From NCBI RefSeq assembly GCF_000521215.1, contig NZ_KI928919.1, positions 628,972 to 692,971 on the forward strand: a stretch of 64,000 nt of DNA, in the 5' to 3' direction. Origin of the DNA: Labrenzia sp. DG1229. Its GTDB lineage: Bacteria > Pseudomonadota > Alphaproteobacteria > Rhizobiales > Stappiaceae. Shown piece by piece: positions 1 to 64,000 of the stretch. The translations under genes and the position numbers were made by a program. The number at the start of each line of letters is the position of its first letter. Positions within the stretch are counted from its first letter, which is position 1. The notes beneath the pieces are model-generated. The model worked only from the letters and a program-made list of their open reading frames with translations. It did no database searches and had not been told where the DNA came from.

Positions 1-390
1 CGGTTTTTGGACCGGGAACTGGACAAGCTTTCACTCAATGGGCAATCGCTTTCGCTCGTCGGCTTCAGTCAGGGGGCGATGATGACGCTGCAATGCGGTC
101 TGCGGCGGACGACGCCGCCCGCCGCGCTCATTGCCTATTCTGGTCTGCTTCCCGGGGTAGACAGGCTCAATCGGATCAATACGAACACTCCCGTTCTGAT
201 CGTCAACGGCGCTGAAGACGACGTCGTGGCAAGCTATCACGGCAGAGCTGCGCGTGATGCGCTGGCCGCCGCCGGGCTGCAGGTCGACTACCACGAGTTG
301 GAAGGCCTCGGTCATGCGATTGACGACAGGGGCCTGTCACTCGGCGGAAGCTTTCTCAAATCCACCCTTTCGGCTGAAATCCAACCCTGA
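1..390 (+). CDS. alpha/beta-hydrolase, carboxylesterase/phospholipase family (3' part)
   Basis: This is the C-terminal part of a serine esterase; the reading frame is open to the first base, so the true start lies outside the window. The nucleophile elbow G-F-S-Q-G lies near residue 21 of the visible part. An Asp in the A-E-D-D stretch and a His in G-L-G-H-A complete a Ser-Asp-His triad in the usual order. The layout and the short distance from nucleophile to C terminus fit the YpfH/carboxylesterase 2 group, which hydrolyses short acyl esters in the cytoplasm. The natural substrate cannot be told. The family is fairly certain, the substrate unknown. Confidence 0.85.
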   Translation, partial: RFLDRELDKLSLNGQSLSLVGFSQGAMMTLQCGLRRTTPPAALIAYSGLLPGVDRLNRINTNTPVLIVNGAEDDVVASYHGRAARDALAAAGLQVDYHELEGLGHAIDDRGLSLGGSFLKSTLSAEIQP

Positions 391-495
391 TCCGGCTCCC
401 GGTGTTACTGGTTAATGGCCTATTAACCCAATTGCCGGATGCTGTCAGGATCTGTGCCGGACCAGGAAGGGCCGGCGGAACCGGGATTCAAGCAC

Positions 496-1110
496 ATGCA
501 GATCTCCGTCGAAACCACGACCCAGAGTTCGAGCCTGTTTTCAGCTTCCTTTTCAAGCGGTGGTCCAGAAGGATCCGGGCAGGGTCCGAAAGGTCATGCA
601 TACGGGCACGACATCGGCCAGCGTAACGGCCATAACAAGGCCCCTGCCGTATCCGTTCTCGAGGCGGCGAGCAAAAAAGCCGAAGAAGATGCCGTGGTTA
701 TCGCCACGCTTCAGCAAGCTGTCGATAAGGGCAAGGGCGAAGACGACGAGAAGAGCAAGGACAAGGCCCTTGCGACCGTCGAGGATTACCAGAAAGCTGC
801 CGGAAAACTGAAAGCTGCTCTCGGCGAGGAAGAAAAAGGTCCTTCCGCTTCCCTTGCCTATGAAAGCGCCTCCATTTCCACAACCACTATCGAAGCGGAG
901 ATCGGTGGCGAGACCGTGTCAGCGCAATTCGTTTCTTTTGAACGGGTTTCCTACAACAGCGAAACCGGGCTCTCGGTTCGTTCAGCAAGCGCGTCCAGCA
1001 TCGAAGGCGAGTTCGACAACGGCTCCTTCAGCTACCAGAGCGCGTCTGTCAGCGAACTCTATGCCGGAACGGGCGAACAGGTTTCTAACCTCGCCGGTCT
1101 GTTGGCCTGA
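496..1110 (+). CDS. hypothetical protein, low-complexity Ser/Lys/Glu-rich
   Basis: I do not recognise this 204-residue protein. The chosen ATG gives a natural-looking start (MQISVETTTQ); an upstream ATG at 439 would add 19 residues, and neither has a strong Shine-Dalgarno sequence. The N-terminal third is rich in Ser and Gly. The middle (about residues 65-115) is a charged, probably helical Lys/Glu/Asp stretch. The C-terminal half has alternating Ser/Thr and hydrophobic residues with S-A-S repeats, suggesting beta structure. There is no signal peptide or membrane segment. It stands alone between the esterase and a convergent peptidase gene. Coding is supported by length and steady codon use. 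Confidence 0.6.
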   Translation: MQISVETTTQSSSLFSASFSSGGPEGSGQGPKGHAYGHDIGQRNGHNKAPAVSVLEAASKKAEEDAVVIATLQQAVDKGKGEDDEKSKDKALATVEDYQKAAGKLKAALGEEEKGPSASLAYESASISTTTIEAEIGGETVSAQFVSFERVSYNSETGLSVRSASASSIEGEFDNGSFSYQSASVSELYAGTGEQVSNLAGLLA

Positions 1111-1327
1111 CCAACCATACGTGAGACTGCGATATCAAATCCTGGCATCGTCGCCCCGGACGCCGTGAGGCACATATCCGGGGTCGGCATGTGTCAAAGC
1201 CCGAGACAATTTCCCACCTTTCAATGGTTCAGCGCACCCTGATCCCGGTTCACTGTGTGTGTGATCAGGCTGACAACCGAAAGACCGGAGCAAGGACGCT
1301 GATGCCTCCTTGCCCATCAGAAAATCC

Positions 1328-2371
1328 TCAAGCCTTCTTCAGATACGCCACCAGCACGTCCAGGGCCGCCTGAAGATCCGACTTGTGGATCATTTCCGTC
1401 ACCGTGTGGATGTAGCGCGTACCGACGACGATGCCGACGGCCTTTGCACCTGCGGCAGCCTGCTGTGCCGCTGCGCCGTCCTGGCCACCCGCCGCCAGCA
1501 TCGTGCGCTGGAACGGGATCTTTTCCTTTTCCGCAAGCGCCTCGAATTCCTTTACAAGATCACGGTCGGCGATGAAGCTGCTGTCCTTGACATGCAGACC
1601 GAAGCCATTGCCCTGGACTGTCGTCCTGTCCTGTTCGGGAACACCAGGCGTGTCACAGGCAAGGGTCGTGTCGACACCCAGGCCGATATCCGGCTTGATG
1701 GCAAAGGAAGCGGTTCGCGCACCGCGCAGGCCAACTTCCTCCTGACACGTAAAGGCAACGTGGATCTCGCATTCGTGCTTTGACTTGCCAAGCCCCTTGA
1801 CTGCCTCCACGCCGAGCCAGCAAGCGATACGGTTGTCGAGTGCCTTAGAAACGATCTTGTCTCCGATCTCGATCAGGGGCTCGTCCATCGTCACCATGTC
1901 GCCGACCTTGACGACGTCCCTGGCCTTGTCGCCAAGCCCGATATCGACCACGAAGTCCTTTGGTTCGGGGACTTTTTTTCGCTCCTCGGGCGAAGAGATG
2001 TGGATGGGTTTGCCGCCCGGGTTCATGACGCCTTTGAATTCACCGTCGTCGGTGGAAACGAGAACCCGGCGTGAGAACAGGTTGCGCGCATCGAAACCGC
2101 CGACCGGCTGAACGTGAAGAAACCCCTTGTCGGTGACATGCGAGACCAGGAAGCCGATCTCGTCCATGTGACACAGGAGCATCACCTTCTTCGGGTCACC
2201 CTTCCTGGAACTCTTGCGACTGTTCCGCCGGCACAGAAGTGATCCCATCGGATCCACGGTCACTTCGTCGAAAAGCCCCTTGATCTCGTCTTGAATGAGT
2301 TCGCGTACCCGGTGCTCGTGCCCCGGGACGCCCGGTGTTTCGCACAGACGGCGAAGTAGTTCGATATTCAT
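1328..2371 (-). CDS. M42 family metallo-aminopeptidase
   Basis: This is a 347-residue cytosolic aminopeptidase of the M42 (FrvX/glutamyl aminopeptidase/deblocking) family, which trims N-terminal residues from peptides using two metal ions. All the metal and catalytic residues of the family are visible: H-M-D at 68-70, D-N-R at 179-181, E-E at 211-212, D234 in G-V-D-T-T, and a C-terminal His in Y-I-H-T near 322. Full length is typical (340-360). It is monocistronic and convergent with the gene upstream at 496-1110. Older annotations call such proteins endoglucanase M, which is misleading. The exact residue preference cannot be read from the sequence. Confidence 0.93.
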   Translation of the reverse strand: MNIELLRRLCETPGVPGHEHRVRELIQDEIKGLFDEVTVDPMGSLLCRRNSRKSSRKGDPKKVMLLCHMDEIGFLVSHVTDKGFLHVQPVGGFDARNLFSRRVLVSTDDGEFKGVMNPGGKPIHISSPEERKKVPEPKDFVVDIGLGDKARDVVKVGDMVTMDEPLIEIGDKIVSKALDNRIACWLGVEAVKGLGKSKHECEIHVAFTCQEEVGLRGARTASFAIKPDIGLGVDTTLACDTPGVPEQDRTTVQGNGFGLHVKDSSFIADRDLVKEFEALAEKEKIPFQRTMLAAGGQDGAAAQQAAAGAKAVGIVVGTRYIHTVTEMIHKSDLQAALDVLVAYLKKA

Positions 2372-2674
2372 GAAACATCCTGTCGGAGTGGTAAAAAATC
2401 CGGACAGATCCTATGCCGAAATCAACCTCCGGATAAAGGGCGGCAAACGCGTATTGTGGGTTGCAATTGCCACGGGAGCTGAAAATCTGCAGAATTCCAG
2501 CAATTCGATTAACCGATTGCTCTCCAAATTTTCCGATTAAGTCCTATCTTTTTCAAATTGCCATTGCAGTGTCGTAATTGGTCGCAAACATTTAAGGACA
2601 GATAACATAAGCGTGTGAGGCGGACCTGCGAACAGACGCTGCCCCTTCCAGATTGACCACCCCGGGGACCAACC
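2372..2674. other. divergent intergenic region between M42 peptidase and patatin genes
   Basis: These 303 bases separate two divergently transcribed genes and must hold both promoters. The part around 2500-2610 is clearly richer in A+T than its surroundings. I see no convincing operator palindrome, small gene or terminator. Confidence 0.5.
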
Positions 2675-3760
2675 ATGACCCAGAAAAGACGTTTTATTCT
2701 ATCTATTGACGGCGGCGGTGTCCGCGGACTTATTCCATTGCGCATTCTCGAAACGCTTGAAAGCCGCCTTGGCCAGCGGGGCGTCAACAAGCCAATGCAC
2801 CAGATTTTCGACCTGATGGCCGGAACTTCGACCGGCGGACTGATCGCCGCCGGACTGAGCGCACCGCGGCCCGGCGGGACCGCCGGAGAAGCCGCTGCCA
2901 CCATTGCCGAGCTCAGAAATTTCTACGAGCGCGAGGCGCGGGACATCTTCAGGAATTCCATCACTGCACGGCTGGCTCGCGCGGTGAGCAATCCGCTCGG
3001 CCTGTTCGACGAGACCTATGACGCGCGCCCTTTGGAAAAGCTCCTGAAAGAAAGGTTCGGCTGGACCTCCATGGCCAGCGCGCTGACAAAACTGGTCCTG
3101 ACCGCATATGACATTGAACAGCGCAAGGCCGTGTTCATGACCAACGGACTTGAGGAAAACGGCAGCCGGCCGAATGATTACTATTTCTGGCAGGCCGTGC
3201 GCGCGACCACGGCTGCACCTTCCTATTTCGAGCCTGCCCGTGTCGAGAACCTCACCTTGAAGAGCGATGAGGCTCTTGTCGACGGCGGTGTCTTCATGAA
3301 CGATCCGGCGATCGCTGCCTATCTGGAGGCCCGAAAGATCGGCTGGGACCAGAACGAGTTGGTCATACTGTCACTTGGAACCGGCAAGGCCGAAAAACGA
3401 CCGTTCCCATACAAGGAAGCGATCGGATGGGGCGCGCTCGGATGGATGCAGCCGTCCAAGGGTGTGCCCATCCTGTCCATTTTTGCGGACGGACAGTCTC
3501 AAACGTCCGCCTACCAGGCACAACACCTTTTCGACGAATTGCCCAACGTGACGTATCACCGTCTGAACGCTGTTCTAGACGCGGAAGCCGAAGACATGGA
3601 CAACGCACGCCCCGGCAACATCATCGCGTTGAACGGAGCAGCCGATCGGGTGATCCGCGACCACACGGTTCTGCTCGACGAACTGGCCGATCTGTTGAAA
3701 GCCCACATGGAAACATCGGAAACGGATGCGCAGCATCCCGATTTGGTGCATGCTGCCTGA
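2675..3760 (+). CDS. patatin-like phospholipase
   Basis: This is a 361-residue patatin-family acyl hydrolase (CapV/RssA type) that would release fatty acids from phospholipids or other acyl esters through a Ser-Asp dyad. The oxyanion-hole motif G-G-G-V-R-G is at 13-18, the nucleophile elbow G-T-S-T-G-G has Ser52, and the catalytic Asp is in D-G-G at 203-205. There is no signal peptide, so it is cytosolic or peripheral. No cGAS/DncV-like gene is adjacent, so a CBASS effector role is not supported; the neighbours are ordinary. The ATG follows a purine-poor leader, but no better start exists upstream of the motif. Confidence 0.92.
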   Translation: MTQKRRFILSIDGGGVRGLIPLRILETLESRLGQRGVNKPMHQIFDLMAGTSTGGLIAAGLSAPRPGGTAGEAAATIAELRNFYEREARDIFRNSITARLARAVSNPLGLFDETYDARPLEKLLKERFGWTSMASALTKLVLTAYDIEQRKAVFMTNGLEENGSRPNDYYFWQAVRATTAAPSYFEPARVENLTLKSDEALVDGGVFMNDPAIAAYLEARKIGWDQNELVILSLGTGKAEKRPFPYKEAIGWGALGWMQPSKGVPILSIFADGQSQTSAYQAQHLFDELPNVTYHRLNAVLDAEAEDMDNARPGNIIALNGAADRVIRDHTVLLDELADLLKAHMETSETDAQHPDLVHAA

Positions 3761-3831
3761 AGATCAGGCTGCCGCATTGCCGACAGGCAGGATTGCGGCA
3801 ACCTGCCGACACAGATGCACGAGGCTGACCC

Positions 3832-4920
3832 GTGACCGAGCGTGGACGATCTGAGCGGACTTTCCGGAAGAGACAATTTGTCGGCCTGGTGGCGTTGGTT
3901 GCGGTTGTCGCAGCCTGCCCCTCTCTTGCCGCGGTCACACCTGTCCCGGCGGCCAAACCGGGCGGAACCGCTTCTGAAGACTATCAGCCGAGCCTCACAG
4001 TTGTTGCCGGAGTCCCGGTTCCTGCGAAAAAGCGGGAAGTTCCGGAGGGCTACGTCGCAACGAAACCCAAGCTGGTGCTTCGCTCGCAATTGCCGGCAAA
4101 GGACTATTTCGGAGCCGCGAACGGCCCGGCTCCGCTGAAGGCGCGTGCAATTGGCTCCTACGCCAAAGGCTGTCTTGCCGGTGGTGCTTCGCTTCCACCT
4201 GACGGGGCGAGCTGGCAGGCAATGCGACTTTCGCGGAACAGAAACTGGGGACACCCGGAACTGATCGACTATCTCAAGGATCTTGCGACCGATGCACCGA
4301 ATGTCGGCTGGAACGGTCTTCTGGTCGGAGATCTCGCCCAACCCCGCGGCGGACCCATGCTCTCGGGCCATGCCAGTCATCAGATCGGCCTTGATGCCGA
4401 TATCTGGCTGACGGAAATGCCGAACCGGAGGCTTACGGTTGAAGAGCGCGAGGAAATCTCCGCAATCTCAATGCTCAAGGGTCCACTCGATATCAAAGGC
4501 GCCGATCGCCGGGTTGATCCGGGAAAGTGGACTGATACCCATGCACGCCTGATCCGCCGTGCGGCCTCCGACAAGCGGGTCGCCCGGATCTTCGTCAATC
4601 CGACAATCAAGAAAGCCCTGTGCGAATTCGAAAAGAGCCGGGACCGTGTCTGGCTGCGCAAGGTGCGCCCTTGGTGGGGTCACCACTATCATTTCCATGT
4701 CCGCCTTGCCTGTCCGAAAAGTAGTGGCGGCTGCAAGAACCAGAACCCGCCTCCTCCAGGAGACGGATGCGGCTCACATCTGACTTACTGGCTGTCCGAT
4801 GAACCCTGGGTGCCGAAGAACCCGCCCAAGCCGGGTGAAAAACCGAAAATCGTCAAAAAGCGGCCAATGGCACTCGCATCCCTGCCCAAAGCCTGCCGGA
4901 CTGTGCTGACGGCGCAGTAA
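3832..4920 (+). CDS. mepA: penicillin-insensitive murein endopeptidase (MepA-like, M74)
   Basis: This is a periplasmic LAS-type zinc endopeptidase that cleaves D-Ala-meso-DAP cross-links in peptidoglycan. The N terminus has basic residues followed by a hydrophobic core (about 15-33) and an Ala-rich cleavage region, so it is exported. The M74 signature H-x-x-x-G-L-D-A-D-I-W lies near residues 183-192, and the second zinc motif G-H-H-Y-H-F-H near 281. A C-terminal Pro/Lys-rich tail follows. Length (362) fits alphaproteobacterial MepA. The start is a GTG 71 bases after the patatin stop, so co-transcription with that gene is possible. Symbol is by family resemblance. Confidence 0.92.
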   Translation: MTERGRSERTFRKRQFVGLVALVAVVAACPSLAAVTPVPAAKPGGTASEDYQPSLTVVAGVPVPAKKREVPEGYVATKPKLVLRSQLPAKDYFGAANGPAPLKARAIGSYAKGCLAGGASLPPDGASWQAMRLSRNRNWGHPELIDYLKDLATDAPNVGWNGLLVGDLAQPRGGPMLSGHASHQIGLDADIWLTEMPNRRLTVEEREEISAISMLKGPLDIKGADRRVDPGKWTDTHARLIRRAASDKRVARIFVNPTIKKALCEFEKSRDRVWLRKVRPWWGHHYHFHVRLACPKSSGGCKNQNPPPPGDGCGSHLTYWLSDEPWVPKNPPKPGEKPKIVKKRPMALASLPKACRTVLTAQ

Positions 4921-5045
4921 GATTTTTCATCGTTCCGGTAACAATGACAATGCCTCCGGGGCGCTGGTTTGCAAATGGTGCAATCGCTGTCGCAGCCGTG
5001 AACTTCTCAGGCATGACAATCAGACCGCCTGCAGGCACGGAACGC

Positions 5046-5564
5046 TTAACCGTCTTCAGGCGCTCTCATCTCGCTCAACACCTTCGTCAGAAACACCAGA
5101 TCCAGCCAGCGGCCAAATTTCGTGCCGGTTTGCGGCAATCTTCCGGTGACTTCAAAGCCAAGCGCCTCGTGGAGACGGATAGAAGCAAGATTGCCGCCGT
5201 CGACACCTCCGACAAGAACGTGAACCCCATCGGCTTCAGCGATCTCCAGAATACGGAACATCAGATTTCGGCCGATCCCCTGCCTGTGACTAGAAGGATC
5301 GACATAAACCGTGTGTTCAACAGTGAACCGGTAGCCCTCCTTCGAACGGAATGGCCCGTAGCTGGCAAACCCGGCCACTCTTTCCTCCGCGTCCACTGCG
5401 ACAATCACCGGGAAGCCTTGACTTTTTCTGCCTTCAAACCAGGTCGCCCGGTCCTCCAGCGTCTCCTCGCAACCTGTCCAGGCAGCCGTCGTCTCCCGCA
5501 CCGCATGATTATAGAGCGCCAGGATGGCGGGGATATCTTTGGCTTCAGCGTTTCGAATATGCAT
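5046..5564 (-). CDS. GNAT N-acetyltransferase, phosphinothricin acetyltransferase-like
   Basis: This is a 172-residue acetyl-CoA-dependent N-acetyltransferase. The order of features matches the Pat/YwnH group: N-terminal I-R-N-A, an A-W-T-G loop, the V-Y-V-D-P strand, then the acetyl-CoA pyrophosphate loop R-Q-G-I-G, and S-I-R-L-H-E-A-L-G-F near residue 130. The ATG at 5564 is preceded by AAAGAG at a good distance; an ATG two codons upstream (5570) is the alternative. Relatives acetylate phosphinothricin, methionine sulfone or related amino acids. The substrate here is not known. Confidence 0.88.
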   Translation of the reverse strand: MHIRNAEAKDIPAILALYNHAVRETTAAWTGCEETLEDRATWFEGRKSQGFPVIVAVDAEERVAGFASYGPFRSKEGYRFTVEHTVYVDPSSHRQGIGRNLMFRILEIAEADGVHVLVGGVDGGNLASIRLHEALGFEVTGRLPQTGTKFGRWLDLVFLTKVLSEMRAPEDG

Positions 5565-5799
5565 GGTCATCTCTTTTGCGGGCAGTCCGAATTCCACGGG
5601 TGACACCCGATCTCATGGCGAAGTTGAATTGTCATGATAAATATCAAGCCTGATATACGTCATTTGCCGGTGGGAACTGACCCTGCCGACCAGCTGCAAG
5701 ACCTGACCGACGTTTGTTCCGCAAAAAAGCAACGTATTTCCGGCCATCGCGCGCGCATTTTTCTGGTCGAAAGCAAATTGCGGTGGTAAAGGGGCGGCC

Positions 5800-7605
5800 A
5801 TGACGACGAAGACGCTTTCCAACATTCGAAATTTTTCCATCGTGGCCCATATCGATCATGGCAAGTCGACGCTCGCCGACCGTCTGATCCAGATGACCGG
5901 AACGATGACCGACCGCGAAATGACCGAACAGGTTCTCGATTCGATGGATATCGAGCGCGAGCGCGGTATCACGATCAAGGCGCAGACTGTCCGGCTGATC
6001 TACACTGCAAAGGACGGCCAGCAATATACGCTGAACCTGATCGACACTCCCGGCCACGTGGACTTTGCCTATGAGGTTTCACGTTCGCTGGCCGCCTGCG
6101 AAGGCTCTCTGCTTGTAGTCGACGCCTCGCAGGGTGTGGAAGCGCAGACGCTCGCAAACGTCTATCAGGCGATCGACAACGACCACGAGATCGTCACGGT
6201 CCTGAACAAGATCGATCTGCCGGCTGCCGAACCGGAGCGCATCAAGGAACAGATCGAGGACGTCATCGGGATCGACGCTTCCGATGCCTGCATGATCTCC
6301 GCGAAGACCGGACTCGGTGTCGAGGATGTACTGGAAGCGATCGTCCACAAGCTGCCGGCGCCCAAAGGTGATCCGGAAGAAACCCTGAAAGCGATGCTGG
6401 TCGATAGCTGGTACGACACATATCTCGGTGTGATGGTCCTGGTGCGCGTGATCAACGGTTCGCTGAAGAAGGGTCAGAAAATCAAGATGATGGGAACGGG
6501 CGCCTCCTACGACGTCGACCGCGTCGGCGCCATGACGCCGAAGTTCATTCAGGTGGATGAGCTTCGTTCCGGCGAAATCGGTGTCATCACCGGATCCATC
6601 AAGGAAGTGGCCGACACGCGGGTTGGCGATACGATCACGCTGGACAAGAAGCCCTGCGCGGAACCCCTGCCGGGTTTCAAGCCGGCGCAACCGGTCGTGT
6701 TCTGCGGTCTCTTTCCGGTCGATTCCAACGACTTTGAAGACCTGCGCGCCGCGATGGGCAAGCTTCGGCTCAATGATGCGAGCTTTTCCTTCGAGATGGA
6801 AACCTCCGCGGCGCTCGGATTTGGCTTCCGGTGCGGGTTCCTTGGCTTGCTGCACCTGGAAATCATCCAGGAGCGGCTGTCGCGTGAATTCAACCTGGAC
6901 CTGATTGCGACCGCGCCGTCTGTTGTCTACCAGATGACGCTGACAGACGGCTCGGATTTCGAATTGCACAACCCGGCGGACATGCCGGATGTCGTCAAGA
7001 TTACAGAAATCCGCGAACCGTGGATCCGGGCAACGATCATGACGCCCGACGAATATCTCGGTGCCATCCTCAAGCTCTGCCAGGAACGGCGCGGAATCCA
7101 GGTGGATCTTTCCTATGTCGGTTCACGCGCCATGGTCTCCTACGACCTGCCGCTCAACGAAGTCGTCTTTGATTTCTATGACCGGTTGAAATCGGTTTCC
7201 AAGGGTTACGCCTCATTCGATTACCAGATTTCCGACTATCGGGCGGGCGACCTCGTCAAGATGTCGATCCTGGTCAATGATGAGCCGGTGGATGCGCTTT
7301 CAGTCCTCGTTCACCGCAGCCAGGCGGAGCGCCGTGGCCGGGCCATGTGCGAGAAGCTGAAGGACCTGATCCCGCGGCACATGTTCAAGATTCCGATCCA
7401 GGCCGCGCTTGGCGGACGCGTGATCGCCCGCGAAACCATTTCAGCCCTGCGCAAGGACGTGACCGCGAAATGCTATGGCGGCGATGCGACCCGAAAACGC
7501 AAGCTTCTGGAAAAGCAAAAGGCGGGCAAGAAGAAAATGCGCCAGTTCGGCAAGGTCGAGATCCCTCAAGAGGCCTTCATTCAGGCACTGAAGATGGATG
7601 AGTGA
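5800..7605 (+). CDS. lepA: elongation factor 4 (LepA)
   Basis: This is a full-length (601 residues) translational GTPase that acts on the ribosome during initiation or stalled elongation. The G1 motif A-H-I-D-H-G-K-S-T is at 15-23, G3 D-T-P-G-H near 81 and G4 N-K-I-D near 135. The LepA-specific C-terminal domain is obvious: K-C-Y-G-G-D followed by [10 protein letters not shown] and a K-K-K-M-R-Q-F-G tract. It stands alone, with spacers on both sides. The identification is secure. Confidence 0.98.
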
Positions 7606-7940
7606 GGAACCTGCTGTCACGAGGTGCCTTGCGCAAGATCCGGAGATTGTCCAACCGATTTCAAACAGGCAGGAACTGCACTTGCAACAGTCACCGCATA
7701 GAAGATTTGCCGGACTCGTGAGCAATTGTTCTGCCGGAAGGTCAAAATAGTCGGCAACCCGCAAATGACATGTACAAGGCGTGATGACCTGTTTAGTTCT
7801 TCCGGTATCGAAAACCCGTTCCGGAACTGTTGGGAAGCTTGGCTGTTCGACTCAGCCGCGTGAGGACGCTTGTCAATCACAATCAAGTATTTTAAGCGAC
7901 TTGCGGCTGCTTCACCATCTTACGTGCTGATGAGTTTCGT
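7606..7940. other. intergenic region after lepA
   Basis: This 335-base spacer lies between lepA and the glycosyltransferase-like gene, both on the plus strand. I see no RNA gene, clear hairpin-plus-T-run terminator or small ORF with a ribosome-binding site. The last 80 bases are richer in A+T and probably carry the downstream promoter. Confidence 0.4.
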
Positions 7941-9122
7941 ATGAAAATTGCTTTTGTCAAACAGGATGTCTACCAGGACCTATATGTCTGTCCGGCAGCG
8001 ACAAAAGACGCGCATGCGCTGCTCTTTTCCTCAATGATGCGGGTCGGGCCGATCGGGCTGTTCACCGAACTCGACACTTCCTTTTACATTGTGGATGAGG
8101 ATCCGGCTCCGGAGTGTCAGATCTACCGAAGCGTTATTCCAAAAATCGCAGATGACGTGAAACTCCTGAAGACAAAGACCATCGAGCATCTTCCAGGTGA
8201 AGAGTTCAAAAGACCCGGCAGTCCGCACCCAAACGGTCATTTCTCTGTCCCTTGCCGCTCAATCGACTGGTCGGATTTCGACGTTGTCATTTCGATCAAT
8301 GTTTCGATTCCGAAGGACGTCATTCGGCAGCATCCGCAAGTCTTGTTCTGCTACATGATCGGCGAAGCGAACCTGGCCTCGAAATGGGCGGAATTCGGCT
8401 ACGACGTTTGCCTGAACCAGTTGATCTCAAACAACATCACGTCGAAAATCGGCGGCGCGGTCGACTTCCCCTACACATTTGTTGGTCCGCATTGTCTGGA
8501 AAAACTCTTGAGGCAGGAGTTGGGACGAGCATCTTTGCAGGACGGCGTATATGCAGAGATCAACATGTCCTCGGAGCGGCCGGTCCAATCTCCTCCCGAT
8601 GAGCTCAATCCTCTCGTTGACGACGGTTATCGGGTACGCATCCACAAGCAGAACATCAAAGAAAACCTGCAGGAACTTTACGATGCAAAATACTTCGTCA
8701 AACTGGGAGGACGACTGATCAGGGGCAACTCGGTCATTGAAGCTGTTTCCTGCGGAACACTCGTACTCCTCCCTCGCGATACACTGATCCACGAGGAATT
8801 GATTCCCGAAGGATGCTCGGTCGAAAATCTCGAAGAATTGAAAGAGAAAATCCGGTACCTGGACGACAATCCTCTTGAATACGAGCGCTTGTTGAACCTG
8901 CAGCGCGATGTCGTTCGAAAGATGTGCTTTGAAAATGCAGTGACCTCACTGGAGCGATGCCTCCGGGACAAAAGGAAAATAATGTCGAAGGGGAGTTTTG
9001 TTTCCCAAGCGCTTCAACGCAAACGTCGCGTCTCGGTCAAGACCGATCTTTTCCTGGCGAAAACGGCAACGCGCCTTAGGAAAAAATATTCAAGGGTCAG
9101 GCGTGCGTTCAATCTCAAATGA
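7941..9122 (+). CDS. GT-B-like glycosyltransferase
   Basis: This 393-residue protein has the layout of a family 1-like glycosyltransferase. The N-terminal half has a Rossmann-like start (M-K-I-A-F-V). The C-terminal half holds a G-N-S-V-I-E-A-V-S-C-G-T segment (about residues 260-272) followed by a variable strand and E-E-L-I-P-E-G, which resembles the nucleotide-sugar-binding E-x7-E region of GT-B enzymes and CgeB-like proteins. A very basic tail (Lys/Arg-rich, last 50 residues) could bind membrane or an acidic polymer. No signal peptide is seen. No polysaccharide genes flank it, so donor and acceptor are unknown. A general glycosyltransferase call is likely but not certain. Confidence 0.65.
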   Translation: MKIAFVKQDVYQDLYVCPAATKDAHALLFSSMMRVGPIGLFTELDTSFYIVDEDPAPECQIYRSVIPKIADDVKLLKTKTIEHLPGEEFKRPGSPHPNGHFSVPCRSIDWSDFDVVISINVSIPKDVIRQHPQVLFCYMIGEANLASKWAEFGYDVCLNQLISNNITSKIGGAVDFPYTFVGPHCLEKLLRQELGRASLQDGVYAEINMSSERPVQSPPDELNPLVDDGYRVRIHKQNIKENLQELYDAKYFVKLGGRLIRGNSVIEAVSCGTLVLLPRDTLIHEELIPEGCSVENLEELKEKIRYLDDNPLEYERLLNLQRDVVRKMCFENAVTSLERCLRDKRKIMSKGSFVSQALQRKRRVSVKTDLFLAKTATRLRKKYSRVRRAFNLK

Positions 9123-9314
9123 GGTGGCATTCCGGATTTGCCCACAAGCATGACAATCAGTGCCTGCACCGGCGCACGACATTCATCGCCACGGAGAATT
9201 CTTTCTTCGTGTGCACTGAACTCATCCTGAATCCGACTGCACATTGCACATGGCAGTCTTCGGCAGCCGAGTTGTGACGCCAAGGTGAGCCAGCCTTCTG
9301 TCCAGTCAACCTTC

Positions 9315-9914
9315 TCAGTCCACGGCAACGACCTGGCCGGTTATCGCGCCTTCGACACATTTTGCATACGCCAGACCAACGCGCCTGGAAGATACCAATT
9401 CGTGCCCCGGAAACCAGGCTCCGTACTGGTCAGAGGAAACCTCAAGCAGGCCGGGACTGACGACGTTGAGGCGCAGGTTTTTCGGCAGGTCGATTGCCGC
9501 AGCCTTCACAAAACCGGCCAAGGCTCCGTTCGCAGTTGCGGCCCCTGCCCCCATCAGGACCGGATCTCGATCCAGAATGCCGCTGGTCAGGGTGAAGGAG
9601 CCGCCGTCATTCACAGCGTGCAGTCCGGCGAGTACAAGACCGATCTGCGTCAGGACCTTGTTTTCAAGGCCATGGCGAAACGTGTCGACCGTCATGTCGC
9701 TCAGGCGACCGAATTCAACTTCTCCGGCTGCCGATATGACTGCGTCGACCGGGCCTGTCTGCAAATACATTGCCTCGACGCTCTCAGGTGATGCGAGATC
9801 CACCGTAATGTCTCCCGAGGACCGGCCGGCCGTGATGATTTCGTGACGGCTGGAGAGTTCCTCAAAGGCAGACCTGCCGACGTCACCGGATGCACCGACG
9901 AGAATGATCTTCAT
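9315..9914 (-). CDS. short-chain dehydrogenase-like protein lacking the catalytic Tyr
   Basis: This 199-residue protein has an NAD(P)-binding Rossmann fold with the glycine motif G-A-S-G-D-V-G at residues 7-13 and the S-A-A-G strand that replaces N-N-A-G. The active-site Ser is present in L-T-S-G, but the Y-x-x-x-K motif is replaced by a Gly/Ala-rich segment (G-A-G-A-A-T-A-N-G). It belongs to a small SDR subgroup often annotated only as short chain dehydrogenase. GGAG lies 7 bases before the ATG. The start overlaps the stop of the upstream merR-type gene by 4 bases (ATGA), so the two are translationally coupled. Its reaction is unknown and may differ from ordinary SDRs. Confidence 0.85.
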   Translation of the reverse strand: MKIILVGASGDVGRSAFEELSSRHEIITAGRSSGDITVDLASPESVEAMYLQTGPVDAVISAAGEVEFGRLSDMTVDTFRHGLENKVLTQIGLVLAGLHAVNDGGSFTLTSGILDRDPVLMGAGAATANGALAGFVKAAAIDLPKNLRLNVVSPGLLEVSSDQYGAWFPGHELVSSRRVGLAYAKCVEGAITGQVVAVD

Positions 9915-10273
9915 GACAGGTCTCCTTCGATTTTCTTGTATGTCGCAATCTTGTAGGCAAGCACCTTTGAACATTGATCCAGGTCAGCGCGGCGTTCCCG
10001 CAGTCGCACTTCGTGCCGGAGCAGCAAGGTCTTGCGTTCCGGAATGCTGGACGCACCCTGTCGGTAGAGCTCCGCAAAGCGCTGCATTTCCTTCATCGGC
10101 ATGCCGGTCTTGCGCAACCAGTACAGCAAGGTGAGCCACTCGACGTTTTCCGGCGAAAACCGGCGCAATCGGTCTGGTCCGCGCCTTATTGCCGGCACAA
10201 GACCCGATTTCTCATAGTACCTGATCGTATCGGCGCTCAGGCCCGATATCGTCGCTGCTTCGGAAATCCGCAT
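9911..10273 (-). CDS. MerR family transcriptional regulator
   Basis: This is a 120-residue DNA-binding activator. The N-terminal MerR winged helix is clear: M-R-I-S-E-A-A, then S-A-D-T-I-R-Y-Y-E-K-S-G-L-V at residues 11-24, a R-R-F-S wing and a C-terminal coiled coil. There are no paired Cys residues for metals or a [2Fe-2S] cluster, so it probably senses an organic or redox signal. It is the first gene of a two-gene operon with the SDR-like gene and is probably autoregulated through the dyad-containing promoter at 10300-10330. The ATG chosen begins the conserved domain; an upstream ATG (10336) would put the promoter inside the gene and is rejected. Confidence 0.93.
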   Translation of the reverse strand: MRISEAATISGLSADTIRYYEKSGLVPAIRRGPDRLRRFSPENVEWLTLLYWLRKTGMPMKEMQRFAELYRQGASSIPERKTLLLRHEVRLRERRADLDQCSKVLAYKIATYKKIEGDLS

Positions 10274-10299
10274 TGGCTTCACCTCTTTGACTTGAGGCA

Positions 10300-10330
10300 A
10301 ATCTACGGGTCTGGAGTGGCTCCACGTCAA
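10300..10330 (-). promoter_or_regulatory. MerR-type promoter with 19-bp spacer and operator dyad
   Basis: Reading the minus strand, TTGACG (-35, 10330-10325) and TAGATT (-10, 10305-10300) are separated by exactly 19 bases. The spacer contains the dyad TGGAG-CCA-CTCCA. An over-long 19-bp spacer with a central dyad is the hallmark of promoters that MerR activators untwist. It lies just upstream of the merR-type gene, so autoregulation of the MerR/SDR operon follows. Confidence 0.85.
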
Positions 10331-10504
10331 GGACAAAGATCAATACAAAATGGGCGCGCAATTATATGCGGCCGTGCTCTTGAAACCAGAAACGGCGCCG
10401 GATCTGATCCAGGCGCCGTTTTCTGATTGCGATTTCTTCCAACCGGCCGCAATTGCCGGGCCGATCGGGTGTTTTTCGTGACCGGCGTTCCTGCCGGTCA
10501 GCGG

Positions 10505-10642
10505 TCAGCGCCGGTTGAGCGGCAGATCCGCGAGTTCACGCGGGCTCATGCGCTGGATAGCCGGATGGGATAGCGGATCGGCCCGGTCGTACCAGGACGG
10601 TGATATCGCTCTTGCCTGACGGCGCATAAACAGTTTCAACAT
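10505..10642 (-). CDS. DUF1127 small protein
   Basis: This 45-residue, Arg-rich protein (MLKLFMRRQARAI...) ends in the typical DUF1127 pattern M-S-P-R-E-L-A-D-L-P-L followed by N-R-R. Such proteins in alphaproteobacteria are small arginine-rich factors involved in RNA turnover and phosphate or stress physiology; they are often encoded beside a GcvA-type LysR gene, as here. AAGGAA lies upstream of the ATG. It is divergent from the LysR gene at 10779, which probably controls it. Confidence 0.85.
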   Translation of the reverse strand: MLKLFMRRQARAISPSWYDRADPLSHPAIQRMSPRELADLPLNRR

Positions 10643-10778
10643 GATATTCAGTTTCCTTATTATTGTTCTTTTCTTCATGGCCAAATTCCTTCTTTGAATT
10701 TAGCTATGCTGATTATATAGATCCCTTTTCCGCTTAAAAAAATCGACTTCTTCTGAGAATCGATTTAGAATATCTATA

Positions 10779-11696
10779 ATGAAAAACCTCAACCGAATCC
10801 ACATTACCGGACTGCGTGCCGTCGAAGCGGTCGCAAGGCTGGGATCGATCAAATCGGCGGCCGAAGAACTCGGCGTGACTGTCGGAGCGGTGAGCCAGCA
10901 AGTCCAGAAAACGGAAGGCCAGTTGGGCGTCCAGTTGTTTGAACGCCAGAACCGGCTGTTGCTGCCGACCGCCCACATGCTTGCCATGCAACCGCATCTG
11001 ACGTCCGCCATGTCGTCTCTGTCCACCGCCGTCGCAACCACGGAAAGAGGACGGGAAGACGCATTGACCATCTCGGTTGCGCCCGTCTTTGCCGGAAAAT
11101 GGCTCGTCTGGCATCTGAAGGAATTCAACAAGGCATATCCCGGCGTCAGGGTACGGGTCGAGGCCACAGTCGAGCTTGTCGATCCCGACACAAGCGATGT
11201 CGATCTGTGCATCCGGGTTGGACACGGTCCCTATCGCGGACTGAATGCGGAAAAACTCCTCAATCAAAGGGTCTTTCCTGTGTGCAGTCCCGCACTCGCA
11301 CGGAACATTCGTGAACCGGCGGACATAGGAAAACTGCCTATCATCCACGACCCTGGGCAGATGTTCACCTGGAAAACCTGGCTGGATCTCTTTGGCCTTG
11401 ACGAAACGATCCTGCGGGATGGCCCAACCTTCTCCGACGGCTCGTTGTGCCTGGACGCGGCCATCGCCGGCCACGGTGTCTTTCTGGCATGGGAAACGCT
11501 TGCAGTTTACGCGGTCAAGTCGGGACAGGTCATCGCTCCGTTTCCGCAAAGGCCTGCGACCGGGATCGGTTACTGGCTGATCAGCGGCAGAAATGCGCCG
11601 CGAACGAAAGCGAAGCAGGCTTTCAGCGATTGGCTGAAGAAAGAACTGCAGGCCTCCATCGGACGGCCCAAAGGTGCGGATGAGGTGAACGCCTAG
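10779..11696 (+). CDS. LysR family transcriptional regulator (GcvA-like)
   Basis: This is a 305-residue regulator. The N-terminal winged helix (residues about 6-65) shows the LysR pattern L-R-A-V-E-A-V-A-R-L-G-S-I-K-S-A-A-E-E-L with G-A-V-S-Q-Q-V in the recognition helix. The effector-binding domain follows, with the GcvA-type G-K-W-L segment near residue 106. It is divergent from the DUF1127 gene, with an AT-rich 136-base spacer. LysR genes beside DUF1127 genes commonly control the small protein. The ligand is unknown. Confidence 0.92.
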   Translation: MKNLNRIHITGLRAVEAVARLGSIKSAAEELGVTVGAVSQQVQKTEGQLGVQLFERQNRLLLPTAHMLAMQPHLTSAMSSLSTAVATTERGREDALTISVAPVFAGKWLVWHLKEFNKAYPGVRVRVEATVELVDPDTSDVDLCIRVGHGPYRGLNAEKLLNQRVFPVCSPALARNIREPADIGKLPIIHDPGQMFTWKTWLDLFGLDETILRDGPTFSDGSLCLDAAIAGHGVFLAWETLAVYAVKSGQVIAPFPQRPATGIGYWLISGRNAPRTKAKQAFSDWLKKELQASIGRPKGADEVNA

Positions 11697-12189
11697 AGGC
11701 TGTCATTGATATCAAAGCGAAGATGACTTCCGAAAGGCAGACTGGCCGTTTCACTTGCAGAACTTCACCTTGAGAAGGACATGATGTCCGTCAAGGAGCA
11801 TGGGCGGAGAGCACCAGGTTGAATGACCCATCGCACGAAATGCACACACATGCGTTCCACGGGATGAAGTGGCCGAGGCAAACTGCCTTTTCCCTTGCCA
11901 TTGCCACGCCTTTCGCTAAATTGACGCGCATGACCAGCCAAGATGCACATCGCTGCCATGATCGCAAACGCGCCTATGCGTTGCACACACGCGCCGTGCG
12001 CTTTCCTGAACGGCAGGGTCCGGCCTGTGGGCGATTTATGCGCTAATGCGCTTTTATTCCGGCGCTTTTCCAATCACCGGGGGCTCACGCAATAATGCGT
12101 TTGAGGCCGTGGCATTGTGCGCAATTATTCGCTAAAAGACCCCGACTTTCATTTCCGCGCATTGTGCGCGAACCGACAACCGAGCATGC
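11697..12189. other. leader region upstream of pheS with possible leader peptide
   Basis: This 493-base region precedes pheS. An ORF at 12046-12135 (29 codons, beginning M-R-F-Y-S-G-A-F-P) contains three Phe and one Tyr codon and ends 54 bases before pheS, in the position of a phenylalanine attenuation leader. The section 12030-12180 has several repeats of the type GCGCAT/ATGCGC that could pair with each other. No T-run follows a hairpin, so classical attenuation is not shown. The first 300 bases show nothing I can name; ORFs there lack ribosome-binding sites. Confidence 0.35.
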
Positions 12190-13272
12190 ATGTCCAATCT
12201 CGATAACCTAGAATCCGATCTTCTTGCGGCCATTGACGGCGCGGAGACCGAAACCGCTCTGGAAGACGTCCGGGTCCACGCTCTTGGCAAGAAGGGCCGT
12301 ATTTCCGAGCAAATGAAAACTCTCGGCAAGATGACCCCGGAAGAACGACAAGTCATGGGTCCGGCGCTGAATGGCCTGAAAGCCAAGATCACTGACGCGA
12401 TCAGCGCTCGCAAGGACATCCTGGCGGAAGCTGCACTGGAACAGCGCCTTGCCAGCGAAACCGTCGACGTCACGCTGCCCTTGCGTCCTTCACCGGCGGA
12501 AACCGGCCGCATCCACCCGGTCAGCCAGGTGATCGACGAACTCACTGCCATTTTCGCGGATATGGGATTTTCCATTGCCGAAGGCCCCGACATTGAAACC
12601 GATGAACTGAACTTCACGGCGCTGAACTTTCCCGAAGGCCATCCGGCACGCGAGATGCACGACACGTTTTTCTTCAACGAGAAGGAAGACGGTGAACGCC
12701 TGCTGTTGCGCACGCATACTTCCCCGGTTCAGATCCGCACCATGCGGACCCAGGAACCTCCGATCCGCGTGATCATCCCGGGCCGGACATATCGCTGCGA
12801 CAGCGACCAGACGCACACGCCGATGTTTCACCAGGTGGAAGGGCTCGTGATCGACAAGGAAAGTCATTTCGGTCATCTGAAATGGGTTCTGCAGGAGTTC
12901 TGCAAGTCTTTCTTCGAAGTTGACGACATCAAGATGCGCTTCCGTCCGAGCTTCTTCCCGTTTACCGAACCGTCAATGGAAGTCGACATCCAGTGCGACC
13001 GGTCGGGCGGCGAAGTCAAGATCGGCCAGGGCGACGACTGGCTTGAAATCCTCGGCTGCGGCATGGTTCATCCGAACGTGATCCGCAATTGCGGACTAGA
13101 TCCGGATGTTTATCAGGGATTTGCCTGGGGCATGGGGATCGACCGGATCGCGATGCTGAAATACGGTATGCCGGACCTGAGAGCTTTCTTCGACGCGGAT
13201 GTCCGCTGGATCCAGCACTACGGCTTCCGCCCTCTCGACCTGCCGACGCTGTTCGGCGGCCTGTCCAACTAA
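12190..13272 (+). CDS. pheS: phenylalanyl-tRNA synthetase alpha subunit
   Basis: This is the 360-residue alpha subunit of the (alpha-beta)2 class II synthetase that charges tRNA-Phe. An N-terminal coiled-coil arm (residues 1-95) is followed by the catalytic domain with motif 2 (G-R-T-Y-R-C-D near 197 and [11 protein letters not shown]) and motif 3 (G-M-G-I-D-R-I-A-M near 316). Length is typical. pheT follows after one inserted gene. The ATG at 12190 is required because an ATG four bases earlier runs into a stop. Confidence 0.98.
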
Positions 13273-13299
13273 TCACCCGGACCTTGGGGGCGACACTTC

Positions 13300-13953
13300 A
13301 TGTCACTGCTGACCCGTATTTACCTCGTCATTGCGCTGACCCTTGCAGCAATCCTTCCGGCCGCGGCCCAGACTGCGGACAAGGACGAGCGCGTACCGAC
13401 GCCAACCTCCTTCATGGAAGCTTGCGCCGAGAAGATCGAGGCGCGCGGACGCCTGCGCTTTTGCGATACATACTTTCGCGACAAGCTCGGGACGGAGGCC
13501 GACGCCCTGCTCTATCTGCGCGACCGTATCACCACGCTGCGTGCCAATCATGAGGCAAGCTCGGCCGAAAAGTACCAGAGCTTTTTGCAGGCCATCTACA
13601 TCGTGGCGTTCCTGACAATCGCCTCGATCGTACTGATCGCCAGCGACAAGCGTATCAGCGGTACTGCCAAATGGGCGGGCCTGACAAGCTCGGCCGCCCT
13701 GCTGGTCATGGTCATCATCGTTGCGATGGGCTGGCTCGGGAAATACCGGGCGGAATATGCCGCCCAGGTCGAGCTTGGCATCCTGCGCGACCGCATCGAG
13801 GCGGAAGCTGCCCAGGCGATTGCGACAAACCAGCAGATCACGCCGGATATGGTGGGCCAGTGGACCGGCGAATTTGGTGCGATCGGACGCCGTTTCGCGG
13901 AGAACTACGGCGACGCCACCGTTCTGCCAGAAGTTGGCCGATTCGGTAACTGA
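13300..13953 (+). CDS. hypothetical membrane protein between pheS and pheT
   Basis: I do not recognise this 217-residue protein. It begins with a signal peptide or anchor (about residues 5-23, ending A-A-A-Q) and a periplasmic stretch with a Cys pair (C42 and C55). Two membrane helices follow near residues 98-113 and 125-145, then a helical charged tail. The gene lies 27 bases after pheS and 62 before pheT on the same strand, so it is probably co-transcribed with the synthetase genes. No link to tRNA charging can be read from the sequence. Confidence 0.8.
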   Translation: MSLLTRIYLVIALTLAAILPAAAQTADKDERVPTPTSFMEACAEKIEARGRLRFCDTYFRDKLGTEADALLYLRDRITTLRANHEASSAEKYQSFLQAIYIVAFLTIASIVLIASDKRISGTAKWAGLTSSAALLVMVIIVAMGWLGKYRAEYAAQVELGILRDRIEAEAAQAIATNQQITPDMVGQWTGEFGAIGRRFAENYGDATVLPEVGRFGN

Positions 13954-14015
13954 CGCAGCGATTTTGCAGAATTCGCGGCCCGATAGTGCCGCCCAAGCGA
14001 TAAAGAGTATGGCAG

Positions 14016-16433
14016 ATGAAATTCACCCTTTCCTGGCTCAAGGAACACCTTGATACCGACGCCAGCCTGGAAGAGATCGTGGAACGTCTCACGATGATCG
14101 GGCTGGAAGTCGAAGAAGTCACCAACCGTGCCGACCGGCTGAAGCCGTTCAAGATCGCGAAGGTCCTTGAAGCCGAACAGCATCCGAACGCCGATCGGCT
14201 GCGCGTGCTCAAGGTCGATACCGGGCAAGGCGAACCGGTCCAGATCGTTTGTGGCGCGCCGAACGCGCGCGCCGGACTGGTCGGTGTACTCGGCAAACCG
14301 GGCGATCACATACCCGGCCTCGATATTACCCTGTCTGTCGGCAAGATCCGCGACGTGGAAAGTTTCGGCATGATGTGCTCGGAGCGCGAACTGGAGCTTT
14401 CCGACGAGCATGACGGCATCATCGATCTACCCGAAGATGCTCCTGTTGGCGTCGACTTCGCCAAATGGGCGGGGCTCGACGAACCCGTGATCGAGATCGG
14501 CCTGACGCCAAACCGCCCGGATTGTACCGGCGTGTACGGCATTGCCCGGGATCTTGCGGCTGCCGGCCTCGGCAAGCTGAAGGAACGCTCGCACGAGCAG
14601 ATCCGCGGCAACTATCCCTGCCCGGTCAGCGTCTCTCTCGACTTCGGAGACACCAGGCCGATGTGCAAGGCGTTCGGCCTGCGCATGGTCAAGGGAATCA
14701 AGAACGGCCCGTCGCCGAAGTGGCTGCAGGACCGCCTGACCGCAATCGGGCTCCGACCGATCAACATCCTTGTCGACATCACCAATTACCTTACGTTCGA
14801 CCAGGGCCGTCCGCTCCATGTCTTCGACGCGGACAAGGTGCACGGCAACCTGGTGGTCCGCCGTGGCAGGGCCGGCGAAGGCATCGACGGCCTGAACGGC
14901 AAATCCTATGAGCTTGACGACACGGTCTGTGCGATCGCCGATGACAACGGCATTGAAAGCCTCGGCGGTATTCTGGGCGGCGAACCGTCCGGGTGCACCG
15001 AGGACACTGTCAACGTGCTGATCGAATCCGCGCTCTGGGAGGAGGACGATATTGCCGCAACGGGCCGCAAGCTTGGCGTCAACACAGATGCACGCTACCG
15101 GTTCGAACGCGGTGTCGACCCGGATTACATGATGCCGGGTCTCGAATATGCAACGCGACTGGTGCTTGATCTTTGCGGCGGTGAACCGTCGGAAACAACG
15201 CAGGCCGGCCGCGTTCCCGATAGCAGCAATATCATCGATTTCCCCTACCAGGAGATCCGCCGACTTTCCGGTGTCGAAGTTTCACAAGCAGAGGCCAACC
15301 TGACCCTGAAATCTCTCGGATTCTGGATCTCAGGTTCCGGCGACACGGTCAAGGTCGCAGCTCCGAGCTGGCGACCGGACATCGAGGGCAAGGCCGACCT
15401 GGTGGAAGAAGTCGTGCGCATCCTCGGTCTTGATCGCGTGCCGCTTACTCCTCTTCCGCGAACGGGAACCGTCGGCCAGAAGGTTCTCACAACCGGACAG
15501 ATCCGCCGCAACCGGACGAGGCGCGCACTCGCCGCGCGTGGTTTCAACGAAGCCGTCACCTGGTCCTTCATCTCCAAACCGCAGGCAGAACTCTTCGGTG
15601 GCGGAAACACCGCGCTGGAACTTGCAAATCCGATTTCACCTGAGATGTCGGACATGCGCCCGAGCCTGTTGCCGGGCCTGCTTTCCGCCGCCCAGCGCAA
15701 TGCTGACCGTGGCTTTGGTGATGTCGCCCTGTTCGAAGTCGGCCAGGTGTTTCAGGACGACTCGCCGGAGGGCCAGAAGATGGTCGCCGCAGGCGTCCGA
15801 CGCGGCACTGCGAAATTGCAGGGCGCAAGCCGTCACTGGTCCGGGTCTTCCACAGGCGTCGATGTTTACGACGCCAAGGCGGATGCGGAGGCCGCGCTTG
15901 CCGCCATCGGCGCTCCGGTTGAAAAGCTGCAGGTCCATACGGATGCTCCCGGTACCTTTCATCCCGGTCGTTCCGGCTGTCTGAAGCTCGGTCCGAAAAA
16001 CGCACTTGCCGTCTTCGGTGAAATCCATCCAAGAACGCTTGCCGACCTCGACCTGGAAGGGCCGCTGGTCGCGTTCGAGATCTATCTGGATGCGCTGCCG
16101 CAGCCCAAGACCAAGGGTGGACGGTCAAAAGGCGCGCTGAATGCCAGCCACCTGATGCCGGTCCGCCGCGATTTTGCTTTCCTGGTCGGCAAGGACGTCA
16201 AGGCAGAAGTCCTGCTAAAGGCGGCTCGCGGTGCGGAGAAGACCCTGATTGCAGACGTGACGCTGTTCGACATCTACGTGGGCCAGGGCGTCCCGGACGA
16301 TCAGAAATCTGTCGCAATCGATGTCCTCCTGCAACCGCGTCAAAAGACGCTGACGGATGAAGAAATCGACGCTGTTGCCAAAAAGATCATCGCCAATGTC
16401 GAAAAGGCAACCGGTGGAACACTCAGAGGATAA
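14016..16433 (+). CDS. pheT: phenylalanyl-tRNA synthetase beta subunit
   Basis: This is the 805-residue beta subunit of PheRS. In order it shows the N-terminal EMAP-like tRNA-binding domain (residues about 40-150), the B3/B4 editing domain that hydrolyses Tyr-tRNA-Phe (about 210-380), B5 (about 405-475), the class II-like core, and the C-terminal ferredoxin-fold anticodon-binding domain ending in K-K-I-I-A-N-V-E-K. Full length and intact. It forms an operon with pheS and the intervening membrane-protein gene, and is followed by a strong hairpin. Confidence 0.98.
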
Positions 16434-16453
16434 CCGGAACCTCATCGCGGTCG

Positions 16454-16489
16454 GCTGCGTTGCATCGAGTACCCGGGATGCAGCGCAGC
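16454..16489 (+). terminator. hairpin after pheT, probable transcription end
   Basis: A 13-base arm (16454-16466) pairs with 16477-16489 with a single mismatch around a 10-base loop. It lies 21 bases after the pheT stop. No T-run follows, so it may be a Rho-assisted or 3'-end-protecting structure rather than a textbook intrinsic terminator. The next genes are on the other strand. Confidence 0.55.
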
Positions 16490-16535
16490 ACCCACGACTA
16501 CACGGACCGGTCGTTCCCTTCCGGCGACAGACCGA

Positions 16536-16871
16536 TCAGCGGACGTTCCGGCTTCTGAAGCACTTGTTGCCGACAGGACATTTGGGGTTGTCCTTCGTCG
16601 GTGCGAATTTCGGGCGCATCATATTCGCTTCAGGCAGGCAATAGCTGACATTTGCAATAAATTTGTCGAAGGTTGACGGACCCGTCGTCATGACGACGCT
16701 GCCGCGCTGCTTGACGAGTGACTGGGCCTGCGCGCAAGTCATCTGCCTGGTGTCCGGCCGAGCCGATTGAGCCTGAGCGGCCGGAGGGCCCGACACCAGC
16801 AACATCATGACGCCGACGGCCAAAACGGCTACCCGCCCAGGCTCTCGTGACGTGTTTTGTAGACGCGACAT
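16536..16871 (-). CDS. small secreted cysteine protein, paralogue of the next gene
   Basis: This 111-residue exported protein has a signal peptide (hydrophobic core about 13-28, ending A-Q-A-Q-S). The mature part contains R-P-D-T-R-Q-M-T-C, then Q-A-Q-S-L-V, a G-S-V-V-M-T-T-G-P-S-T-F-D segment, and three further Cys residues. The same pattern is found in the adjacent gene, so the two are tandem paralogues. Similar rhizobial proteins are known only as hypothetical. Four Cys in the mature chain suggest two disulphide bonds in the periplasm. GGAGGG stands upstream of the ATG. Confidence 0.82.
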   Translation of the reverse strand: MSRLQNTSREPGRVAVLAVGVMMLLVSGPPAAQAQSARPDTRQMTCAQAQSLVKQRGSVVMTTGPSTFDKFIANVSYCLPEANMMRPKFAPTKDNPKCPVGNKCFRSRNVR

Positions 16872-16927
16872 TCTTGTCCCTCCAGCTTGCTGTCAAGGCT
16901 CGAAAATCCGGGGTCACCGGCAAGCGA

Positions 16928-17269
16928 TCAATCGTTGAACTTCAAGATCATCGGATCGATACAGACCCGCACCCGGCACTGCCGGACGTCCTTGGTCGGC
17001 ACCCATTTGTTGCGCGTCACTTCCCCGTGCTGACAAGAATTCCGGGTATAGACGTATCTGTCGAACGTGTACTGACCGGTGCTCAGGACAACGGCACCAT
17101 TCCTTTCAATCATCGACTGAACTTGCGAGCACGTCATGGCACGCGAATCCGGCCGCCGGGACTGGGCGTCGGATGGTTGTACGGAAGCTGCCACCAAGGC
17201 CATCGACCCGAGCGTCAATGGCAGCCATTTTGAGATAGATTGCATCGCAAGCGCGTAAGTTCTGCTCAT
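16928..17269 (-). CDS. small secreted cysteine protein, tandem paralogue
   Basis: This 113-residue exported protein is a paralogue of the gene at 16536-16871. It shares R-P-D-S-R-A-M-T-C, Q-V-Q-S-M-I, G-A-V-V-L-S-T-G-x-x-T-F-D-R and the spacing of the following Cys residues, plus P-T-K-D near the C terminus. The signal peptide spans about residues 9-36. GGAAG lies 6 bases before the chosen ATG. The two genes are 56 bases apart, on the same strand, and probably co-transcribed. Function unknown; a small disulphide-bonded envelope protein is the best description. Confidence 0.82.
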   Translation of the reverse strand: MSRTYALAMQSISKWLPLTLGSMALVAASVQPSDAQSRRPDSRAMTCSQVQSMIERNGAVVLSTGQYTFDRYVYTRNSCQHGEVTRNKWVPTKDVRQCRVRVCIDPMILKFND

Positions 17270-17452
17270 TCGAAACTTCCAAAACTGATGACCCCACCTT
17301 CAAAATGGCACCCGGTGCCGGTGTGTCAAGCAAGATGACGATGTACAGCTGGACCGTCATTTTCAACCGCCTTTTGAAACCTCGTCAAAGCTACGGATGT
17401 CTCAAACCTCAGAATCGGCTAGTGTTTTCATCCAGTCCAGCAGGTTGATTTC

Positions 17453-18109
17453 ATGACAAGCACTTCAATAACCGATGGCGCAACAGCCCGCCTTGGCGAC
17501 CCATACGGGGCCTGTGAGCAGCAGCGCTGCGAACACCTTGCGACAATTCTTTGCGCAGTCCCGCACGTCATGCAGATCCTCCGCGCGGCCCGCGATCTTG
17601 GCCTGCCCGATGCCTGGCTGGTGTCTGGCGGGATCTACCAGACGGTGTGGAACGTTCTGACCGACCGACCGCTTCTTCACGGCATCAAGGATTTTGATGT
17701 CATCTATTTCGACGGCACTGACCCGTCGTACGAGGCCGAGGATCTGGTTATCCGAACGGTCAACACGGCACTGCCCGATCTTGCCCATCTCGTCGAAGTG
17801 CGAAACCAGGCTCGTGTGCATCTGTGGTACGAACAACGTTTCGGACGGCCCTACCGGCCTCTGGACTGTTCGATGGATGCCCTGACGACCTATGCAGCAC
17901 GTACACATGCAGTCGCCGCGCGCCTTACCCATGCCGACGAACTTGTCATTCATGCTCCCTTCGGATTGGCGAACCTGTTCGGCATGCGCCTGGTGCCCAA
18001 CTACGGACAATTGAATCCCGAAACCTACGCCGAAAAGGCGGGGAGGATGAAGGCGCACTGGCCGGAACTGGAAGTCGTTCCGTGGCAGACCAGCGAACAA
18101 CGCGGTTGA
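17453..18109 (+). CDS. nucleotidyltransferase family protein (DUF925/COG3575)
   Basis: This 218-residue protein matches the COG3575 family of nucleotidyltransferase-fold proteins. The recognisable core is L-V-S-G-G-I-Y-Q-T-V-W-N (about residues 61-72) followed by G-I-K-D-F-D-V-I-Y-F-D, in which G-G and D-x-D would form the nucleotidyltransferase active site. A conserved E-V-R-N-Q-A-R-V-H-L-W-Y block comes next. The family is widespread in proteobacteria, but no member's substrate is firmly established to my knowledge. It is monocistronic. Confidence 0.85.
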   Translation: MTSTSITDGATARLGDPYGACEQQRCEHLATILCAVPHVMQILRAARDLGLPDAWLVSGGIYQTVWNVLTDRPLLHGIKDFDVIYFDGTDPSYEAEDLVIRTVNTALPDLAHLVEVRNQARVHLWYEQRFGRPYRPLDCSMDALTTYAARTHAVAARLTHADELVIHAPFGLANLFGMRLVPNYGQLNPETYAEKAGRMKAHWPELEVVPWQTSEQRG

Positions 18110-18280
18110 GAAAGTCGCTTGCCCGGCACAATCGAGAACTCCATGCCGATTTCGTGGATTGTTCTCAGACGACACTGCAAGATTTCACGACGGCGAGAGC
18201 GAAGAGCCACGGCCCGGGAAATCCCGCAATTCACATCGACACACCCAATTGCCTCGCAATTCGTCCGGCCTGTCTACTGA

Positions 18281-18766
18281 TCAGATGTTCACGCTCGTGG
18301 ATGTCTTTGTCCGGTCCATCGCTACAAAAGTTTTGAATTTCCTGATGTTTTCGTTGCCAAAGAACAGTCGCTGCGTAACGGCCTCGTACTCTGCCATGTC
18401 ACTGACGAGCAGGATCAGAATGAAATCTGTTTCGCCTGTCACGTAATAGCATTGCTGAATTTCCTCAGCTTGAAGAAACTCTGCCTTCACCTCGTCAATT
18501 CGCCCACCCGATTCAGTCTTCAGTTCGACTTCAGCCACGATTGTCAGTGGAAGTCCGACGTATCCAGGTTCGAGCACAGCGACTTGCGAAGCGATCACGC
18601 CGTCATTTTGCATGCGCTTTATGCGGCGCTGAACAGCAGGTGCAGACAGGCCTACGCTTTCGCCAATCAATCGCTGCGGAACGGTCGCGTCCTGTTGAAG
18701 AATTCTCAGAATCGCCAAGTCGAAGGTGTCGAGAGAAAGATACGGTTTCGCTTTTTTCACAGCCAC
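18281..18766 (-). CDS. Lrp/AsnC family transcriptional regulator
   Basis: This 161-residue regulator has the N-terminal AsnC-type helix-turn-helix (L-D-T-F-D-L-A-I-L-R-I-L-Q-Q-D, then S-A-P-A-V-Q-R-R-I-K-R-M, residues 12-57) and a C-terminal RAM ligand-binding domain with the typical C-Y-Y-V-T-G-E-T-D-F stretch. It is divergent from the diaminopropionate ammonia-lyase gene at 18865, with a 98-base spacer, and most likely controls it in response to an amino acid. Confidence 0.94.
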   Translation of the reverse strand: MAVKKAKPYLSLDTFDLAILRILQQDATVPQRLIGESVGLSAPAVQRRIKRMQNDGVIASQVAVLEPGYVGLPLTIVAEVELKTESGGRIDEVKAEFLQAEEIQQCYYVTGETDFILILLVSDMAEYEAVTQRLFFGNENIRKFKTFVAMDRTKTSTSVNI

Positions 18767-18864
18767 TTCACGAACTTTTATTGCAAAACAAGATGGAAAA
18801 TATAGCGCAAATTTCGAGAAATGTGAGCGAATATTTCGCCATCATCGAAAAAGGAGCGCTTCTC

Positions 18865-20052
18865 ATGTTCGACCGGTTCGAAAAGGCCAATGTTCAGTAT
18901 TTTCCGGCGCGCGCCGGAAAAGGGTCCAATCTCCCCAGCGCGCTTACCCGGGAGAAATTCGACCTGGCGGAAAACGAGATCACTTGCTGGGATGGATATG
19001 AAAAAACCCCGTTGATTCCGCTCGGCGGGCTGAGCAAGGCGCTCGATCTGGGGAGGATACATTACAAGAACGAAGGCCCACGCTTCGGGCTGGGAAGTTT
19101 CAAGGCGCTTGGTGGCGCTTACGCGGTGATGCTTCTTCTTCAGCGCGAGATTGCCAAATCCAGTGGCAAGCCGGTGAGCCTTGCCGAAATCCGCAAGAAT
19201 ACTTTCGCGGAAGAAGCAGCCGCTCTGACCGTGATTTCAGCTACGGATGGAAACCATGGCCGTTCGGTAGCCTGGGGTGCTGCCCGCTTTGGCGCCCCGT
19301 GCCGCATCTACATACATGCGGAAGTCAGTGAATACCGTGCCCAGACAATTCGCATGCTGGGCGCAGAGGTTATCCGCCTGGACGGAGATTACGATGCAAC
19401 TGTTGCCCAAACGCGGGTCGATGCCGAAAAACACGACTGGCACATTGTTTCCGATACTTCGTGGGAGGGATACACTCAGACACCCACGGAAGTCATGGCT
19501 GGTTATGGGGTAATGGCGCGCGAAATTGTGCAGGACCTGCCAACTGTCCCGACACATGTTTTCCTTCAAGGTGGCGTTGGTGGCCTGGCAGCTGCCGTCA
19601 GTACAGTTTTTCACGACGCCTGGGGCACGGACGCGCCTCGTGTTTTCCTGGTTGAACCAGAACTCGCACCATGCCTGTATGCGAGCGCTACAGCCGGTGC
19701 CGTGACTGCTGTGGACATTGAAGCAGAAACCATTATGGCAGGCCTGTCATGCGGTGTGCCTTCCGCGGTCGCCTGGCCGATCTTGTCTGCTCAGGTCAGC
19801 GGCTTCATCACAATCCCTGAACACGTGGTCGCACCGGCGGTTCGCATGCTTGCCAACGGGAATGCAACGAGCCGCCGCATAGAGGCTGGTGAAAGCGCGG
19901 TCGCCGGACTTTGCGGTTTGATCTGCGCTGCAACGCAGCGCGATTTGCGCGACGCAATGGTGTTGAACGAAGATGCGCGCATCGTACTGATCGGCTCGGA
20001 AGGTGTAACCGATCCAACGGTCTTCAACCGACTGCTGGCAGATGCCAAGTAA
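18865..20052 (+). CDS. dpaL: diaminopropionate ammonia-lyase
   Basis: This is a 395-residue PLP enzyme of fold type II that converts 2,3-diaminopropionate to pyruvate and two ammonia. The PLP lysine is K80 in G-L-G-S-F-K-A-L-G-G. The phosphate-binding loop is a G-V-G-G-L motif near 226, and S-A-T-D-G-N-H-G-R-S near 130 is the substrate loop. Length and the G-P-R-F-G-L-G-S-F-K context distinguish it from threonine dehydratase. AAGGAG lies 8 bases before the ATG; the open frame extends further upstream, but those codons overlap the regulator's promoter. The divergent Lrp-type gene is the likely regulator. Confidence 0.92.
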   Translation: MFDRFEKANVQYFPARAGKGSNLPSALTREKFDLAENEITCWDGYEKTPLIPLGGLSKALDLGRIHYKNEGPRFGLGSFKALGGAYAVMLLLQREIAKSSGKPVSLAEIRKNTFAEEAAALTVISATDGNHGRSVAWGAARFGAPCRIYIHAEVSEYRAQTIRMLGAEVIRLDGDYDATVAQTRVDAEKHDWHIVSDTSWEGYTQTPTEVMAGYGVMAREIVQDLPTVPTHVFLQGGVGGLAAAVSTVFHDAWGTDAPRVFLVEPELAPCLYASATAGAVTAVDIEAETIMAGLSCGVPSAVAWPILSAQVSGFITIPEHVVAPAVRMLANGNATSRRIEAGESAVAGLCGLICAATQRDLRDAMVLNEDARIVLIGSEGVTDPTVFNRLLADAK

Positions 20053-20383
20053 ACGAGGCATACGGTCAAAACACCCGATCGAACTGTCCGTCGAGTTCGG
20101 GAGCCATGGATGCATGCTCATCAATGCATTGTGAAAACAAAGTCCGCTTCGTTGGAACGAGGATGATCGAGGCAGGCCGCACGAAGAACTGCGTTGTGCC
20201 TGCTGCGGGTGCCGACAGGTTCACAAAGACCGGTGTTCGTCGTCGTTGAGGGGTCGGACACGGAATATCTACTTCGAAATCGTTGCCGACGTATCCGGGG
20301 TATCCTACAGCTTACCGTGCGAATATTTTCACTATCCTTGACTGCAAGTGCAGTTCTCGAACCGCAACAAATGAGATATCTCG
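20053..20383. other. spacer between dpaL and the SDR gene
   Basis: This 331-base spacer holds a short hairpin at 20080-20099 (arms CGAACT and AGTTCG, 8-base loop) 27 bases after the dpaL stop, a weak candidate terminator without a T-run. The rest, more A+T rich near 20320-20380, should carry the promoter of the next gene. No small gene is supported. Confidence 0.4.
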
Positions 20384-21136
20384 ATGCCAGACTTTGCCAT
20401 TTATCCGAGTTTGAAAGACAAGACCGTTCTGGTTTCTGGCGGTGCCCAGGGCATCGGCGCCGAAATTGTAGAAGCATTCGCCGCGCAAGGTGCCCGTGTC
20501 GGATTTCTGGATCTGGATGAAACCGCGAGCGAGGCAATTGCCGCATCGAAAGAAAATGTCACGTATGAAATCTGCGATCTTCGCGACATTGGGGCAATGC
20601 AATCCGCGCTCACGAAATTGACGGACCGTCTCGGGCCAGCGCATGTCCTTGTCAACAACGCGGCACGAGATGACCGACACGATTGGAAAGACGTGACGCC
20701 TGAATACTGGGACGAGCGCCAGGCCACAAATCTTCGCCACATGTTTTTCGCGATCCAGGCCGTCGCACCGGGCATGATGGAACGAGGAGGCGGTTCGATC
20801 ATTAACATGGGGTCGAATTCGTGGTGGGAAGCTGGTGGCGGCTTCCCGGCCTATGCCACCGCCAAGTCCGCGGTGCATGGACTGACCCGCACCATGGCCC
20901 GGGATCTCGGCGAAAGCCGCATCCGCGTCAACACTGTGGTTCCTGGCTGGATAATGACCGAAAGGCAGAAAGAACTCTGGGCAACTCCGGAAGCACTGGA
21001 AGCCCATCGCACTCGTCAATGTCTCCCGGATCTGATTGACCCTGTATATGTCGCCCGCATGGTCCTGTTCCTTGCGTCTGACGACGCGGCGATGTGCAGC
21101 GCGAACAATTACATGGTCGAAGCCGGATCAATCTGA
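20384..21136 (+). CDS. SDR family oxidoreductase, sugar dehydrogenase-like
   Basis: This is a complete 250-residue classical SDR. The cofactor loop G-G-A-Q-G-I-G is at residues 19-25, and D at the end of strand 2 (F-L-D-L-D) favours NAD. N-N-A-A, the catalytic Ser in M-G-S-N-S, Y-A-T-A-K (YxxxK) and the P-G-W-I-M-T segment are all present. The W-W-E-A-G-G-G-F stretch before the catalytic Tyr and the N-N-Y-M-V-E-A-G end resemble aldose 1-dehydrogenases acting on L-arabinose, D-galactose or L-fucose types. No other sugar gene is adjacent, so the substrate is inferred only from these features. Confidence 0.85.
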   Translation: MPDFAIYPSLKDKTVLVSGGAQGIGAEIVEAFAAQGARVGFLDLDETASEAIAASKENVTYEICDLRDIGAMQSALTKLTDRLGPAHVLVNNAARDDRHDWKDVTPEYWDERQATNLRHMFFAIQAVAPGMMERGGGSIINMGSNSWWEAGGGFPAYATAKSAVHGLTRTMARDLGESRIRVNTVVPGWIMTERQKELWATPEALEAHRTRQCLPDLIDPVYVARMVLFLASDDAAMCSANNYMVEAGSI

Positions 21137-21365
21137 GGCAATCCACCGGATCTTTCCTGCCTGCATGCGAGTTCACGACAGCTGCCGCCCTGCTGGCGGA
21201 TTGAACCGCTTGCAGGTCTGTTTGATACAGTTGTGTGTGCATCTGGTGGTCAGTCAAGGACAACTGAAGCCCAATTCCGGTGCGAACAAGACCGTCAAGA
21301 CAAGTCGCTCTTGCAGACGCTGGAGATACAGCCGAGTGACCCTTTGCCTGTTTCCGGGCTTTGCG

Positions 21366-23222
21366 TTAGCCGGCCTGTCTGGCAACGGCGACAGCTTCGC
21401 TTTCCGGTTGATCCGTCTCTTCAGGCTGTGCTGCCGACAGCAAGCGGCCCCGGACGAGCCCCCTTACCGAGTTGCCGACAAAGATTTCCTCGGCGGTTGC
21501 CAGGTCTTCTTCGGTGAGATCTGCTTCCCGGGCAAGGCCGCGCTCCAGCAAGCCGGCGCGCAACGTGCCCGGCAGTAAGCCATGTTCGAGCGCAGGCGTC
21601 AGAAGTTCACCGTCCTTTTTCAGGAAGAGTGTCATGTAGCTGCCCTCGGTCAGAAAGCCCTTCTCATTCAGGAACAGGACTTCCTGGCAACCGGTTTCAG
21701 CCTGGTAGCGTTTCCGGGTGTCGTCATAAAACGCCCTGTTGGTCGTCTTGTGATAGAGGAAACGATCCGTTGAGAGTGTTTTTTCCCGGGCCAGAACCAG
21801 ATTGAAGACCGTGGTCTGATCAACCGGTGTCAGGTCGGTCGATGTGATGGAAACACCACCGTCGGCATTCAGAAGAAGGCGGACACGGCGAGGTCCCGTG
21901 AATTCAGACGACGTGTCGAGCAAGGCCCGGCGCACGCCGTCGAGATCGCACCGAAAACCGAGGTAAGCCGCTGATTTCTGCAGTCTATGCAAATGCCTTT
22001 CGAACAGCAGGTAGCCTTCAGCAGGATCGAAGGCCATGGTCTCGATCAGTTCGAATTCAGGCGTATCCTCTGTCATGAATTTCAGCTTGAGAATGCACTC
22101 GTCATATTCTGGCGCGGCTCCGGAATCAAATACAACACCGGATCCCGTTCCCGCTTCTCCGGTGCCGTCATCGCGCAGCACAAGCGTGCGGATTGCGACG
22201 TTCAAACGAAAATCACCTCCGGGTGCCAGGTAGCCGATGGATCCGGTATAGACACCGCGCGGGCCGCTTTCCAGATTGTGCGCGATCTGCATGGCGCTCA
22301 GCTTCGGAGCACCTGTGATCGACCCGCACGGAAACAGATGTTTGATCACACTGGAAAAGCCGACACTTTCGGGGACACTGGCCTCCACGGTCGATGTCAT
22401 CTGGTGAAGGCTTTGGTAGCGCTCGACATCGCAAAGTTTCGTGACCCTGACGGTGCCGGTATCGGCGATCCTCGACAGGTCGTTGCGCATCAGGTCGACG
22501 ATCATGGTGTTTTCCGAGCGCTGCTTGGGATCACTCGCAAGTTCCCTGGCAATCCTGACGTCTTCCGACGCAAAACGGCCGCGCGGTGCAGTGCCTTTCA
22601 TCGGACGGGTCCGCAGGCTGGTACCTTCACGCTCCAGAAAGAGCTCCGGCGACAGGGAAAGAACCGTTCTGTCGCCCGTCCGGACAAACGCAGCGAACTC
22701 GACGGGCTGCCGCCGCATCAGATCCAGAAACAGGCTTTCCGGTGTCCCCTCATGAGCGAACCTTGCCCTCATCGTCAGATTGACCTGATAGATGTCTCCC
22801 TTGGCGAGATGCGAGCGAACCTGTTCAAACGCCTTGCCGTAACCTGACCGATCCATATCGAAGTCCGGCCGCTGCACGAAAGCATCTTTGCCGTCGGCAG
22901 CCGATTCCAGCAGCGCGCGGGCTTCATCAAGACCCAGTTCCCGGGCGTTTTCATAAACGCCGAACCAGAGGAGCGGGTCACCGGTGTGCCTGAACCGGCG
23001 CTTCAGTTTCTCCTCGAAGGCAAAACCGAGCTCGTAGGCCATGTAACCGGCGGCGAACTTGCCCTCCGCCTGGACGGCCTCCAGCCTTGCCAGGCAATCC
23101 GTCACGTCTTCGAGCGCCGAACAGGTGACGATCTCGACAGGGTCGACAAAGTGCATTGCAGAACGCTGCTTCAGGAGATCCAGAAGCAATACCGATCCGG
23201 ACTTTAGCGCGCTTACAGACAT
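21366..23222 (-). CDS. pabB: aminodeoxychorismate synthase component I / lyase fusion (PabB-PabC)
   Basis: This 618-residue protein joins two folate-pathway enzymes. Residues about 1-375 are PabB: R-P-M-K-G-T-A-P-R-G, E-N-T-M-I-V-D-L-M-R-N-D-L and F-P-C-G-S-I-T-G-A-P-K are the chorismate-binding signatures, with K-G-T marking aminodeoxychorismate rather than anthranilate synthase. Residues about 395-610 are PabC, a PLP class IV lyase, with the H-K-T-T-N-R block and N-E-K-G-F-L-T-E-G-S. Together with a PabA glutaminase encoded elsewhere it makes 4-aminobenzoate from chorismate. The fused form is common in alphaproteobacteria. It is monocistronic. Confidence 0.95.
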   Translation of the reverse strand: MSVSALKSGSVLLLDLLKQRSAMHFVDPVEIVTCSALEDVTDCLARLEAVQAEGKFAAGYMAYELGFAFEEKLKRRFRHTGDPLLWFGVYENARELGLDEARALLESAADGKDAFVQRPDFDMDRSGYGKAFEQVRSHLAKGDIYQVNLTMRARFAHEGTPESLFLDLMRRQPVEFAAFVRTGDRTVLSLSPELFLEREGTSLRTRPMKGTAPRGRFASEDVRIARELASDPKQRSENTMIVDLMRNDLSRIADTGTVRVTKLCDVERYQSLHQMTSTVEASVPESVGFSSVIKHLFPCGSITGAPKLSAMQIAHNLESGPRGVYTGSIGYLAPGGDFRLNVAIRTLVLRDDGTGEAGTGSGVVFDSGAAPEYDECILKLKFMTEDTPEFELIETMAFDPAEGYLLFERHLHRLQKSAAYLGFRCDLDGVRRALLDTSSEFTGPRRVRLLLNADGGVSITSTDLTPVDQTTVFNLVLAREKTLSTDRFLYHKTTNRAFYDDTRKRYQAETGCQEVLFLNEKGFLTEGSYMTLFLKKDGELLTPALEHGLLPGTLRAGLLERGLAREADLTEEDLATAEEIFVGNSVRGLVRGRLLSAAQPEETDQPESEAVAVARQAG

Positions 23223-23352
23223 CTTCCGTGCCGATTTCCGATGGATCCAGAATTATCGACCATATTGTGCCCTGTTTCAGATGGCTCAAGTGGCTCGTAA
23301 AGAGCGGCTCATGACATCCAAGCGACATCAGGTCAAGTTTTCTCTCGGCAGG

Positions 23353-23386
23353 ATAAAAAATTGGCCGGCTGATTGATAGCCGGCCA
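23353..23386 (-). terminator. intrinsic terminator of the chemoreceptor gene
   Basis: On the minus strand a perfect 9-bp stem (TGGCCGGCT / AGCCGGCCA, 7-base loop, 23362-23386) is followed within two bases by a run of six T (complement of A at 23355-23360). It lies 73 bases after the stop of the chemoreceptor gene at 23459. This is a textbook Rho-independent terminator. Confidence 0.9.
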
Positions 23387-23458
23387 GATCAATTGCAGAC
23401 GTCTTTTTTGGTAACTGTAACACCCGCCACACACAGGTCCCCGTCTGTGACGGTTTTC

Positions 23459-24949
23459 TTATGCCGCCGCAACGCCGTCCAGGAACGTGTCGATCGCGCG
23501 GCGCATGTCAGAAGTTTCCGCATCCAGCACTTCGGTTGCCTCGGCCATTGAAGAAGCCGATTGGCTGGTGCGTTCGACCGATTCGCGGACACCGCCGATG
23601 TTTTCCGCAACCCGCCCCGTTCCGTCAGCAGCTTCCGCAACATTGCGAGAGATTTCCTGTGTAGCGGCACCCTGCTCGTCGACGGCGGCCGCGATCGCGG
23701 CGGTGTAGCTGTTGACTTCATCCATGGTGGCGGCGATGGCGCCAATGGATTCAACCGCATCCTTGGTTTCCGCCTGAATGGCCGCAATCTGGGCACCAAT
23801 CTCCTCGGTCGCCTTTGAGGTCTGCGTGGCGAGTTCCTTCACTTCTGCTGCAACCACAGCAAAACCCTTGCCTGCTTCGCCTGCGCGTGCCGCCTCGATC
23901 GTGGCGTTCAGAGCGAGCAGGTTCGTCTGTTCGGCAATAGCCTGGATCAGGGTGACAACTTCACCGATGCGATTGGCAGCCTCCGCCAGACCAGCCACTT
24001 TCCGGTTGCTGGTTTGCGCGTTGTCAGTTGCCTGCATCACGATGCCGGTGGTCTGTTCGACCTGACGCGAGATCTCGGCGATCGAGGATGACAGCTCCTC
24101 GGCAGCAGAAGCGACCATCTGCACGTTGGTCGATGCTGTTTCGGACGCATCGGACACGGAAATTGCGCGGCCGGTGGTATCCTGGGCAACGGATCCCAGT
24201 TCTTCCGCAGACCCGCGCATTTCCTCGACCTTGACACTCACCCCATCCAGCTTGGCCGCAACCTCCTCCTGGAAGGCCATGATCCTGTGTTCGATCGTTG
24301 CCTGTTTCGCACGCTCCGTTTCCGCGTGCCTGGAGTTTTCGTCCTGCAAGTGGAATGCCTCGGCCTGGGCCCTTTCGGCTTCTTCGCGCGCCTGGTCGGA
24401 CGCGGTGAAGGCTGCTGCCAGCGAGTTGGTCATCCACCAGAGCGCACCAACTTCTGCGACAACGATGACGGCGTGGAAGACAACGCGCGTGAAATCCGCT
24501 CCATTCGGGAACACTGCCCAGGGCATCATGAAATTCAGAGCCAGATGGTGAACGGCAACAACCGCGGCATAGGCAACAAGAGCGCGCCAATCGACCCAGC
24601 TTGCCAGAATTGCCAGCACAGCGAAGAAATACATATGGCCGTCAAGCTGAAACGAGTTCTGTCCGGCAGGCACCGAAAGTGCCGCGACGAACAGCGCGAC
24701 CAGCCCGGCCAGGGACATTGATGTCGCCAGGCGTGTTTCGGTGCCCGCACCGAATTTCAACCAGGAAAGGGTTGCGGCCGCACCAAGCGCGAGTGCCGAA
24801 CCTGCGACGACAACGAAGGAAACGTTTCCAAACCACCATGCAGCCAGTGCAACGAGAGCAACATTGAACCACGTGAAATAGATTACTATTTTTGAAAACC
24901 GTTCCCGGAAGCAATCCAGGCCCGAAAGTCCTGCCAAACTATCGCTCAT
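23459..24949 (-). CDS. methyl-accepting chemotaxis protein with multi-helix membrane sensor
   Basis: This 496-residue chemoreceptor has about six hydrophobic helices in residues 20-200, no periplasmic ligand domain and no clear HAMP. A helical linker rich in Ala/Glu and the signalling domain follow, with the hairpin tip [24 protein letters not shown] near residue 365. The membrane part contains several His residues ([18 protein letters not shown]), which could bind heme or metal and sense redox or an energy signal; that is inference. The start at 24949 overlaps the stop of the preceding gene by 4 bases (ATGA), so translation is coupled. An open extension further upstream overlaps that gene and is rejected. 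Confidence 0.93.
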
Positions 24950-25269
24950 ATAGACTTCTCCAATGAAACACCTGACCAGCGCGCGCACGCATAGGCGACA
25001 GCGGTCGAGGCGACAAAACCGGCCCCTGCACGATAGAGCCGGTCGATAAACTTCGGATCGGGGGATTCGGTCAGCGCCACCCAGGTACCATCTCGTATGA
25101 AGATAATCTGGCCTCCCGCGCCTGCTATTACTTCCATAGCGGGCTTGCCCCAGGGCTTTGCAAATACCGCGACGGGGCCTTTGCCGCCCGGCGCCAGCGA
25201 CGCAAGCAACATCAAGGAACAGCATCCCAGAAAATAGGCTCCCGCGAATATCTTTGCGGAGCGTGTCAT
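24946..25269 (-). CDS. small membrane/secreted protein coupled to the chemoreceptor
   Basis: I do not recognise this 107-residue protein. It starts with a basic N terminus and a hydrophobic segment (about residues 8-27) that looks like a signal peptide or anchor with two Cys. The next 60 residues include [14 protein letters not shown], and a second hydrophobic segment lies near residues 80-97. The start has no obvious competitor. Its stop overlaps the chemoreceptor's ATG, so the two are an operon and may function together, for example as a periplasmic partner of the membrane sensor. Confidence 0.75.
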
Positions 25270-25460
25270 CGAATCAACCCCCGGTACCCATGTACTCGTG
25301 CCGACGATTGCGCGGTAATTTTAATAAATGCTGAATTATCGAAGTTAGAGCGTTGAAATCAGTAATTTTTTCAAGAGTCAAAGCGTAATGCGAGAAAATC
25401 CCGAAACAGATACGAAGTATAACTCTCGTCAAATTTACATATGCCGTGTGCCGAAACGGA

Positions 25461-25488
25461 AGCGCCGCAGTCACTGGACCGCGGCGCT
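25461..25488 (-). terminator. hairpin downstream of msrA
   Basis: A perfect 8-bp G+C-rich stem (AGCGCCGC / GCGGCGCT) with a 12-base loop lies 33 bases downstream of the msrA stop on the minus strand. There is no T-run after it, so it is either a weak intrinsic terminator or a 3'-end stabiliser. Confidence 0.55.
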
Positions 25489-25520
25489 CTCGACTTCAGA
25501 CATCGTTTTCAGATCAACGG

Positions 25521-26174
25521 TCAGCTTGCGGCGGGGCACGCAACGCCGGTTCCCCCTATGCCGCAATATCCGGCAGGATTCTTGGCAAGATATTGCTGAT
25601 GATAGTCTTCAGCAAAATAGAATGTTTCCAGTTCCCGGATCTCCGTGGTGATCGAGGTGGAAACACCACCCTGATTCAGGGCTGCCTGGTAGGCATCCCG
25701 TGTCTTCTCGGCAAGAACGAGATCTTCTGGCGAATTTACATAGATTGCCGAGCGATACTGCGTACCTGTATCGTTGCCCTGACGCATGCCTTGCGTCGGA
25801 TCGTGACTTTCCCAGAACACCTTCAGCAGGTCTTCCAAACGAACCGTATCGGGATCATAGACGACAAGAACCGCTTCCGTGTGGCCCGTCCGGCCGGAGC
25901 AGGTTTCATTGTATGTGGGATTGGCGGTATGACCGCCCGCATAACCGACGGCGGTCACATGAACACCCGGCAGTTGCCAGAACAGCCTTTCGGCACCCCA
26001 GAAGCATCCCATGCCCAAAAGCACGGTCTTCATTCCGTCCGGATAAGGCCCGTTGAGAGACTTGCCGTTCACAAAATGCACTTCGGAAGGCGCGATCGCC
26101 ACCGTACGCCCGGGCAAGGCCTCTTCCTTTCCGGGCAAGGAGAACTTTTTGGACAACATGGTCATGAAGGACAT
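25521..26174 (-). CDS. msrA: peptide methionine sulfoxide reductase MsrA
   Basis: This is a 217-residue methionine-(S)-sulfoxide reductase that repairs oxidised proteins. The catalytic Cys57 is in G-M-G-C-F-W-G, followed by the conserved G-Y-A-G-G, T-G-H-T-E-A-V and Y-R-S-A-I-Y-V blocks. Two C-terminal Cys residues (G-Y-C-G-I-G-G and V-A-C-P-A) can act as resolving cysteines for thioredoxin recycling. The family's long-form N-terminal extension (about 45 residues) is present. GGGAG lies before the ATG chosen. It is cytoplasmic (no signal peptide). Confidence 0.97.
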
Positions 26175-26334
26175 TGCGGATCTCCCATAAGAACAGCCCC
26201 CTCCCCGGCAAACCACAGGGAAGGAGCTCTGTCACAATCATTGACCGCAATGTGGCGCACTCGCGCCAACATTCCAATAGGCATCACGCAGGAGTGTCCC
26301 CTGGCGCGCCGTCAATCCATTGCCGCCGGCTCAT

Positions 26335-26661
26335 TCAGGCGAACTGTGTCTGGTAACGCTGGCGCCTTGCGCCGAGCCACAAAAACAGCAGACCGAAAGG
26401 CGCGAATACCGCCCAGACCGGCCAGGTCATGAGTGTCAGCAGCACCGGATCCCAGAGAGCGGGATGGATGTGACGCTCGATGGCAGGCTGAAGGATCGGG
26501 AAAGTATCCGGGAAAAGATTGAACAGGAGTTGTCCCAATGGCTGGAGTTGAACCTGAGACTGGGCAATCGACGTGCTGGCGTCGGAGATGCCGGCAATAA
26601 TAGCGACGGCAAGCAATGCCAGTCCCGTCAGACGGAATATAAATTTCAATACGCTGAACAT
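26335..26661 (-). CDS. small two-helix membrane protein, hypothetical
   Basis: This 108-residue protein has two hydrophobic segments (about residues 5-24 and 70-95) separated by a stretch beginning S-T-S-I-A-Q-S-Q-V-Q-L. A basic R-R-Q-R-Y tail follows the second helix. The pattern resembles small conserved alphaproteobacterial inner-membrane proteins of unknown role. The chosen ATG starts just before the first helix; an in-frame ATG 21 codons upstream would add a hydrophilic leader. Confidence 0.7.
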   Translation of the reverse strand: MFSVLKFIFRLTGLALLAVAIIAGISDASTSIAQSQVQLQPLGQLLFNLFPDTFPILQPAIERHIHPALWDPVLLTLMTWPVWAVFAPFGLLFLWLGARRQRYQTQFA

Positions 26662-26988
26662 TTTGATATCTGACCTTATAAAAATTTTTTCGTCGAGCAC
26701 ATATTTTGTTCTTCCGCCAGACACATCGAAAAATGAAACATGCCAGGCGCTGACTTAAGGTAATAGCGCAATTCTATTGTACAAAGATTGACGTACAACA
26801 CATTCTTGTGAGATTTCCGGCAACAAATCGGATTTCGGGCCACTGGCGATCGTGACAGAGCCGATTGAGTCGAGCCGTGTTCCACAGGCTGGCGCCCGTT
26901 CAAAAAAAACTCGTTCAGGCGCTTGCACTTGACCTGTAGCTGAGTATATTGCGCGGCACTCAAGCGGGGCTACGGTGCTGCTTCGGAT
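26662..26988. other. spacer upstream of tRNA-Ser
   Basis: This 327-base spacer between a minus-strand membrane-protein gene and the plus-strand tRNA-Ser holds the two promoters. The part near 26680-26800 is richer in A+T. I see no RNA gene besides the tRNA and no supported small ORF. Confidence 0.4.
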
Positions 26989-27078
<90 letters not shown>

Positions 27079-27370
27079 TATCACGTAAAGTGATTGCGTT
27101 TCCGGTACACAAGACCGTACCTGAATAAAATTTCGCGGTTTTCAAAATCGGTTTCAAATTATCCAATCTAGTCATCGAGCGCATGCCGGGCGGTATGTTT
27201 TTGTCAATCGCCAGATGACTTCCATGCGGACGAAGCTGCCGTTGCCAATCCGCAAATAGGCAGATACGGTGCGCTCATGATTGCCTGAGTATCTCCAAGC
27301 AAACCGCTCTTTGGTTTTACAGCGCGCCGCCTCTTAGGGCGCAATAATTACTCATGCAAAAAGAAAAATC

Positions 27371-27739
27371 ATGATTAGCTATGTTACTCTTGGGTCAAAT
27401 GACCTTGCCGCTTCCGCAACTTTTTTCGATGCGCTGTTTTGCGCAATAAACGGCACACGCGCCTTTAGCCTAGACAACATGATCGCCTATAGCTTTGGGC
27501 CTGAAAAACCCAAGATAATCGTGACCACGCCATACAATGGCGAAACTGCTTCTCACGGAAACGGCGCCATGGTTGCGCTCGCTGCAAAGGATCAAGATCA
27601 AGTCGATGCCGTTCATGCTCTAGCAATTGAACTCGGTGCGACCGATGAAGGAGCGCCGGGTAATCGAGGCAAGCACTTTTACGGTGGCTATTTTCGTGAC
27701 CCAGACGGAAACAAATTCAACATCAGCTTGACAATCTGA
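27371..27739 (+). CDS. VOC family (glyoxalase/bleomycin-resistance fold) protein
   Basis: This 122-residue single-domain protein begins M-I-S-Y-V-T-L-G-S-N-D-L-A-A-S-A-T-F-F, the typical first beta-alpha unit of vicinal-oxygen-chelate proteins, and ends F-R-D-P-D-G-N-K-F-N, the hallmark last strand with its Glu/Asn metal-site variation. Such small members are usually dimeric lyases, dioxygenase-like or drug-binding proteins. Codon use is noticeably more A+T rich than its neighbours, and it lies 292 bases after a tRNA gene, which hints at acquisition. The substrate is unknown. Confidence 0.88.
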   Translation: MISYVTLGSNDLAASATFFDALFCAINGTRAFSLDNMIAYSFGPEKPKIIVTTPYNGETASHGNGAMVALAAKDQDQVDAVHALAIELGATDEGAPGNRGKHFYGGYFRDPDGNKFNISLTI

Positions 27740-27756
27740 CTGACTTCGGCGCGATG

Positions 27757-27794
27757 GACCATGAGAGGCAACTTGACAGATGCCTCTCATGGTC
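27757..27794. repeat. perfect 14-bp inverted repeat downstream of the VOC gene
   Basis: Arms GACCATGAGAGGCA (27757-27770) and TGCCTCTCATGGTC (27781-27794) are exact reverse complements around a 10-base loop. It starts 17 bases after the VOC stop. No T-run follows on either side. It most likely forms a strong 3'-end hairpin of the VOC transcript, but a remnant of a mobile element cannot be excluded. Confidence 0.85.
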
Positions 27795-28006
27795 ACTCAG
27801 GGCTTAATGCGGATTTTGGCCGGACCCGCCTGACTGGCCGCTCCGAGCCACCCGCAGCCTCGTACACCGCGCTTGTGAATATCCGATTTCGCCGAACAGC
27901 CAGTCGAAACCCGTCCGTCGGCGACGGACTCCACTCCGACGCGAGGTGACGCCAAAGATGTCCAGGTCAATATGTGCCTTGCAGACCGGCCCAACCTTGC
28001 CGAAAC

Positions 28007-28981
28007 CTAGGCCTGTATCTTTTCTCCGTTGACTTCACGAAGGACTTCCCGCGACACGATCTGCGCGGCTGCGGTGGGAACCTGGCCTTTTCGAGTCAGG
28101 AAGGAATAAGTCTCCACGAACAAGGACAGTTCTGTCTCCAATATGCCTATTGAGCCTGGTGATCCGTCCGGCAACCACGCGAAACTTTCCGCGACGGACC
28201 GGGCAACTGGTCCGATGGCATTCGAGCGTTGAATGGTTGCGAGTGTAAAAAGAAACGAAGACGTCGTCAGGATTTTGGGCGGAAGCTGAAGCCCCATGTC
28301 GCGAAGCGCGCATTCCGCAGTTGTTCTGATCGGGGCGCCGACCGGGGGAAACACCCAGTCAAACCCCAGGAGGGCATTCGCCGTCACAGGCGTTGAGTGA
28401 CGCGTCAGGGGATGATCCAACCGCGCAACCATACATGCCGGCTCACGGCGCAAGGGCCGCTCGTCGAAAAGGTCCGGATCCGCGTTCAGGGGAACACGGC
28501 TCAGCGAAAAATCCAGCCGTCCGTCTTCAAGCATTGGCGCCAGTACCACACTTGGTCCGATCTCAACCGAAACGGATATTTCCGGATAACTCAAACGGAT
28601 ATGCCTGATGGCGGGCAAGACATATTCCACCGCCGGCCCTGTGACCGACCCGATATTCACATGCCCCCTCTGTCCGGAAACGTGGTGTTCAACATCCAGT
28701 GCGGCATCAGTCAGTTCTTGAAGCACCCTGACGCAGCGCTCGCCCAGCTTCCGGCCGACTTCGGTCAACTCGATACCACGCCCGCTGCGCACATAGATTT
28801 CAGCGCCCGCAACATGTTCGATTTCCGACATGAGGCGCGATGCCGCGGGCTGCGTGATCCCCAATGCAGACGCAGCATCCGTCAGTCGGCTTTGGCGAAC
28901 GAGCTCCGCCAACAGCCGCAAATGCGAAATCTTCATTCCACGCCGTAACAAGTCCAGTGCCAAGCCGCGCCTCTGATTCAT
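28007..28981 (-). CDS. gbpR: LysR family regulator of the sugar operon (GbpR type)
   Basis: This 324-residue LysR protein has its helix-turn-helix at about residues 17-75 (S-R-L-T-D-A-A-S-A-L-G-I-T-Q-P-A-A-S-R-L) and a periplasmic-binding-protein-like effector domain after it. It is divergent from a ChvE-type sugar-binding protein gene. In Agrobacterium the LysR regulator GbpR is encoded in the same position and controls chvE in response to L-arabinose, D-galactose and D-fucose; the symbol is given on this synteny. The start at M-N-Q-R-R-G is preferred; a second ATG lies 27 bases upstream, and neither has a strong ribosome-binding site. Confidence 0.85.
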   Translation of the reverse strand: MNQRRGLALDLLRRGMKISHLRLLAELVRQSRLTDAASALGITQPAASRLMSEIEHVAGAEIYVRSGRGIELTEVGRKLGERCVRVLQELTDAALDVEHHVSGQRGHVNIGSVTGPAVEYVLPAIRHIRLSYPEISVSVEIGPSVVLAPMLEDGRLDFSLSRVPLNADPDLFDERPLRREPACMVARLDHPLTRHSTPVTANALLGFDWVFPPVGAPIRTTAECALRDMGLQLPPKILTTSSFLFTLATIQRSNAIGPVARSVAESFAWLPDGSPGSIGILETELSLFVETYSFLTRKGQVPTAAAQIVSREVLREVNGEKIQA

Positions 28982-29109
28982 ATCTTTTTCGGTAAGCTTT
29001 GATAGCAAAGAATGATTTGACGGTCATGTGTCTTTTCGCAAGTTTGAGAACGGCATCTTTGGATGCCCGTCATTTTAGGGTCGGTATTGTGCTGACCAGG
29101 GAGGAACAC

Positions 29110-30174
29110 ATGAAATTCTTTTCCAAAGCGCTGATTGCGGCCGCTGCGGCAGCAACACTGATGTCCGGCGTGTCTTTCGCTTCCGACAAGGGCGCGGTCG
29201 GCATCGCCATGCCAACCAAGTCGTCCGCCCGTTGGATCTCCGATGGAAACTCAATGGTCGAGCAGTTCACGGCCGCGGGCTATTCAACCGACCTTCAGTA
29301 TGCGGAAGACGATATTCCAAATCAGTTGGCGCAGATCGAAAACATGATCACCAAAGGTGTCGATGTTCTGGTAATCGCGGCGATCGATGGAACGACGCTG
29401 TCCAACGCCCTGGAAAACGCAGCTGCGTCCGGAATCAAGGTCATTGCCTATGACCGGTTGATCCGTGACAGCGGCAACGTCGACTATTATGCGACCTTTG
29501 ACAACTTCAAGGTTGGTGTTCAGCAGGCAACCTCGCTGGTCAACGGCCTGAAAGAGCGCTTTGGCGACGGTCCCTACAATGTTGAACTATTCGGCGGTTC
29601 TCCGGACGACAACAACGCCTATTTCTTCTATGACGGCGCGATGTCGGTCCTTCAGCCGCTCATCGACGCAGGCACAATCAGCATTGTTTCGGGCCAGATG
29701 GGCATGGACACTGTCGGAACACTTCGCTGGGACGGCGCTGTTGCCCAATCCCGCATGGACAACCTCCTTTCCGCCCACTACACCGACAAACAACTGCATG
29801 GTGCACTAAGCCCTTACGATGGCCTCTCCATCGGCATCCTGTCGTCACTCAAAGGCGTCGGCTATGGCTCCGGCGACCAAGATATGCCGATTGTTTCCGG
29901 ACAGGACGCCGAAATTCCATCGGTCAAGTCCATTCTTGCCGGCGAGCAACACTCAACCGTCTTCAAGGACACGCGCGAACTTGCCCGCGTCACGGTCGGA
30001 ATGGTTGAGGCCATCCTCAACGACGGCGAACCTGAAATCAACGACACCAAAACCTATGACAACGGAGTCAAAGTGATTCCATCCTATTTGCTGGAGCCAG
30101 TGGCTGTCGATGCTTCCAACTGGGAAGATATCCTCATCGGCAGCGGGTACTATACGGCTGATCAAGTCAAGTAA
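29110..30174 (+). CDS. chvE: periplasmic sugar-binding protein (ChvE type)
   Basis: This 354-residue ABC transporter substrate-binding protein has a signal peptide (residues 1-23, ending S-F-A-S). The mature part follows the ribose/galactose-binding family: V-G-I-A-M-P-T-K, then [16 protein letters not shown] and [10 protein letters not shown]. It closely follows ChvE/MmsA-type multiple-sugar-binding proteins, which bind L-arabinose, D-galactose, D-glucose and D-fucose. AGGGAGGAA precedes the ATG. A terminator-like hairpin before the next gene would let it be made in excess over the ABC components. Confidence 0.92.
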
Positions 30175-30190
30175 GTTTGACCAGGCAAAA

Positions 30191-30229
30191 GACCCGTTCA
30201 CAACCCTTCAGTTGCGGGCGGGTTTTTTT
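30191..30229 (+). terminator. intrinsic terminator/attenuator between chvE and gguA
   Basis: The arms ACCCG (30192-30196) and CGGGT (30219-30223), helped by an inner CAACCC/GGG pairing, are followed by seven T (30223-30229). It lies 17 bases after the chvE stop and 22 before the gguA ATG. Partial termination here would raise binding-protein expression over the permease. Confidence 0.75.
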
Positions 30230-30250
30230 GGAATACGGAGATCGGAGTAG

Positions 30251-31765
30251 ATGGCACTCCTGTCCATGCAAGACATCAGCAAGACCTTTCCGGGCGTCAA
30301 GGCTCTCGACCAGGTCAACCTGGATGTTCAGCAAGGTGAGATTCACGCAGTCGTTGGCGAAAACGGTGCGGGGAAATCCACACTCATGAAAATACTTTCG
30401 GGTGTTTATCCGCACGGATCCTATAACGGCGAAATACTGTTCGATGGAGCACCGGCGCAATTTGCCAACATCTCAGACAGCGAACGCCAGGGAATCATCA
30501 TCATTCACCAGGAACTGGCGCTGGTGCCCCAACTCTCTATTTCCGAGAACATTTTCCTGGGCAACGAACGCGCCAAAAGCGGTGTGATCGACTGGCGGGA
30601 AACCAACCGGCGCACCGAACAGCTTCTTGCAAAAGTTGGATTGGCGGAAGCGCCGTCCACACTGGTGGATAATATCGGCGTGGGAAAGCAGCAGCTTGTG
30701 GAAATCGCCAAAGCGCTCTCCAAGCAGGTCAAGCTTCTCATTCTGGACGAGCCGACTGCCGCGCTTCAGGAAAACGACAGCCGAAAACTTCTGGACCTGA
30801 TGCTCGAGTTGAAGGCGCAAGGCGTCACCAGCATCATCATCTCGCACAAGTTGAACGAAGTCCGCTACGTCGCAGACACGGTCACCGTCATCAGAGATGG
30901 CATGACTGTTTCCCGATTGGATGCCAAAGCCGGTTTGAGCGAAGACGAGATTGTTCGCGACATGGTCGGGCGAGAAATGACGCACCGATTTCCGGAACAC
31001 CAACGCAGTCCGGGAAAGCTCTTGCTGGAGGTCAGAAACTGGGATGTCTGGCATCCTGAGCACACCGGGCGCCAGGTCATCCGCGACGTCTCCTTTGCCG
31101 TTCGCGCCGGTGAGGTTGTCGGCATCGCCGGTCTCATGGGGTCCGGCCGCACCGAGCTTGCGATGTCCATATTCGGTCGGTCCTATGGCCGCAATATCTT
31201 AGGTTCGGTAAAACTGAACAACAACGAAATAGATGTCAGTACCGTCGACAAGGCAATAAGTGCGGGTATTTCCTATGTCACCGAAGACCGGAAATCACTT
31301 GGTCTGGTTCTCGATGAGACAATTCGTTTCAACACCACTCTGGCAAATCTTGAGGGCGTGTCCTCTGGATCTGTCCTGAAGCGGAACGACGAAACAAAGG
31401 TCGCCGAAAAGTTCAAGAAAGCCCTGGCAATCCGAACGCCATCGGTGTTCCAGAAAACGGTGAACCTTTCAGGTGGCAATCAGCAAAAAGTCGTTCTGGC
31501 CAAGTGGCTCTTCACGGAACCCGAAGTCCTGATCCTTGACGAGCCCACCCGGGGAATCGACGTGGGAGCCAAGTACGAAATCTACACCATCATCAATGAC
31601 CTGGCAGACCAAGGAAAAGGCGTTGTGATGATCTCTTCTGAAATGCCGGAACTGCTCGGAATGTGCGACCGGATTTACGTCATGAACGAAGGTGCTCTTG
31701 TCGGTGAACTGAATGCCGAAGACGCAAGCCAGGAGCGCATCATGTCGCTCATAGTAAACAAATAG
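30251..31765 (+). CDS. gguA: sugar ABC transporter ATP-binding protein (GguA)
   Basis: This 504-residue protein contains two fused ABC ATPase domains, as usual for the carbohydrate uptake transporter-2 family. Domain 1 has Walker [10 protein letters not shown] near residue 36 and Walker B L-L-I-L-D-E-P near 162. Domain 2 has a degenerate Walker A-like G-L-M-G-S-G-R-T-E near 295, signature L-S-G-G-N-Q-Q-K-V near 405, and [12 protein letters not shown]. It powers import of the sugar bound by the ChvE-type protein. The gene order binding protein-ATPase-permease-GguC is that of the Agrobacterium chvE-gguABC operon. Confidence 0.95.
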
Positions 31766-31774
31766 AGTTTAGTC

Positions 31775-33028
31775 ATGGACTTGGCACAAAGCGATACAAA
31801 TCCTGCGCCACAGGTAAAGACAAAAAGCATCGGCCAATACCTGTCATCACATTTGAGACAATACGGCCTCCTGTTCGCCCTCATTGCGGTGATGGCGTTT
31901 TTCCAGATCGTCACCGACGGCACCCTGCTGCGTGCGGTCAATGTCACCAATCTGCTGTTGCAGAACTCCTATATCATCATCATGGCGCTCGGCATGCTGA
32001 TTGTAATCGTTTCCGGAAACATCGATCTTTCGGTCGGTTCGGTCATGGGCTTCATCGGCGCTCTGGCTGCCGTCATGATCGTCAACCTGGATCAATCGGT
32101 TCCGCTGACCATTGTTGCATGTCTATGCGTCGGTGGCATCATAGGAGCGGCGCAAGGATATTGGGTTGCCTATTGGAAAATCCCCTCCTTTATCGTGACG
32201 CTTGCCGGGATGCTGGTGTTCAGAGGTCTTTCGCTCTGGTTGCTGGAAGGGCAGTCCGTCGGGCCGTTCCCGAAGGAGTTTCAGATTCTGGCAACAGGAT
32301 TTGTTCCCGATATCTTTCCGGTAAGCTGGGGCGACTCCCTGGCCAATCTACTCGAGATCCGTCGTGTCAAGCATGTCAACATGCTGGCGCTGTTCACCGG
32401 TATCGCAGCAGCAGCCATGATTGTCTGGATCGGTCTTCGCCAGCGGGCACAAAACCGGCTCTACGGCATCGAGGATGAGCCAAAAATATTCTTCTTTGCG
32501 CGCAATACCATTGTCGCTGCAGCGCTCATTTTCGTCATGTACAAACTGTCGCTGTTCCGCGGACTGCCCAACGTCCTGATAACGATGGGTGTGTTGACGA
32601 TCATCTATGCCTTCATCACCGAGACGACCACTATCGGCCGCCGCATCTATGCGCTCGGCGGCAATGAAAAGGCCGCCAAACTTTCCGGCATCAAGACAGA
32701 AAGGCTCACCTTCCTTGCCTTTACGAACATGGGTGTCCTGGCTGCCGCGGCGGGCCTGGTCTTTGCCGCCCGTTTGAATACGGCAACCCCGAAAGCCGGG
32801 TTTGCATTGGAACTGGACGTTATAGCCGCGGTCTTCATCGGCGGTGCTTCAATGTCCGGTGGCGTTGGCACCATTATCGGCGCGGTTGTCGGCGCCTTCC
32901 TCATGGGTGTCCTGAACAACGGGATGTCGATCATGGGCATCGGCATAGACTTCCAGCAGATGATCAAGGGGCTTGTCCTGCTCGCTGCCGTAATTTTCGA
33001 CGTCTACAACAAGAACAAGCAAGGATAG
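31775..33028 (+). CDS. gguB: sugar ABC transporter permease (GguB)
   Basis: This is a 417-residue inner-membrane permease of the BPD/RbsC-XylH type with about ten hydrophobic helices. The conserved permease block N-E-K-A-A-K-L-S-G-I, preceded by R-R-I-Y-A-L-G-G, lies near residue 295 and contacts the ATPase. Length fits the MmsB/GguB subgroup, which is about 80 residues longer than RbsC because of an extra segment in the middle. It starts 9 bases after the gguA stop. Confidence 0.95.
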   Translation: MDLAQSDTNPAPQVKTKSIGQYLSSHLRQYGLLFALIAVMAFFQIVTDGTLLRAVNVTNLLLQNSYIIIMALGMLIVIVSGNIDLSVGSVMGFIGALAAVMIVNLDQSVPLTIVACLCVGGIIGAAQGYWVAYWKIPSFIVTLAGMLVFRGLSLWLLEGQSVGPFPKEFQILATGFVPDIFPVSWGDSLANLLEIRRVKHVNMLALFTGIAAAAMIVWIGLRQRAQNRLYGIEDEPKIFFFARNTIVAAALIFVMYKLSLFRGLPNVLITMGVLTIIYAFITETTTIGRRIYALGGNEKAAKLSGIKTERLTFLAFTNMGVLAAAAGLVFAARLNTATPKAGFALELDVIAAVFIGGASMSGGVGTIIGAVVGAFLMGVLNNGMSIMGIGIDFQQMIKGLVLLAAVIFDVYNKNKQG

Positions 33029-33032
33029 TCAA

Positions 33033-34028
33033 ATGCTGCTCTCACAGATCCTGGATACAGAAGGAAACTGCGCCGTTGTTGTGCGCAACGGCAGCGAAGC
33101 AGGTATCCTGAAAGGGGTCTCGTCGACCTATCAGCTCGTCCTGAATGCAATCGGGAGTGGTCAATGCCTGGCCGAGAGTATTCGCTCTCACGAACTGGGA
33201 CCGGCTGTGGACCTTGAAAAACTGTCGGAAGACGGCCGCCTGCTCCTCCCCCTTCACCACCCGGACCCTGCTCACATGCACTTGACTGGAACGGGCCTCA
33301 CCCACCTGGGTTCGGCCGCAACCCGGGATGCCATGCACGCCAAGACAGAGACCGACGAGACCCAACTGACGGATTCAATGAAAATGTTCCGTATGGGGTT
33401 GAAGAACGGCAAGCCGACCAATGGTCACGCCGGCGTACAACCGGAGTGGTTTTACAAAGGCAACGGAGCCAGTGCCGTCGCTCCCGGCGGCGATCTGGTC
33501 AGCCCCGGGTTTTGTGACGACGGCGGCGAGGAGCCCGAAATCGCCGGGATATATGTCATTGGCCCGGATGGGACGCCTCACCGGGTCGGGTTCGCGCTGG
33601 CGAACGAGTTCTCCGATCACGTTATGGAGCGGCAGAACTATCTTTATCTGGCCCATTCAAAACTGCGCCCTGCTTCCTTCGGACCGGAAATGCTCGTCGG
33701 AGACCTGCCGGATCACGTTGAAGGAACCAGCCAGCTTATTCGCGATGGATCGGTCCTTTGGCAAAAACCGTTCCTGTCCGGCGAAAGCAACATGTCTCAC
33801 ACCCTAGCCAACCTGGAACATCATCACTTCAAATACGACCTGTTCTGCCAGCCGGGAGATGTTCATGTCCACATGTTCGGAACGGCTACGCTTTCCTTTG
33901 CTGACGGTATTTCTTGCACTGACGGGGATGTTGTGGAAATTGCCGCAAAAGGCTTCGGCGTGCCGCTGAAAAACCGGCTGACCTTTGAAGCCAAGAACAG
34001 TGGCATGACTGCTGTGAGGGTGCTTTAG
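33033..34028 (+). CDS. gguC: GguC/AraD1 family protein, probable 2-keto-3-deoxy-L-arabonate dehydratase
   Basis: This 331-residue cytoplasmic protein belongs to the GguC/AraD1 branch of the fumarylacetoacetate hydrolase superfamily. It contains H-L-T-G-T-G-L-T-H-L-G-S-A near residue 90, Q-P-E-W-F-Y-K-G-N-G near 138 and the acidic metal-site region (D-D-G-G-E-E-P-E). Enzymes of this group dehydrate 2-keto-3-deoxy-L-arabonate to 2-oxoglutarate semialdehyde in the non-phosphorylating arabinose pathway. The dehydratase that would supply its substrate is the next gene (4-base gap), which supports the assignment. Confidence 0.88.
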   Translation: MLLSQILDTEGNCAVVVRNGSEAGILKGVSSTYQLVLNAIGSGQCLAESIRSHELGPAVDLEKLSEDGRLLLPLHHPDPAHMHLTGTGLTHLGSAATRDAMHAKTETDETQLTDSMKMFRMGLKNGKPTNGHAGVQPEWFYKGNGASAVAPGGDLVSPGFCDDGGEEPEIAGIYVIGPDGTPHRVGFALANEFSDHVMERQNYLYLAHSKLRPASFGPEMLVGDLPDHVEGTSQLIRDGSVLWQKPFLSGESNMSHTLANLEHHHFKYDLFCQPGDVHVHMFGTATLSFADGISCTDGDVVEIAAKGFGVPLKNRLTFEAKNSGMTAVRVL

Positions 34029-34032
34029 GAAA

Positions 34033-35775
34033 ATGACTTTCCAACCAGCAAAGTGGCCGAGGAAACTGAGATCAGCGGAATGGTTTGGCGGCACCAGTCG
34101 GGACAACATTTATCATCGCAGCTGGATGAAAAACCAGGGATTGCCGGACGACTTGTTTGACGGACGTCCGGTCATCGGCATTTGCAATACATGGTCACAA
34201 CTTACGCCGTGCAATGCCCATCTGCGCGACCTCGCCGAGCGTGTCAAACACGGAATATATGAAGCGGGCGGTTTTCCCGTCGAGTTTCCTGTTTTCTCGA
34301 CGGGTGAGAGTACATTGCGGCCAACAGCCATGATGTTCCGAAACCTCGCGAGCATGGATGTTGAGGAAGCCATACGCGGGGCTCCTCTCGACGGCGTGGT
34401 TCTGCTCGTCGGTTGTGACAAGACGACACCTTCCCTGCTCATGGGAGCCGCCTCCGTGAACCTGCCAGCGATTGCCGTCTCCGGCGGGCCGATGCTGAAT
34501 GGCTGGTTCCAAGGTGAAAGGGTAGGCTCAGGAACCCATCTCTGGAAATTCTCGGAAGCCGTCAAGGCAGGCAAGATGACCCGAGAGGAATTTCTCGAAG
34601 CCGAAGTTTCCATGAGTCGGTCACCTGGCAGTTGCAACACCATGGGCACGGCATCCACCATGGCATCGATGGCAGAAGCCCTTGGAATGGCACTCTCCGG
34701 AAATGCCGCCATTCCCGCCGTCGACAGCCGACGGCGTGTCATGGCACATCTGACCGGCCGCCGTGTCGTTCAGATGGTCAAGGACGACCTGAAGCCGTCG
34801 GACATCCTGACCAGGGAGGCGTTTGAAAACGCGATCCGGACCAACGGTGCGATCGGCGGATCAACCAACGCCGTCATTCACCTGCTGGCAATTGCCGGAC
34901 GCGTCGGGATCGATCTCACGCTTGACGACTGGGACGAGCTTGGGCGCGACGTACCGACGATCGTCGACCTTATGCCCTCCGGCAAATTCCTGATGGAAGA
35001 ATTTTTCTACGCCGGCGGTCTGCCTGTTGTGATCAAACGTCTCGGCGAGGCCGGAATGCTCAACAAGCAAGCCATCACCGCTTCCGGTGAGACCATCTGG
35101 GATCAGGTCAAGAGTGTCAAGAATTGGAATGAGGATGTGATCCTGCCAGTTGAAAGAGCCTTGACCGACCAGGGTGGCATAGCAGTTCTCAAAGGCAACT
35201 TGTCACCGAATGGCGCCGTATTGAAACCATCTGCAGCGTCGCCAAACCTCCTGAAGCACCGAGGCAGGGCGGTCGTTTTTGAAGATATTGACGACTACAA
35301 GCTCAGGATCAACGATGAAGACCTCGACATCGACGAGACTTGCATCATGGTGCTCAAGAACTGCGGCCCGAAGGGCTATCCAGGATTGTCCGAGGTCGGA
35401 AACATGGGCCTGCCTCCCAAAATCCTTCGGAAGGGTATTACCGACATGATCCGCATTTCCGATGCGAGAATGTCAGGTACGGCCTATGGAACGGTCGTTC
35501 TCCATACTGCGCCGGAGGCTGCGGCAGGCGGCCCGCTGGCGGTCGTGCGTTCCGGAGATTTTATTGAACTGGATGTTCCCGATCGCCGCCTCCACCTGGA
35601 AGTTTCTGACGAAGAATTGCAAACGCGGCTGGATGCCTGGGCACCCACTCACATCGTTCCGGAAAGTGGATATGCCCGTCTCTTTCACGATCATGTGCAA
35701 GGAGCAGATACCGGTGCTGATTTCGATTTTCTCAATGGTTGTCGAGGCTCCGCTGTACCGAAGGATTCACATTGA
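34033..35775 (+). CDS. IlvD/Edd family dehydratase, probable L-arabonate (sugar-acid) dehydratase
   Basis: This 580-residue [Fe-S] dehydratase has the family motifs G-C-D-K-T-T-P (cluster Cys, near residue 133), S-P-G-S-C-N-T-M-G-T-A-S-T-M (second Cys, near 201) and the C-terminal S-D-A-R-M-S-G-T-A-Y-G-T-V block. The N-terminal F-G-G-T-S-R-D-N-I-Y-H-R-S-W sequence is typical of the pentonate/arabonate dehydratase branch rather than of IlvD. With GguC and the sugar dehydrogenase next to it, the likely route is aldose to aldonate to 2-keto-3-deoxyaldonate. D-galactonate or D-fuconate are alternative substrates. Confidence 0.92.
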   Translation: MTFQPAKWPRKLRSAEWFGGTSRDNIYHRSWMKNQGLPDDLFDGRPVIGICNTWSQLTPCNAHLRDLAERVKHGIYEAGGFPVEFPVFSTGESTLRPTAMMFRNLASMDVEEAIRGAPLDGVVLLVGCDKTTPSLLMGAASVNLPAIAVSGGPMLNGWFQGERVGSGTHLWKFSEAVKAGKMTREEFLEAEVSMSRSPGSCNTMGTASTMASMAEALGMALSGNAAIPAVDSRRRVMAHLTGRRVVQMVKDDLKPSDILTREAFENAIRTNGAIGGSTNAVIHLLAIAGRVGIDLTLDDWDELGRDVPTIVDLMPSGKFLMEEFFYAGGLPVVIKRLGEAGMLNKQAITASGETIWDQVKSVKNWNEDVILPVERALTDQGGIAVLKGNLSPNGAVLKPSAASPNLLKHRGRAVVFEDIDDYKLRINDEDLDIDETCIMVLKNCGPKGYPGLSEVGNMGLPPKILRKGITDMIRISDARMSGTAYGTVVLHTAPEAAAGGPLAVVRSGDFIELDVPDRRLHLEVSDEELQTRLDAWAPTHIVPESGYARLFHDHVQGADTGADFDFLNGCRGSAVPKDSH

Positions 35776-36698
35776 TGGTAGAAAAACTTGCGCTGGTCGG
35801 CATCGGAAAGATTGCTCGAGACCAGCACATTCCGGCAATATCCGGCAATCCAAACTGGTCGCTCGAGGCAACGGTCAGCCGTCACGCAACGGTTGACGGT
35901 GTCGCCTCCTTTGAAACGATTGAAGCCTTGCTGGAGGAGCGGCGGGACATTTCGACGGTCTCGCTCGCCATTCCGCCCCAACCCAGATTTTCATATGCCG
36001 CAGCAGCCCTCAAGGCTGGCAAACATGTCATGCTCGAGAAGCCACCCGGACAAAGTCTGGCGGAGTGTTTTGCGCTTGAGGCGCTCGCTCGTGAAATGGG
36101 GGTCTCAATCTTTGCAACCTGGCATTCCCGATTTGCGGATTGTGTCCCGCACCTGAAATCCTGGCTCTCCTCTCGAGAGCTCAAGCGTCTTGGGATTATC
36201 TGGAAGGAAGACGTCCGGCATTGGCATCCCGGGCAGGAATGGATCTGGGAACCGGGCGGCATGGGCGTTTTTGACCCAGGCATAAATGCGCTGTCGATCA
36301 TGACCGAGATCCTGCCTCAAGCGGTTCATGTCCGTGAAGCAGTGCTGGAGTACCCGGAAAACCGAGCCACCCCGATCGCCGCCCAACTCAAGTTCGCTGA
36401 TCCAAATGGTGCCGATGTGACTGCTGTCTTCGATTGGCGGCAAGAAGGGCTGCAAACATGGGATATTGAAGTTGAAACCACCGACGGCAACGCCCGATTG
36501 TCGCTGGGAGGAGAAAAGCTCGAAATCAACGGCGAGCTGATCAAGAGTGGCTCCAACAACGAGTACCCGAACCTATATTCCAGGATGTCCGAACTGGTTC
36601 AAAAAGGTGCAAGCGACATGGACATGTCCCCGTTTATCCATGTCTGCGACGCGTACTCCCTTGGCCGGAGGATCACAACCTCACCATTTCAATACTGA
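35775..36698 (+). CDS. Gfo/Idh/MocA oxidoreductase, probable galactose/arabinose 1-dehydrogenase
   Basis: This 307-residue NAD(P)-dependent dehydrogenase begins with a Rossmann loop (L-V-G-I-G-K-I-A-R-D) and has the catalytic E-K-P-P-G motif near residue 94, the usual E-K-P of this family. The W-H-S-R-F segment, V-R-H-W-H-P-G-Q-E-W-I-W and G-G-M-G-V-F-D-P-G-I-N-A-L-S (active-site Asp) match the D-galactose 1-dehydrogenase group of rhizobia and pseudomonads. The start ATG overlaps the preceding stop (TGATG), so it is coupled to the dehydratase. It would carry out the first oxidation of the imported aldose. Confidence 0.9.
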   Translation: MVEKLALVGIGKIARDQHIPAISGNPNWSLEATVSRHATVDGVASFETIEALLEERRDISTVSLAIPPQPRFSYAAAALKAGKHVMLEKPPGQSLAECFALEALAREMGVSIFATWHSRFADCVPHLKSWLSSRELKRLGIIWKEDVRHWHPGQEWIWEPGGMGVFDPGINALSIMTEILPQAVHVREAVLEYPENRATPIAAQLKFADPNGADVTAVFDWRQEGLQTWDIEVETTDGNARLSLGGEKLEINGELIKSGSNNEYPNLYSRMSELVQKGASDMDMSPFIHVCDAYSLGRRITTSPFQY

Positions 36699-36767
36699 TC
36701 GTTCTTTCTAAAGCGCGGGTCTGCCCAGTAGTCTCCAGCCGCGGACCACTTCAGTGGAGGCGGATCA

Positions 36768-37500
36768 CTAACCAATGAACTGGACCAGGCGGAAGCTTTG
36801 GTCGATCTGGTTGATACATCGAGATGTATACTCGAGGTATCTTACGTGATGTCCAGTTGTCCAATGGTCCGCCAGGCGCGTGACATTGTCGCCAACGGTG
36901 CAATGGCGCCTTGATCCGAACATTTCGGGGCCGCGAGCTGTTTGGGAGACATTGACACCCATGCGGCCCATCTCGCGCAATTCGTCTCCGGGCTGACGAC
37001 TACTGATCTCAGGGCGGAATTTCATGTCTGCGGAGCACCGAGAGTACTGGAAGACACTGCTTTTGCGACTCTCCGATTCAACAAAGACATACCAGGGATG
37101 TTTAAGGCGACGCGGTTGACACCGGGCAATCGGGGTGGGCTGCGGCTGCGAATCTTTGGCTCGCTCGGTGGGCTGGTGCGGGATATGGAAGACCGCGACC
37201 GACAAAAACTGAATGTTTTTGGGGAACTCGGCAAAGTACTCAACCGCGGGCTCGGCCACGGCATGACCTCAATGCCAAACGACTGGTGCGAACAAGACGC
37301 GCTTTCCCGAAGGCTTGCTTGAGGCCTGGGCAAATCTCAACACTTTGTTCGCACTCGCGGTTGCAGACCGAATGGATAGTAGCTCCCCTCCGAAAGACCG
37401 GTCTGCATTTCCCTCGGTCCGGGACGGGCTTGACGGTGTTCGTTTCATCGTTACTCCGGTTCGCTCGAATGAAAACAAGGAGCGTTGGGAACGAATCTGA
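36768..37500 (+). pseudogene. decayed second Gfo/Idh/MocA oxidoreductase
   Basis: Three fragments of one oxidoreductase can be read in order. At 36768 onward comes L-T-N-E-L-D-Q-A-E-A-L-V-D-L-V followed by P-M-V-R-Q-A-R-D-I-V. After an in-frame TGA near 36910 and an apparent internal deletion comes G-D-I-D-T-H-A-A-H-L (the family's G-D-x-x-T-H motif), running to a stop at 37322. In the +1 frame E-A-W-A-N-L-N-T-L-F-A-L-A-V-A then continues to 37500. The N-terminal Rossmann part is missing. It is not a copy of the intact gene just upstream; it belongs to a different (inositol dehydrogenase-like) branch. Confidence 0.85.
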
Positions 37501-38169
37501 TCGGATACGTTCAAGGGCCATTCTTTGATCTTTCACCAATATCGTCTGTGTCCAGCACCTGTGTTGAGGACAATGCGGAACTCGTCAATTCCAAGGCCTG
37601 GATGACTTCGATCTGATCGTATCGAGATCTCAATGACCCTTCAAAAACGGTTTGGTGGCAAACTTGCCCGTGAATCAAAAGAACAGACTGGAAGCCGGCG
37701 GCCCCATGCCGAGAGCAGACATTGGCATAGAGATAGGGAATGGTTGGTTTGTCTGCCCTTTTCTTGTCCAGTCGAACCGCGTTGAAGACTTGCCTTGAGT
37801 TGATCCCTCCATCCCAGTGATCGGCAATTTTGAACGCAAGAACGTCACCTTCGTGCGCGCTGATTTTGCTTGTGACGTCAAATAGGACGCGCAAACTTGC
37901 CCGTGCGGTGAACAATTTGTGCTTTCACAGCGCCTACAAAGTGCCGAGATCAGGTGTTGATGCCGAGGGCCTGATTGACCTTGTTCCAGCGCTGTGTGAT
38001 CGCCATCGGACAACAGGAACTCGAAATAGCGGCGGCGGCCTTTTGCAAGTAGCGCTCGAAGTACGGCAGCAAGGTGGTGCCTGAAGCCAAAGCCTTGAAC
38101 ACCCCGCACCGGGTTGAAATGCCCTTTCAAACAGGCAGCTCACACGGGGTTGATCACAAAGCCGCAGTT

Positions 38170-38186
38170 TGTAACGTTTCTTTACA
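38170..38186. repeat. palindromic motif TGTAA-N7-TTACA, copy 1
   Basis: TGTAACGTTTCTTTACA is a perfect 5+5 palindrome with a 7-base core. Related copies occur at 38222, 52216, 55555 and 55586, all in AT-rich noncoding DNA. It probably binds a dimeric regulator; the GTAAC half-site is reminiscent of OmpR-type sites, but that is only a resemblance. Confidence 0.6.
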
Positions 38187-38221
38187 TTTTTTTCAAAATC
38201 AGCGCAGCACACCTCCAATTT

Positions 38222-38238
38222 TGTAACTTTTCTATACA
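38222..38238. repeat. palindromic motif TGTAA-N7-TTACA, copy 2
   Basis: TGTAACTTTTCTATACA differs from copy 1 at three positions and lies exactly 52 bases after it (five helical turns), so both would face the same side of the DNA. It is about 400 bases upstream of the small gene at 38642. Confidence 0.55.
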
Positions 38239-38641
38239 TTTTACTTTATTTTATGTAGTAAAAAATCTACACTTCAAACTCATTTTCAGTTTAGATTTTA
38301 AATATTCTATATTTGTTGATTTTATATTCTATTTATACTATGTTCAACACGCAAATTTACGGAGCGCAACAAGTGAGAGCTTTGAGCTAAGTTTACCCCA
38401 ACCAGATATTTCCGGAGGTTTCATGCACTTGAACCTGCAGAAAAGAGAAGCAACAGCATATCCAAACCACCTGGACGCCTTGAAGCGTACGGACCTGAAC
38501 GCCAAGGGCTTAGCTGGCGGCGCGAATCCGTTGCCTCCGGATCACATCCATCGTCACATAAGCTCAAGACTTTGACCAAAATTCGCCCTACTAGGCCCTG
38601 AATAAAGAAACAGACAAAATCCAAAACAAGCGGCTGGCGAC

Positions 38642-38896
38642 ATGTCACACAATGTATCTGAAAGTAACTACGAAACAACACTTACGATTGTGAAGATAGA
38701 AGGCGGAATTGAAGTCACACGTGCTTCCGTGACATCTGCAGCCGCGGTTTGTATACCACAATTAGGCAGCGTTTATTCGTTGTTCGACTTTGTGGACGGA
38801 AAAGAAATGACCGGTGTCGTAACAAGAGTCCTGCATAAAAATGTCGTCAACAAAGGGCCGGCCTTCAACGGTTCCATCGAGGTTACGCTCACTTGA
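38642..38896 (+). CDS. hypothetical 84-residue protein
   Basis: I do not recognise this small protein. Its composition (alternating hydrophobic and polar residues, Gly/Val-rich, few helix formers) suggests an all-beta fold; there is no signal peptide or membrane segment. The ribosome-binding site is weak. It lies downstream of an AT-rich region and its 3' end overlaps the convergent GNAT gene by 8 bases. The sensible amino-acid composition in AT-rich surroundings supports real coding, but only moderately. Confidence 0.5.
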   Translation: MSHNVSESNYETTLTIVKIEGGIEVTRASVTSAAAVCIPQLGSVYSLFDFVDGKEMTGVVTRVLHKNVVNKGPAFNGSIEVTLT

Positions 38897-39479
38897 ACCC
38901 AGAACACGTTCCGTTCGCGTTGCATTGTGCGAGGTTTAACCAGTTGGTTTTCGAAAGAAAGAGAACCAGAAACTCTTCAATTGTCTCGGAAACAAAGGAA
39001 AACCGGCGCTTCACTTGTTCCGTTCGTTCGAACCCCAACCGTTCCAAGAGGTTTATTGATCCGACGTTTGAAGCATGAACTTCAGCTTTGAGCGGGCGTC
39101 CGTCAGGACAAGCGAAATGATGATCCACGAGCCAGTTTACAGCGCTGCTCGCAACACCCTGGCCCCAATACTCATGAGCAACCCAAAACATTATCTGGTC
39201 CGAGAGCGAGACAATGCCGGCAAATTCATCATTTAACTCCAATGTTCGCGATACCTGCCCGGAGCCGCACAGGAAATCCACGTATTCGGTCAACGTCCGA
39301 TCGTCCAATGGACAAGGCAGTGCTGCCAGATACCGGGACACACGCTCATCGGCAAGCGCAACAGCTATTGGCAAACGATCCGTTGGGAACGTGGGTCTGA
39401 GGCGTAGCACTCCGCCCGGAAGCGTGAGTTTCGACTCATCCGGCAGGTTTGTGACTATTCCCGGCTCGCCCTTGTTCAC
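38889..39479 (-). CDS. GNAT family N-acetyltransferase (RimJ/RimL-like)
   Basis: This 196-residue protein shows L-R-L-R-P-T near residue 25, then I-M-F-W-V-A-H-E-Y-W-G-Q-G-V-A-S-S-A-V (the acetyl-CoA loop W-G-x-G-x-A, about residues 116-134) and H-A-S-N-V-G-S-I-N-L-L-E-R-L-G-F (about 159-174). These are the hallmarks of the RimJ/RimL-type branch that acetylates protein N termini or small amines. The codon use is more A+T rich than in the conserved chromosome. The substrate is unknown. Confidence 0.88.
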   Translation of the reverse strand: MNKGEPGIVTNLPDESKLTLPGGVLRLRPTFPTDRLPIAVALADERVSRYLAALPCPLDDRTLTEYVDFLCGSGQVSRTLELNDEFAGIVSLSDQIMFWVAHEYWGQGVASSAVNWLVDHHFACPDGRPLKAEVHASNVGSINLLERLGFERTEQVKRRFSFVSETIEEFLVLFLSKTNWLNLAQCNANGTCSGFK

Positions 39480-40011
39480 TCAGTGCCTCCATCCTGGCGG
39501 TGATACGACAGCACACCAAACTCCGAAGTTCCAAAAACAACCTCAATCAAACAATGATTTGTCGAAAAATTCACCCAGAACTCCGGATAAAAGATAGCCG
39601 CCAAAATACACACTGCCTTCTGCCACTTTGGGATTTGTTCCAAAAATTATAAAATGAAAAAAATTAAGTGTTTTTACGAACAAATCATAGACATTAGGAA
39701 AATTTACAAGTAAAATATGAAGCAATCAAGCACGTACTGACGACTTTGCGAAATAAACCTGTACTTCAAATGTCCGTCAACAGCGTTAACATAGGAGCAT
39801 AGTACGTTCAATTAGCACCGCCTAGCGGAGCATACTCACGTAATTTGCTCAATTTCCCCCTAAATTTTCTGATTTTTTATTTATTATTCACCGTTGAATA
39901 TTTGGTGATACGTCGAAAGAACAAGAAACCGCTTCAATGCGGCAACGATGTTGGTGCGAATAGTCAAATTGATGATTTCGGTACCGAAGTTACAAGTAGG
40001 GAGAGAATAAA
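39480..40011. other. AT-rich spacer upstream of the 161-residue gene
   Basis: This 532-base spacer is among the most A+T-rich parts of the window (39590-39920). It probably contains the promoter of the two-gene operon that starts at 40012. A short imperfect inverted repeat, TATTCACC/GGTGATA, lies at about 39885-39912. I see no gene. Confidence 0.45.
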
Positions 40012-40497
40012 TTGGTCGAAATAGTCTCCAAGAAGGACGGACCGAGGCGGGAAGATGTGGCCGCCAAACGCCTAATCAACGAAAACAGGTCCACGATTCA
40101 TCGGCTGGCTGACCAGATAAGCAATGGTGGTTTCAGCCGATCGCGGCAGCTCCTGAAGCAATCGAGGCAGGAGCCCAAACCTGACGGTCTGGTTTTTTAT
40201 TTCCTTGACAATACAAGAACGCCCGAAGAACCGGAACCGCGATTGCGCCGAAGCCCAAACGGACGGGTGTTTGTAATGGATACCAAGTCCGGAAAACAGA
40301 TAATGTTTCTGGGCGAAGTCCGGGAACGGGACTCTCTTCGCTACTTCGCCTTGTCAACGAAGAAGAACGGCTTCATTTCACCCGTCGATGAGGAGATTGA
40401 ACACTCTTTGAGCGATCTTGACGGCGTCGTCATCGAATCCGCCGAAGTCGAAGAAAAAATGCTCGATGTTATCCGGAAAAGACTGCAGGTCCCCTGA
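40012..40497 (+). CDS. hypothetical protein in operon with the sigma-54 activator
   Basis: I do not recognise this 161-residue hydrophilic protein. It starts with TTG after a good AGGGAG ribosome-binding site. The N-terminal 55 residues are basic and probably helical; the middle has G-L-V-F-Y-F-L-D-N-T and G-R-V-F-V-M-D-T-K-S-G-K-Q-I-M-F-L-G, suggesting a beta domain; the C terminus is acidic and helical. It lies 45 bases before the activator gene on the same strand, so it may be part of the regulatory unit for the monooxygenase operon. Confidence 0.7.
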   Translation: MVEIVSKKDGPRREDVAAKRLINENRSTIHRLADQISNGGFSRSRQLLKQSRQEPKPDGLVFYFLDNTRTPEEPEPRLRRSPNGRVFVMDTKSGKQIMFLGEVRERDSLRYFALSTKKNGFISPVDEEIEHSLSDLDGVVIESAEVEEKMLDVIRKRLQVP

Positions 40498-40542
40498 CCC
40501 CGAACTGAGGGAGGGCCAAAATTTCACGCTCAGAATTGCTAC

Positions 40543-42600
40543 ATGTCAGGGACGCGAGACAACATGCCAACGAGCTATTTCACGACACAGAATCACGCCG
40601 GCTTCAAGAAGCGCGAGACGAATTCAATCAATGCCGAACGCCAAACGATGCGCTCCTGGGAGCAGTATGTTGAAGGTCGGCTGGATACCAATGAAATCGA
40701 ACGCGGACTTGCAGGTGTGCGACCGGAAATACTGAAGTCCTGGGATCGAAGCAAAGACCTCGGGATCAGTGCGCTGTCGCAAGCCTCTCCCAAAAAGCTT
40801 ACCGCTGAAAATATTTTCACGCTGACCCAGAAGAACCAGACACTTGTCATTGCCGCAAGGGCCGCTTTTGCACGACTCGCGCCGCATCTTGCCGAATCCG
40901 GAGCCATTTTGATCCTTACGGACAAGGATGGAACAATTATCGAGGCAATTGGTGATCCTGAGACAATAGACGCAGGGCGCGACATTCAGCTGGAAATCGG
41001 GGGCGTCTGGGCAGAAGGCGTCATCGGGACGAATGGTATCGGAACCGCATTGAGCACCGGGACGCCAGCCTACGTTCATGCATCTGAACATTTTTGCGTG
41101 GGCATCAAGGCATGGACTTGCGCTGCCGCGCCAATATTCGATCCCCTCGACAAGAGTATCGCCGGAGTACTGGATCTGTCCGGGCCGCCGGCCATTTTCC
41201 GGCCGCACAACCTTGCGCTTGTTGTTGCTGCGGCACGCGAGATTGAAATTGCTCTGGCAGAGGGACTGCGAGAAGAAAGGACGCTTCTTCTGGAAGCTCT
41301 CATCGACTCGCCTTCGACACACAGCAGCACCGACGGCATCGTTCTCCTCAACCGGGCTGGACGGATCGTTTACAACCGGAACACCGACAAGATTTCCTCC
41401 AGACGCAAGCAGGATCTTGTGATCGGCCGGAAGTTGCTGGCCATGAAACCGGAAATGACCGATGGACAACTTGCCGAAGCCATTCCACGTGAACTGGTCA
41501 TCAAGGGTGTCGAACTTCTCAAAACCGGCGGCGAAACCCGCGGTGCAGTTCTGATCCTGCCAGGCGACTCCCAATCAAAGAAACCCGCGGCCAGGTCCCA
41601 CAGTGTAAAAATTTCGGCCCGCAGCGGCGTCGAGGAAGATGAAATCGAGATTATCGGCAATTGCCCGAGGATGCTCGAAGCCATGGATTATGCGCGCCGG
41701 GCGGCAGAAGCAAATGTTACAGTTCTGGTTCAAGGGGAAACCGGCGTCGGCAAGGAACTGTTCGCCCGTCTGATTCACAGCCACCACAAGAAGAAAAACG
41801 CGCCTTATGTAGCTGTCAATTGCGCGGCCATTTCCAGCGACCTGATCGGTGGCGAACTGTTTGGGCATGTCGCCGGCGCTTTCACCGGTGCGTTGCGAGA
41901 AGGGAAGGTCGGCAAGTTCGAACTGGCCAACAGCGGTGTGATATGTCTCGACGAAATCGGCGACATGCCGCTGGAACTGCAATCTTATTTGCTTCGGACG
42001 CTGGAACAGCGAGCTGTCTATCGCATCGGATGCAACAGGCGGCGCGCAATTGATGTTCAGCTGGTCGCAATGACCAACCGAAATCTGCGCAACGACATCG
42101 AAGAAGGCAATTTTCGACGGGATCTCTTCTACAGGATCAGCGCGATTGTCATCGAAGTCCCGCCCCTTCGCGAAAGAGGCGACGACATTCAACTGCTTGT
42201 CGATCAGTTCAATGCGGTTTTATCGCGCAAGTTCGGGCGTCCTCTGCTGACCTTCGACGACAGCGCAAGAACGGCACTCGGCACCTATCGCTGGCCTGGA
42301 AACGTTCGCGAACTCAGAAACACCATCGAAAGACTGTGCCTGTTGGCAAAAAGCGAACGGATTTCCATGTGGGATCTTCCACCGGACATCACGTCCCCGG
42401 ATGACGATATGATCCTGCCAGCCGGCCACGTATCGGTACCTGCTGACAAGCTCAACCTCGATGACATTGAATCAATCGCGATACAGCGGACAATTGAACT
42501 TGAAAACGGGAATCTGTCCAAAGTTGCCGCCTCGTTGGGCATCTCACGCCCTACTCTCTATCGAAAGATAAAGTTATACGGGCTTGAACGAGGAAAATAG
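40543..42600 (+). CDS. mimR: sigma-54-dependent activator (MimR/AcoR type)
   Basis: This 685-residue bacterial enhancer-binding protein has an N-terminal GAF-type sensor region (about residues 90-270), a AAA+ domain with Walker A G-E-T-G-V-G-K-E near residue 397, the sigma-54 contact loop G-A-F-T-G-A, and L-D-E-I-G-D-M-P-L as Walker B. A C-terminal Fis-type helix-turn-helix ends it (L-S-K-V-A-A-S-L-G-I-S-R-P-T-L-Y-R-K). It is convergent with the monooxygenase operon, whose relatives in mycobacteria are controlled by MimR. The start could also be the ATG at 40564; neither has a strong ribosome-binding site. The effector is probably the monooxygenase substrate or its product. Confidence 0.92.
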   Translation: MSGTRDNMPTSYFTTQNHAGFKKRETNSINAERQTMRSWEQYVEGRLDTNEIERGLAGVRPEILKSWDRSKDLGISALSQASPKKLTAENIFTLTQKNQTLVIAARAAFARLAPHLAESGAILILTDKDGTIIEAIGDPETIDAGRDIQLEIGGVWAEGVIGTNGIGTALSTGTPAYVHASEHFCVGIKAWTCAAAPIFDPLDKSIAGVLDLSGPPAIFRPHNLALVVAAAREIEIALAEGLREERTLLLEALIDSPSTHSSTDGIVLLNRAGRIVYNRNTDKISSRRKQDLVIGRKLLAMKPEMTDGQLAEAIPRELVIKGVELLKTGGETRGAVLILPGDSQSKKPAARSHSVKISARSGVEEDEIEIIGNCPRMLEAMDYARRAAEANVTVLVQGETGVGKELFARLIHSHHKKKNAPYVAVNCAAISSDLIGGELFGHVAGAFTGALREGKVGKFELANSGVICLDEIGDMPLELQSYLLRTLEQRAVYRIGCNRRRAIDVQLVAMTNRNLRNDIEEGNFRRDLFYRISAIVIEVPPLRERGDDIQLLVDQFNAVLSRKFGRPLLTFDDSARTALGTYRWPGNVRELRNTIERLCLLAKSERISMWDLPPDITSPDDDMILPAGHVSVPADKLNLDDIESIAIQRTIELENGNLSKVAASLGISRPTLYRKIKLYGLERGK

Positions 42601-42670
42601 AACGCATTACATTCGTGCTGCAAATTTGAAATGCAAAACAATAACATTGAAAGAAAAATCCGAAATATTG

Positions 42671-42704
42671 GTGGGCGACAAAGATAATACTTAATGCCGC
42701 CCAC
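42671..42704. terminator. hairpin between convergent activator and alcohol dehydrogenase genes
   Basis: GTGGGCG (42671-42677) and CGCCCAC (42698-42704) form a perfect 7-bp stem with a 20-base A+T-rich loop. It lies between two converging genes, 70 bases after the activator stop and 20 bases after the dehydrogenase stop. It probably serves as a bidirectional terminator; the flanks are A+T rich but lack a long T-run. Confidence 0.6.
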
Positions 42705-42723
42705 AAATCATTTTCAATTATAC

Positions 42724-43767
42724 TTACGGAACGATCACGCCCCGGCCAGTGAACTTTCGGTTTTTGAAGTCGTCAATCGCGGTATTGATGTTGTCCAGTG
42801 AATACTCGGTGTAGTGCATCTTCACCAAGCCATCGGCATTCAGCTCCATCAATTCAACCAACTCGGTATAGTCTCCGACGAGGCTGCCGCCGATTTTTAT
42901 TTCGTTTACAACAAGTTCAACCGTTGGAACTTCGATCTGTCCGCCATACCCGACGACAATCAATTCTCCGCCCTGGCGAAGCAATTTCCAGCAGATGTTC
43001 TCCACGCCCAGCTCGCCGACAAAATCGATCACCACCTGGCTTCCACCGCCGGTGATATCTTTGATCTGTTCGATCAGGTCAGGCCCGCCGTCGAGCACAA
43101 CATCAGCGCCCAGGTCCCGGGCAAGTGCCTGTGCGCCCGGCTCACGATCCACCGCAATGACGCGAGCACCACAAAGATGTTTCAGACACTGGATCGCAAT
43201 ATGTCCCAGGCCCCCCACGCCCAGGACGGTGACATATGCTCCCGGGTACACGAGACCGGCTGCCCGTTTTGCCGCACGATAGGCGGTAATACCGGCATCT
43301 GCCATCGGCGCCACATCCAGAGGGGTGACATTGGTATTCAGTTTGATCAGGGAACTTTCGTTTGTCAGGAAATATTCCGCAAAACCGCCATCCAGTCCGA
43401 GCCCCGGAAACTGCCCGTGGTCGCAATACATGTCGTGGCCATACCGGCAATTCAGACAAATTCCGCAACTTCTATGCGGGTGTACGATCACCGCATCGCC
43501 AGGTTTTACGGATTTCACGTTGCTGCCGACATCTTCTACCCAACCGGCATTCTCGTGGCCCATAATGTATGGCAAGAGGTTCCCTTCGACATCCATGATG
43601 TCCTTCCACACACCTTCAATAATATGCAGGTCCGTGCGGCATAAGCCGGCCGCCCCCACTTTCACGACAACTTCATCAGCTGCATTGATTGTCGGCGGCG
43701 CAACATCCTCGATGTTGAGTTCGACATTCATTGCCGGGTCATATTCATAAAGCCTAGCAGCTTTCAT
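42724..43767 (-). CDS. zinc-dependent alcohol dehydrogenase of the monooxygenase operon
   Basis: This is a 347-residue medium-chain dehydrogenase. The catalytic zinc ligands are in G-L-C-R-T-D (Cys43 region) and G-H-E-N (His/Glu near 70). The structural zinc Cys cluster C-G-I-C-L-N-C-R-Y-G-H-D-M-Y-C lies near residues 100-114. The NAD-binding loop is G-V-G-G-L-G-H. As last gene of the operon it would oxidise the alcohol made by the monooxygenase, for example 2-propanol to acetone or another secondary alcohol. The equivalent gene accompanies propane monooxygenase operons in Rhodococcus and Mycobacterium. Confidence 0.94.
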   Translation of the reverse strand: MKAARLYEYDPAMNVELNIEDVAPPTINAADEVVVKVGAAGLCRTDLHIIEGVWKDIMDVEGNLLPYIMGHENAGWVEDVGSNVKSVKPGDAVIVHPHRSCGICLNCRYGHDMYCDHGQFPGLGLDGGFAEYFLTNESSLIKLNTNVTPLDVAPMADAGITAYRAAKRAAGLVYPGAYVTVLGVGGLGHIAIQCLKHLCGARVIAVDREPGAQALARDLGADVVLDGGPDLIEQIKDITGGGSQVVIDFVGELGVENICWKLLRQGGELIVVGYGGQIEVPTVELVVNEIKIGGSLVGDYTELVELMELNADGLVKMHYTEYSLDNINTAIDDFKNRKFTGRGVIVP

Positions 43768-43797
43768 AACAGGTTCCTTCCGCAGGAATGAGGTCGA

Positions 43798-43822
43798 CGG
43801 GCGCAGAACGCTAATGCGCCCG
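43798..43822 (-). other. intercistronic hairpin after the chaperonin gene
   Basis: CGGGCGCA and TGCGCCCG form a perfect 8-bp stem with a 9-base loop, 10 bases after the chaperonin stop and 30 bases before the dehydrogenase start. No T-run follows. It is one of three such hairpins inside the operon and may mark a processing or partial-termination point. Confidence 0.6.
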
Positions 43823-43832
43823 AATTGATTTC

Positions 43833-45473
43833 TTATGCGCGTCCCAGAAGTTCGGCCCCGCCACCCAGTGCCGGACCTGCGGTCGGATCCGCTTCGCCTT
43901 CTTCAAGGTCGCCGATCAGGGTTTCCGTGGTCAGTATCAGCGTCGCTACCGAGGTCGCATTTACCAACGCACTCGCCGTCACACGTACCGGGTCGATTAC
44001 GCCTGCTTCGAACATGTCCTGGAATTCGCCGATTTCGGCGTTGAACCCCTGTCCCGGCGCAGCGGACGTGACCGAGGCAACAACTGAATCGGCATCTGCA
44101 CCGGCGTTGCTGGCGATCCTGGCGACTGGCCGCGTCAATACCGAGCGAACGAGTTCGACACCGGTCCTGACATCTGCTTCGTTGTCCGAGGCGAGATCCT
44201 GCAGAACCCAGTCTATCTGCGCCAACGCCGTCCCGCCGCCGGCAACGACGCCATCCTCGGAAGCAGCCCTCACGGCCGAGAGCGCGTCATCAATCAGCTG
44301 GATCTTGCGTTTCTGTTCAACGGGCGTGAAACCACCAGCGTAGATGACGGCTGTTCCACCGGTCAGTTTGGACAAACGCTCACGCAGTTTGTCCTGCTCG
44401 ATGTTCGGCGGGGCAACCTCGATCTGACGTTGAACCTGAGCACGACGTGCGGCAACGAGATCCGGGTCTCCTTCGCCTTGAATGATGCTGGTCAACGATG
44501 CAGATACTCTCACCTTTCTCGCCCCACCCAACTGCTTGAGCGTCACGTCCTCGACCTTCTTGCCCAATCCTTTGGATATGACCTCGCCACCGGTGAGAAT
44601 TGCAAGATCGTCCATCATCGCTGAGCGCCAATGACCGTATTCTGGCGGGTGCACAATCAGGTATTTTCCGGGACCGCCGTCATCCAGCAGACTGACAACC
44701 ACTTCCGGTGCTATTTCCTCCGCTACAACAAGCAGGGGCCGACCGGCAGACTTGGCAATTTCACGCGCTTCGTGCAACACGTCCGGCGACGGGATCTTGT
44801 GATCCGTCATCAAGATCAACGGGTTCTCAAGAACGGCTTCCATCTGTTCCTGATCAGTCACCATGTGATGCGAGATGTAGCCGCGATCGAAGGAAATTCC
44901 CTCGATAATTTCCAACGTCGTGTCGATGGTCACGCCGAAGTCGGCAGAAATTATTCCGGTATTCCCGACGCGCTCGAAGGCTTCGGCAACCAGCGCTCCC
45001 AGTTCCGGATCCGATGCGGATACGCGCGCAACCGCTCTCAGGTATTCCGGATTTTGATCACAGGAGCGGGACGACTCGTCAAGACCTTCGACAATCTTTG
45101 AAACGGCAAGCTCAATACCTTTGCAAAGGTCGACGGGCTTGACGCCATTCGACGTGATCTCAACGCCCTTTTGTATCAGCGCGTTCGCCAGCACGATGGC
45201 GGTTGTCGTTCCGTCTCCCGCGACCTCGTTGGTTTGCATGCTCACTTCGCGTACGACCTGAGCCCCCATGTTTTCAAACCGATCGGTCAGTTCGATTTCC
45301 GAAGCAATCGTGACCCCGTCCCTGGACACGATCGGCGTCCCCACCGGTCGATCTATCATTGCATTGAGCCCCTTTGGCCCGAGCGTCGGCTCTACCGCTG
45401 CAGCAAGTTTCGCGACACCATTTGCCAGCGCAGAACGCGCACTTCCGTTATGGATGAGTAGCTTGGCCATCAT
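43833..45473 (-). CDS. mimG: divergent GroEL-like chaperonin dedicated to the monooxygenase (MimG type)
   Basis: This 546-residue group I chaperonin homologue keeps the ATPase motifs (T-L-G-P-K-G near 30, G-D-G-T-T-T near 86, and the A-G-G-G loop near 413) but is clearly divergent from housekeeping GroEL, begins L-L-I-H-N-G-S-A-R-S, and lacks the usual Gly-Gly-Met tail. No groES gene is adjacent. In mycobacteria the equivalent MimG is needed for productive folding of the monooxygenase large subunit in foreign hosts. A second ATG directly after the first (45470) is equally possible; AGGAG precedes both. Confidence 0.93.
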   Translation of the reverse strand: MMAKLLIHNGSARSALANGVAKLAAAVEPTLGPKGLNAMIDRPVGTPIVSRDGVTIASEIELTDRFENMGAQVVREVSMQTNEVAGDGTTTAIVLANALIQKGVEITSNGVKPVDLCKGIELAVSKIVEGLDESSRSCDQNPEYLRAVARVSASDPELGALVAEAFERVGNTGIISADFGVTIDTTLEIIEGISFDRGYISHHMVTDQEQMEAVLENPLILMTDHKIPSPDVLHEAREIAKSAGRPLLVVAEEIAPEVVVSLLDDGGPGKYLIVHPPEYGHWRSAMMDDLAILTGGEVISKGLGKKVEDVTLKQLGGARKVRVSASLTSIIQGEGDPDLVAARRAQVQRQIEVAPPNIEQDKLRERLSKLTGGTAVIYAGGFTPVEQKRKIQLIDDALSAVRAASEDGVVAGGGTALAQIDWVLQDLASDNEADVRTGVELVRSVLTRPVARIASNAGADADSVVASVTSAAPGQGFNAEIGEFQDMFEAGVIDPVRVTASALVNATSVATLILTTETLIGDLEEGEADPTAGPALGGGAELLGRA

Positions 45474-45526
45474 CTGTCTCCTTGAATTATTGAGCGCCGC
45501 ATGCAGCGCATCTGGCTCCGCCTGGC

Positions 45527-46324
45527 TTAGACAGACTCAAAACTTTTTGAGGGGACGCGCCCTTGAATGAAGTCCACCAGAGTGGGACCGTCAGGCCCGA
45601 TCTCGACTTCCTTGTAGCGGGTGTTGCTCAGTCCACGACAAAGTGCCCCGTTGAATTCCATGTTGATCCGCACGGATCTCAATTCGCTGAGGTGCTGGCG
45701 CAAGTTACCGGGTTCTATCTGCTCGCCGGTCCAGGTCACAAACGCCGGATCATCCGAACCGGAAACCAATTGGCGAGAAACCAGCAAGGAGCGGTAACGC
45801 GGTTTCTGCCTGACTTCTTCTTCGCCCTGAAACTCGATCAGGTCGAATTCCCGAAGTGTCATGGAAACGATTGCTTCTGCGGACAATCCAGCCTGCTGCA
45901 AGGCAAGCAGAACGGTTTCCTGCCGGCGTATGAAAGCCTTTTCAAGGAATTTGAGATTGACGCTCTCCAGCTCCTCGCCGTTGCAATATTTGGAGAAAAC
46001 CTCGTCAAAGCTGCAGCTTCCGTTGACACCCTCATTTACCTGAACGTCAAAGCAATGATCCATGAGCGTGACGGTAACCTCACGCACCCAGTTCAGTTTT
46101 TCCACTTCCTGCCGGATGCCGAACGCCATGAGAAAGGCGAAATTCGGAGAGCACCAGTAGGTAGGAAGTCGAAAATCGACTTCCACCTTTTCAGAAGCAA
46201 AAACCTCAACCCGTTCGACAAAACCCATATCGGTGATGGGTTCGTCGAGTTCTGGATCGGAGACATTTTCCAGCTGTTCCCAGACGGTCGTCGCCAATTC
46301 AGATTGTTGAATTTCCTTCAGCAT
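45527..46324 (-). CDS. DUF59/MIP18-like protein of the monooxygenase operon
   Basis: This 265-residue protein starts with a DUF59 (SufT/PaaD-like) domain: V-W-E-Q-L-E-N-V-S-D-P-E-L-D-E-P-I-T-D-M-G-F at about residues 12-33, with T-Y-W-C-S-P-N at 60-66. The C-terminal two thirds are specific to monooxygenase operons. DUF59 proteins help build Fe-S or di-iron sites, so it may assist metallation of the hydroxylase or of the reductase cluster. It begins 4 bases after the amidohydrolase stop. The function is inferred from domain and context. Confidence 0.85.
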   Translation of the reverse strand: MLKEIQQSELATTVWEQLENVSDPELDEPITDMGFVERVEVFASEKVEVDFRLPTYWCSPNFAFLMAFGIRQEVEKLNWVREVTVTLMDHCFDVQVNEGVNGSCSFDEVFSKYCNGEELESVNLKFLEKAFIRRQETVLLALQQAGLSAEAIVSMTLREFDLIEFQGEEEVRQKPRYRSLLVSRQLVSGSDDPAFVTWTGEQIEPGNLRQHLSELRSVRINMEFNGALCRGLSNTRYKEVEIGPDGPTLVDFIQGRVPSKSFESV

Positions 46325-46328
46325 CAAC

Positions 46329-47357
46329 TCACTCCGCTGCGACTTGAATTGGCGAAGCATTCAGTTGCTTGAGTTTCGCGGCGGCATCGATGCCGTACAG
46401 ACTTGCGGCGTTCAGGCCGAGTATCTTTTCCTTGACTTCGTCCGTGAGTTGAACGCCGCTGCGTTCTGCAGAAATGTCTTCCGGAATTTGATAGTTCCAG
46501 AGCTGGTCGACCAGCCATGCAGGTGTCCAGATTGCATAATCGGAACCGAACAGGATCTTGTCCTCTCCGACCCACCAAAGCAGTTCAGCCATAACCTCGC
46601 CGAAGTAACGGGGGCGGGAGTGGATGAACGGCAATGCAACGGCCAGGCCCGCGTAGACGTTTGTCTCCTGAGTGGCGATCCAGCAGAAATCATCAAGTCT
46701 TGGAAGACCGCAATGCTCGATGATCCAGTTCAGGTTCTGGAAATCAGTCGCCGCATAGTCGACATCGTGAACATCAAAGGCATCCTTGTTAAGCGGAATG
46801 ATCGTCGGACCCTTGTGAACATGGATGTTCCGGATCCCGAGTTTTTCGCAAAGCTCGAAACACTTGTAGGCTGCCGGATCATTCAGCGCCCAACCCTTGC
46901 TGTCTCCATTCCATTCAGCGGTGTACATTTTCACACCCTGAATATCGAAGTTTTCCTTCATGTAGTGGATGTATTCCAGCGCCTTTTCACCGTCACGCGG
47001 ATCGAATGTGCCATTGACGATGAAGCGTTCGGGGTGGCGGGACGCCATCTCGGAACTGCGTTCAATGCTGGAAAAGCCGTTCTTGTAAAAATCACTCAGA
47101 TAAGTCGACTGAATGATCGCCATGTCGTCCGGACCGTCAATAAACAGGTCGCGATACACATCGTCTGCAGTGTATTTTTCGAACTTGCTCTTTTCCCAAA
47201 GCTCCTCTGCAGGGCTCAGGTTGGTGTGATAGGCGTAAAAGCAATCAATGAACTGCTTGCCATGAACATTGGCCTGGTTTTCCGGGCTTCCATCCCAGAA
47301 GTGTGTGTGGCCATCGAGAACAAAAATCTCTCTTCCATCTTCGGTCTTATACATCAT
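46329..47357 (-). CDS. amidohydrolase-2 family protein of the monooxygenase operon
   Basis: This 342-residue metal-dependent hydrolase or decarboxylase of the amidohydrolase superfamily has the N-terminal D-G-H-T-H motif near residue 15, a central H-V-H near 178, H-C-G near 217 and the late F-G-S-D-Y metal Asp near 278. This is the usual TIM-barrel site. Homologues are conserved between the coupling-protein and chaperonin genes in propane monooxygenase operons, but their reaction is not established as far as I know. GGAGGAGC precedes two consecutive ATG codons. Confidence 0.9.
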   Translation of the reverse strand: MMYKTEDGREIFVLDGHTHFWDGSPENQANVHGKQFIDCFYAYHTNLSPAEELWEKSKFEKYTADDVYRDLFIDGPDDMAIIQSTYLSDFYKNGFSSIERSSEMASRHPERFIVNGTFDPRDGEKALEYIHYMKENFDIQGVKMYTAEWNGDSKGWALNDPAAYKCFELCEKLGIRNIHVHKGPTIIPLNKDAFDVHDVDYAATDFQNLNWIIEHCGLPRLDDFCWIATQETNVYAGLAVALPFIHSRPRYFGEVMAELLWWVGEDKILFGSDYAIWTPAWLVDQLWNYQIPEDISAERSGVQLTDEVKEKILGLNAASLYGIDAAAKLKQLNASPIQVAAE

Positions 47358-47399
47358 GCTCCTCCATCATTTTGCTTTACTTCCGGATATTAAGAGGGA

Positions 47400-47436
47400 G
47401 CCGCGGCGCGGTGGTCATGCACCGTCGCGCCGCGGC
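47400..47436 (-). other. intercistronic hairpin after the coupling-protein gene
   Basis: GCCGCGGCGCG (47400-47410) pairs perfectly with CGCGCCGCGGC (47426-47436), and the inner bases can extend the stem. It lies 7 bases after the coupling-protein stop and 42 before the amidohydrolase start. It is very stable but has no T-run, so it may protect the 3' end of a prmABCD-only message. Confidence 0.7.
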
Positions 47437-47443
47437 AATGGTG

Positions 47444-47815
47444 TCACTCGATGTATTCGAAGACTTCATCCATGTTGCCGAACAGGATGACCGTGTTGTC
47501 GTCAACACGGACCATTCGGCCATAGTGGGTTGACGTGTTGACCTCAAAGATTTCGGCAGTCATTTCACGACCTAGAAATTCGCCGATTTCATCCATCCTG
47601 AAGATCAGCTTGCCTTCACCGTCGATGCGGATTGTTGCGGGGTTGTAGGTCACGGTGACCTTGGGATCCTCGCCCATAAACTCGGCGATGGCGCGCGCTT
47701 CCACGCTATCGTTCATCGTGACACCACACTGGTGGGAAATTGTCCTCTCGAACTTGATCTCGTCCATCGACTTGAAAATGTTCTGCTTCGACGCGTCGCG
47801 AGCGATATTTGACAT
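47444..47815 (-). CDS. mimD: di-iron monooxygenase coupling (effector) protein
   Basis: This 123-residue protein is of the MmoB/DmpM family. It lacks cofactors and binds the hydroxylase to tune substrate access and electron transfer. The sequence shows the family pattern V-E-A-R-A-I-A-E-F-M-G near residue 42, V-T-V-T-Y-N-P-A-T-I-R-I-D-G-E-G-K and a terminal F-E-Y-I-E. It is 17 bases downstream of the small-subunit gene. Length (about 110-130) is usual. The gene letter follows the mimABCD/prmABCD order. Confidence 0.94.
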   Translation of the reverse strand: MSNIARDASKQNIFKSMDEIKFERTISHQCGVTMNDSVEARAIAEFMGEDPKVTVTYNPATIRIDGEGKLIFRMDEIGEFLGREMTAEIFEVNTSTHYGRMVRVDDNTVILFGNMDEVFEYIE

Positions 47816-47832
47816 GGTGAAATCTCCTATGA

Positions 47833-48898
47833 TTAGCGGCTGAGACCGAGTTCACCGAGGATCTGATCGATACGCTCGTGCGATACGGCTCTAACGTCTT
47901 CAAACGCGACGGGTTTTGAGTGGGGTTGCGACCAGATGGGTTGCAGGTTCTGCACGGCCTTTTCGGCAAGCTGGCCGTGCTTGGCGATCCAGGACTGAAA
48001 CAGTTTCCTGTTGTGGTCCGCGTGCTTTTCGTCGTTGACGAGCAGGAACATCAGGTCAATCGCGTTGGCGAGATTTCGTTCGTAATCCGCTTCGGCCGCC
48101 GAGATGACCGGAGGTGTGATGAAATCGTTGTTGGCTGCAGCCACCTGCATGAAGAAGCCGGAACGGATCAGCTCACCGACAAGAGGTTCGAAGATGATGT
48201 TGATCGCGAAGTATTGCTCAAGATAATCCTCGCTCCCCATGATCGCTTCAATTGCTTCACGCGTGGGCTGCCAGACTGGATCTTCAAGCCAGCTCTTCTT
48301 GCCGAGATCGTCGTCCCAACCATCGATATCCATGCCGATTTCGGCGAGATACAACGTAATGTCCTGAGCCAGACGCAACTTGTAGCTCGAGTTGGTGAGC
48401 GTCGCGTTGTTGATCATCTGCGTGTAACCATACCGCTGCGCCTGCATCAGCGACGTCCCGAGTCCGAATTCGGCATGTTTCCAGGCACCCAGATGTGCCT
48501 GCAGGACCCGGCACCAGGTTTTTGTCAAAGGCTGCCGGAGCGCCTGCCTTGCGCGCATTCGAAATGACGTTCTGCACCATCGTCACGATCTTGGACTGAC
48601 GTTGATAGTGCGTGCGTTCCCATTCCTGATCCGGTGCACGAAACGCGTGCCAGTTCGAGCTGAGCGCTGCCGTGTAGTCCTTCTGATAGGCACCACCGGC
48701 CTTGCCACCTTCAAACTCGATGATCCAGTCCTGGATCAGATAGCGTTCGGGATCGGGCTGCACGTCCACCGTGACGTCTTCATAGTGCGTTGCACGCTTC
48801 CCGCGCGGTTCAAAATAGTTGTACTTCCTGCTGTTTGATCCAACGAATGTCGCTGCGCCTGCAGCGCCGGATCCAACTGAACTTGATGTTGCAACCAT
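47833..48898 (-). pseudogene. mimC: di-iron monooxygenase hydroxylase small (beta) subunit, single-base frameshift
   Basis: Two overlapping frames together spell one complete small subunit of about 354 residues. The first frame (from ATG 48898, with GGAGG upstream) gives the N-terminal N-Y-F-E-P-R-G-K-R-A-T-H-Y-E-D-V-T and proceeds to A-P-A-A-F-D-K. The second then continues T-W-C-R-V-L-Q-A-H-L-G-A-W-K-H-A-E-F-G-L-G and runs to F-E-P-L-V-G-E-L and L-Q-P-I-W-S-Q-P, all typical of PrmC/MimC. The switch is at an A5 run (T at 48519-48523 on the plus strand), where four A would restore the frame at codon 126. It could be a sequencing error, a real mutation or a +1 recoding site. Without the beta subunit the enzyme should not assemble. 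Confidence 0.93.
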
Positions 48899-48948
48899 CG
48901 AAGTATTCCTCCCTGTGATAGTCCTTCAACTAGCGATCAGCCCGAATG

Positions 48949-50007
48949 TCAGTGGGCCGATGAACCGGTAGTTGGAGTGAATTTGTCGAAGAAAACCCGC
49001 TCGGTATCGAAATCGTGCATGAACAGAACCGGCGTCAGTGCGTCTATCATCGGCGGTGGCCCGCAGGCGTAGACGTCTCCTTCGCCATCGATACCCAACT
49101 CCTTCAGATGACGATCGACACATTCGTGTACGAAGCCCCGTTCACCTGTCCAGGTGCCGTCTTCTTCTGCATGGCTGAGGACAGGGATGAACTCGACGGA
49201 CGGATTTTTCTCCGTAATGTCCGTGATTTCCTTCATCTTGAAGAGATCATTCCGGGTGCGGGCGCCGTAGAAGAAGTGGACCGGCCGAGTTTCCCCACTG
49301 GCGAGGTGATCATTCAGGATTGACCAGACGGGTGACATTCCGGACCCCGCTCCAACTAGGATAAGTGGTCCTTCTCGTCCTTCCCTTCGGAAGCACATTC
49401 CGTAGGGTCCCGTGACCTGGACTTTGGCTCCGGCCTTGATCCCGCCTTCATCGAGTTCGTTGGAGAACTTTCCGTCGGGATACTTTTTGATGATGAAGGA
49501 GAGGTTTTCGGTTTCGCTCGGCGGATTTGCCATGGAGAACGAGCGTGTAATCGTCTCCCCCGCTTCCGTGGTGACCGTGATGTCGACATACTGTCCGGCC
49601 CAGAACTTGAGCGGCAAATGCAGTTTGATCTGAACGCCGCGGATATCATGCGTCAGTTTTTGAAAATCGACGATCTCGCCGGAAAATTCCTTTACCGGGA
49701 TCGACTTGGACAAAACTTCCTCGTCGTAGTTCAGCAGCTCTATTTCAATGTCGCTGAAGGCCAGCGTCCGGCACATAAGGACGTGACCGCTATCTCGCTC
49801 CATATCGTTCAGGGCGAATGTCGAGTAGTTCAGCATCTCGCTTTCGCCATCCAGCTGCACGCATTTGCAGGCAGAACATTGACCTTCCTTGCAGCCATGC
49901 GGCAGCGCAATTCCCTGACGAAATGCGGCATCGAGAATCGTTTCGTTCTCTGCCACCTCAAATTCCACACCTACCGGTTCCAGTCGGACATTGTAGGTTT
50001 CTGACAT
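48949..50007 (-). CDS. mimB: monooxygenase NADH oxidoreductase (ferredoxin + FAD domains)
   Basis: This 352-residue electron-transfer component has an N-terminal plant-type [2Fe-2S] ferredoxin domain with C-K-E-G-Q-C-S-A-C near residues 38-46 and a fourth Cys in V-L-M-C-R near 78. It is followed by an FAD-binding domain (T-R-S-F-S-M-A near 156) and an NADH-binding domain (V-G-A-G-S-G-M-S-P, C-G-P-P-P-M-I near 320). It moves electrons from NADH to the hydroxylase. The start at 50007 is fixed by ACGGAG upstream and by the natural domain start; the longer open frame overlaps the large-subunit gene. Confidence 0.96.
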   Translation of the reverse strand: MSETYNVRLEPVGVEFEVAENETILDAAFRQGIALPHGCKEGQCSACKCVQLDGESEMLNYSTFALNDMERDSGHVLMCRTLAFSDIEIELLNYDEEVLSKSIPVKEFSGEIVDFQKLTHDIRGVQIKLHLPLKFWAGQYVDITVTTEAGETITRSFSMANPPSETENLSFIIKKYPDGKFSNELDEGGIKAGAKVQVTGPYGMCFRREGREGPLILVGAGSGMSPVWSILNDHLASGETRPVHFFYGARTRNDLFKMKEITDITEKNPSVEFIPVLSHAEEDGTWTGERGFVHECVDRHLKELGIDGEGDVYACGPPPMIDALTPVLFMHDFDTERVFFDKFTPTTGSSAH

Positions 50008-50061
50008 CAGCTCAGTCTCCGTATTCCAATATGCCGTGGCGCGTCTCACGGACTTGGGAAA

Positions 50062-50085
50062 ACGGAGGCCATTTCTGGCCTCCGT
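50062..50085 (-). other. intercistronic hairpin after the large-subunit gene
   Basis: ACGGAGGCCA and TGGCCTCCGT form a perfect 10-bp stem with a 4-base loop. On the minus strand it begins 7 bases after the large-subunit stop and is followed by a short run of T (complement of A at 50059-50062). It resembles a weak intrinsic terminator or RNA-processing site, which would raise large-subunit mRNA over the reductase. Confidence 0.8.
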
Positions 50086-50092
50086 AATTGTC

Positions 50093-51757
50093 TTAGGTGC
50101 ATGGATTGATGGTGAAGCCCTTGCGGTACTCGCCCACATGCGCATCCCGCTCGGCATCGGACATTGCCCGCAATGCATTGAGGGGCGAAGCCAGCTGATG
50201 CCCGCGCACATGCTCAAGCTTCCACTGGTCCTTGTCGTCGAAACGCAGATGCGGCTGAGGCACCAGGGTTTCGCCGTCATCGCGGACAAAGTTGAGATCC
50301 TTGATCGCGTCGGCCAGGTCCCAGCCGTCGTAAACAGTTTCCCATTCACGCTTGCCGGAAAATTTGCCCATCGCCGGTGTCGGCCGGCCCTGATACTCGT
50401 CGGAGAAGGCGTCCACGGCGGTCCAACGGTCGAGTTCGTGCGCGAAGGTGTGCCATTTGCCATCGATCTGGTCGATCACCATGTCCTCACGGATGAGGCA
50501 CGGAACAAGGCATGACCAGCAACGGTGCGGATACACATATCCGGTCTCTTCATTGAAGGTGATTACCTTCTCGCCGGGCTTGCTGAGTTTTGCGTACCAC
50601 TTCCAGAAGTCGCCAAATTCGGCGTACCAACCCGGATACTTGTGCTCAAACCACTCGAAGTCCTTTTCGGTCTGGGCTTCGATCCGCCAGAAATTCACCG
50701 GCCAGCCGACAGCGAAGAACTGTGCGACCTTGTGGACGTATTTCTTGTCGGTGATACGCTTCCAGGCTTCCTGGACGTCATCGTGGTGGATCTTCACACC
50801 GTACTTTTCAAGCGGCAGCATGTAAGTCCGGTAATAGTCTTCAAAGATCCAGCGGTGCCACATCTCCGCGTAGGATTCTTTCTCCTTGTCGCGGTTGGTT
50901 GTGCCGTACTCGATGAACGTACCGATCGCCGCGTCGACAATGGCGTGGTTCTGCCAGAACGCGTAGCGGAGATCCCGCTCGAGAAGCAGGTGGTTTTCCG
51001 GCTCCTTGAGAGCTGCCATCAACAGGGAATGACCATTCCCGATATGACGGCTTTCATCCGACTGAACCGACAGGAACACGGTCGGCAGTGCATAGTCGCC
51101 ATTTCTTGCCGCCTCGGAAGGCATCGCAACGAAAAGGGTATTGGTGAATGCCGTTTCAGCGACAACCGTCAGATACATGCATGCAGCAGTCATGGTATCG
51201 CCGGTGATGAAGCCTTCACCGAATTGACGGCCGATCGTCGTGGCATAACACTTGCCGAAGGCTTCTTCGGTGATATCGAACCCGGCAGGGTCGATGTAGT
51301 TTTCCATGTACCACTTTTTCAGGTTCATCTGGATCGTGGAGTGACGGAACTCATCAACCATCTGCATTGTGAAGCCGGTACGAAGGTCCTCGCCCGGCGC
51401 CAGGCGGGCAACCATTGCCATGGACCGCGCGGCGGAGATTTCCGGAAAGGGAATGATCGCAAGGAAGAGCTTCATCCACTCGATCCAGCGCGGCTCCACA
51501 TTTCGGAACATGTCGCCGCGCAAAGCGGCATCCAAGGCGCCGTAGACACGATTGTCCTTTTCCTCTTCCATCGGGAAGTAGGAACGAAGCACCTGCTTCA
51601 TCGGATCGCGCGGAGCCTTGGTGATCTTGTAGTCGGTCGGAAATGTCGAGGCTTCCTGCACATAGGTAGGATTCCAACCGAGGTCAGATATTTTCTTGGT
51701 GGCCTCACCCACCGAGATGCCTCGTTGAGAGGTGATCTTGTTCAACGTTATTGCCAT
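50093..51757 (-). CDS. mimA: di-iron monooxygenase hydroxylase large (alpha) subunit
   Basis: This 554-residue catalytic subunit of a soluble di-iron monooxygenase contains the two D-E-x-R-H iron motifs (D-E-F-R-H near residue 136 and D-E-S-R-H near 232), each spaced from an upstream Glu as in the family. Length, gene order (alpha-reductase-beta-coupling) and accessory genes place it in the propane 2-monooxygenase/MimABCD group, which oxidises propane, acetone, methyl ethyl ketone or phenol. It is the first gene of the operon, with GGAGG before the ATG. Which substrate it prefers cannot be decided by eye. Confidence 0.95.
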   Translation of the reverse strand: MAITLNKITSQRGISVGEATKKISDLGWNPTYVQEASTFPTDYKITKAPRDPMKQVLRSYFPMEEEKDNRVYGALDAALRGDMFRNVEPRWIEWMKLFLAIIPFPEISAARSMAMVARLAPGEDLRTGFTMQMVDEFRHSTIQMNLKKWYMENYIDPAGFDITEEAFGKCYATTIGRQFGEGFITGDTMTAACMYLTVVAETAFTNTLFVAMPSEAARNGDYALPTVFLSVQSDESRHIGNGHSLLMAALKEPENHLLLERDLRYAFWQNHAIVDAAIGTFIEYGTTNRDKEKESYAEMWHRWIFEDYYRTYMLPLEKYGVKIHHDDVQEAWKRITDKKYVHKVAQFFAVGWPVNFWRIEAQTEKDFEWFEHKYPGWYAEFGDFWKWYAKLSKPGEKVITFNEETGYVYPHRCWSCLVPCLIREDMVIDQIDGKWHTFAHELDRWTAVDAFSDEYQGRPTPAMGKFSGKREWETVYDGWDLADAIKDLNFVRDDGETLVPQPHLRFDDKDQWKLEHVRGHQLASPLNALRAMSDAERDAHVGEYRKGFTINPCT

Positions 51758-52039
51758 TCCTGGAGCCTCCTCAGCTCGTACCGGCGAACCGGTTCATGGA
51801 TGGCAGCAGACAGCTGCCTGACTGTCGGACCCGAAACATGCAGGTAGCAGGAGCAGGCACTCCCCCACTGCATGGGATCAGACGAATGACGGCAAAGGTT
51901 GAGCAGATTCACGCTGCAACGCGTGTCTCCTGGAATTGCACCATGACTGCCGGCTGCTGGCCGTCCGGTGCTTAACCTCCCAATTCCTTCGTTCTTGATG
52001 CACCTTGCTAGACAAGGCGCTGTTTTGTGCTTGAGGAAT

Positions 52040-52055
52040 TGCAAGGATGATTCCA
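52040..52055 (-). promoter_or_regulatory. candidate sigma-54 (-24/-12) promoter for the monooxygenase operon
   Basis: On the minus strand TGGAAT-CATCC-TTGCA has the invariant GG and GC exactly 10 bases apart, as required for sigma-54; the -24 element matches TGGCAC at four of six positions. It lies 283 bases upstream of the large-subunit start. The neighbouring gene at 40543 encodes a sigma-54 activator, which supports the call. An AT-rich stretch just upstream (52075-52160) could hold an IHF site. Confidence 0.5.
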
Positions 52056-52215
52056 GTTTTGGAACCAATCGAAGAAATCAAGAAAAATTAATCTCTCGAA
52101 ACGCATAAGAGCATGTTTTTTAATGGAAAATTTTTCAAAAAATATTCCTGAAAAATCACTCCAAGATCTCCGAACGTCAATTGAAAAAATCTGTCAGTGT
52201 AAAAGTGTTATGAAA

Positions 52216-52232
52216 CTTTACGTCTCTTTACA
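52216..52232. repeat. palindromic motif TGTAA-N7-TTACA, degenerate copy 3
   Basis: CTTTACGTCTCTTTACA shares 13 of 17 positions with copy 1 (one half-site intact, one altered). It is 193 bases before the ATG at 52426, and about 160 bases upstream of the sigma-54-like promoter on the other strand, so it may act on either. Confidence 0.45.
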
Positions 52233-52425
52233 TAGTTGTCCGCGCCAACTGATACATTTCTTGCGCCGGTCAGAAATGTTGTCATCCGTACTTGGTTTTT
52301 GATTGTCTTCAGACCAGAACATCGTAGAAATATCTGAACCCGGTCGCAGGCCGGTTATCGAACCTGCTGTCGCCCGCTCAACCTGCACCATGCCCCTCGG
52401 CGTCGATGCCCGGGGAAAGGAAGAA

Positions 52426-53367
52426 ATGAAGCTTGATAGGATATCTTTTGCAGGCTGCTATCGCGGTGCATCGCCCCAGTTGATCGCACACACCCAGCAG
52501 CTTTGGTCTGCAAGGGGATTGGATCTGGAAAGCACCTGGCTTCGGACGGTGGGATCCTTGCGAGGGTTCCGGGCCGCCGATTTTCCGGAAGAAGAAGACA
52601 GCAGTGCCCCGATGGATGCGTTTTTCCTGTTCGATCAGGCGATCATCTGGGTGGCTTCGCTTCACTCTGCAGCTAACTGCATTGCCTCACTACAGGATGT
52701 GCAGCTTGATCGTGCTCAATGGTCAAGTCTGCAGGCTGTCACCTATCGACTGATGGAACAGCTCGACGCTGTCCGGATGCTGTTTCTGTCGGACTTGCCG
52801 ATACCATCCATGCAGATCGCGCGTTCAATTTCGGAAGACGCTGACATGGCATTGGCATTTCTGATCCGTCGCAAACTTGCACAACGCTTTACGGCGTGCC
52901 GCACAACAGAAGAAGCAAACGAGTTCTGGCGGCGTCATATTTCAGGAGGTCGGGCGTTTCGTGTCGTTGCAGACCGGTTGTATGAAGTTGGTCTGGATTT
53001 CGGAAAGCAGGGAGACTATTCCGACTGGCGTCGCGACACGCTGGCGATATTGGGAACAGCCGCCCATACGTCGTTCCTCAGGCACTCACGCTCCGATGGT
53101 GCCGCGACAGAAAACGGGCAATTCAGGGATACCCATGACTGTCTGGAATTCGTGACGCTGCGACTTCACGAGATGTGCGCCTATTCAAATGTATTGCAGG
53201 AGCGGCTGTCGAAAGATCTGAAATACATCAGCAAACAACAGCCGCAGCCAGGCCTAAACCAGTCTCTTGCTATCTCGGCCGCAGCGATCAGCGAAATCAC
53301 CGTGGAGCACTGGCGCCGAACAGTTGCAAGAGATCCATTTGGATTGTCAGGTCACCCAGAGAGCTAG
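52426..53367 (+). CDS. hypothetical helical protein beside the monooxygenase operon
   Basis: I do not recognise this 313-residue, mainly helical cytoplasmic protein. The chosen ATG follows GGAAAGGAAG; in-frame starts at 52390 (ATG) or 52303 (TTG, no ribosome-binding site) are alternatives. Conserved-looking features are an R-S-I-S-E-D-A-D-M-A segment (about residue 130), F-W-R-R-H near 166 and R-L-H-E-M near 249. Its alternating amphipathic helices remind me of HEPN-like DUF5677 proteins, but I would not name it on that. Its end overlaps the convergent 62-residue gene by 4 bases. Confidence 0.75.
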   Translation: MKLDRISFAGCYRGASPQLIAHTQQLWSARGLDLESTWLRTVGSLRGFRAADFPEEEDSSAPMDAFFLFDQAIIWVASLHSAANCIASLQDVQLDRAQWSSLQAVTYRLMEQLDAVRMLFLSDLPIPSMQIARSISEDADMALAFLIRRKLAQRFTACRTTEEANEFWRRHISGGRAFRVVADRLYEVGLDFGKQGDYSDWRRDTLAILGTAAHTSFLRHSRSDGAATENGQFRDTHDCLEFVTLRLHEMCAYSNVLQERLSKDLKYISKQQPQPGLNQSLAISAAAISEITVEHWRRTVARDPFGLSGHPES

Positions 53368-53552
53368 TGGTGACTTGTGTCACTGCCCTTCACTTCGCCG
53401 CGTGCAATCCATTGAGCAGCCATCACCAACGTACCCATGGCGAAGTCCTTGCCGTGTTCTTCAATCATCTCTTCGGAAATTTCCGACACCCGCCTGAAGA
53501 ACTCGTCCTTGCTTTCTTCTTCGGGGGTCAGCTTTGGTTTCACATCCTGCAT
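53364..53552 (-). CDS. hypothetical 62-residue protein
   Basis: This small acidic helical protein has a strong ribosome-binding site (AGGAGGAAG before the ATG) and follows the WD40-like gene by 18 bases, so it is the third gene of a minus-strand operon. The sequence is dominated by E-E-S-K-D-E-F-F-R-R-V-S-E-I-S-E-E-M-I and a hydrophobic patch, D-F-A-M-G-T-L-V-M-A-A-Q-W-I-A. The end carries two His. No family is recognised. The strong start signal supports it as a real gene. Confidence 0.75.
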   Translation of the reverse strand: MQDVKPKLTPEEESKDEFFRRVSEISEEMIEEHGKDFAMGTLVMAAQWIARGEVKGSDTSHH

Positions 53553-53570
53553 TTTCTTCCTCCTACGTCC

Positions 53571-54701
53571 TTATTTGAACATCTGTTCGGGAAAGGCGAC
53601 GATGCTGCTTTCCCCCGCCTTGTCGCCGACGGAAAGGTTTTCTCCATCCGGCGACCAACTCATTGTGGTTATTGCCTCGTTTGACGCATTCCTCAGCAGA
53701 AGTTCGTCTGGATCTCCAATGGAGGTCAGAGCGATCATTCCGTTTTCATATCCGGATGCGACCAGATTTTTTGTTGGATGTGAAGCAATGGCCTCCAACA
53801 CCACGAAACCAGGTTTTCCCGATGACAACGGAGATCCCGGCTGGTCGTTTTCCGGCAAATCAGACACTTTCCACCCGACAAGACGGAAGGCTCCCGATGC
53901 GACAAGGGCACCACCGGCGTCGTTAAAGTCTGCGTTGCGAACCTCTCTCGGAAAATTGCCAATTTTCTCTACCGTTCTGCCGACGCAATTGATCACCAGC
54001 ATCGCTTTTTCTGCACATCCGCAAGCCACATGAGTGGATTGCGAATTCCAGTTCAACGACAAAATTTCGCCAGCACATTCAGCGCTCCACTGAAGTTTCA
54101 GGTCTCTTGAAGACTCCAGAATCGAAACCGAGCCTTCGCCCCACGCCGCGATTTTCCCATCCCCGGCGATGCCGGAAAGGCAGGTAACCTGGTGATCCAG
54201 TTTCAACGAAACCACCTGGGCATCATTCCCGGTTCCGGTGACGAAGACTTCGTTCTCGCGGGCAAAGACCAGGTGCTCGCCCGCGGAATCGCCATTGAAT
54301 GCGCTGATGGGTCCGCTTCCAGACGACACGCGTTCAATTACAAGCCCCCGGGCCGTTGCCTGTCGTACCGTGCCGTCTTTGCATGCAATCGCAAAACCCT
54401 GGGCGCCGAAGCGTGCAATTGGCAGGTGCGTCAGCGCAGACACATCCAGAATTGATGCCGGTATCGGGTCGACTTTTCGCGGCCGGATCGTCGCTCGGCC
54501 ACTCTCCTTGTCGATCGTGGTCCGCCGGGCCGGCGATTCAGCGTCCGACGTCCGGACGATCGCCAGCTTGCCGGACGTCAACAGGAATGCAGCAAAGCTA
54601 CCGTCCTGGCTAAAGATCGAATGAACCGGTTCTTCGTCAAAGGACCAGGACATGGCCAGCAGTTCAAATGCTGAAAGTCCTCTGGAACTTTGCTCATTCA
54701 T
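53571..54701 (-). CDS. WD40-like beta-propeller protein
   Basis: This 376-residue protein consists of repeated units of about 40-45 residues with the pattern hydrophobic-S-x-D-G/N-x-x-hydrophobic-A-x-G (for example V-H-S-I-F-S-Q-D-G-S-F-A-A-F, L-S-L-N-W-N-S-Q-S-T-H-V-A-C-G, I-T-T-M-S-W-S-P-D-G-E-N-L-S-V-G). This fits a seven-bladed propeller used for protein contacts. It is cytoplasmic, with no enzyme domain. AAGGGG precedes the ATG at 54701; a longer open frame upstream overlaps the coiled-coil gene. It overlaps that gene by 8 bases and should be translationally coupled to it. Confidence 0.85.
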   Translation of the reverse strand: MNEQSSRGLSAFELLAMSWSFDEEPVHSIFSQDGSFAAFLLTSGKLAIVRTSDAESPARRTTIDKESGRATIRPRKVDPIPASILDVSALTHLPIARFGAQGFAIACKDGTVRQATARGLVIERVSSGSGPISAFNGDSAGEHLVFARENEVFVTGTGNDAQVVSLKLDHQVTCLSGIAGDGKIAAWGEGSVSILESSRDLKLQWSAECAGEILSLNWNSQSTHVACGCAEKAMLVINCVGRTVEKIGNFPREVRNADFNDAGGALVASGAFRLVGWKVSDLPENDQPGSPLSSGKPGFVVLEAIASHPTKNLVASGYENGMIALTSIGDPDELLLRNASNEAITTMSWSPDGENLSVGDKAGESSIVAFPEQMFK

Positions 54702-54981
54702 GATGTTTCCCCTTCGTTTTTGTTTTTTCGAGCAATCTATCGACCTGCTCCAACTCCGCCTCCAGTTCACTCAGGCGAGTAGCATTCGCTTCCAGATCGG
54801 GAGTCGCAGGCCTTTGATCGACGACCTCTTCCAGGTCCGTCGCTGACAGGAGGGACAGAAAATCTGCACCTCCGGAGACCTGCAAAAGACGATGATGTTC
54901 GGCGTTGGCAGCCGACAATTCCTGCACAATGTGAAGCCGCTGGCGAAGAAGGTCCCCGATTTTCTGAGATTGACCTGACAT
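54694..54981 (-). CDS. small coiled-coil protein
   Basis: This 95-residue protein has two helical segments (residues 5-35 and 63-92) with heptad-like Leu spacing (L-S-E-L-E-A-E-L-E-Q-V-D-R-L-L-E). A short loop with G-G-A-D-F-L-S-L-L lies between. The C terminus is Lys/His-rich. AGGAAAG precedes the ATG. It is the first gene of the coiled-coil/WD40/62-residue operon and is divergent, by 54 bases, from the 89-residue gene. A scaffold or adaptor with the propeller is a fair inference; no family is recognised. Confidence 0.78.
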   Translation of the reverse strand: MSGQSQKIGDLLRQRLHIVQELSAANAEHHRLLQVSGGADFLSLLSATDLEEVVDQRPATPDLEANATRLSELEAELEQVDRLLEKTKTKGKHHE

Positions 54982-55035
54982 ATGGCTTTCCTACATTTGG
55001 TGCGTCGAGTGAGATCGGATCGGAGGACAGAAATC

Positions 55036-55305
55036 ATGCAGCAAACCGCAACCAGACAGTTCATTACGGCGGTAGCGAGCGTTGGCCGGGACATCCTTGG
55101 CGCCGGTCATCCGTTGATTTCCAAAATTGAAGCAGCCGGCACGACTGCCGATACGGAGACAGTCGACGAGATACAAAAAACGCTCTCCGCTCTTCCTGAA
55201 GAGACGCGCGACACACTCTTGAGCGCAGTTCACAAACACATGCGCGAAGATATTTCGGCAATCTGGGGGCAACTTCCGCACGCTGTGAGTGATGAGCCCA
55301 ACTAG
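55036..55305 (+). CDS. hypothetical 89-residue helical protein
   Basis: I do not recognise this small helical protein. The ATG at 55036 follows GGAGGACAG; the open frame extends further upstream, but the preceding codons overlap the divergent promoter. Two amphipathic helices can be drawn, residues 5-33 and 42-75, the second containing L-S-A-L-P-E-E-T-R-D-T-L-L-S-A-V. It shares a bidirectional promoter region with the coiled-coil/WD40 operon and so probably belongs to the same functional unit. Confidence 0.72.
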   Translation: MQQTATRQFITAVASVGRDILGAGHPLISKIEAAGTTADTETVDEIQKTLSALPEETRDTLLSAVHKHMREDISAIWGQLPHAVSDEPN

Positions 55306-55554
55306 CAGTACGAAGCTCGCTTGTTGTCTGGCAATTGCTGGCACCTCGTCAGTCGAGACGACTCTCATGACTTTGCCCAAAATTGCCTGTGTTGAAATGT
55401 CGCGTACATATTCACGCACTCGTAATCCGGCTTCTTCACGGGGCACTTGCTGCTTCAGCAAAAGAACAAATACCACAAGACACAGACACGAAATTATAAT
55501 ACATGCTTCAGGAAAGCAAAAATAATGATCAATATAATAAAATAAAATAATTAC

Positions 55555-55571
55555 TGTAATTTTTCTTTACG
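55555..55571. repeat. palindromic motif TGTAA-N7-TTACA, copy 4
   Basis: TGTAATTTTTCTTTACG is one mismatch away from a perfect TGTAA-N7-TTACA palindrome. The next copy begins 31 bases further on (three helical turns). Confidence 0.5.
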
Positions 55572-55585
55572 TAATTGTTTTTGAA

Positions 55586-55602
55586 CGTAACGAAATTTTA
55601 CA
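55586..55602. repeat. palindromic motif TGTAA-N7-TTACA, copy 5
   Basis: CGTAACGAAATTTTACA is one mismatch from the palindrome and is in phase with copy 4. Between them TTTACGTAA forms a further overlapping half-site palindrome. Confidence 0.5.
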
Positions 55603-55891
55603 TGTTTGATCGGTTTTGACTTCAGTTTGTCATCGCATGCACGCAATCCAGATGCTTCCAACGCCCAAGCCCGATTTTTGTCTTTTCTCGACGGGATCAG
55701 TCTTCGGGACCGCAGATGTAGAATGCCGCTCTCAGCCCCGAGACGATACGCGAGACTTGAGACCGAAGATGCTACTGCCCGTTATCCGATGCGAATGAAT
55801 TGTTAGCCGGCCATCACTGATGTTCGTCATTTTTCAATGAAGCCGGGATCACGAACAGGGGACGGGACCAGCCAGACACTGTCCTGGACTG

Positions 55892-56767
55892 CTACTTCGA
55901 AGAATATTTTTTTTCGAGACCGTCATAGAAGTCCTTTTTAACCGCGTTCTGGCGAATTTCGAAACTCGCGACCGGTCCGTCTTCATCCATGCGCCCATCG
56001 CTTTTCAGAAGGGACAGCGCGTCATGCATACCCTTCAGGGCCCCCTGAAGCGCGACATTGGCGTAGAGCACAAGGGCGTAACCCATTCCATCGAGCTCCG
56101 AAAAGTCGATGATCGGTGTCTTGCCGCCGACGACCAGATTGATCAATTGCGGCGTGCCTGCAAGCCGCGCCGGTATCTCCCGAATGTTTTCCAGTTTTTG
56201 CGGCGCTTCGATGAACGTGACGTCCGCGCCGTCTTCGATGAAGGCTTCCGCTCTTTCGATAGCAGCGTCAAAACCGTGCACCGCGCACGCATCGGTGCGC
56301 GCAACGATCATGAAATTGGGGTCGATACGTGCGTCAGCGGCCGCCCTTATGCGGCTGCGCGCTTCTTCCAGGTCCACAACATCCTTTCCGGTAAAATGGC
56401 CGCAGCGTTTCGGATTGACCTGGTCTTCAAGCTGAATTGCGCTTGCGCCTGCCCGTTCGAGCGTACGAACCGTGTGATGGACGTTGAGGGCATTTCCAAA
56501 GCCGGTGTCCGCATCGACAACAATGGGCAGCTGGGTCGCGTTGCGGATCGTCGAGGTGTGCTGCGCGATCTCCGGAAGCGAAACGAACCCCAGGTCCGGC
56601 ATGCCGAGATATGTGTTGGTCAACCCGGCACCTGAAATATAGACTGCCTCGAAGCCCAGCTGGTCAATGACACGTGCCGCCAGCGCATTGGCAGCGCCCG
56701 GCATCAAAATGGCGCCGCCCTGATCGAGGCGCATGCGAAACGCCTTGTTGATTTCATGGTTCATCAT
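55892..56767 (-). CDS. isocitrate lyase/PEP mutase family lyase (PrpB/dimethylmalate lyase-like)
   Basis: This 291-residue TIM-barrel enzyme cleaves C-C bonds of 2-hydroxy dicarboxylates or tricarboxylates. The family's substrate and Mg residues appear in Y-I-S-G-A-G, D-A-D-T-G-F-G, the catalytic loop K-R-C-G-H (Cys and His as in 2-methylisocitrate lyase) and E-D-Q. PrpB (2-methylisocitrate to succinate plus pyruvate), 2,3-dimethylmalate lyase and oxaloacetate decarboxylase are all possible; the K-R-C-G-H loop argues for a lyase. Two consecutive ATG follow CGGAGAACG. It lies downstream of, and in line with, the IclR gene. Confidence 0.88.
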   Translation of the reverse strand: MMNHEINKAFRMRLDQGGAILMPGAANALAARVIDQLGFEAVYISGAGLTNTYLGMPDLGFVSLPEIAQHTSTIRNATQLPIVVDADTGFGNALNVHHTVRTLERAGASAIQLEDQVNPKRCGHFTGKDVVDLEEARSRIRAAADARIDPNFMIVARTDACAVHGFDAAIERAEAFIEDGADVTFIEAPQKLENIREIPARLAGTPQLINLVVGGKTPIIDFSELDGMGYALVLYANVALQGALKGMHDALSLLKSDGRMDEDGPVASFEIRQNAVKKDFYDGLEKKYSSK

Positions 56768-56868
56768 GGCTGCGTTCTCCGGGATCCTGCAATTGCAATG
56801 TGCGTAATACCCGTTCACCGGATTGGCAAGCTGCAGCCAGGAACGTTCTATCAGGCAAAATTGCGTGA

Positions 56869-57540
56869 CTATGTCGTGGTCAGGCCATGAGCAAGTCTCT
56901 CCAGCAGCGGGATCGCACGTGCGCGCGCTTCCTCGTCAAACCGCGTTGCGAGGCCTGATACCGTAAGCGCACCGACAAGTTCACCGGCCGCGCTGAAAAC
57001 AGGCGTCGATATGGAAGAGATGTTGGGATTCGTTTGCCCGACAGAGCTTGCGGTTCCGTTTTCATTGAAGCTGCTAAAGTCGTCCATGTCTTCTCCGGAG
57101 TATCGGCGTAGAACCAAACCGGATGCCCCCGTTGAAAGTCGAAGACGCATACCCTCCTCGACATGAAAGCGCAGCAAATTGGGTGAATTTTCCCTGTACA
57201 AACAGACACGTTCATTGCCTGCTCGCACATAGAAAGACGCTGTCTCACCTGTCGCTTCGGCAAGGATCCTGAGCGCGGGTGCCACATGTTCTCGCTTGGT
57301 GAAGTCTCGCCGGAAGATCAGAGCAAGACGCCAGACACTTGGACCGACGCTGAACCTGCCGTCTTCGTCGCGCTGAATGAAACCATAGATGCGCATGGAA
57401 TTGGTCAGCCGCAGGATCGTGCTCTTGTGGAGGCCTGTCTCTTCCGCGAGTTCTGCCAGCGACATAATCGGCTTCTGCGTCGAAAAGGCACTCAGGATCG
57501 ACATGGCGCGTTCGACGGATTCAGTGCGGTTGGTCGCCAT
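56869..57540 (-). CDS. IclR family transcriptional regulator
   Basis: This 223-residue regulator has an N-terminal winged helix (S-V-E-R-A-M-S-I-L-S-A-F and L-A-E-L-A-E-E-T-G-L-H-K-S-T-I-L-R-L, residues 8-50) and a C-terminal GAF-like effector domain. It is divergent from the acnD-like operon (89-base spacer) and upstream of the lyase gene on its own strand, so it is placed to control both. The effector is probably an intermediate of the pathway. The start at 57540 begins the conserved domain; the ATG 15 codons upstream is less likely. Confidence 0.93.
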   Translation of the reverse strand: MATNRTESVERAMSILSAFSTQKPIMSLAELAEETGLHKSTILRLTNSMRIYGFIQRDEDGRFSVGPSVWRLALIFRRDFTKREHVAPALRILAEATGETASFYVRAGNERVCLYRENSPNLLRFHVEEGMRLRLSTGASGLVLRRYSGEDMDDFSSFNENGTASSVGQTNPNISSISTPVFSAAGELVGALTVSGLATRFDEEARARAIPLLERLAHGLTTT

Positions 57541-57629
57541 TCTCGTTCTGTCAGATGAAACGCTACAAGGAGCACCTTGCAGCAATGCTGGAACCCTGTC
57601 TAGCTTGCCGGTAGTTCAGGAGAGGCTAA

Positions 57630-60209
57630 GTGACGTTCAAGATCATCCCCAATTCCAAATTTTCGGCAACCGATTATCGCTCGGTCATCGGCGACGGGTA
57701 TCGCAGCCTGCCGCATTCCCTGCGCCTGCTGGCGGAGAACGCGGCGCGCCATTCCGAAGGCGGTGAAGCGGCGCTGGATGTTCTGGCGCGCGAGGGAGAT
57801 GCCGTTCCGTTTCGTCCTGCGCGCCTTTTGTTGCACGACATGCTCGGGATTCCGGCCCTGATCGACATAATGGCGATGCGGAACCTTCTTGAGGAACAGG
57901 GGCGTGACCCGCTCAGTGTCGATATGAGCCTGCCGGTGGACCTCGTGATCGACCATTCCATGTCGATCAACCATTGGGCGGACAGGTTCGCGCTTCAAAA
58001 GAACATGGATCGCGAATTCGAGGTCAATCGTGAGCGGTTCGAATTTCTGAAAGCATGCGAAACCCGGTTCCCGCGCCTGCGCGTCATTCCTCCGGGTGGT
58101 GGGATCTGCCATCAGGTCAACCTTGAGTTCCTGGGACAGACCGTTCTGCCATCCCACAAGGACGACAATCTGCTTGTGCCCGACTCCTGCCTCGGGACTG
58201 ACAGCCATACACCCATGATCAACGCGCTTGGCATCATGGGCTGGGGCGTTGGTGGACTCGAGGCAGAAGCTGTCCTGTTCGGTGAAACAACCCCGGTCAA
58301 CGTGCCCCGTGTCATCGGACTGGAACTCACTGGCGCCCCTTCTGATGAAATCATGGCGACCGACATCGCACTTGTCATTGCAGAAAAACTGCGTGCTGTT
58401 GGCGTAGTGGATACATTTGTTGAACTGTTCGGGCCCGGCTATCGCACGTTGAGCGTCGCGGACCGGGCGACGATCGCAAACATGGCTCCCGAATATGGAT
58501 CAACAATGGTTTTCTGCCCGGTCGACGAGCGGACAATCGGCTATCTTCGTGACACCGGGCGCGGCAATAGTGCCGATCTCACCGAGATGTACAGCAAGGC
58601 ACAGGATCTTTGGGTCGATGGCTCCGACCCGAAGGTGGAGTATGATGAGGTCGTCGAACTTGACCTCGGCCGGATCGGGCGTTCGGTGTCCGGGCCGTCG
58701 CGTCCCGAACAGCGGATCGACCTGGCGGATGCCAGCGAGCGGCTGAAACTCAAGGGAGAAACGGTGCGCAGGGTACCTGTCCAGGGCACGTCACATGACA
58801 TCGGCGATGGCGATGTGATCATTGCCGCGATCACCAGCTGCACGAATACCGCCAATCCCCGCAACATGGTGACCGCCGGCCTGATGGCTCGAAACGCGGT
58901 CGCCCGGGGCTTGAAGGTCCCACCTCATGTCAAGACGTCTCTCGCTCCCGGATCAAGGGTTGTGGCGAGCTACCTCGACGAAAGCGGCCTGCAAAGTCCG
59001 CTTGACGCCCTCGGTTTTGAAATTGCGGCGTTTTCCTGCTCGACCTGCAACGGCATGTCGGGACCTTTGCACCCTGCACATGAAGCAACGATCAAGGCCA
59101 ATGATGTCAAGGGCATCGCAGTGCTGTCGGGAAACCGGAACTTTGCGGGACGCATTCACCCGCTCGCGTCGCGCAACATGATAGCTTCGCCTCCCCTCGT
59201 AGTTGCCTATGCATTGACAGGCACGATCCTGAAGGACATCACCTGCGAACCACTCGGATACGACCACGACGGCGATCCGGTCATGCTGTCGGATTTATGG
59301 CCGTCGGCAGATGAAGTGACAGAGATTGTCGAAAAATTCGTAACTCCGACAGAATTCAGCAGAAACTATGCCGCAATCAACGATGTAAATGTGCACTGGA
59401 ATGATCTGACGGCAGATGCGGGCACTTACGAGTGGGTGCCCTCGAACTACGTGTCGTTCCCACCTTTCGTCCGAAAGATCGACAAGGTCGCCGGACCTGT
59501 TGGGCCACTCAAGGGTCTGCGCCCACTGGTCATCCTGGGGGACAGCGTCACGACCGATCACATTTCTCCTTCGGGCATCATCACGCCGGAGTCGGAGGCC
59601 GGCAGGTATCTTCAGCAACAAGGTGTCGAGCCAAGGGATTTCAATTCCTTCGGGACGCGGCGCGGCTGCTCCGACGTTGTCGTCCGCTCCACATATGCGA
59701 ACTACAGACTGCGCAACGAGATGACCCCGGACAACGAGGGTTCCTGGACCAGGATCGAGCCGGAGGGTGAGATCACTTCCGTTTTCAAGGCAATTGAGAC
59801 CTATCTCGACAGGGACCAGAAACTCGTTGTGATCGGCGGCAAGGAATATGGTTGCGGTTCTTCAAGAGATACGGCGGCCAAGGCGCCCTGGCTCGCCGGT
59901 GTCCGTGCAGTCATTGTGGAGAGCTTCGAGCGGATCCACCGCTCGAACCTTGTGAACATGGGCATCGCTCCGCTCTGCTTTCCCAAGGGCGTCACGCGCC
60001 GGACACTGCGCCTCGACGGAAGTGAGACATACGATATAGATATTAACGAGGACCTGCTTGGAGCCAGGCTGACAGTGCATCGCAAGGACGGCAGCTACGA
60101 CATGACACCTCTTGACCTTCGCCTTTACAATGATGGCGAGCGGGACACATTCGCTGCCGGCGGCCTGTTGCCGCGCGCATTCCGAAAATTCCTTGCAGGA
60201 GCGGCATGA
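57630..60209 (+). CDS. acnD: aconitase-family hydratase (AcnD-like)
   Basis: This 859-residue [4Fe-4S] hydro-lyase has the three cluster Cys residues in I-T-S-C-T-N-T (near 410) and S-C-S-T-C-N-G (near 475), S-R-D-T and G-K-E-Y-G-C-G-S-S-R-D (near 745) in the swivel domain, and the D-H-S region near 110. Length and the adjoining prpF point to AcnD, which with PrpF turns 2-methylcitrate into 2-methyl-cis-aconitate. The start is GTG with AGGAG 8 bases upstream. No methylcitrate synthase gene is in the window, so another substrate (a substituted malate or citrate) is possible. Confidence 0.9.
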   Translation: MTFKIIPNSKFSATDYRSVIGDGYRSLPHSLRLLAENAARHSEGGEAALDVLAREGDAVPFRPARLLLHDMLGIPALIDIMAMRNLLEEQGRDPLSVDMSLPVDLVIDHSMSINHWADRFALQKNMDREFEVNRERFEFLKACETRFPRLRVIPPGGGICHQVNLEFLGQTVLPSHKDDNLLVPDSCLGTDSHTPMINALGIMGWGVGGLEAEAVLFGETTPVNVPRVIGLELTGAPSDEIMATDIALVIAEKLRAVGVVDTFVELFGPGYRTLSVADRATIANMAPEYGSTMVFCPVDERTIGYLRDTGRGNSADLTEMYSKAQDLWVDGSDPKVEYDEVVELDLGRIGRSVSGPSRPEQRIDLADASERLKLKGETVRRVPVQGTSHDIGDGDVIIAAITSCTNTANPRNMVTAGLMARNAVARGLKVPPHVKTSLAPGSRVVASYLDESGLQSPLDALGFEIAAFSCSTCNGMSGPLHPAHEATIKANDVKGIAVLSGNRNFAGRIHPLASRNMIASPPLVVAYALTGTILKDITCEPLGYDHDGDPVMLSDLWPSADEVTEIVEKFVTPTEFSRNYAAINDVNVHWNDLTADAGTYEWVPSNYVSFPPFVRKIDKVAGPVGPLKGLRPLVILGDSVTTDHISPSGIITPESEAGRYLQQQGVEPRDFNSFGTRRGCSDVVVRSTYANYRLRNEMTPDNEGSWTRIEPEGEITSVFKAIETYLDRDQKLVVIGGKEYGCGSSRDTAAKAPWLAGVRAVIVESFERIHRSNLVNMGIAPLCFPKGVTRRTLRLDGSETYDIDINEDLLGARLTVHRKDGSYDMTPLDLRLYNDGERDTFAAGGLLPRAFRKFLAGAA

Positions 60210-61363
60210 TGCAGAAGCGGTTGCGGGCTGCCTTCTATCGCGGTGGAACATCCAAGGCGGTCGTATTCAACGGTAAGGACCTGCCGGACGACCGTGCGAT
60301 TTGCGACCGGATTTTCCTTCATGTCTTGGGCAGTCCCGACGCCTACGGCCGCCAGCTGAACGGCATGGGTGGCGGCCTGTCCTCTCTGTCCAAGGTTGTC
60401 ATCGTCAGGCCTTCGGACCGCAAAGACGCCGATGTCGACTATACCTTTGTCCAGATCGCAGTCGATGAACCGCTGACCGATTACGGATCGGCGTGCGGGA
60501 ACATGGCCTCCTGCGTCGGGCCTTTTGCCGTCGAAGAAGGCATGATCAGTCTGCATCCTGGACAGACCGAAGCGCTTGTGCGGATCTATGACACCAATAC
60601 CGACCGGCTCTATCACGCCGGTTTTCCGGTTCTGGATGGCAGGCCTGTCGAGCAGGGAGAGGTCCGGATACCCGGCGTTTCGGGCACAGGTGCACCCGTC
60701 GTGCTCGACTTTCTTGCACCGGGCGGTGCGGCGACCGGAAAACTGCTGCCCAGCGGCAGTGTGGTCGACGACCTCACGGTGGATGGGGTCGGATCGATCA
60801 CAGCGTCGCTGATTGATGCGGCAAACCCTGTTGTCTATGTCCGGGCGGCGGATCTGGGAAAAACGGCGACAGAGCGTCCCGAGACCCTTGATGGTGATAC
60901 CGTTCTCATGACCCTGCTTGAGCAAATTCGCTGCGCGGGTGCAGTCGCGATGGGGATGGCGGATACCACCGGCAGCGTAAAACGTTCGACCCCCAAGGTC
61001 GCCCTAGTCAGTGCCGCGCAACCGTTCACCTCTCTTGACGGCGAAACGCACAGACCCGAAACCCATGACCTGAATGTGCGCCTGGTGTCCATGGGCAACT
61101 TTCATCGGGCAATCACACTGACCGGCGGCATGTGTACGGCGGTCGCGTCGCAGATACCGGGCTCACTGCTGCAGGAAATCTCGAGCGCAGCCGGACCTGA
61201 CCTGAAAATTGGCACACCTTCGGGTGTGTTGACCGTGACAGCTGATGTGTACACCGGTGACCGGGGTCCAGAAGCCGTGACCGCCGGAACCTACCGAACA
61301 CAACGGCGGATCATGGAAGGTGCCGTCCTTTATCCTGCCGAGTTTCTGGAGGACGCGTCATGA
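60206..61363 (+). CDS. prpF: PrpF-like isomerase / AcnD accessory protein
   Basis: This 385-residue protein is of the PrpF family (diaminopimelate epimerase-like fold), which isomerises 2-methyl-trans-aconitate to the cis form. The N terminus R-A-A-F-Y-R-G-G-T-S-K-A-V-V-F is diagnostic, and Cys in D-Y-G-S-A-C-G-N (near residue 98) is the family's active-site position. It overlaps the acnD-like gene by 4 bases (ATGA) and is coupled to it. Related PrpF-like proteins also isomerise other 4-oxalo or substituted C-C double-bond acids. Confidence 0.93.
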   Translation: MMQKRLRAAFYRGGTSKAVVFNGKDLPDDRAICDRIFLHVLGSPDAYGRQLNGMGGGLSSLSKVVIVRPSDRKDADVDYTFVQIAVDEPLTDYGSACGNMASCVGPFAVEEGMISLHPGQTEALVRIYDTNTDRLYHAGFPVLDGRPVEQGEVRIPGVSGTGAPVVLDFLAPGGAATGKLLPSGSVVDDLTVDGVGSITASLIDAANPVVYVRAADLGKTATERPETLDGDTVLMTLLEQIRCAGAVAMGMADTTGSVKRSTPKVALVSAAQPFTSLDGETHRPETHDLNVRLVSMGNFHRAITLTGGMCTAVASQIPGSLLQEISSAAGPDLKIGTPSGVLTVTADVYTGDRGPEAVTAGTYRTQRRIMEGAVLYPAEFLEDAS

Positions 61364-61872
61364 GCAACGGTTTGGCCGGTAATCTGACCGGGTTTTCAAC
61401 CTGTGACCTGAACGATGCCAATCCCGGCAAGGTCCACTTCGTGCATTTGTCTTTTCGTGACTTCGGAGCGAAGAGGCGATTTGCCGGAAGACTACGAACC
61501 GCGGTCATGGTCGAGGACACAAAGCTTGTGCAAGAAACGCTCTTTTCGTCAAAAGGCAATGGCGATGTCATCGTGCTGGACGGAGGAGGTTCACTTCGTA
61601 CCGCATTGCTGGGTGACAGGATGGCTGAACGACTGATCGCGAACGGTTGGGCGGGCATTGTCGTCAACGGTGCAGTGCGGGACGTCCGCCGCCTCGCCGA
61701 TCTGGACCTTGGTGTGAAAGCGCTTGGAACAAGCCCGATACGCTCAGGCAAAACCGGAAGTGGAGCAATCGATGTGCCGGTTGCCTTTGGCGGCGTACTC
61801 TTTGAACCGGGAAAGTACATCTACTGCGACGAGGATGGTGTTCTTGTTACCGAGGAGCCCCTGACCGCCTAG
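61360..61872 (+). CDS. RraA-like protein, possible HMG/oxaloacetate aldolase
   Basis: This 170-residue protein has the RraA/HMG-aldolase fold: V-V-L-D-G-G-G-S-L-R-T-A-L-L-G-D near 65, then G-W-A-G-I-V-V-N-G-A-V-R-D with the R-D pair that binds substrate and metal in class II pyruvate aldolases. Real RraA proteins bind RNase E; members encoded in catabolic operons usually cleave 4-hydroxy-4-methyl-2-oxoglutarate or decarboxylate oxaloacetate. Here the 4-base overlap with prpF favours a catabolic role. The substrate is unknown. Confidence 0.85.
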   Translation: MSNGLAGNLTGFSTCDLNDANPGKVHFVHLSFRDFGAKRRFAGRLRTAVMVEDTKLVQETLFSSKGNGDVIVLDGGGSLRTALLGDRMAERLIANGWAGIVVNGAVRDVRRLADLDLGVKALGTSPIRSGKTGSGAIDVPVAFGGVLFEPGKYIYCDEDGVLVTEEPLTA

Positions 61873-61878
61873 GCGCCA

Positions 61879-62919
61879 CTAGGGCTGAACCATGGCGTTG
61901 AGCCACGCCCGTATGAAGGTTCGCCGTTTCAACTGGTCCAGATATACCAGCAATCCCGGGCCAAGCCGTATTGGACGGAACGCGGCCTCGCGCTGCAGGA
62001 CACCCGGATCAATGGCCGGTAGCCCGGTCAGATCCTCAATCAGGTCGCGGTTGTCTTCCGACACCAGGAAATCGACGAATTGTCCGGCCAGATCGAGGTT
62101 TCCGGCTGTCTTCGGTATCAGCACCGTGCGCAACATCACGGTCGTGAAATCACTGAACTGAAGAATGCCCAGATCCATGTTGTCGGCAAGGTGCGCAGCT
62201 GCATAGCTGCCAAGAACATTGTAGGCGAGCGCCAATCGCCCCTCGACCACGTCACGGATCATCCGGCTGGAACAGCAATAGAGCCGGGCGTCGAGCCGGC
62301 CCATTACTTCAGCCATGCGCCAGAGCGATTCAGACTGGCGCGAATCCTGCGTTGCGAACAGATATCCGGCGCCGCTTTCCCGGATGTCATAGGTACCTAC
62401 CCTGCCCTGGAAACGATCCGGGTTTTCGCGCAGCAAGGCGATAAGTTCATCACGATTTGTCGGCTGCGGAAGACCTTCGAACGCGATCTTGGAATACACA
62501 AGGACCGCCGGTTCCTGTGTGAAGGCATAAAGGCGATCTCGCCACTTCGCCCAATCCGGCAGCGACGCGGTTTCCGTTGAAACATAACGCTCTGCGAAGC
62601 CGTCATTCACGAGCTTTGTCTGGAGATCCATGGCCGAGGAAATTGCAATGTCGAACTCCGCGTCCTCTTCATAAAGAGCTTTCATGAGTTCGCTGCTCGA
62701 CGCGGTCACATAGTGTACTTCAACAGTGGGATTGCGGGCTTGAAAGGCTTCGACCAACGGCGCAAAAACACTGAGGTCCGCAGTCGACAGAATGTTCAGT
62801 GTCGCCGCCGGACGATCGACTTCAAAGAGGCGTTCCTCTTCGGCAACAAAACCGTGGGCGGACGTCATCTGGACCCAGATCCATCCGATCAGGCCGAGGG
62901 CAATGTAAGAGACGCGCAT
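61879..62919 (-). CDS. periplasmic ABC-type substrate-binding protein
   Basis: This 346-residue exported protein has a signal peptide (residues 1-21) and an AfuA-type binding fold: N-I-L-S-T-A-D-L-S-V-F-A-P-L, then F-D-I-A-I-S-S-A-M-D and a C-terminal domain ending in A-W-L-N-A. There are no permease or ATPase genes nearby. Instead its start overlaps, by 31 bases, the 3' end of the sensor-kinase gene, so it probably serves as a ligand-presenting partner of that kinase, as in TctE-type systems. It ends 6 bases from the convergent rraA-like gene. Confidence 0.85.
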   Translation of the reverse strand: MRVSYIALGLIGWIWVQMTSAHGFVAEEERLFEVDRPAATLNILSTADLSVFAPLVEAFQARNPTVEVHYVTASSSELMKALYEEDAEFDIAISSAMDLQTKLVNDGFAERYVSTETASLPDWAKWRDRLYAFTQEPAVLVYSKIAFEGLPQPTNRDELIALLRENPDRFQGRVGTYDIRESGAGYLFATQDSRQSESLWRMAEVMGRLDARLYCCSSRMIRDVVEGRLALAYNVLGSYAAAHLADNMDLGILQFSDFTTVMLRTVLIPKTAGNLDLAGQFVDFLVSEDNRDLIEDLTGLPAIDPGVLQREAAFRPIRLGPGLLVYLDQLKRRTFIRAWLNAMVQP

Positions 62920-64000
62920 GTTCCCCTCCTTTCCGGATTGTCTGTCAGCGCAAGTGACCCGCCATGGGCGCTCACGACCTCCTCCACGATTGTCAACCCC
63001 AGCCCCGATCCGATGATATCGCGCACGTTGTCGCCCCTGCCGAAGCGTTCCGTCAAGTGGCTGCGATCACCGTCTCCCAGACCCCTTCCCTCATCAAGGA
63101 CATCGATTCTGACAGTTGAAGCGCCTTCGGATATTTCCACCTTTATCCGGCTGTCCTCCGGCGAGTATTTGACCGCATTGTCCAGAAGATTGCGCAGCGC
63201 GTTCTGCAACAGGATCGGGTCGCCCTCGACCGCGCTCGTCGTGTCGGACCCGGAACAGGTTATGCGGATATCCTTGAGATCCGCCGTCGGACTGATCGAC
63301 CGGATCACGTCTTGCGCGAGATCCTTCATGTTCAATTGTTCCTTCTCCAGATTGTCGGAGCGCAGGGCAACCATTGCATGATCGAGCAGCTGTCCGGCAG
63401 AGCGCGAACTTTCGTCTGCCGCGCGGATCACCTCGCGCAGGATCTGCTTGTTTTCCGGTTTTCGCACGCTGCGCAAGGCAATTTCCGATTGGGTTCTGAC
63501 GGTCGCCAGCGGGGTGCGGACGTGATGGGCGGCTTCAGCGATGAAGTCCTCCGTTCGTGCCAGCGAAGCGCTTAGCCGGGCCATGAAGGTGTTGAGTGAC
63601 TGAAGCAGCGGCACGAGCTCCGTCGGAGCTGATGTTGCCACCGGGCTCAGGTCCTGAGGACCACGCCGTTCGACAGACTTTGCCAATCGATTGAGCGGAC
63701 GCATGGCATTGTTTGTGGCAAACCAGCTGAGTGCACCGGATAACAGGAAAAAGCCGATGCCGGCAGCGGCCGCGGCAATTGAGATCTGGAGCGAAACGGC
63801 GGCGAGGCCAAGACGTGTCTGGGCGACGAGCACAGTCAGGATCACGGTCTCGTCCCCGACGGTCAGTCGCCGAGGCAACGCGGCGATCCGCACCTCGTCA
63901 TCCCGGTAGATTGCTGTTGCAAATACGGGCTTTCCGGTCTCGGCAGCTCTGGCTGGTGCCGGCAGATCATCGTACCCGGTGACCGTGAGATCATTGGCGG
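62889..64000 (-). CDS. sensor histidine kinase, TctE-like (5' end beyond window)
   Basis: The frame is open to the last base, so the N terminus lies outside. What is visible: the end of a two-component sensor-kinase N-terminal (2CSK_N-like) periplasmic domain, one membrane helix, a HAMP region (N-N-A-M-R-P-L-N-R-L-A), the H box A-E-A-A-H-H-V-R-T-P-L-A, and the ATPase with N box N-L-L-D-N-A-V-K-Y-S, G1 D-E-G-R-G-L and G2 G-S-G-L-G-L. It would phosphorylate a response regulator encoded to the right. It is joined to the binding-protein gene, a pattern seen in carboxylate-sensing systems. Confidence 0.93.
   Translation of the reverse strand, partial: ANDLTVTGYDDLPAPARAAETGKPVFATAIYRDDEVRIAALPRRLTVGDETVILTVLVAQTRLGLAAVSLQISIAAAAAGIGFFLLSGALSWFATNNAMRPLNRLAKSVERRGPQDLSPVATSAPTELVPLLQSLNTFMARLSASLARTEDFIAEAAHHVRTPLATVRTQSEIALRSVRKPENKQILREVIRAADESSRSAGQLLDHAMVALRSDNLEKEQLNMKDLAQDVIRSISPTADLKDIRITCSGSDTTSAVEGDPILLQNALRNLLDNAVKYSPEDSRIKVEISEGASTVRIDVLDEGRGLGDGDRSHLTERFGRGDNVRDIIGSGLGLTIVEEVVSAHGGSLALTDNPERRGTCASLTLPSA

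Follow-up and report, generated by a model that had tools for sequence, protein, structure and literature searches.

Does Labrenzia sp. DG1229 carry an inactivated soluble diiron monooxygenase, or is the enzyme broken only in the sequence record? The question arises in a stretch of 64,000 nucleotides (contig NZ_KI928919.1, positions 628,972 to 692,971; hereafter the window), where one extra base splits the reverse-strand gene for a MimC-like hydroxylase small (beta) subunit (47833-48898). The original prediction, that the N- and C-terminal parts lie in different frames meeting exactly at an A5 run (plus-strand T at 48519-48523), was confirmed in the sequence, where the reverse strand reads GCC TTT GAC AAA AAC CTG GTG across the junction. 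Upstream on that strand, an open reading frame of 204 aa (48284-48898) holds the N-terminal part, its residues 1-126 matching the relative Roseibium album (R. album) and the remainder being out of frame. The C-terminal part lies in a frame of 241 aa (47833-48558), of which 229 residues match R. album and the initial residues are out of frame. A Pfam search placed profile positions 1-68 of PF02332 in the first frame and 60-230 in the second, and the two are thus parts of one domain. No second PF02332 hydroxylase copy that could compensate was found outside the operon in a genome search (E <= 0.001).

The split gene is part of a MimABCD-like soluble diiron monooxygenase operon on the reverse strand (42724-51757), in the order large subunit, reductase, small subunit, coupling protein and then accessory genes. 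The MimA-like hydroxylase large subunit (50093-51757; PF02332) is similar to the alpha chains of methane monooxygenases in the PDB, and the MimB-like reductase (48949-50007) carries Fer2, FAD_binding_6 and NAD_binding_1 domains; its start was set at the MSETYN codon by inspection, and the query for the R. album comparison extended to 50015. Beyond the small subunit follow a MimD-like coupling/effector protein (47444-47815; PF02406), an amidohydrolase-like protein (46329-47357; PF04909), a 277-aa protein with an FeS_assembly_P domain (45527-46360; PF01883), a GroEL-like chaperonin that is MimG-like by position (43833-45473; PF00118 and NCBIfam GroEL models) and a zinc alcohol dehydrogenase (42724-43767; PF08240 and PF00107). 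All of these are intact and align to R. album without gaps, which bears out the claim that the rest of the operon is undamaged. Divergent from the operon, on the forward strand, lies the gene for a sigma-54-dependent activator (40543-42600; PF00158, GAF and HTH_8). The full MimABCD-type gene set, that is, both hydroxylase subunits, the reductase and the coupling protein, is thus present in one operon. The coupling protein scored 104.6 bits against the NCBIfam MimD model NF045941, below the curated cut-off of 150, and the exact subfamily and the substrate (propane/acetone) are therefore left as putative. We found no literature on propane monooxygenase in Roseibium.

A similar MimABCD/MimG gene cluster, for an acetone monooxygenase, has been described in the actinobacterium A. 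chiangmaiensis DSM 45062, and the Mim cluster was strongly induced in an actinobacterium grown on acetone or 2-hydroxyisobutyric acid (PMC7176365). The A. chiangmaiensis proteins MimA, MimB, MimC, MimD, MimG, Zn-ADH and the amidohydrolase-like protein are given there as 550, 348, 395, 131, 561, 342 and 349 aa, and the counterparts in the window measure 554, 352, 354 (the R. album value), 123, 546, 347 and 342 aa in the same order. Unlike that cluster, the operon in the window is alphaproteobacterial and its small-subunit gene is split in the record; it also includes the FeS_assembly_P gene, which is not among the A. chiangmaiensis genes compared here.

Comparison with the same gene in related strains shows that the site is ordinarily open. 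The nearest relative found, R. album CECT 5095, reads GACAAAACC where the window reads GACAAAAACC. With A4 at the run, its small-subunit frame spans 363 aa from stop to stop and 354 aa from the ATG, in agreement with the prediction that four A would restore a protein of normal length. A search of genome contigs yielded 254 relatives, and in the best 80 of these the site is open in frame at all 80 loci. In 78 of these 80 the A run at the site is at most 1-3 bases long, and the one relative among them that has A5 there reads through it in frame. Within the genus, the small-subunit gene is present in 7 of 45 genomes, the window's own included, and in the six other carriers it aligns as a single frame over all 354 residues.

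The broken gene is also conserved. It differs from R. album by 14 bases, every one of them synonymous, and both parts (126 and 229 residues) are identical to R. album in protein; on these two grounds we see no trace of decay in the gene. Judged by its sequence, the full reading frame was under selection until now or almost until now. Across 42724-51757, just two indels relative to R. album have a length that is not a multiple of three, namely the small-subunit break and an intergenic one at 45487. In the regulator, two one-base gaps of opposite sign lie a few bases apart. As a separate observation, the monooxygenase core genes (47444-51757), with DNA identities of 97.5-99.5% for the hydroxylase, reductase and coupling genes, are nearer to R. 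album than most long aligned stretches of the region (~95-96%).

To place the break in its context, approximately 392 kb of the window's genome was aligned to R. album and scanned for genes with an open frame in one of the two and a split frame in the other. In the window's genome six genes have one-base breaks: the small-subunit gene, rpoN, accC, cysG, an ABC substrate-binding gene and a subtilase gene (positions below are on contig C4, which carries the window). The rpoN break, a one-base deletion at about codon 52 (C4:575516) with a single N 44 bp away, was found in a separate comparison, taken into account for frames of 150 aa or more, having been missed by the coverage rule of the scan; 17 of 18 same-genus genomes have the gene whole, and the remaining one gives a partial match only. 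In accC (TIGR00514; ~C4:415448) one base is inserted; 16 of 18 same-genus relatives keep the gene whole, and in the other two it lies at the end of a contig or over separate contigs. The ABC substrate-binding gene has a one-base deletion (C4:727100) and is unsplit in 17 of the 18 genomes and not found in one, while the subtilase gene has a one-base insertion (C4:501468) and is unsplit in all eight of the 18 that hold a close copy. For cysG (~C4:833300) the comparison was with R. album only, and the run is one base shorter than there. Over the same ~392 kb, no R. album gene broken by one base was recognised, the end differences at C4:655186, C4:681364 and C4:786599 being set apart; through the first two of these indels, the window frames at 25388-26429 and 52303-53367 end or start differently in R. 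album. A reciprocal search gave five candidates, one of which is the subtilase locus, and the other four involve no recognisable gene broken in R. album. Six broken genes against none gives a two-sided p = 0.03, which is weak alone.

Several other apparent splits were rejected. The split at C4:920140 arises from an indel at the stop codon of an intact opposite-strand frame, and those at C4:803596, C4:684771 and C4:572699 lie against opposite-strand frames intact in both genomes. Two (C4:655656 and C4:441288) are upstream of the likely gene start, judged by eye, one (C4:862139) adjoins an ABC-ATPase frame intact in both genomes, and those in a biotin carboxylase (C4:319043) and an aldehyde dehydrogenase (C37:17499) coincide with N runs. 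In-frame stops follow a different pattern and are no less frequent in R. album: of 276 R. album frames, 17 are stopped in the window's genome, and of 278 frames from the window's genome, 26 are stopped in R. album. In most cases the stop sits close to the beginning of the frame, or there is an overlapping frame that both genomes keep intact. For three frames of the window's genome (C4:587982, 633915 and 698346), R. album has a stop past residue 100 and the check found no alternative frame that is whole in both genomes; these are not one-base breaks. When stretches of two further genomes (G037 and G039) served as outgroups, with 7-11 testable genes per genome, the sole break was that of the small-subunit gene.

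A genome-wide sample of two protein families gave a further measure. Aldedh and AMP-binding loci, with split pairs and one N-run pair merged by hand, were compared with those of three relatives. The window's genome has 37 Aldedh and 29 AMP-binding loci, of which one and three, respectively, are split, and in the relatives the matches number 36, 25 and 27 for Aldedh and 23, 23 and 39 for AMP-binding, with no split pair seen. Split loci thus number 4 of 66 here against 0 of 173 in the three relatives (Fisher one-sided p = 0.005); the four were counted without individual comparison to R. album orthologues, and they contain no N. In the aligned stretches of contig C4 there are six N runs, each of 407-534 bases, and four isolated Ns; the runs look like scaffold gaps, though they need not be such. 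The window itself contains no N and starts immediately after a run of 499 N (C4:628473-628971).

Frame breaks in conserved genes are therefore in excess in this assembly, and we infer that the small-subunit break is part of this assembly-wide excess, as nothing distinguishes it from the others. The product of accC, one of these genes, should be indispensable, so that, on this general knowledge, a gene needed for life is broken likewise in the same assembly. The nearest other match to AccC in the window's genome is 53% identical, and a second biotin carboxylase (C6:54049-55400) is likewise split, away from a nearby N run. With accC presumably indispensable yet broken, at least part of the breaks must be errors, while some of the others could be real. 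We therefore consider it highly probable that the additional A stems from a base-level error in the draft-assembly consensus. The small-subunit gene in the organism would then most likely have four A and encode a normal 354-aa protein, and with four A the monooxygenase operon would be intact. Of the three options originally proposed, a homopolymer sequencing error thus gains support, indirectly, from the one-base indels in other conserved genes. Points against it include the shortness of a run of four to five A and the mixed signs of the indels: the small-subunit, accC and subtilase genes each carry an extra base, and rpoN, the ABC gene and cysG each lack one.

Errors of this kind have a precedent in the first finished genome of Clostridium autoethanogenum, which contained ~240 one-base errors, with more than 90% of the discrepancies reported in homopolymers longer than 4 (PMC4687164). 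There, as here, single-base indels break conserved genes, some presumably needed for survival, and the errors described in that study are homopolymer under-calls, shown by Illumina and sampled Sanger sequencing. Unlike in that genome, the window's genome has both insertions and deletions, some of them outside homopolymers, and they are seen in the consensus sequence.

The second option, a real and very recent one-base insertion that inactivated the small subunit, and hence the monooxygenase, in this strain, appears unlikely. The break is, after all, present in the record, and the operon is accessory, as the few carriers within the genus indicate; rpoN is also broken in the record, and that break, if real, would silence a sigma-54-activated operon. 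These points are set against a gene without decay, in which even the differences from R. album are all silent, against neighbouring operon genes that align gap-free, and against the likewise broken accC, which should not be dispensable. The third option was a recoding or phase-variation site at the A5 run, which would let some ribosomes or polymerases, or some of the cells, make the full protein. It draws on the exact joining of the two frames at a homopolymer and on the conservation of both parts, but it fares poorly among the relatives: all of the best 80 of 254 are in frame, they share no common run or conserved shift site, and the lone A5 among them needs no shift. The shift needed would be +1 or -2, and the context C AAA AAC departs from A AAA AAC, a heptamer used for -1 shifts. 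The run has five bases, and a review places efficient transcriptional slippage in bacteria at stretches of nine A or T (PMC5009743). We regard such a site as exceedingly improbable. It is very unlikely, too, that the five A are real and reflect either +1 shifting on a short run of A or the joint early loss of the sigma-54 factor and an operon that it serves through its activator.

A consensus error thus remains the preferred reading, and with it there is no new biology at the small-subunit break. The case advises caution more generally, in that lone frameshifts in this assembly should not be taken as loss of function, since the same logic would call accC, rpoN and cysG lost. The monooxygenase operon of this strain is best regarded as probably functional.
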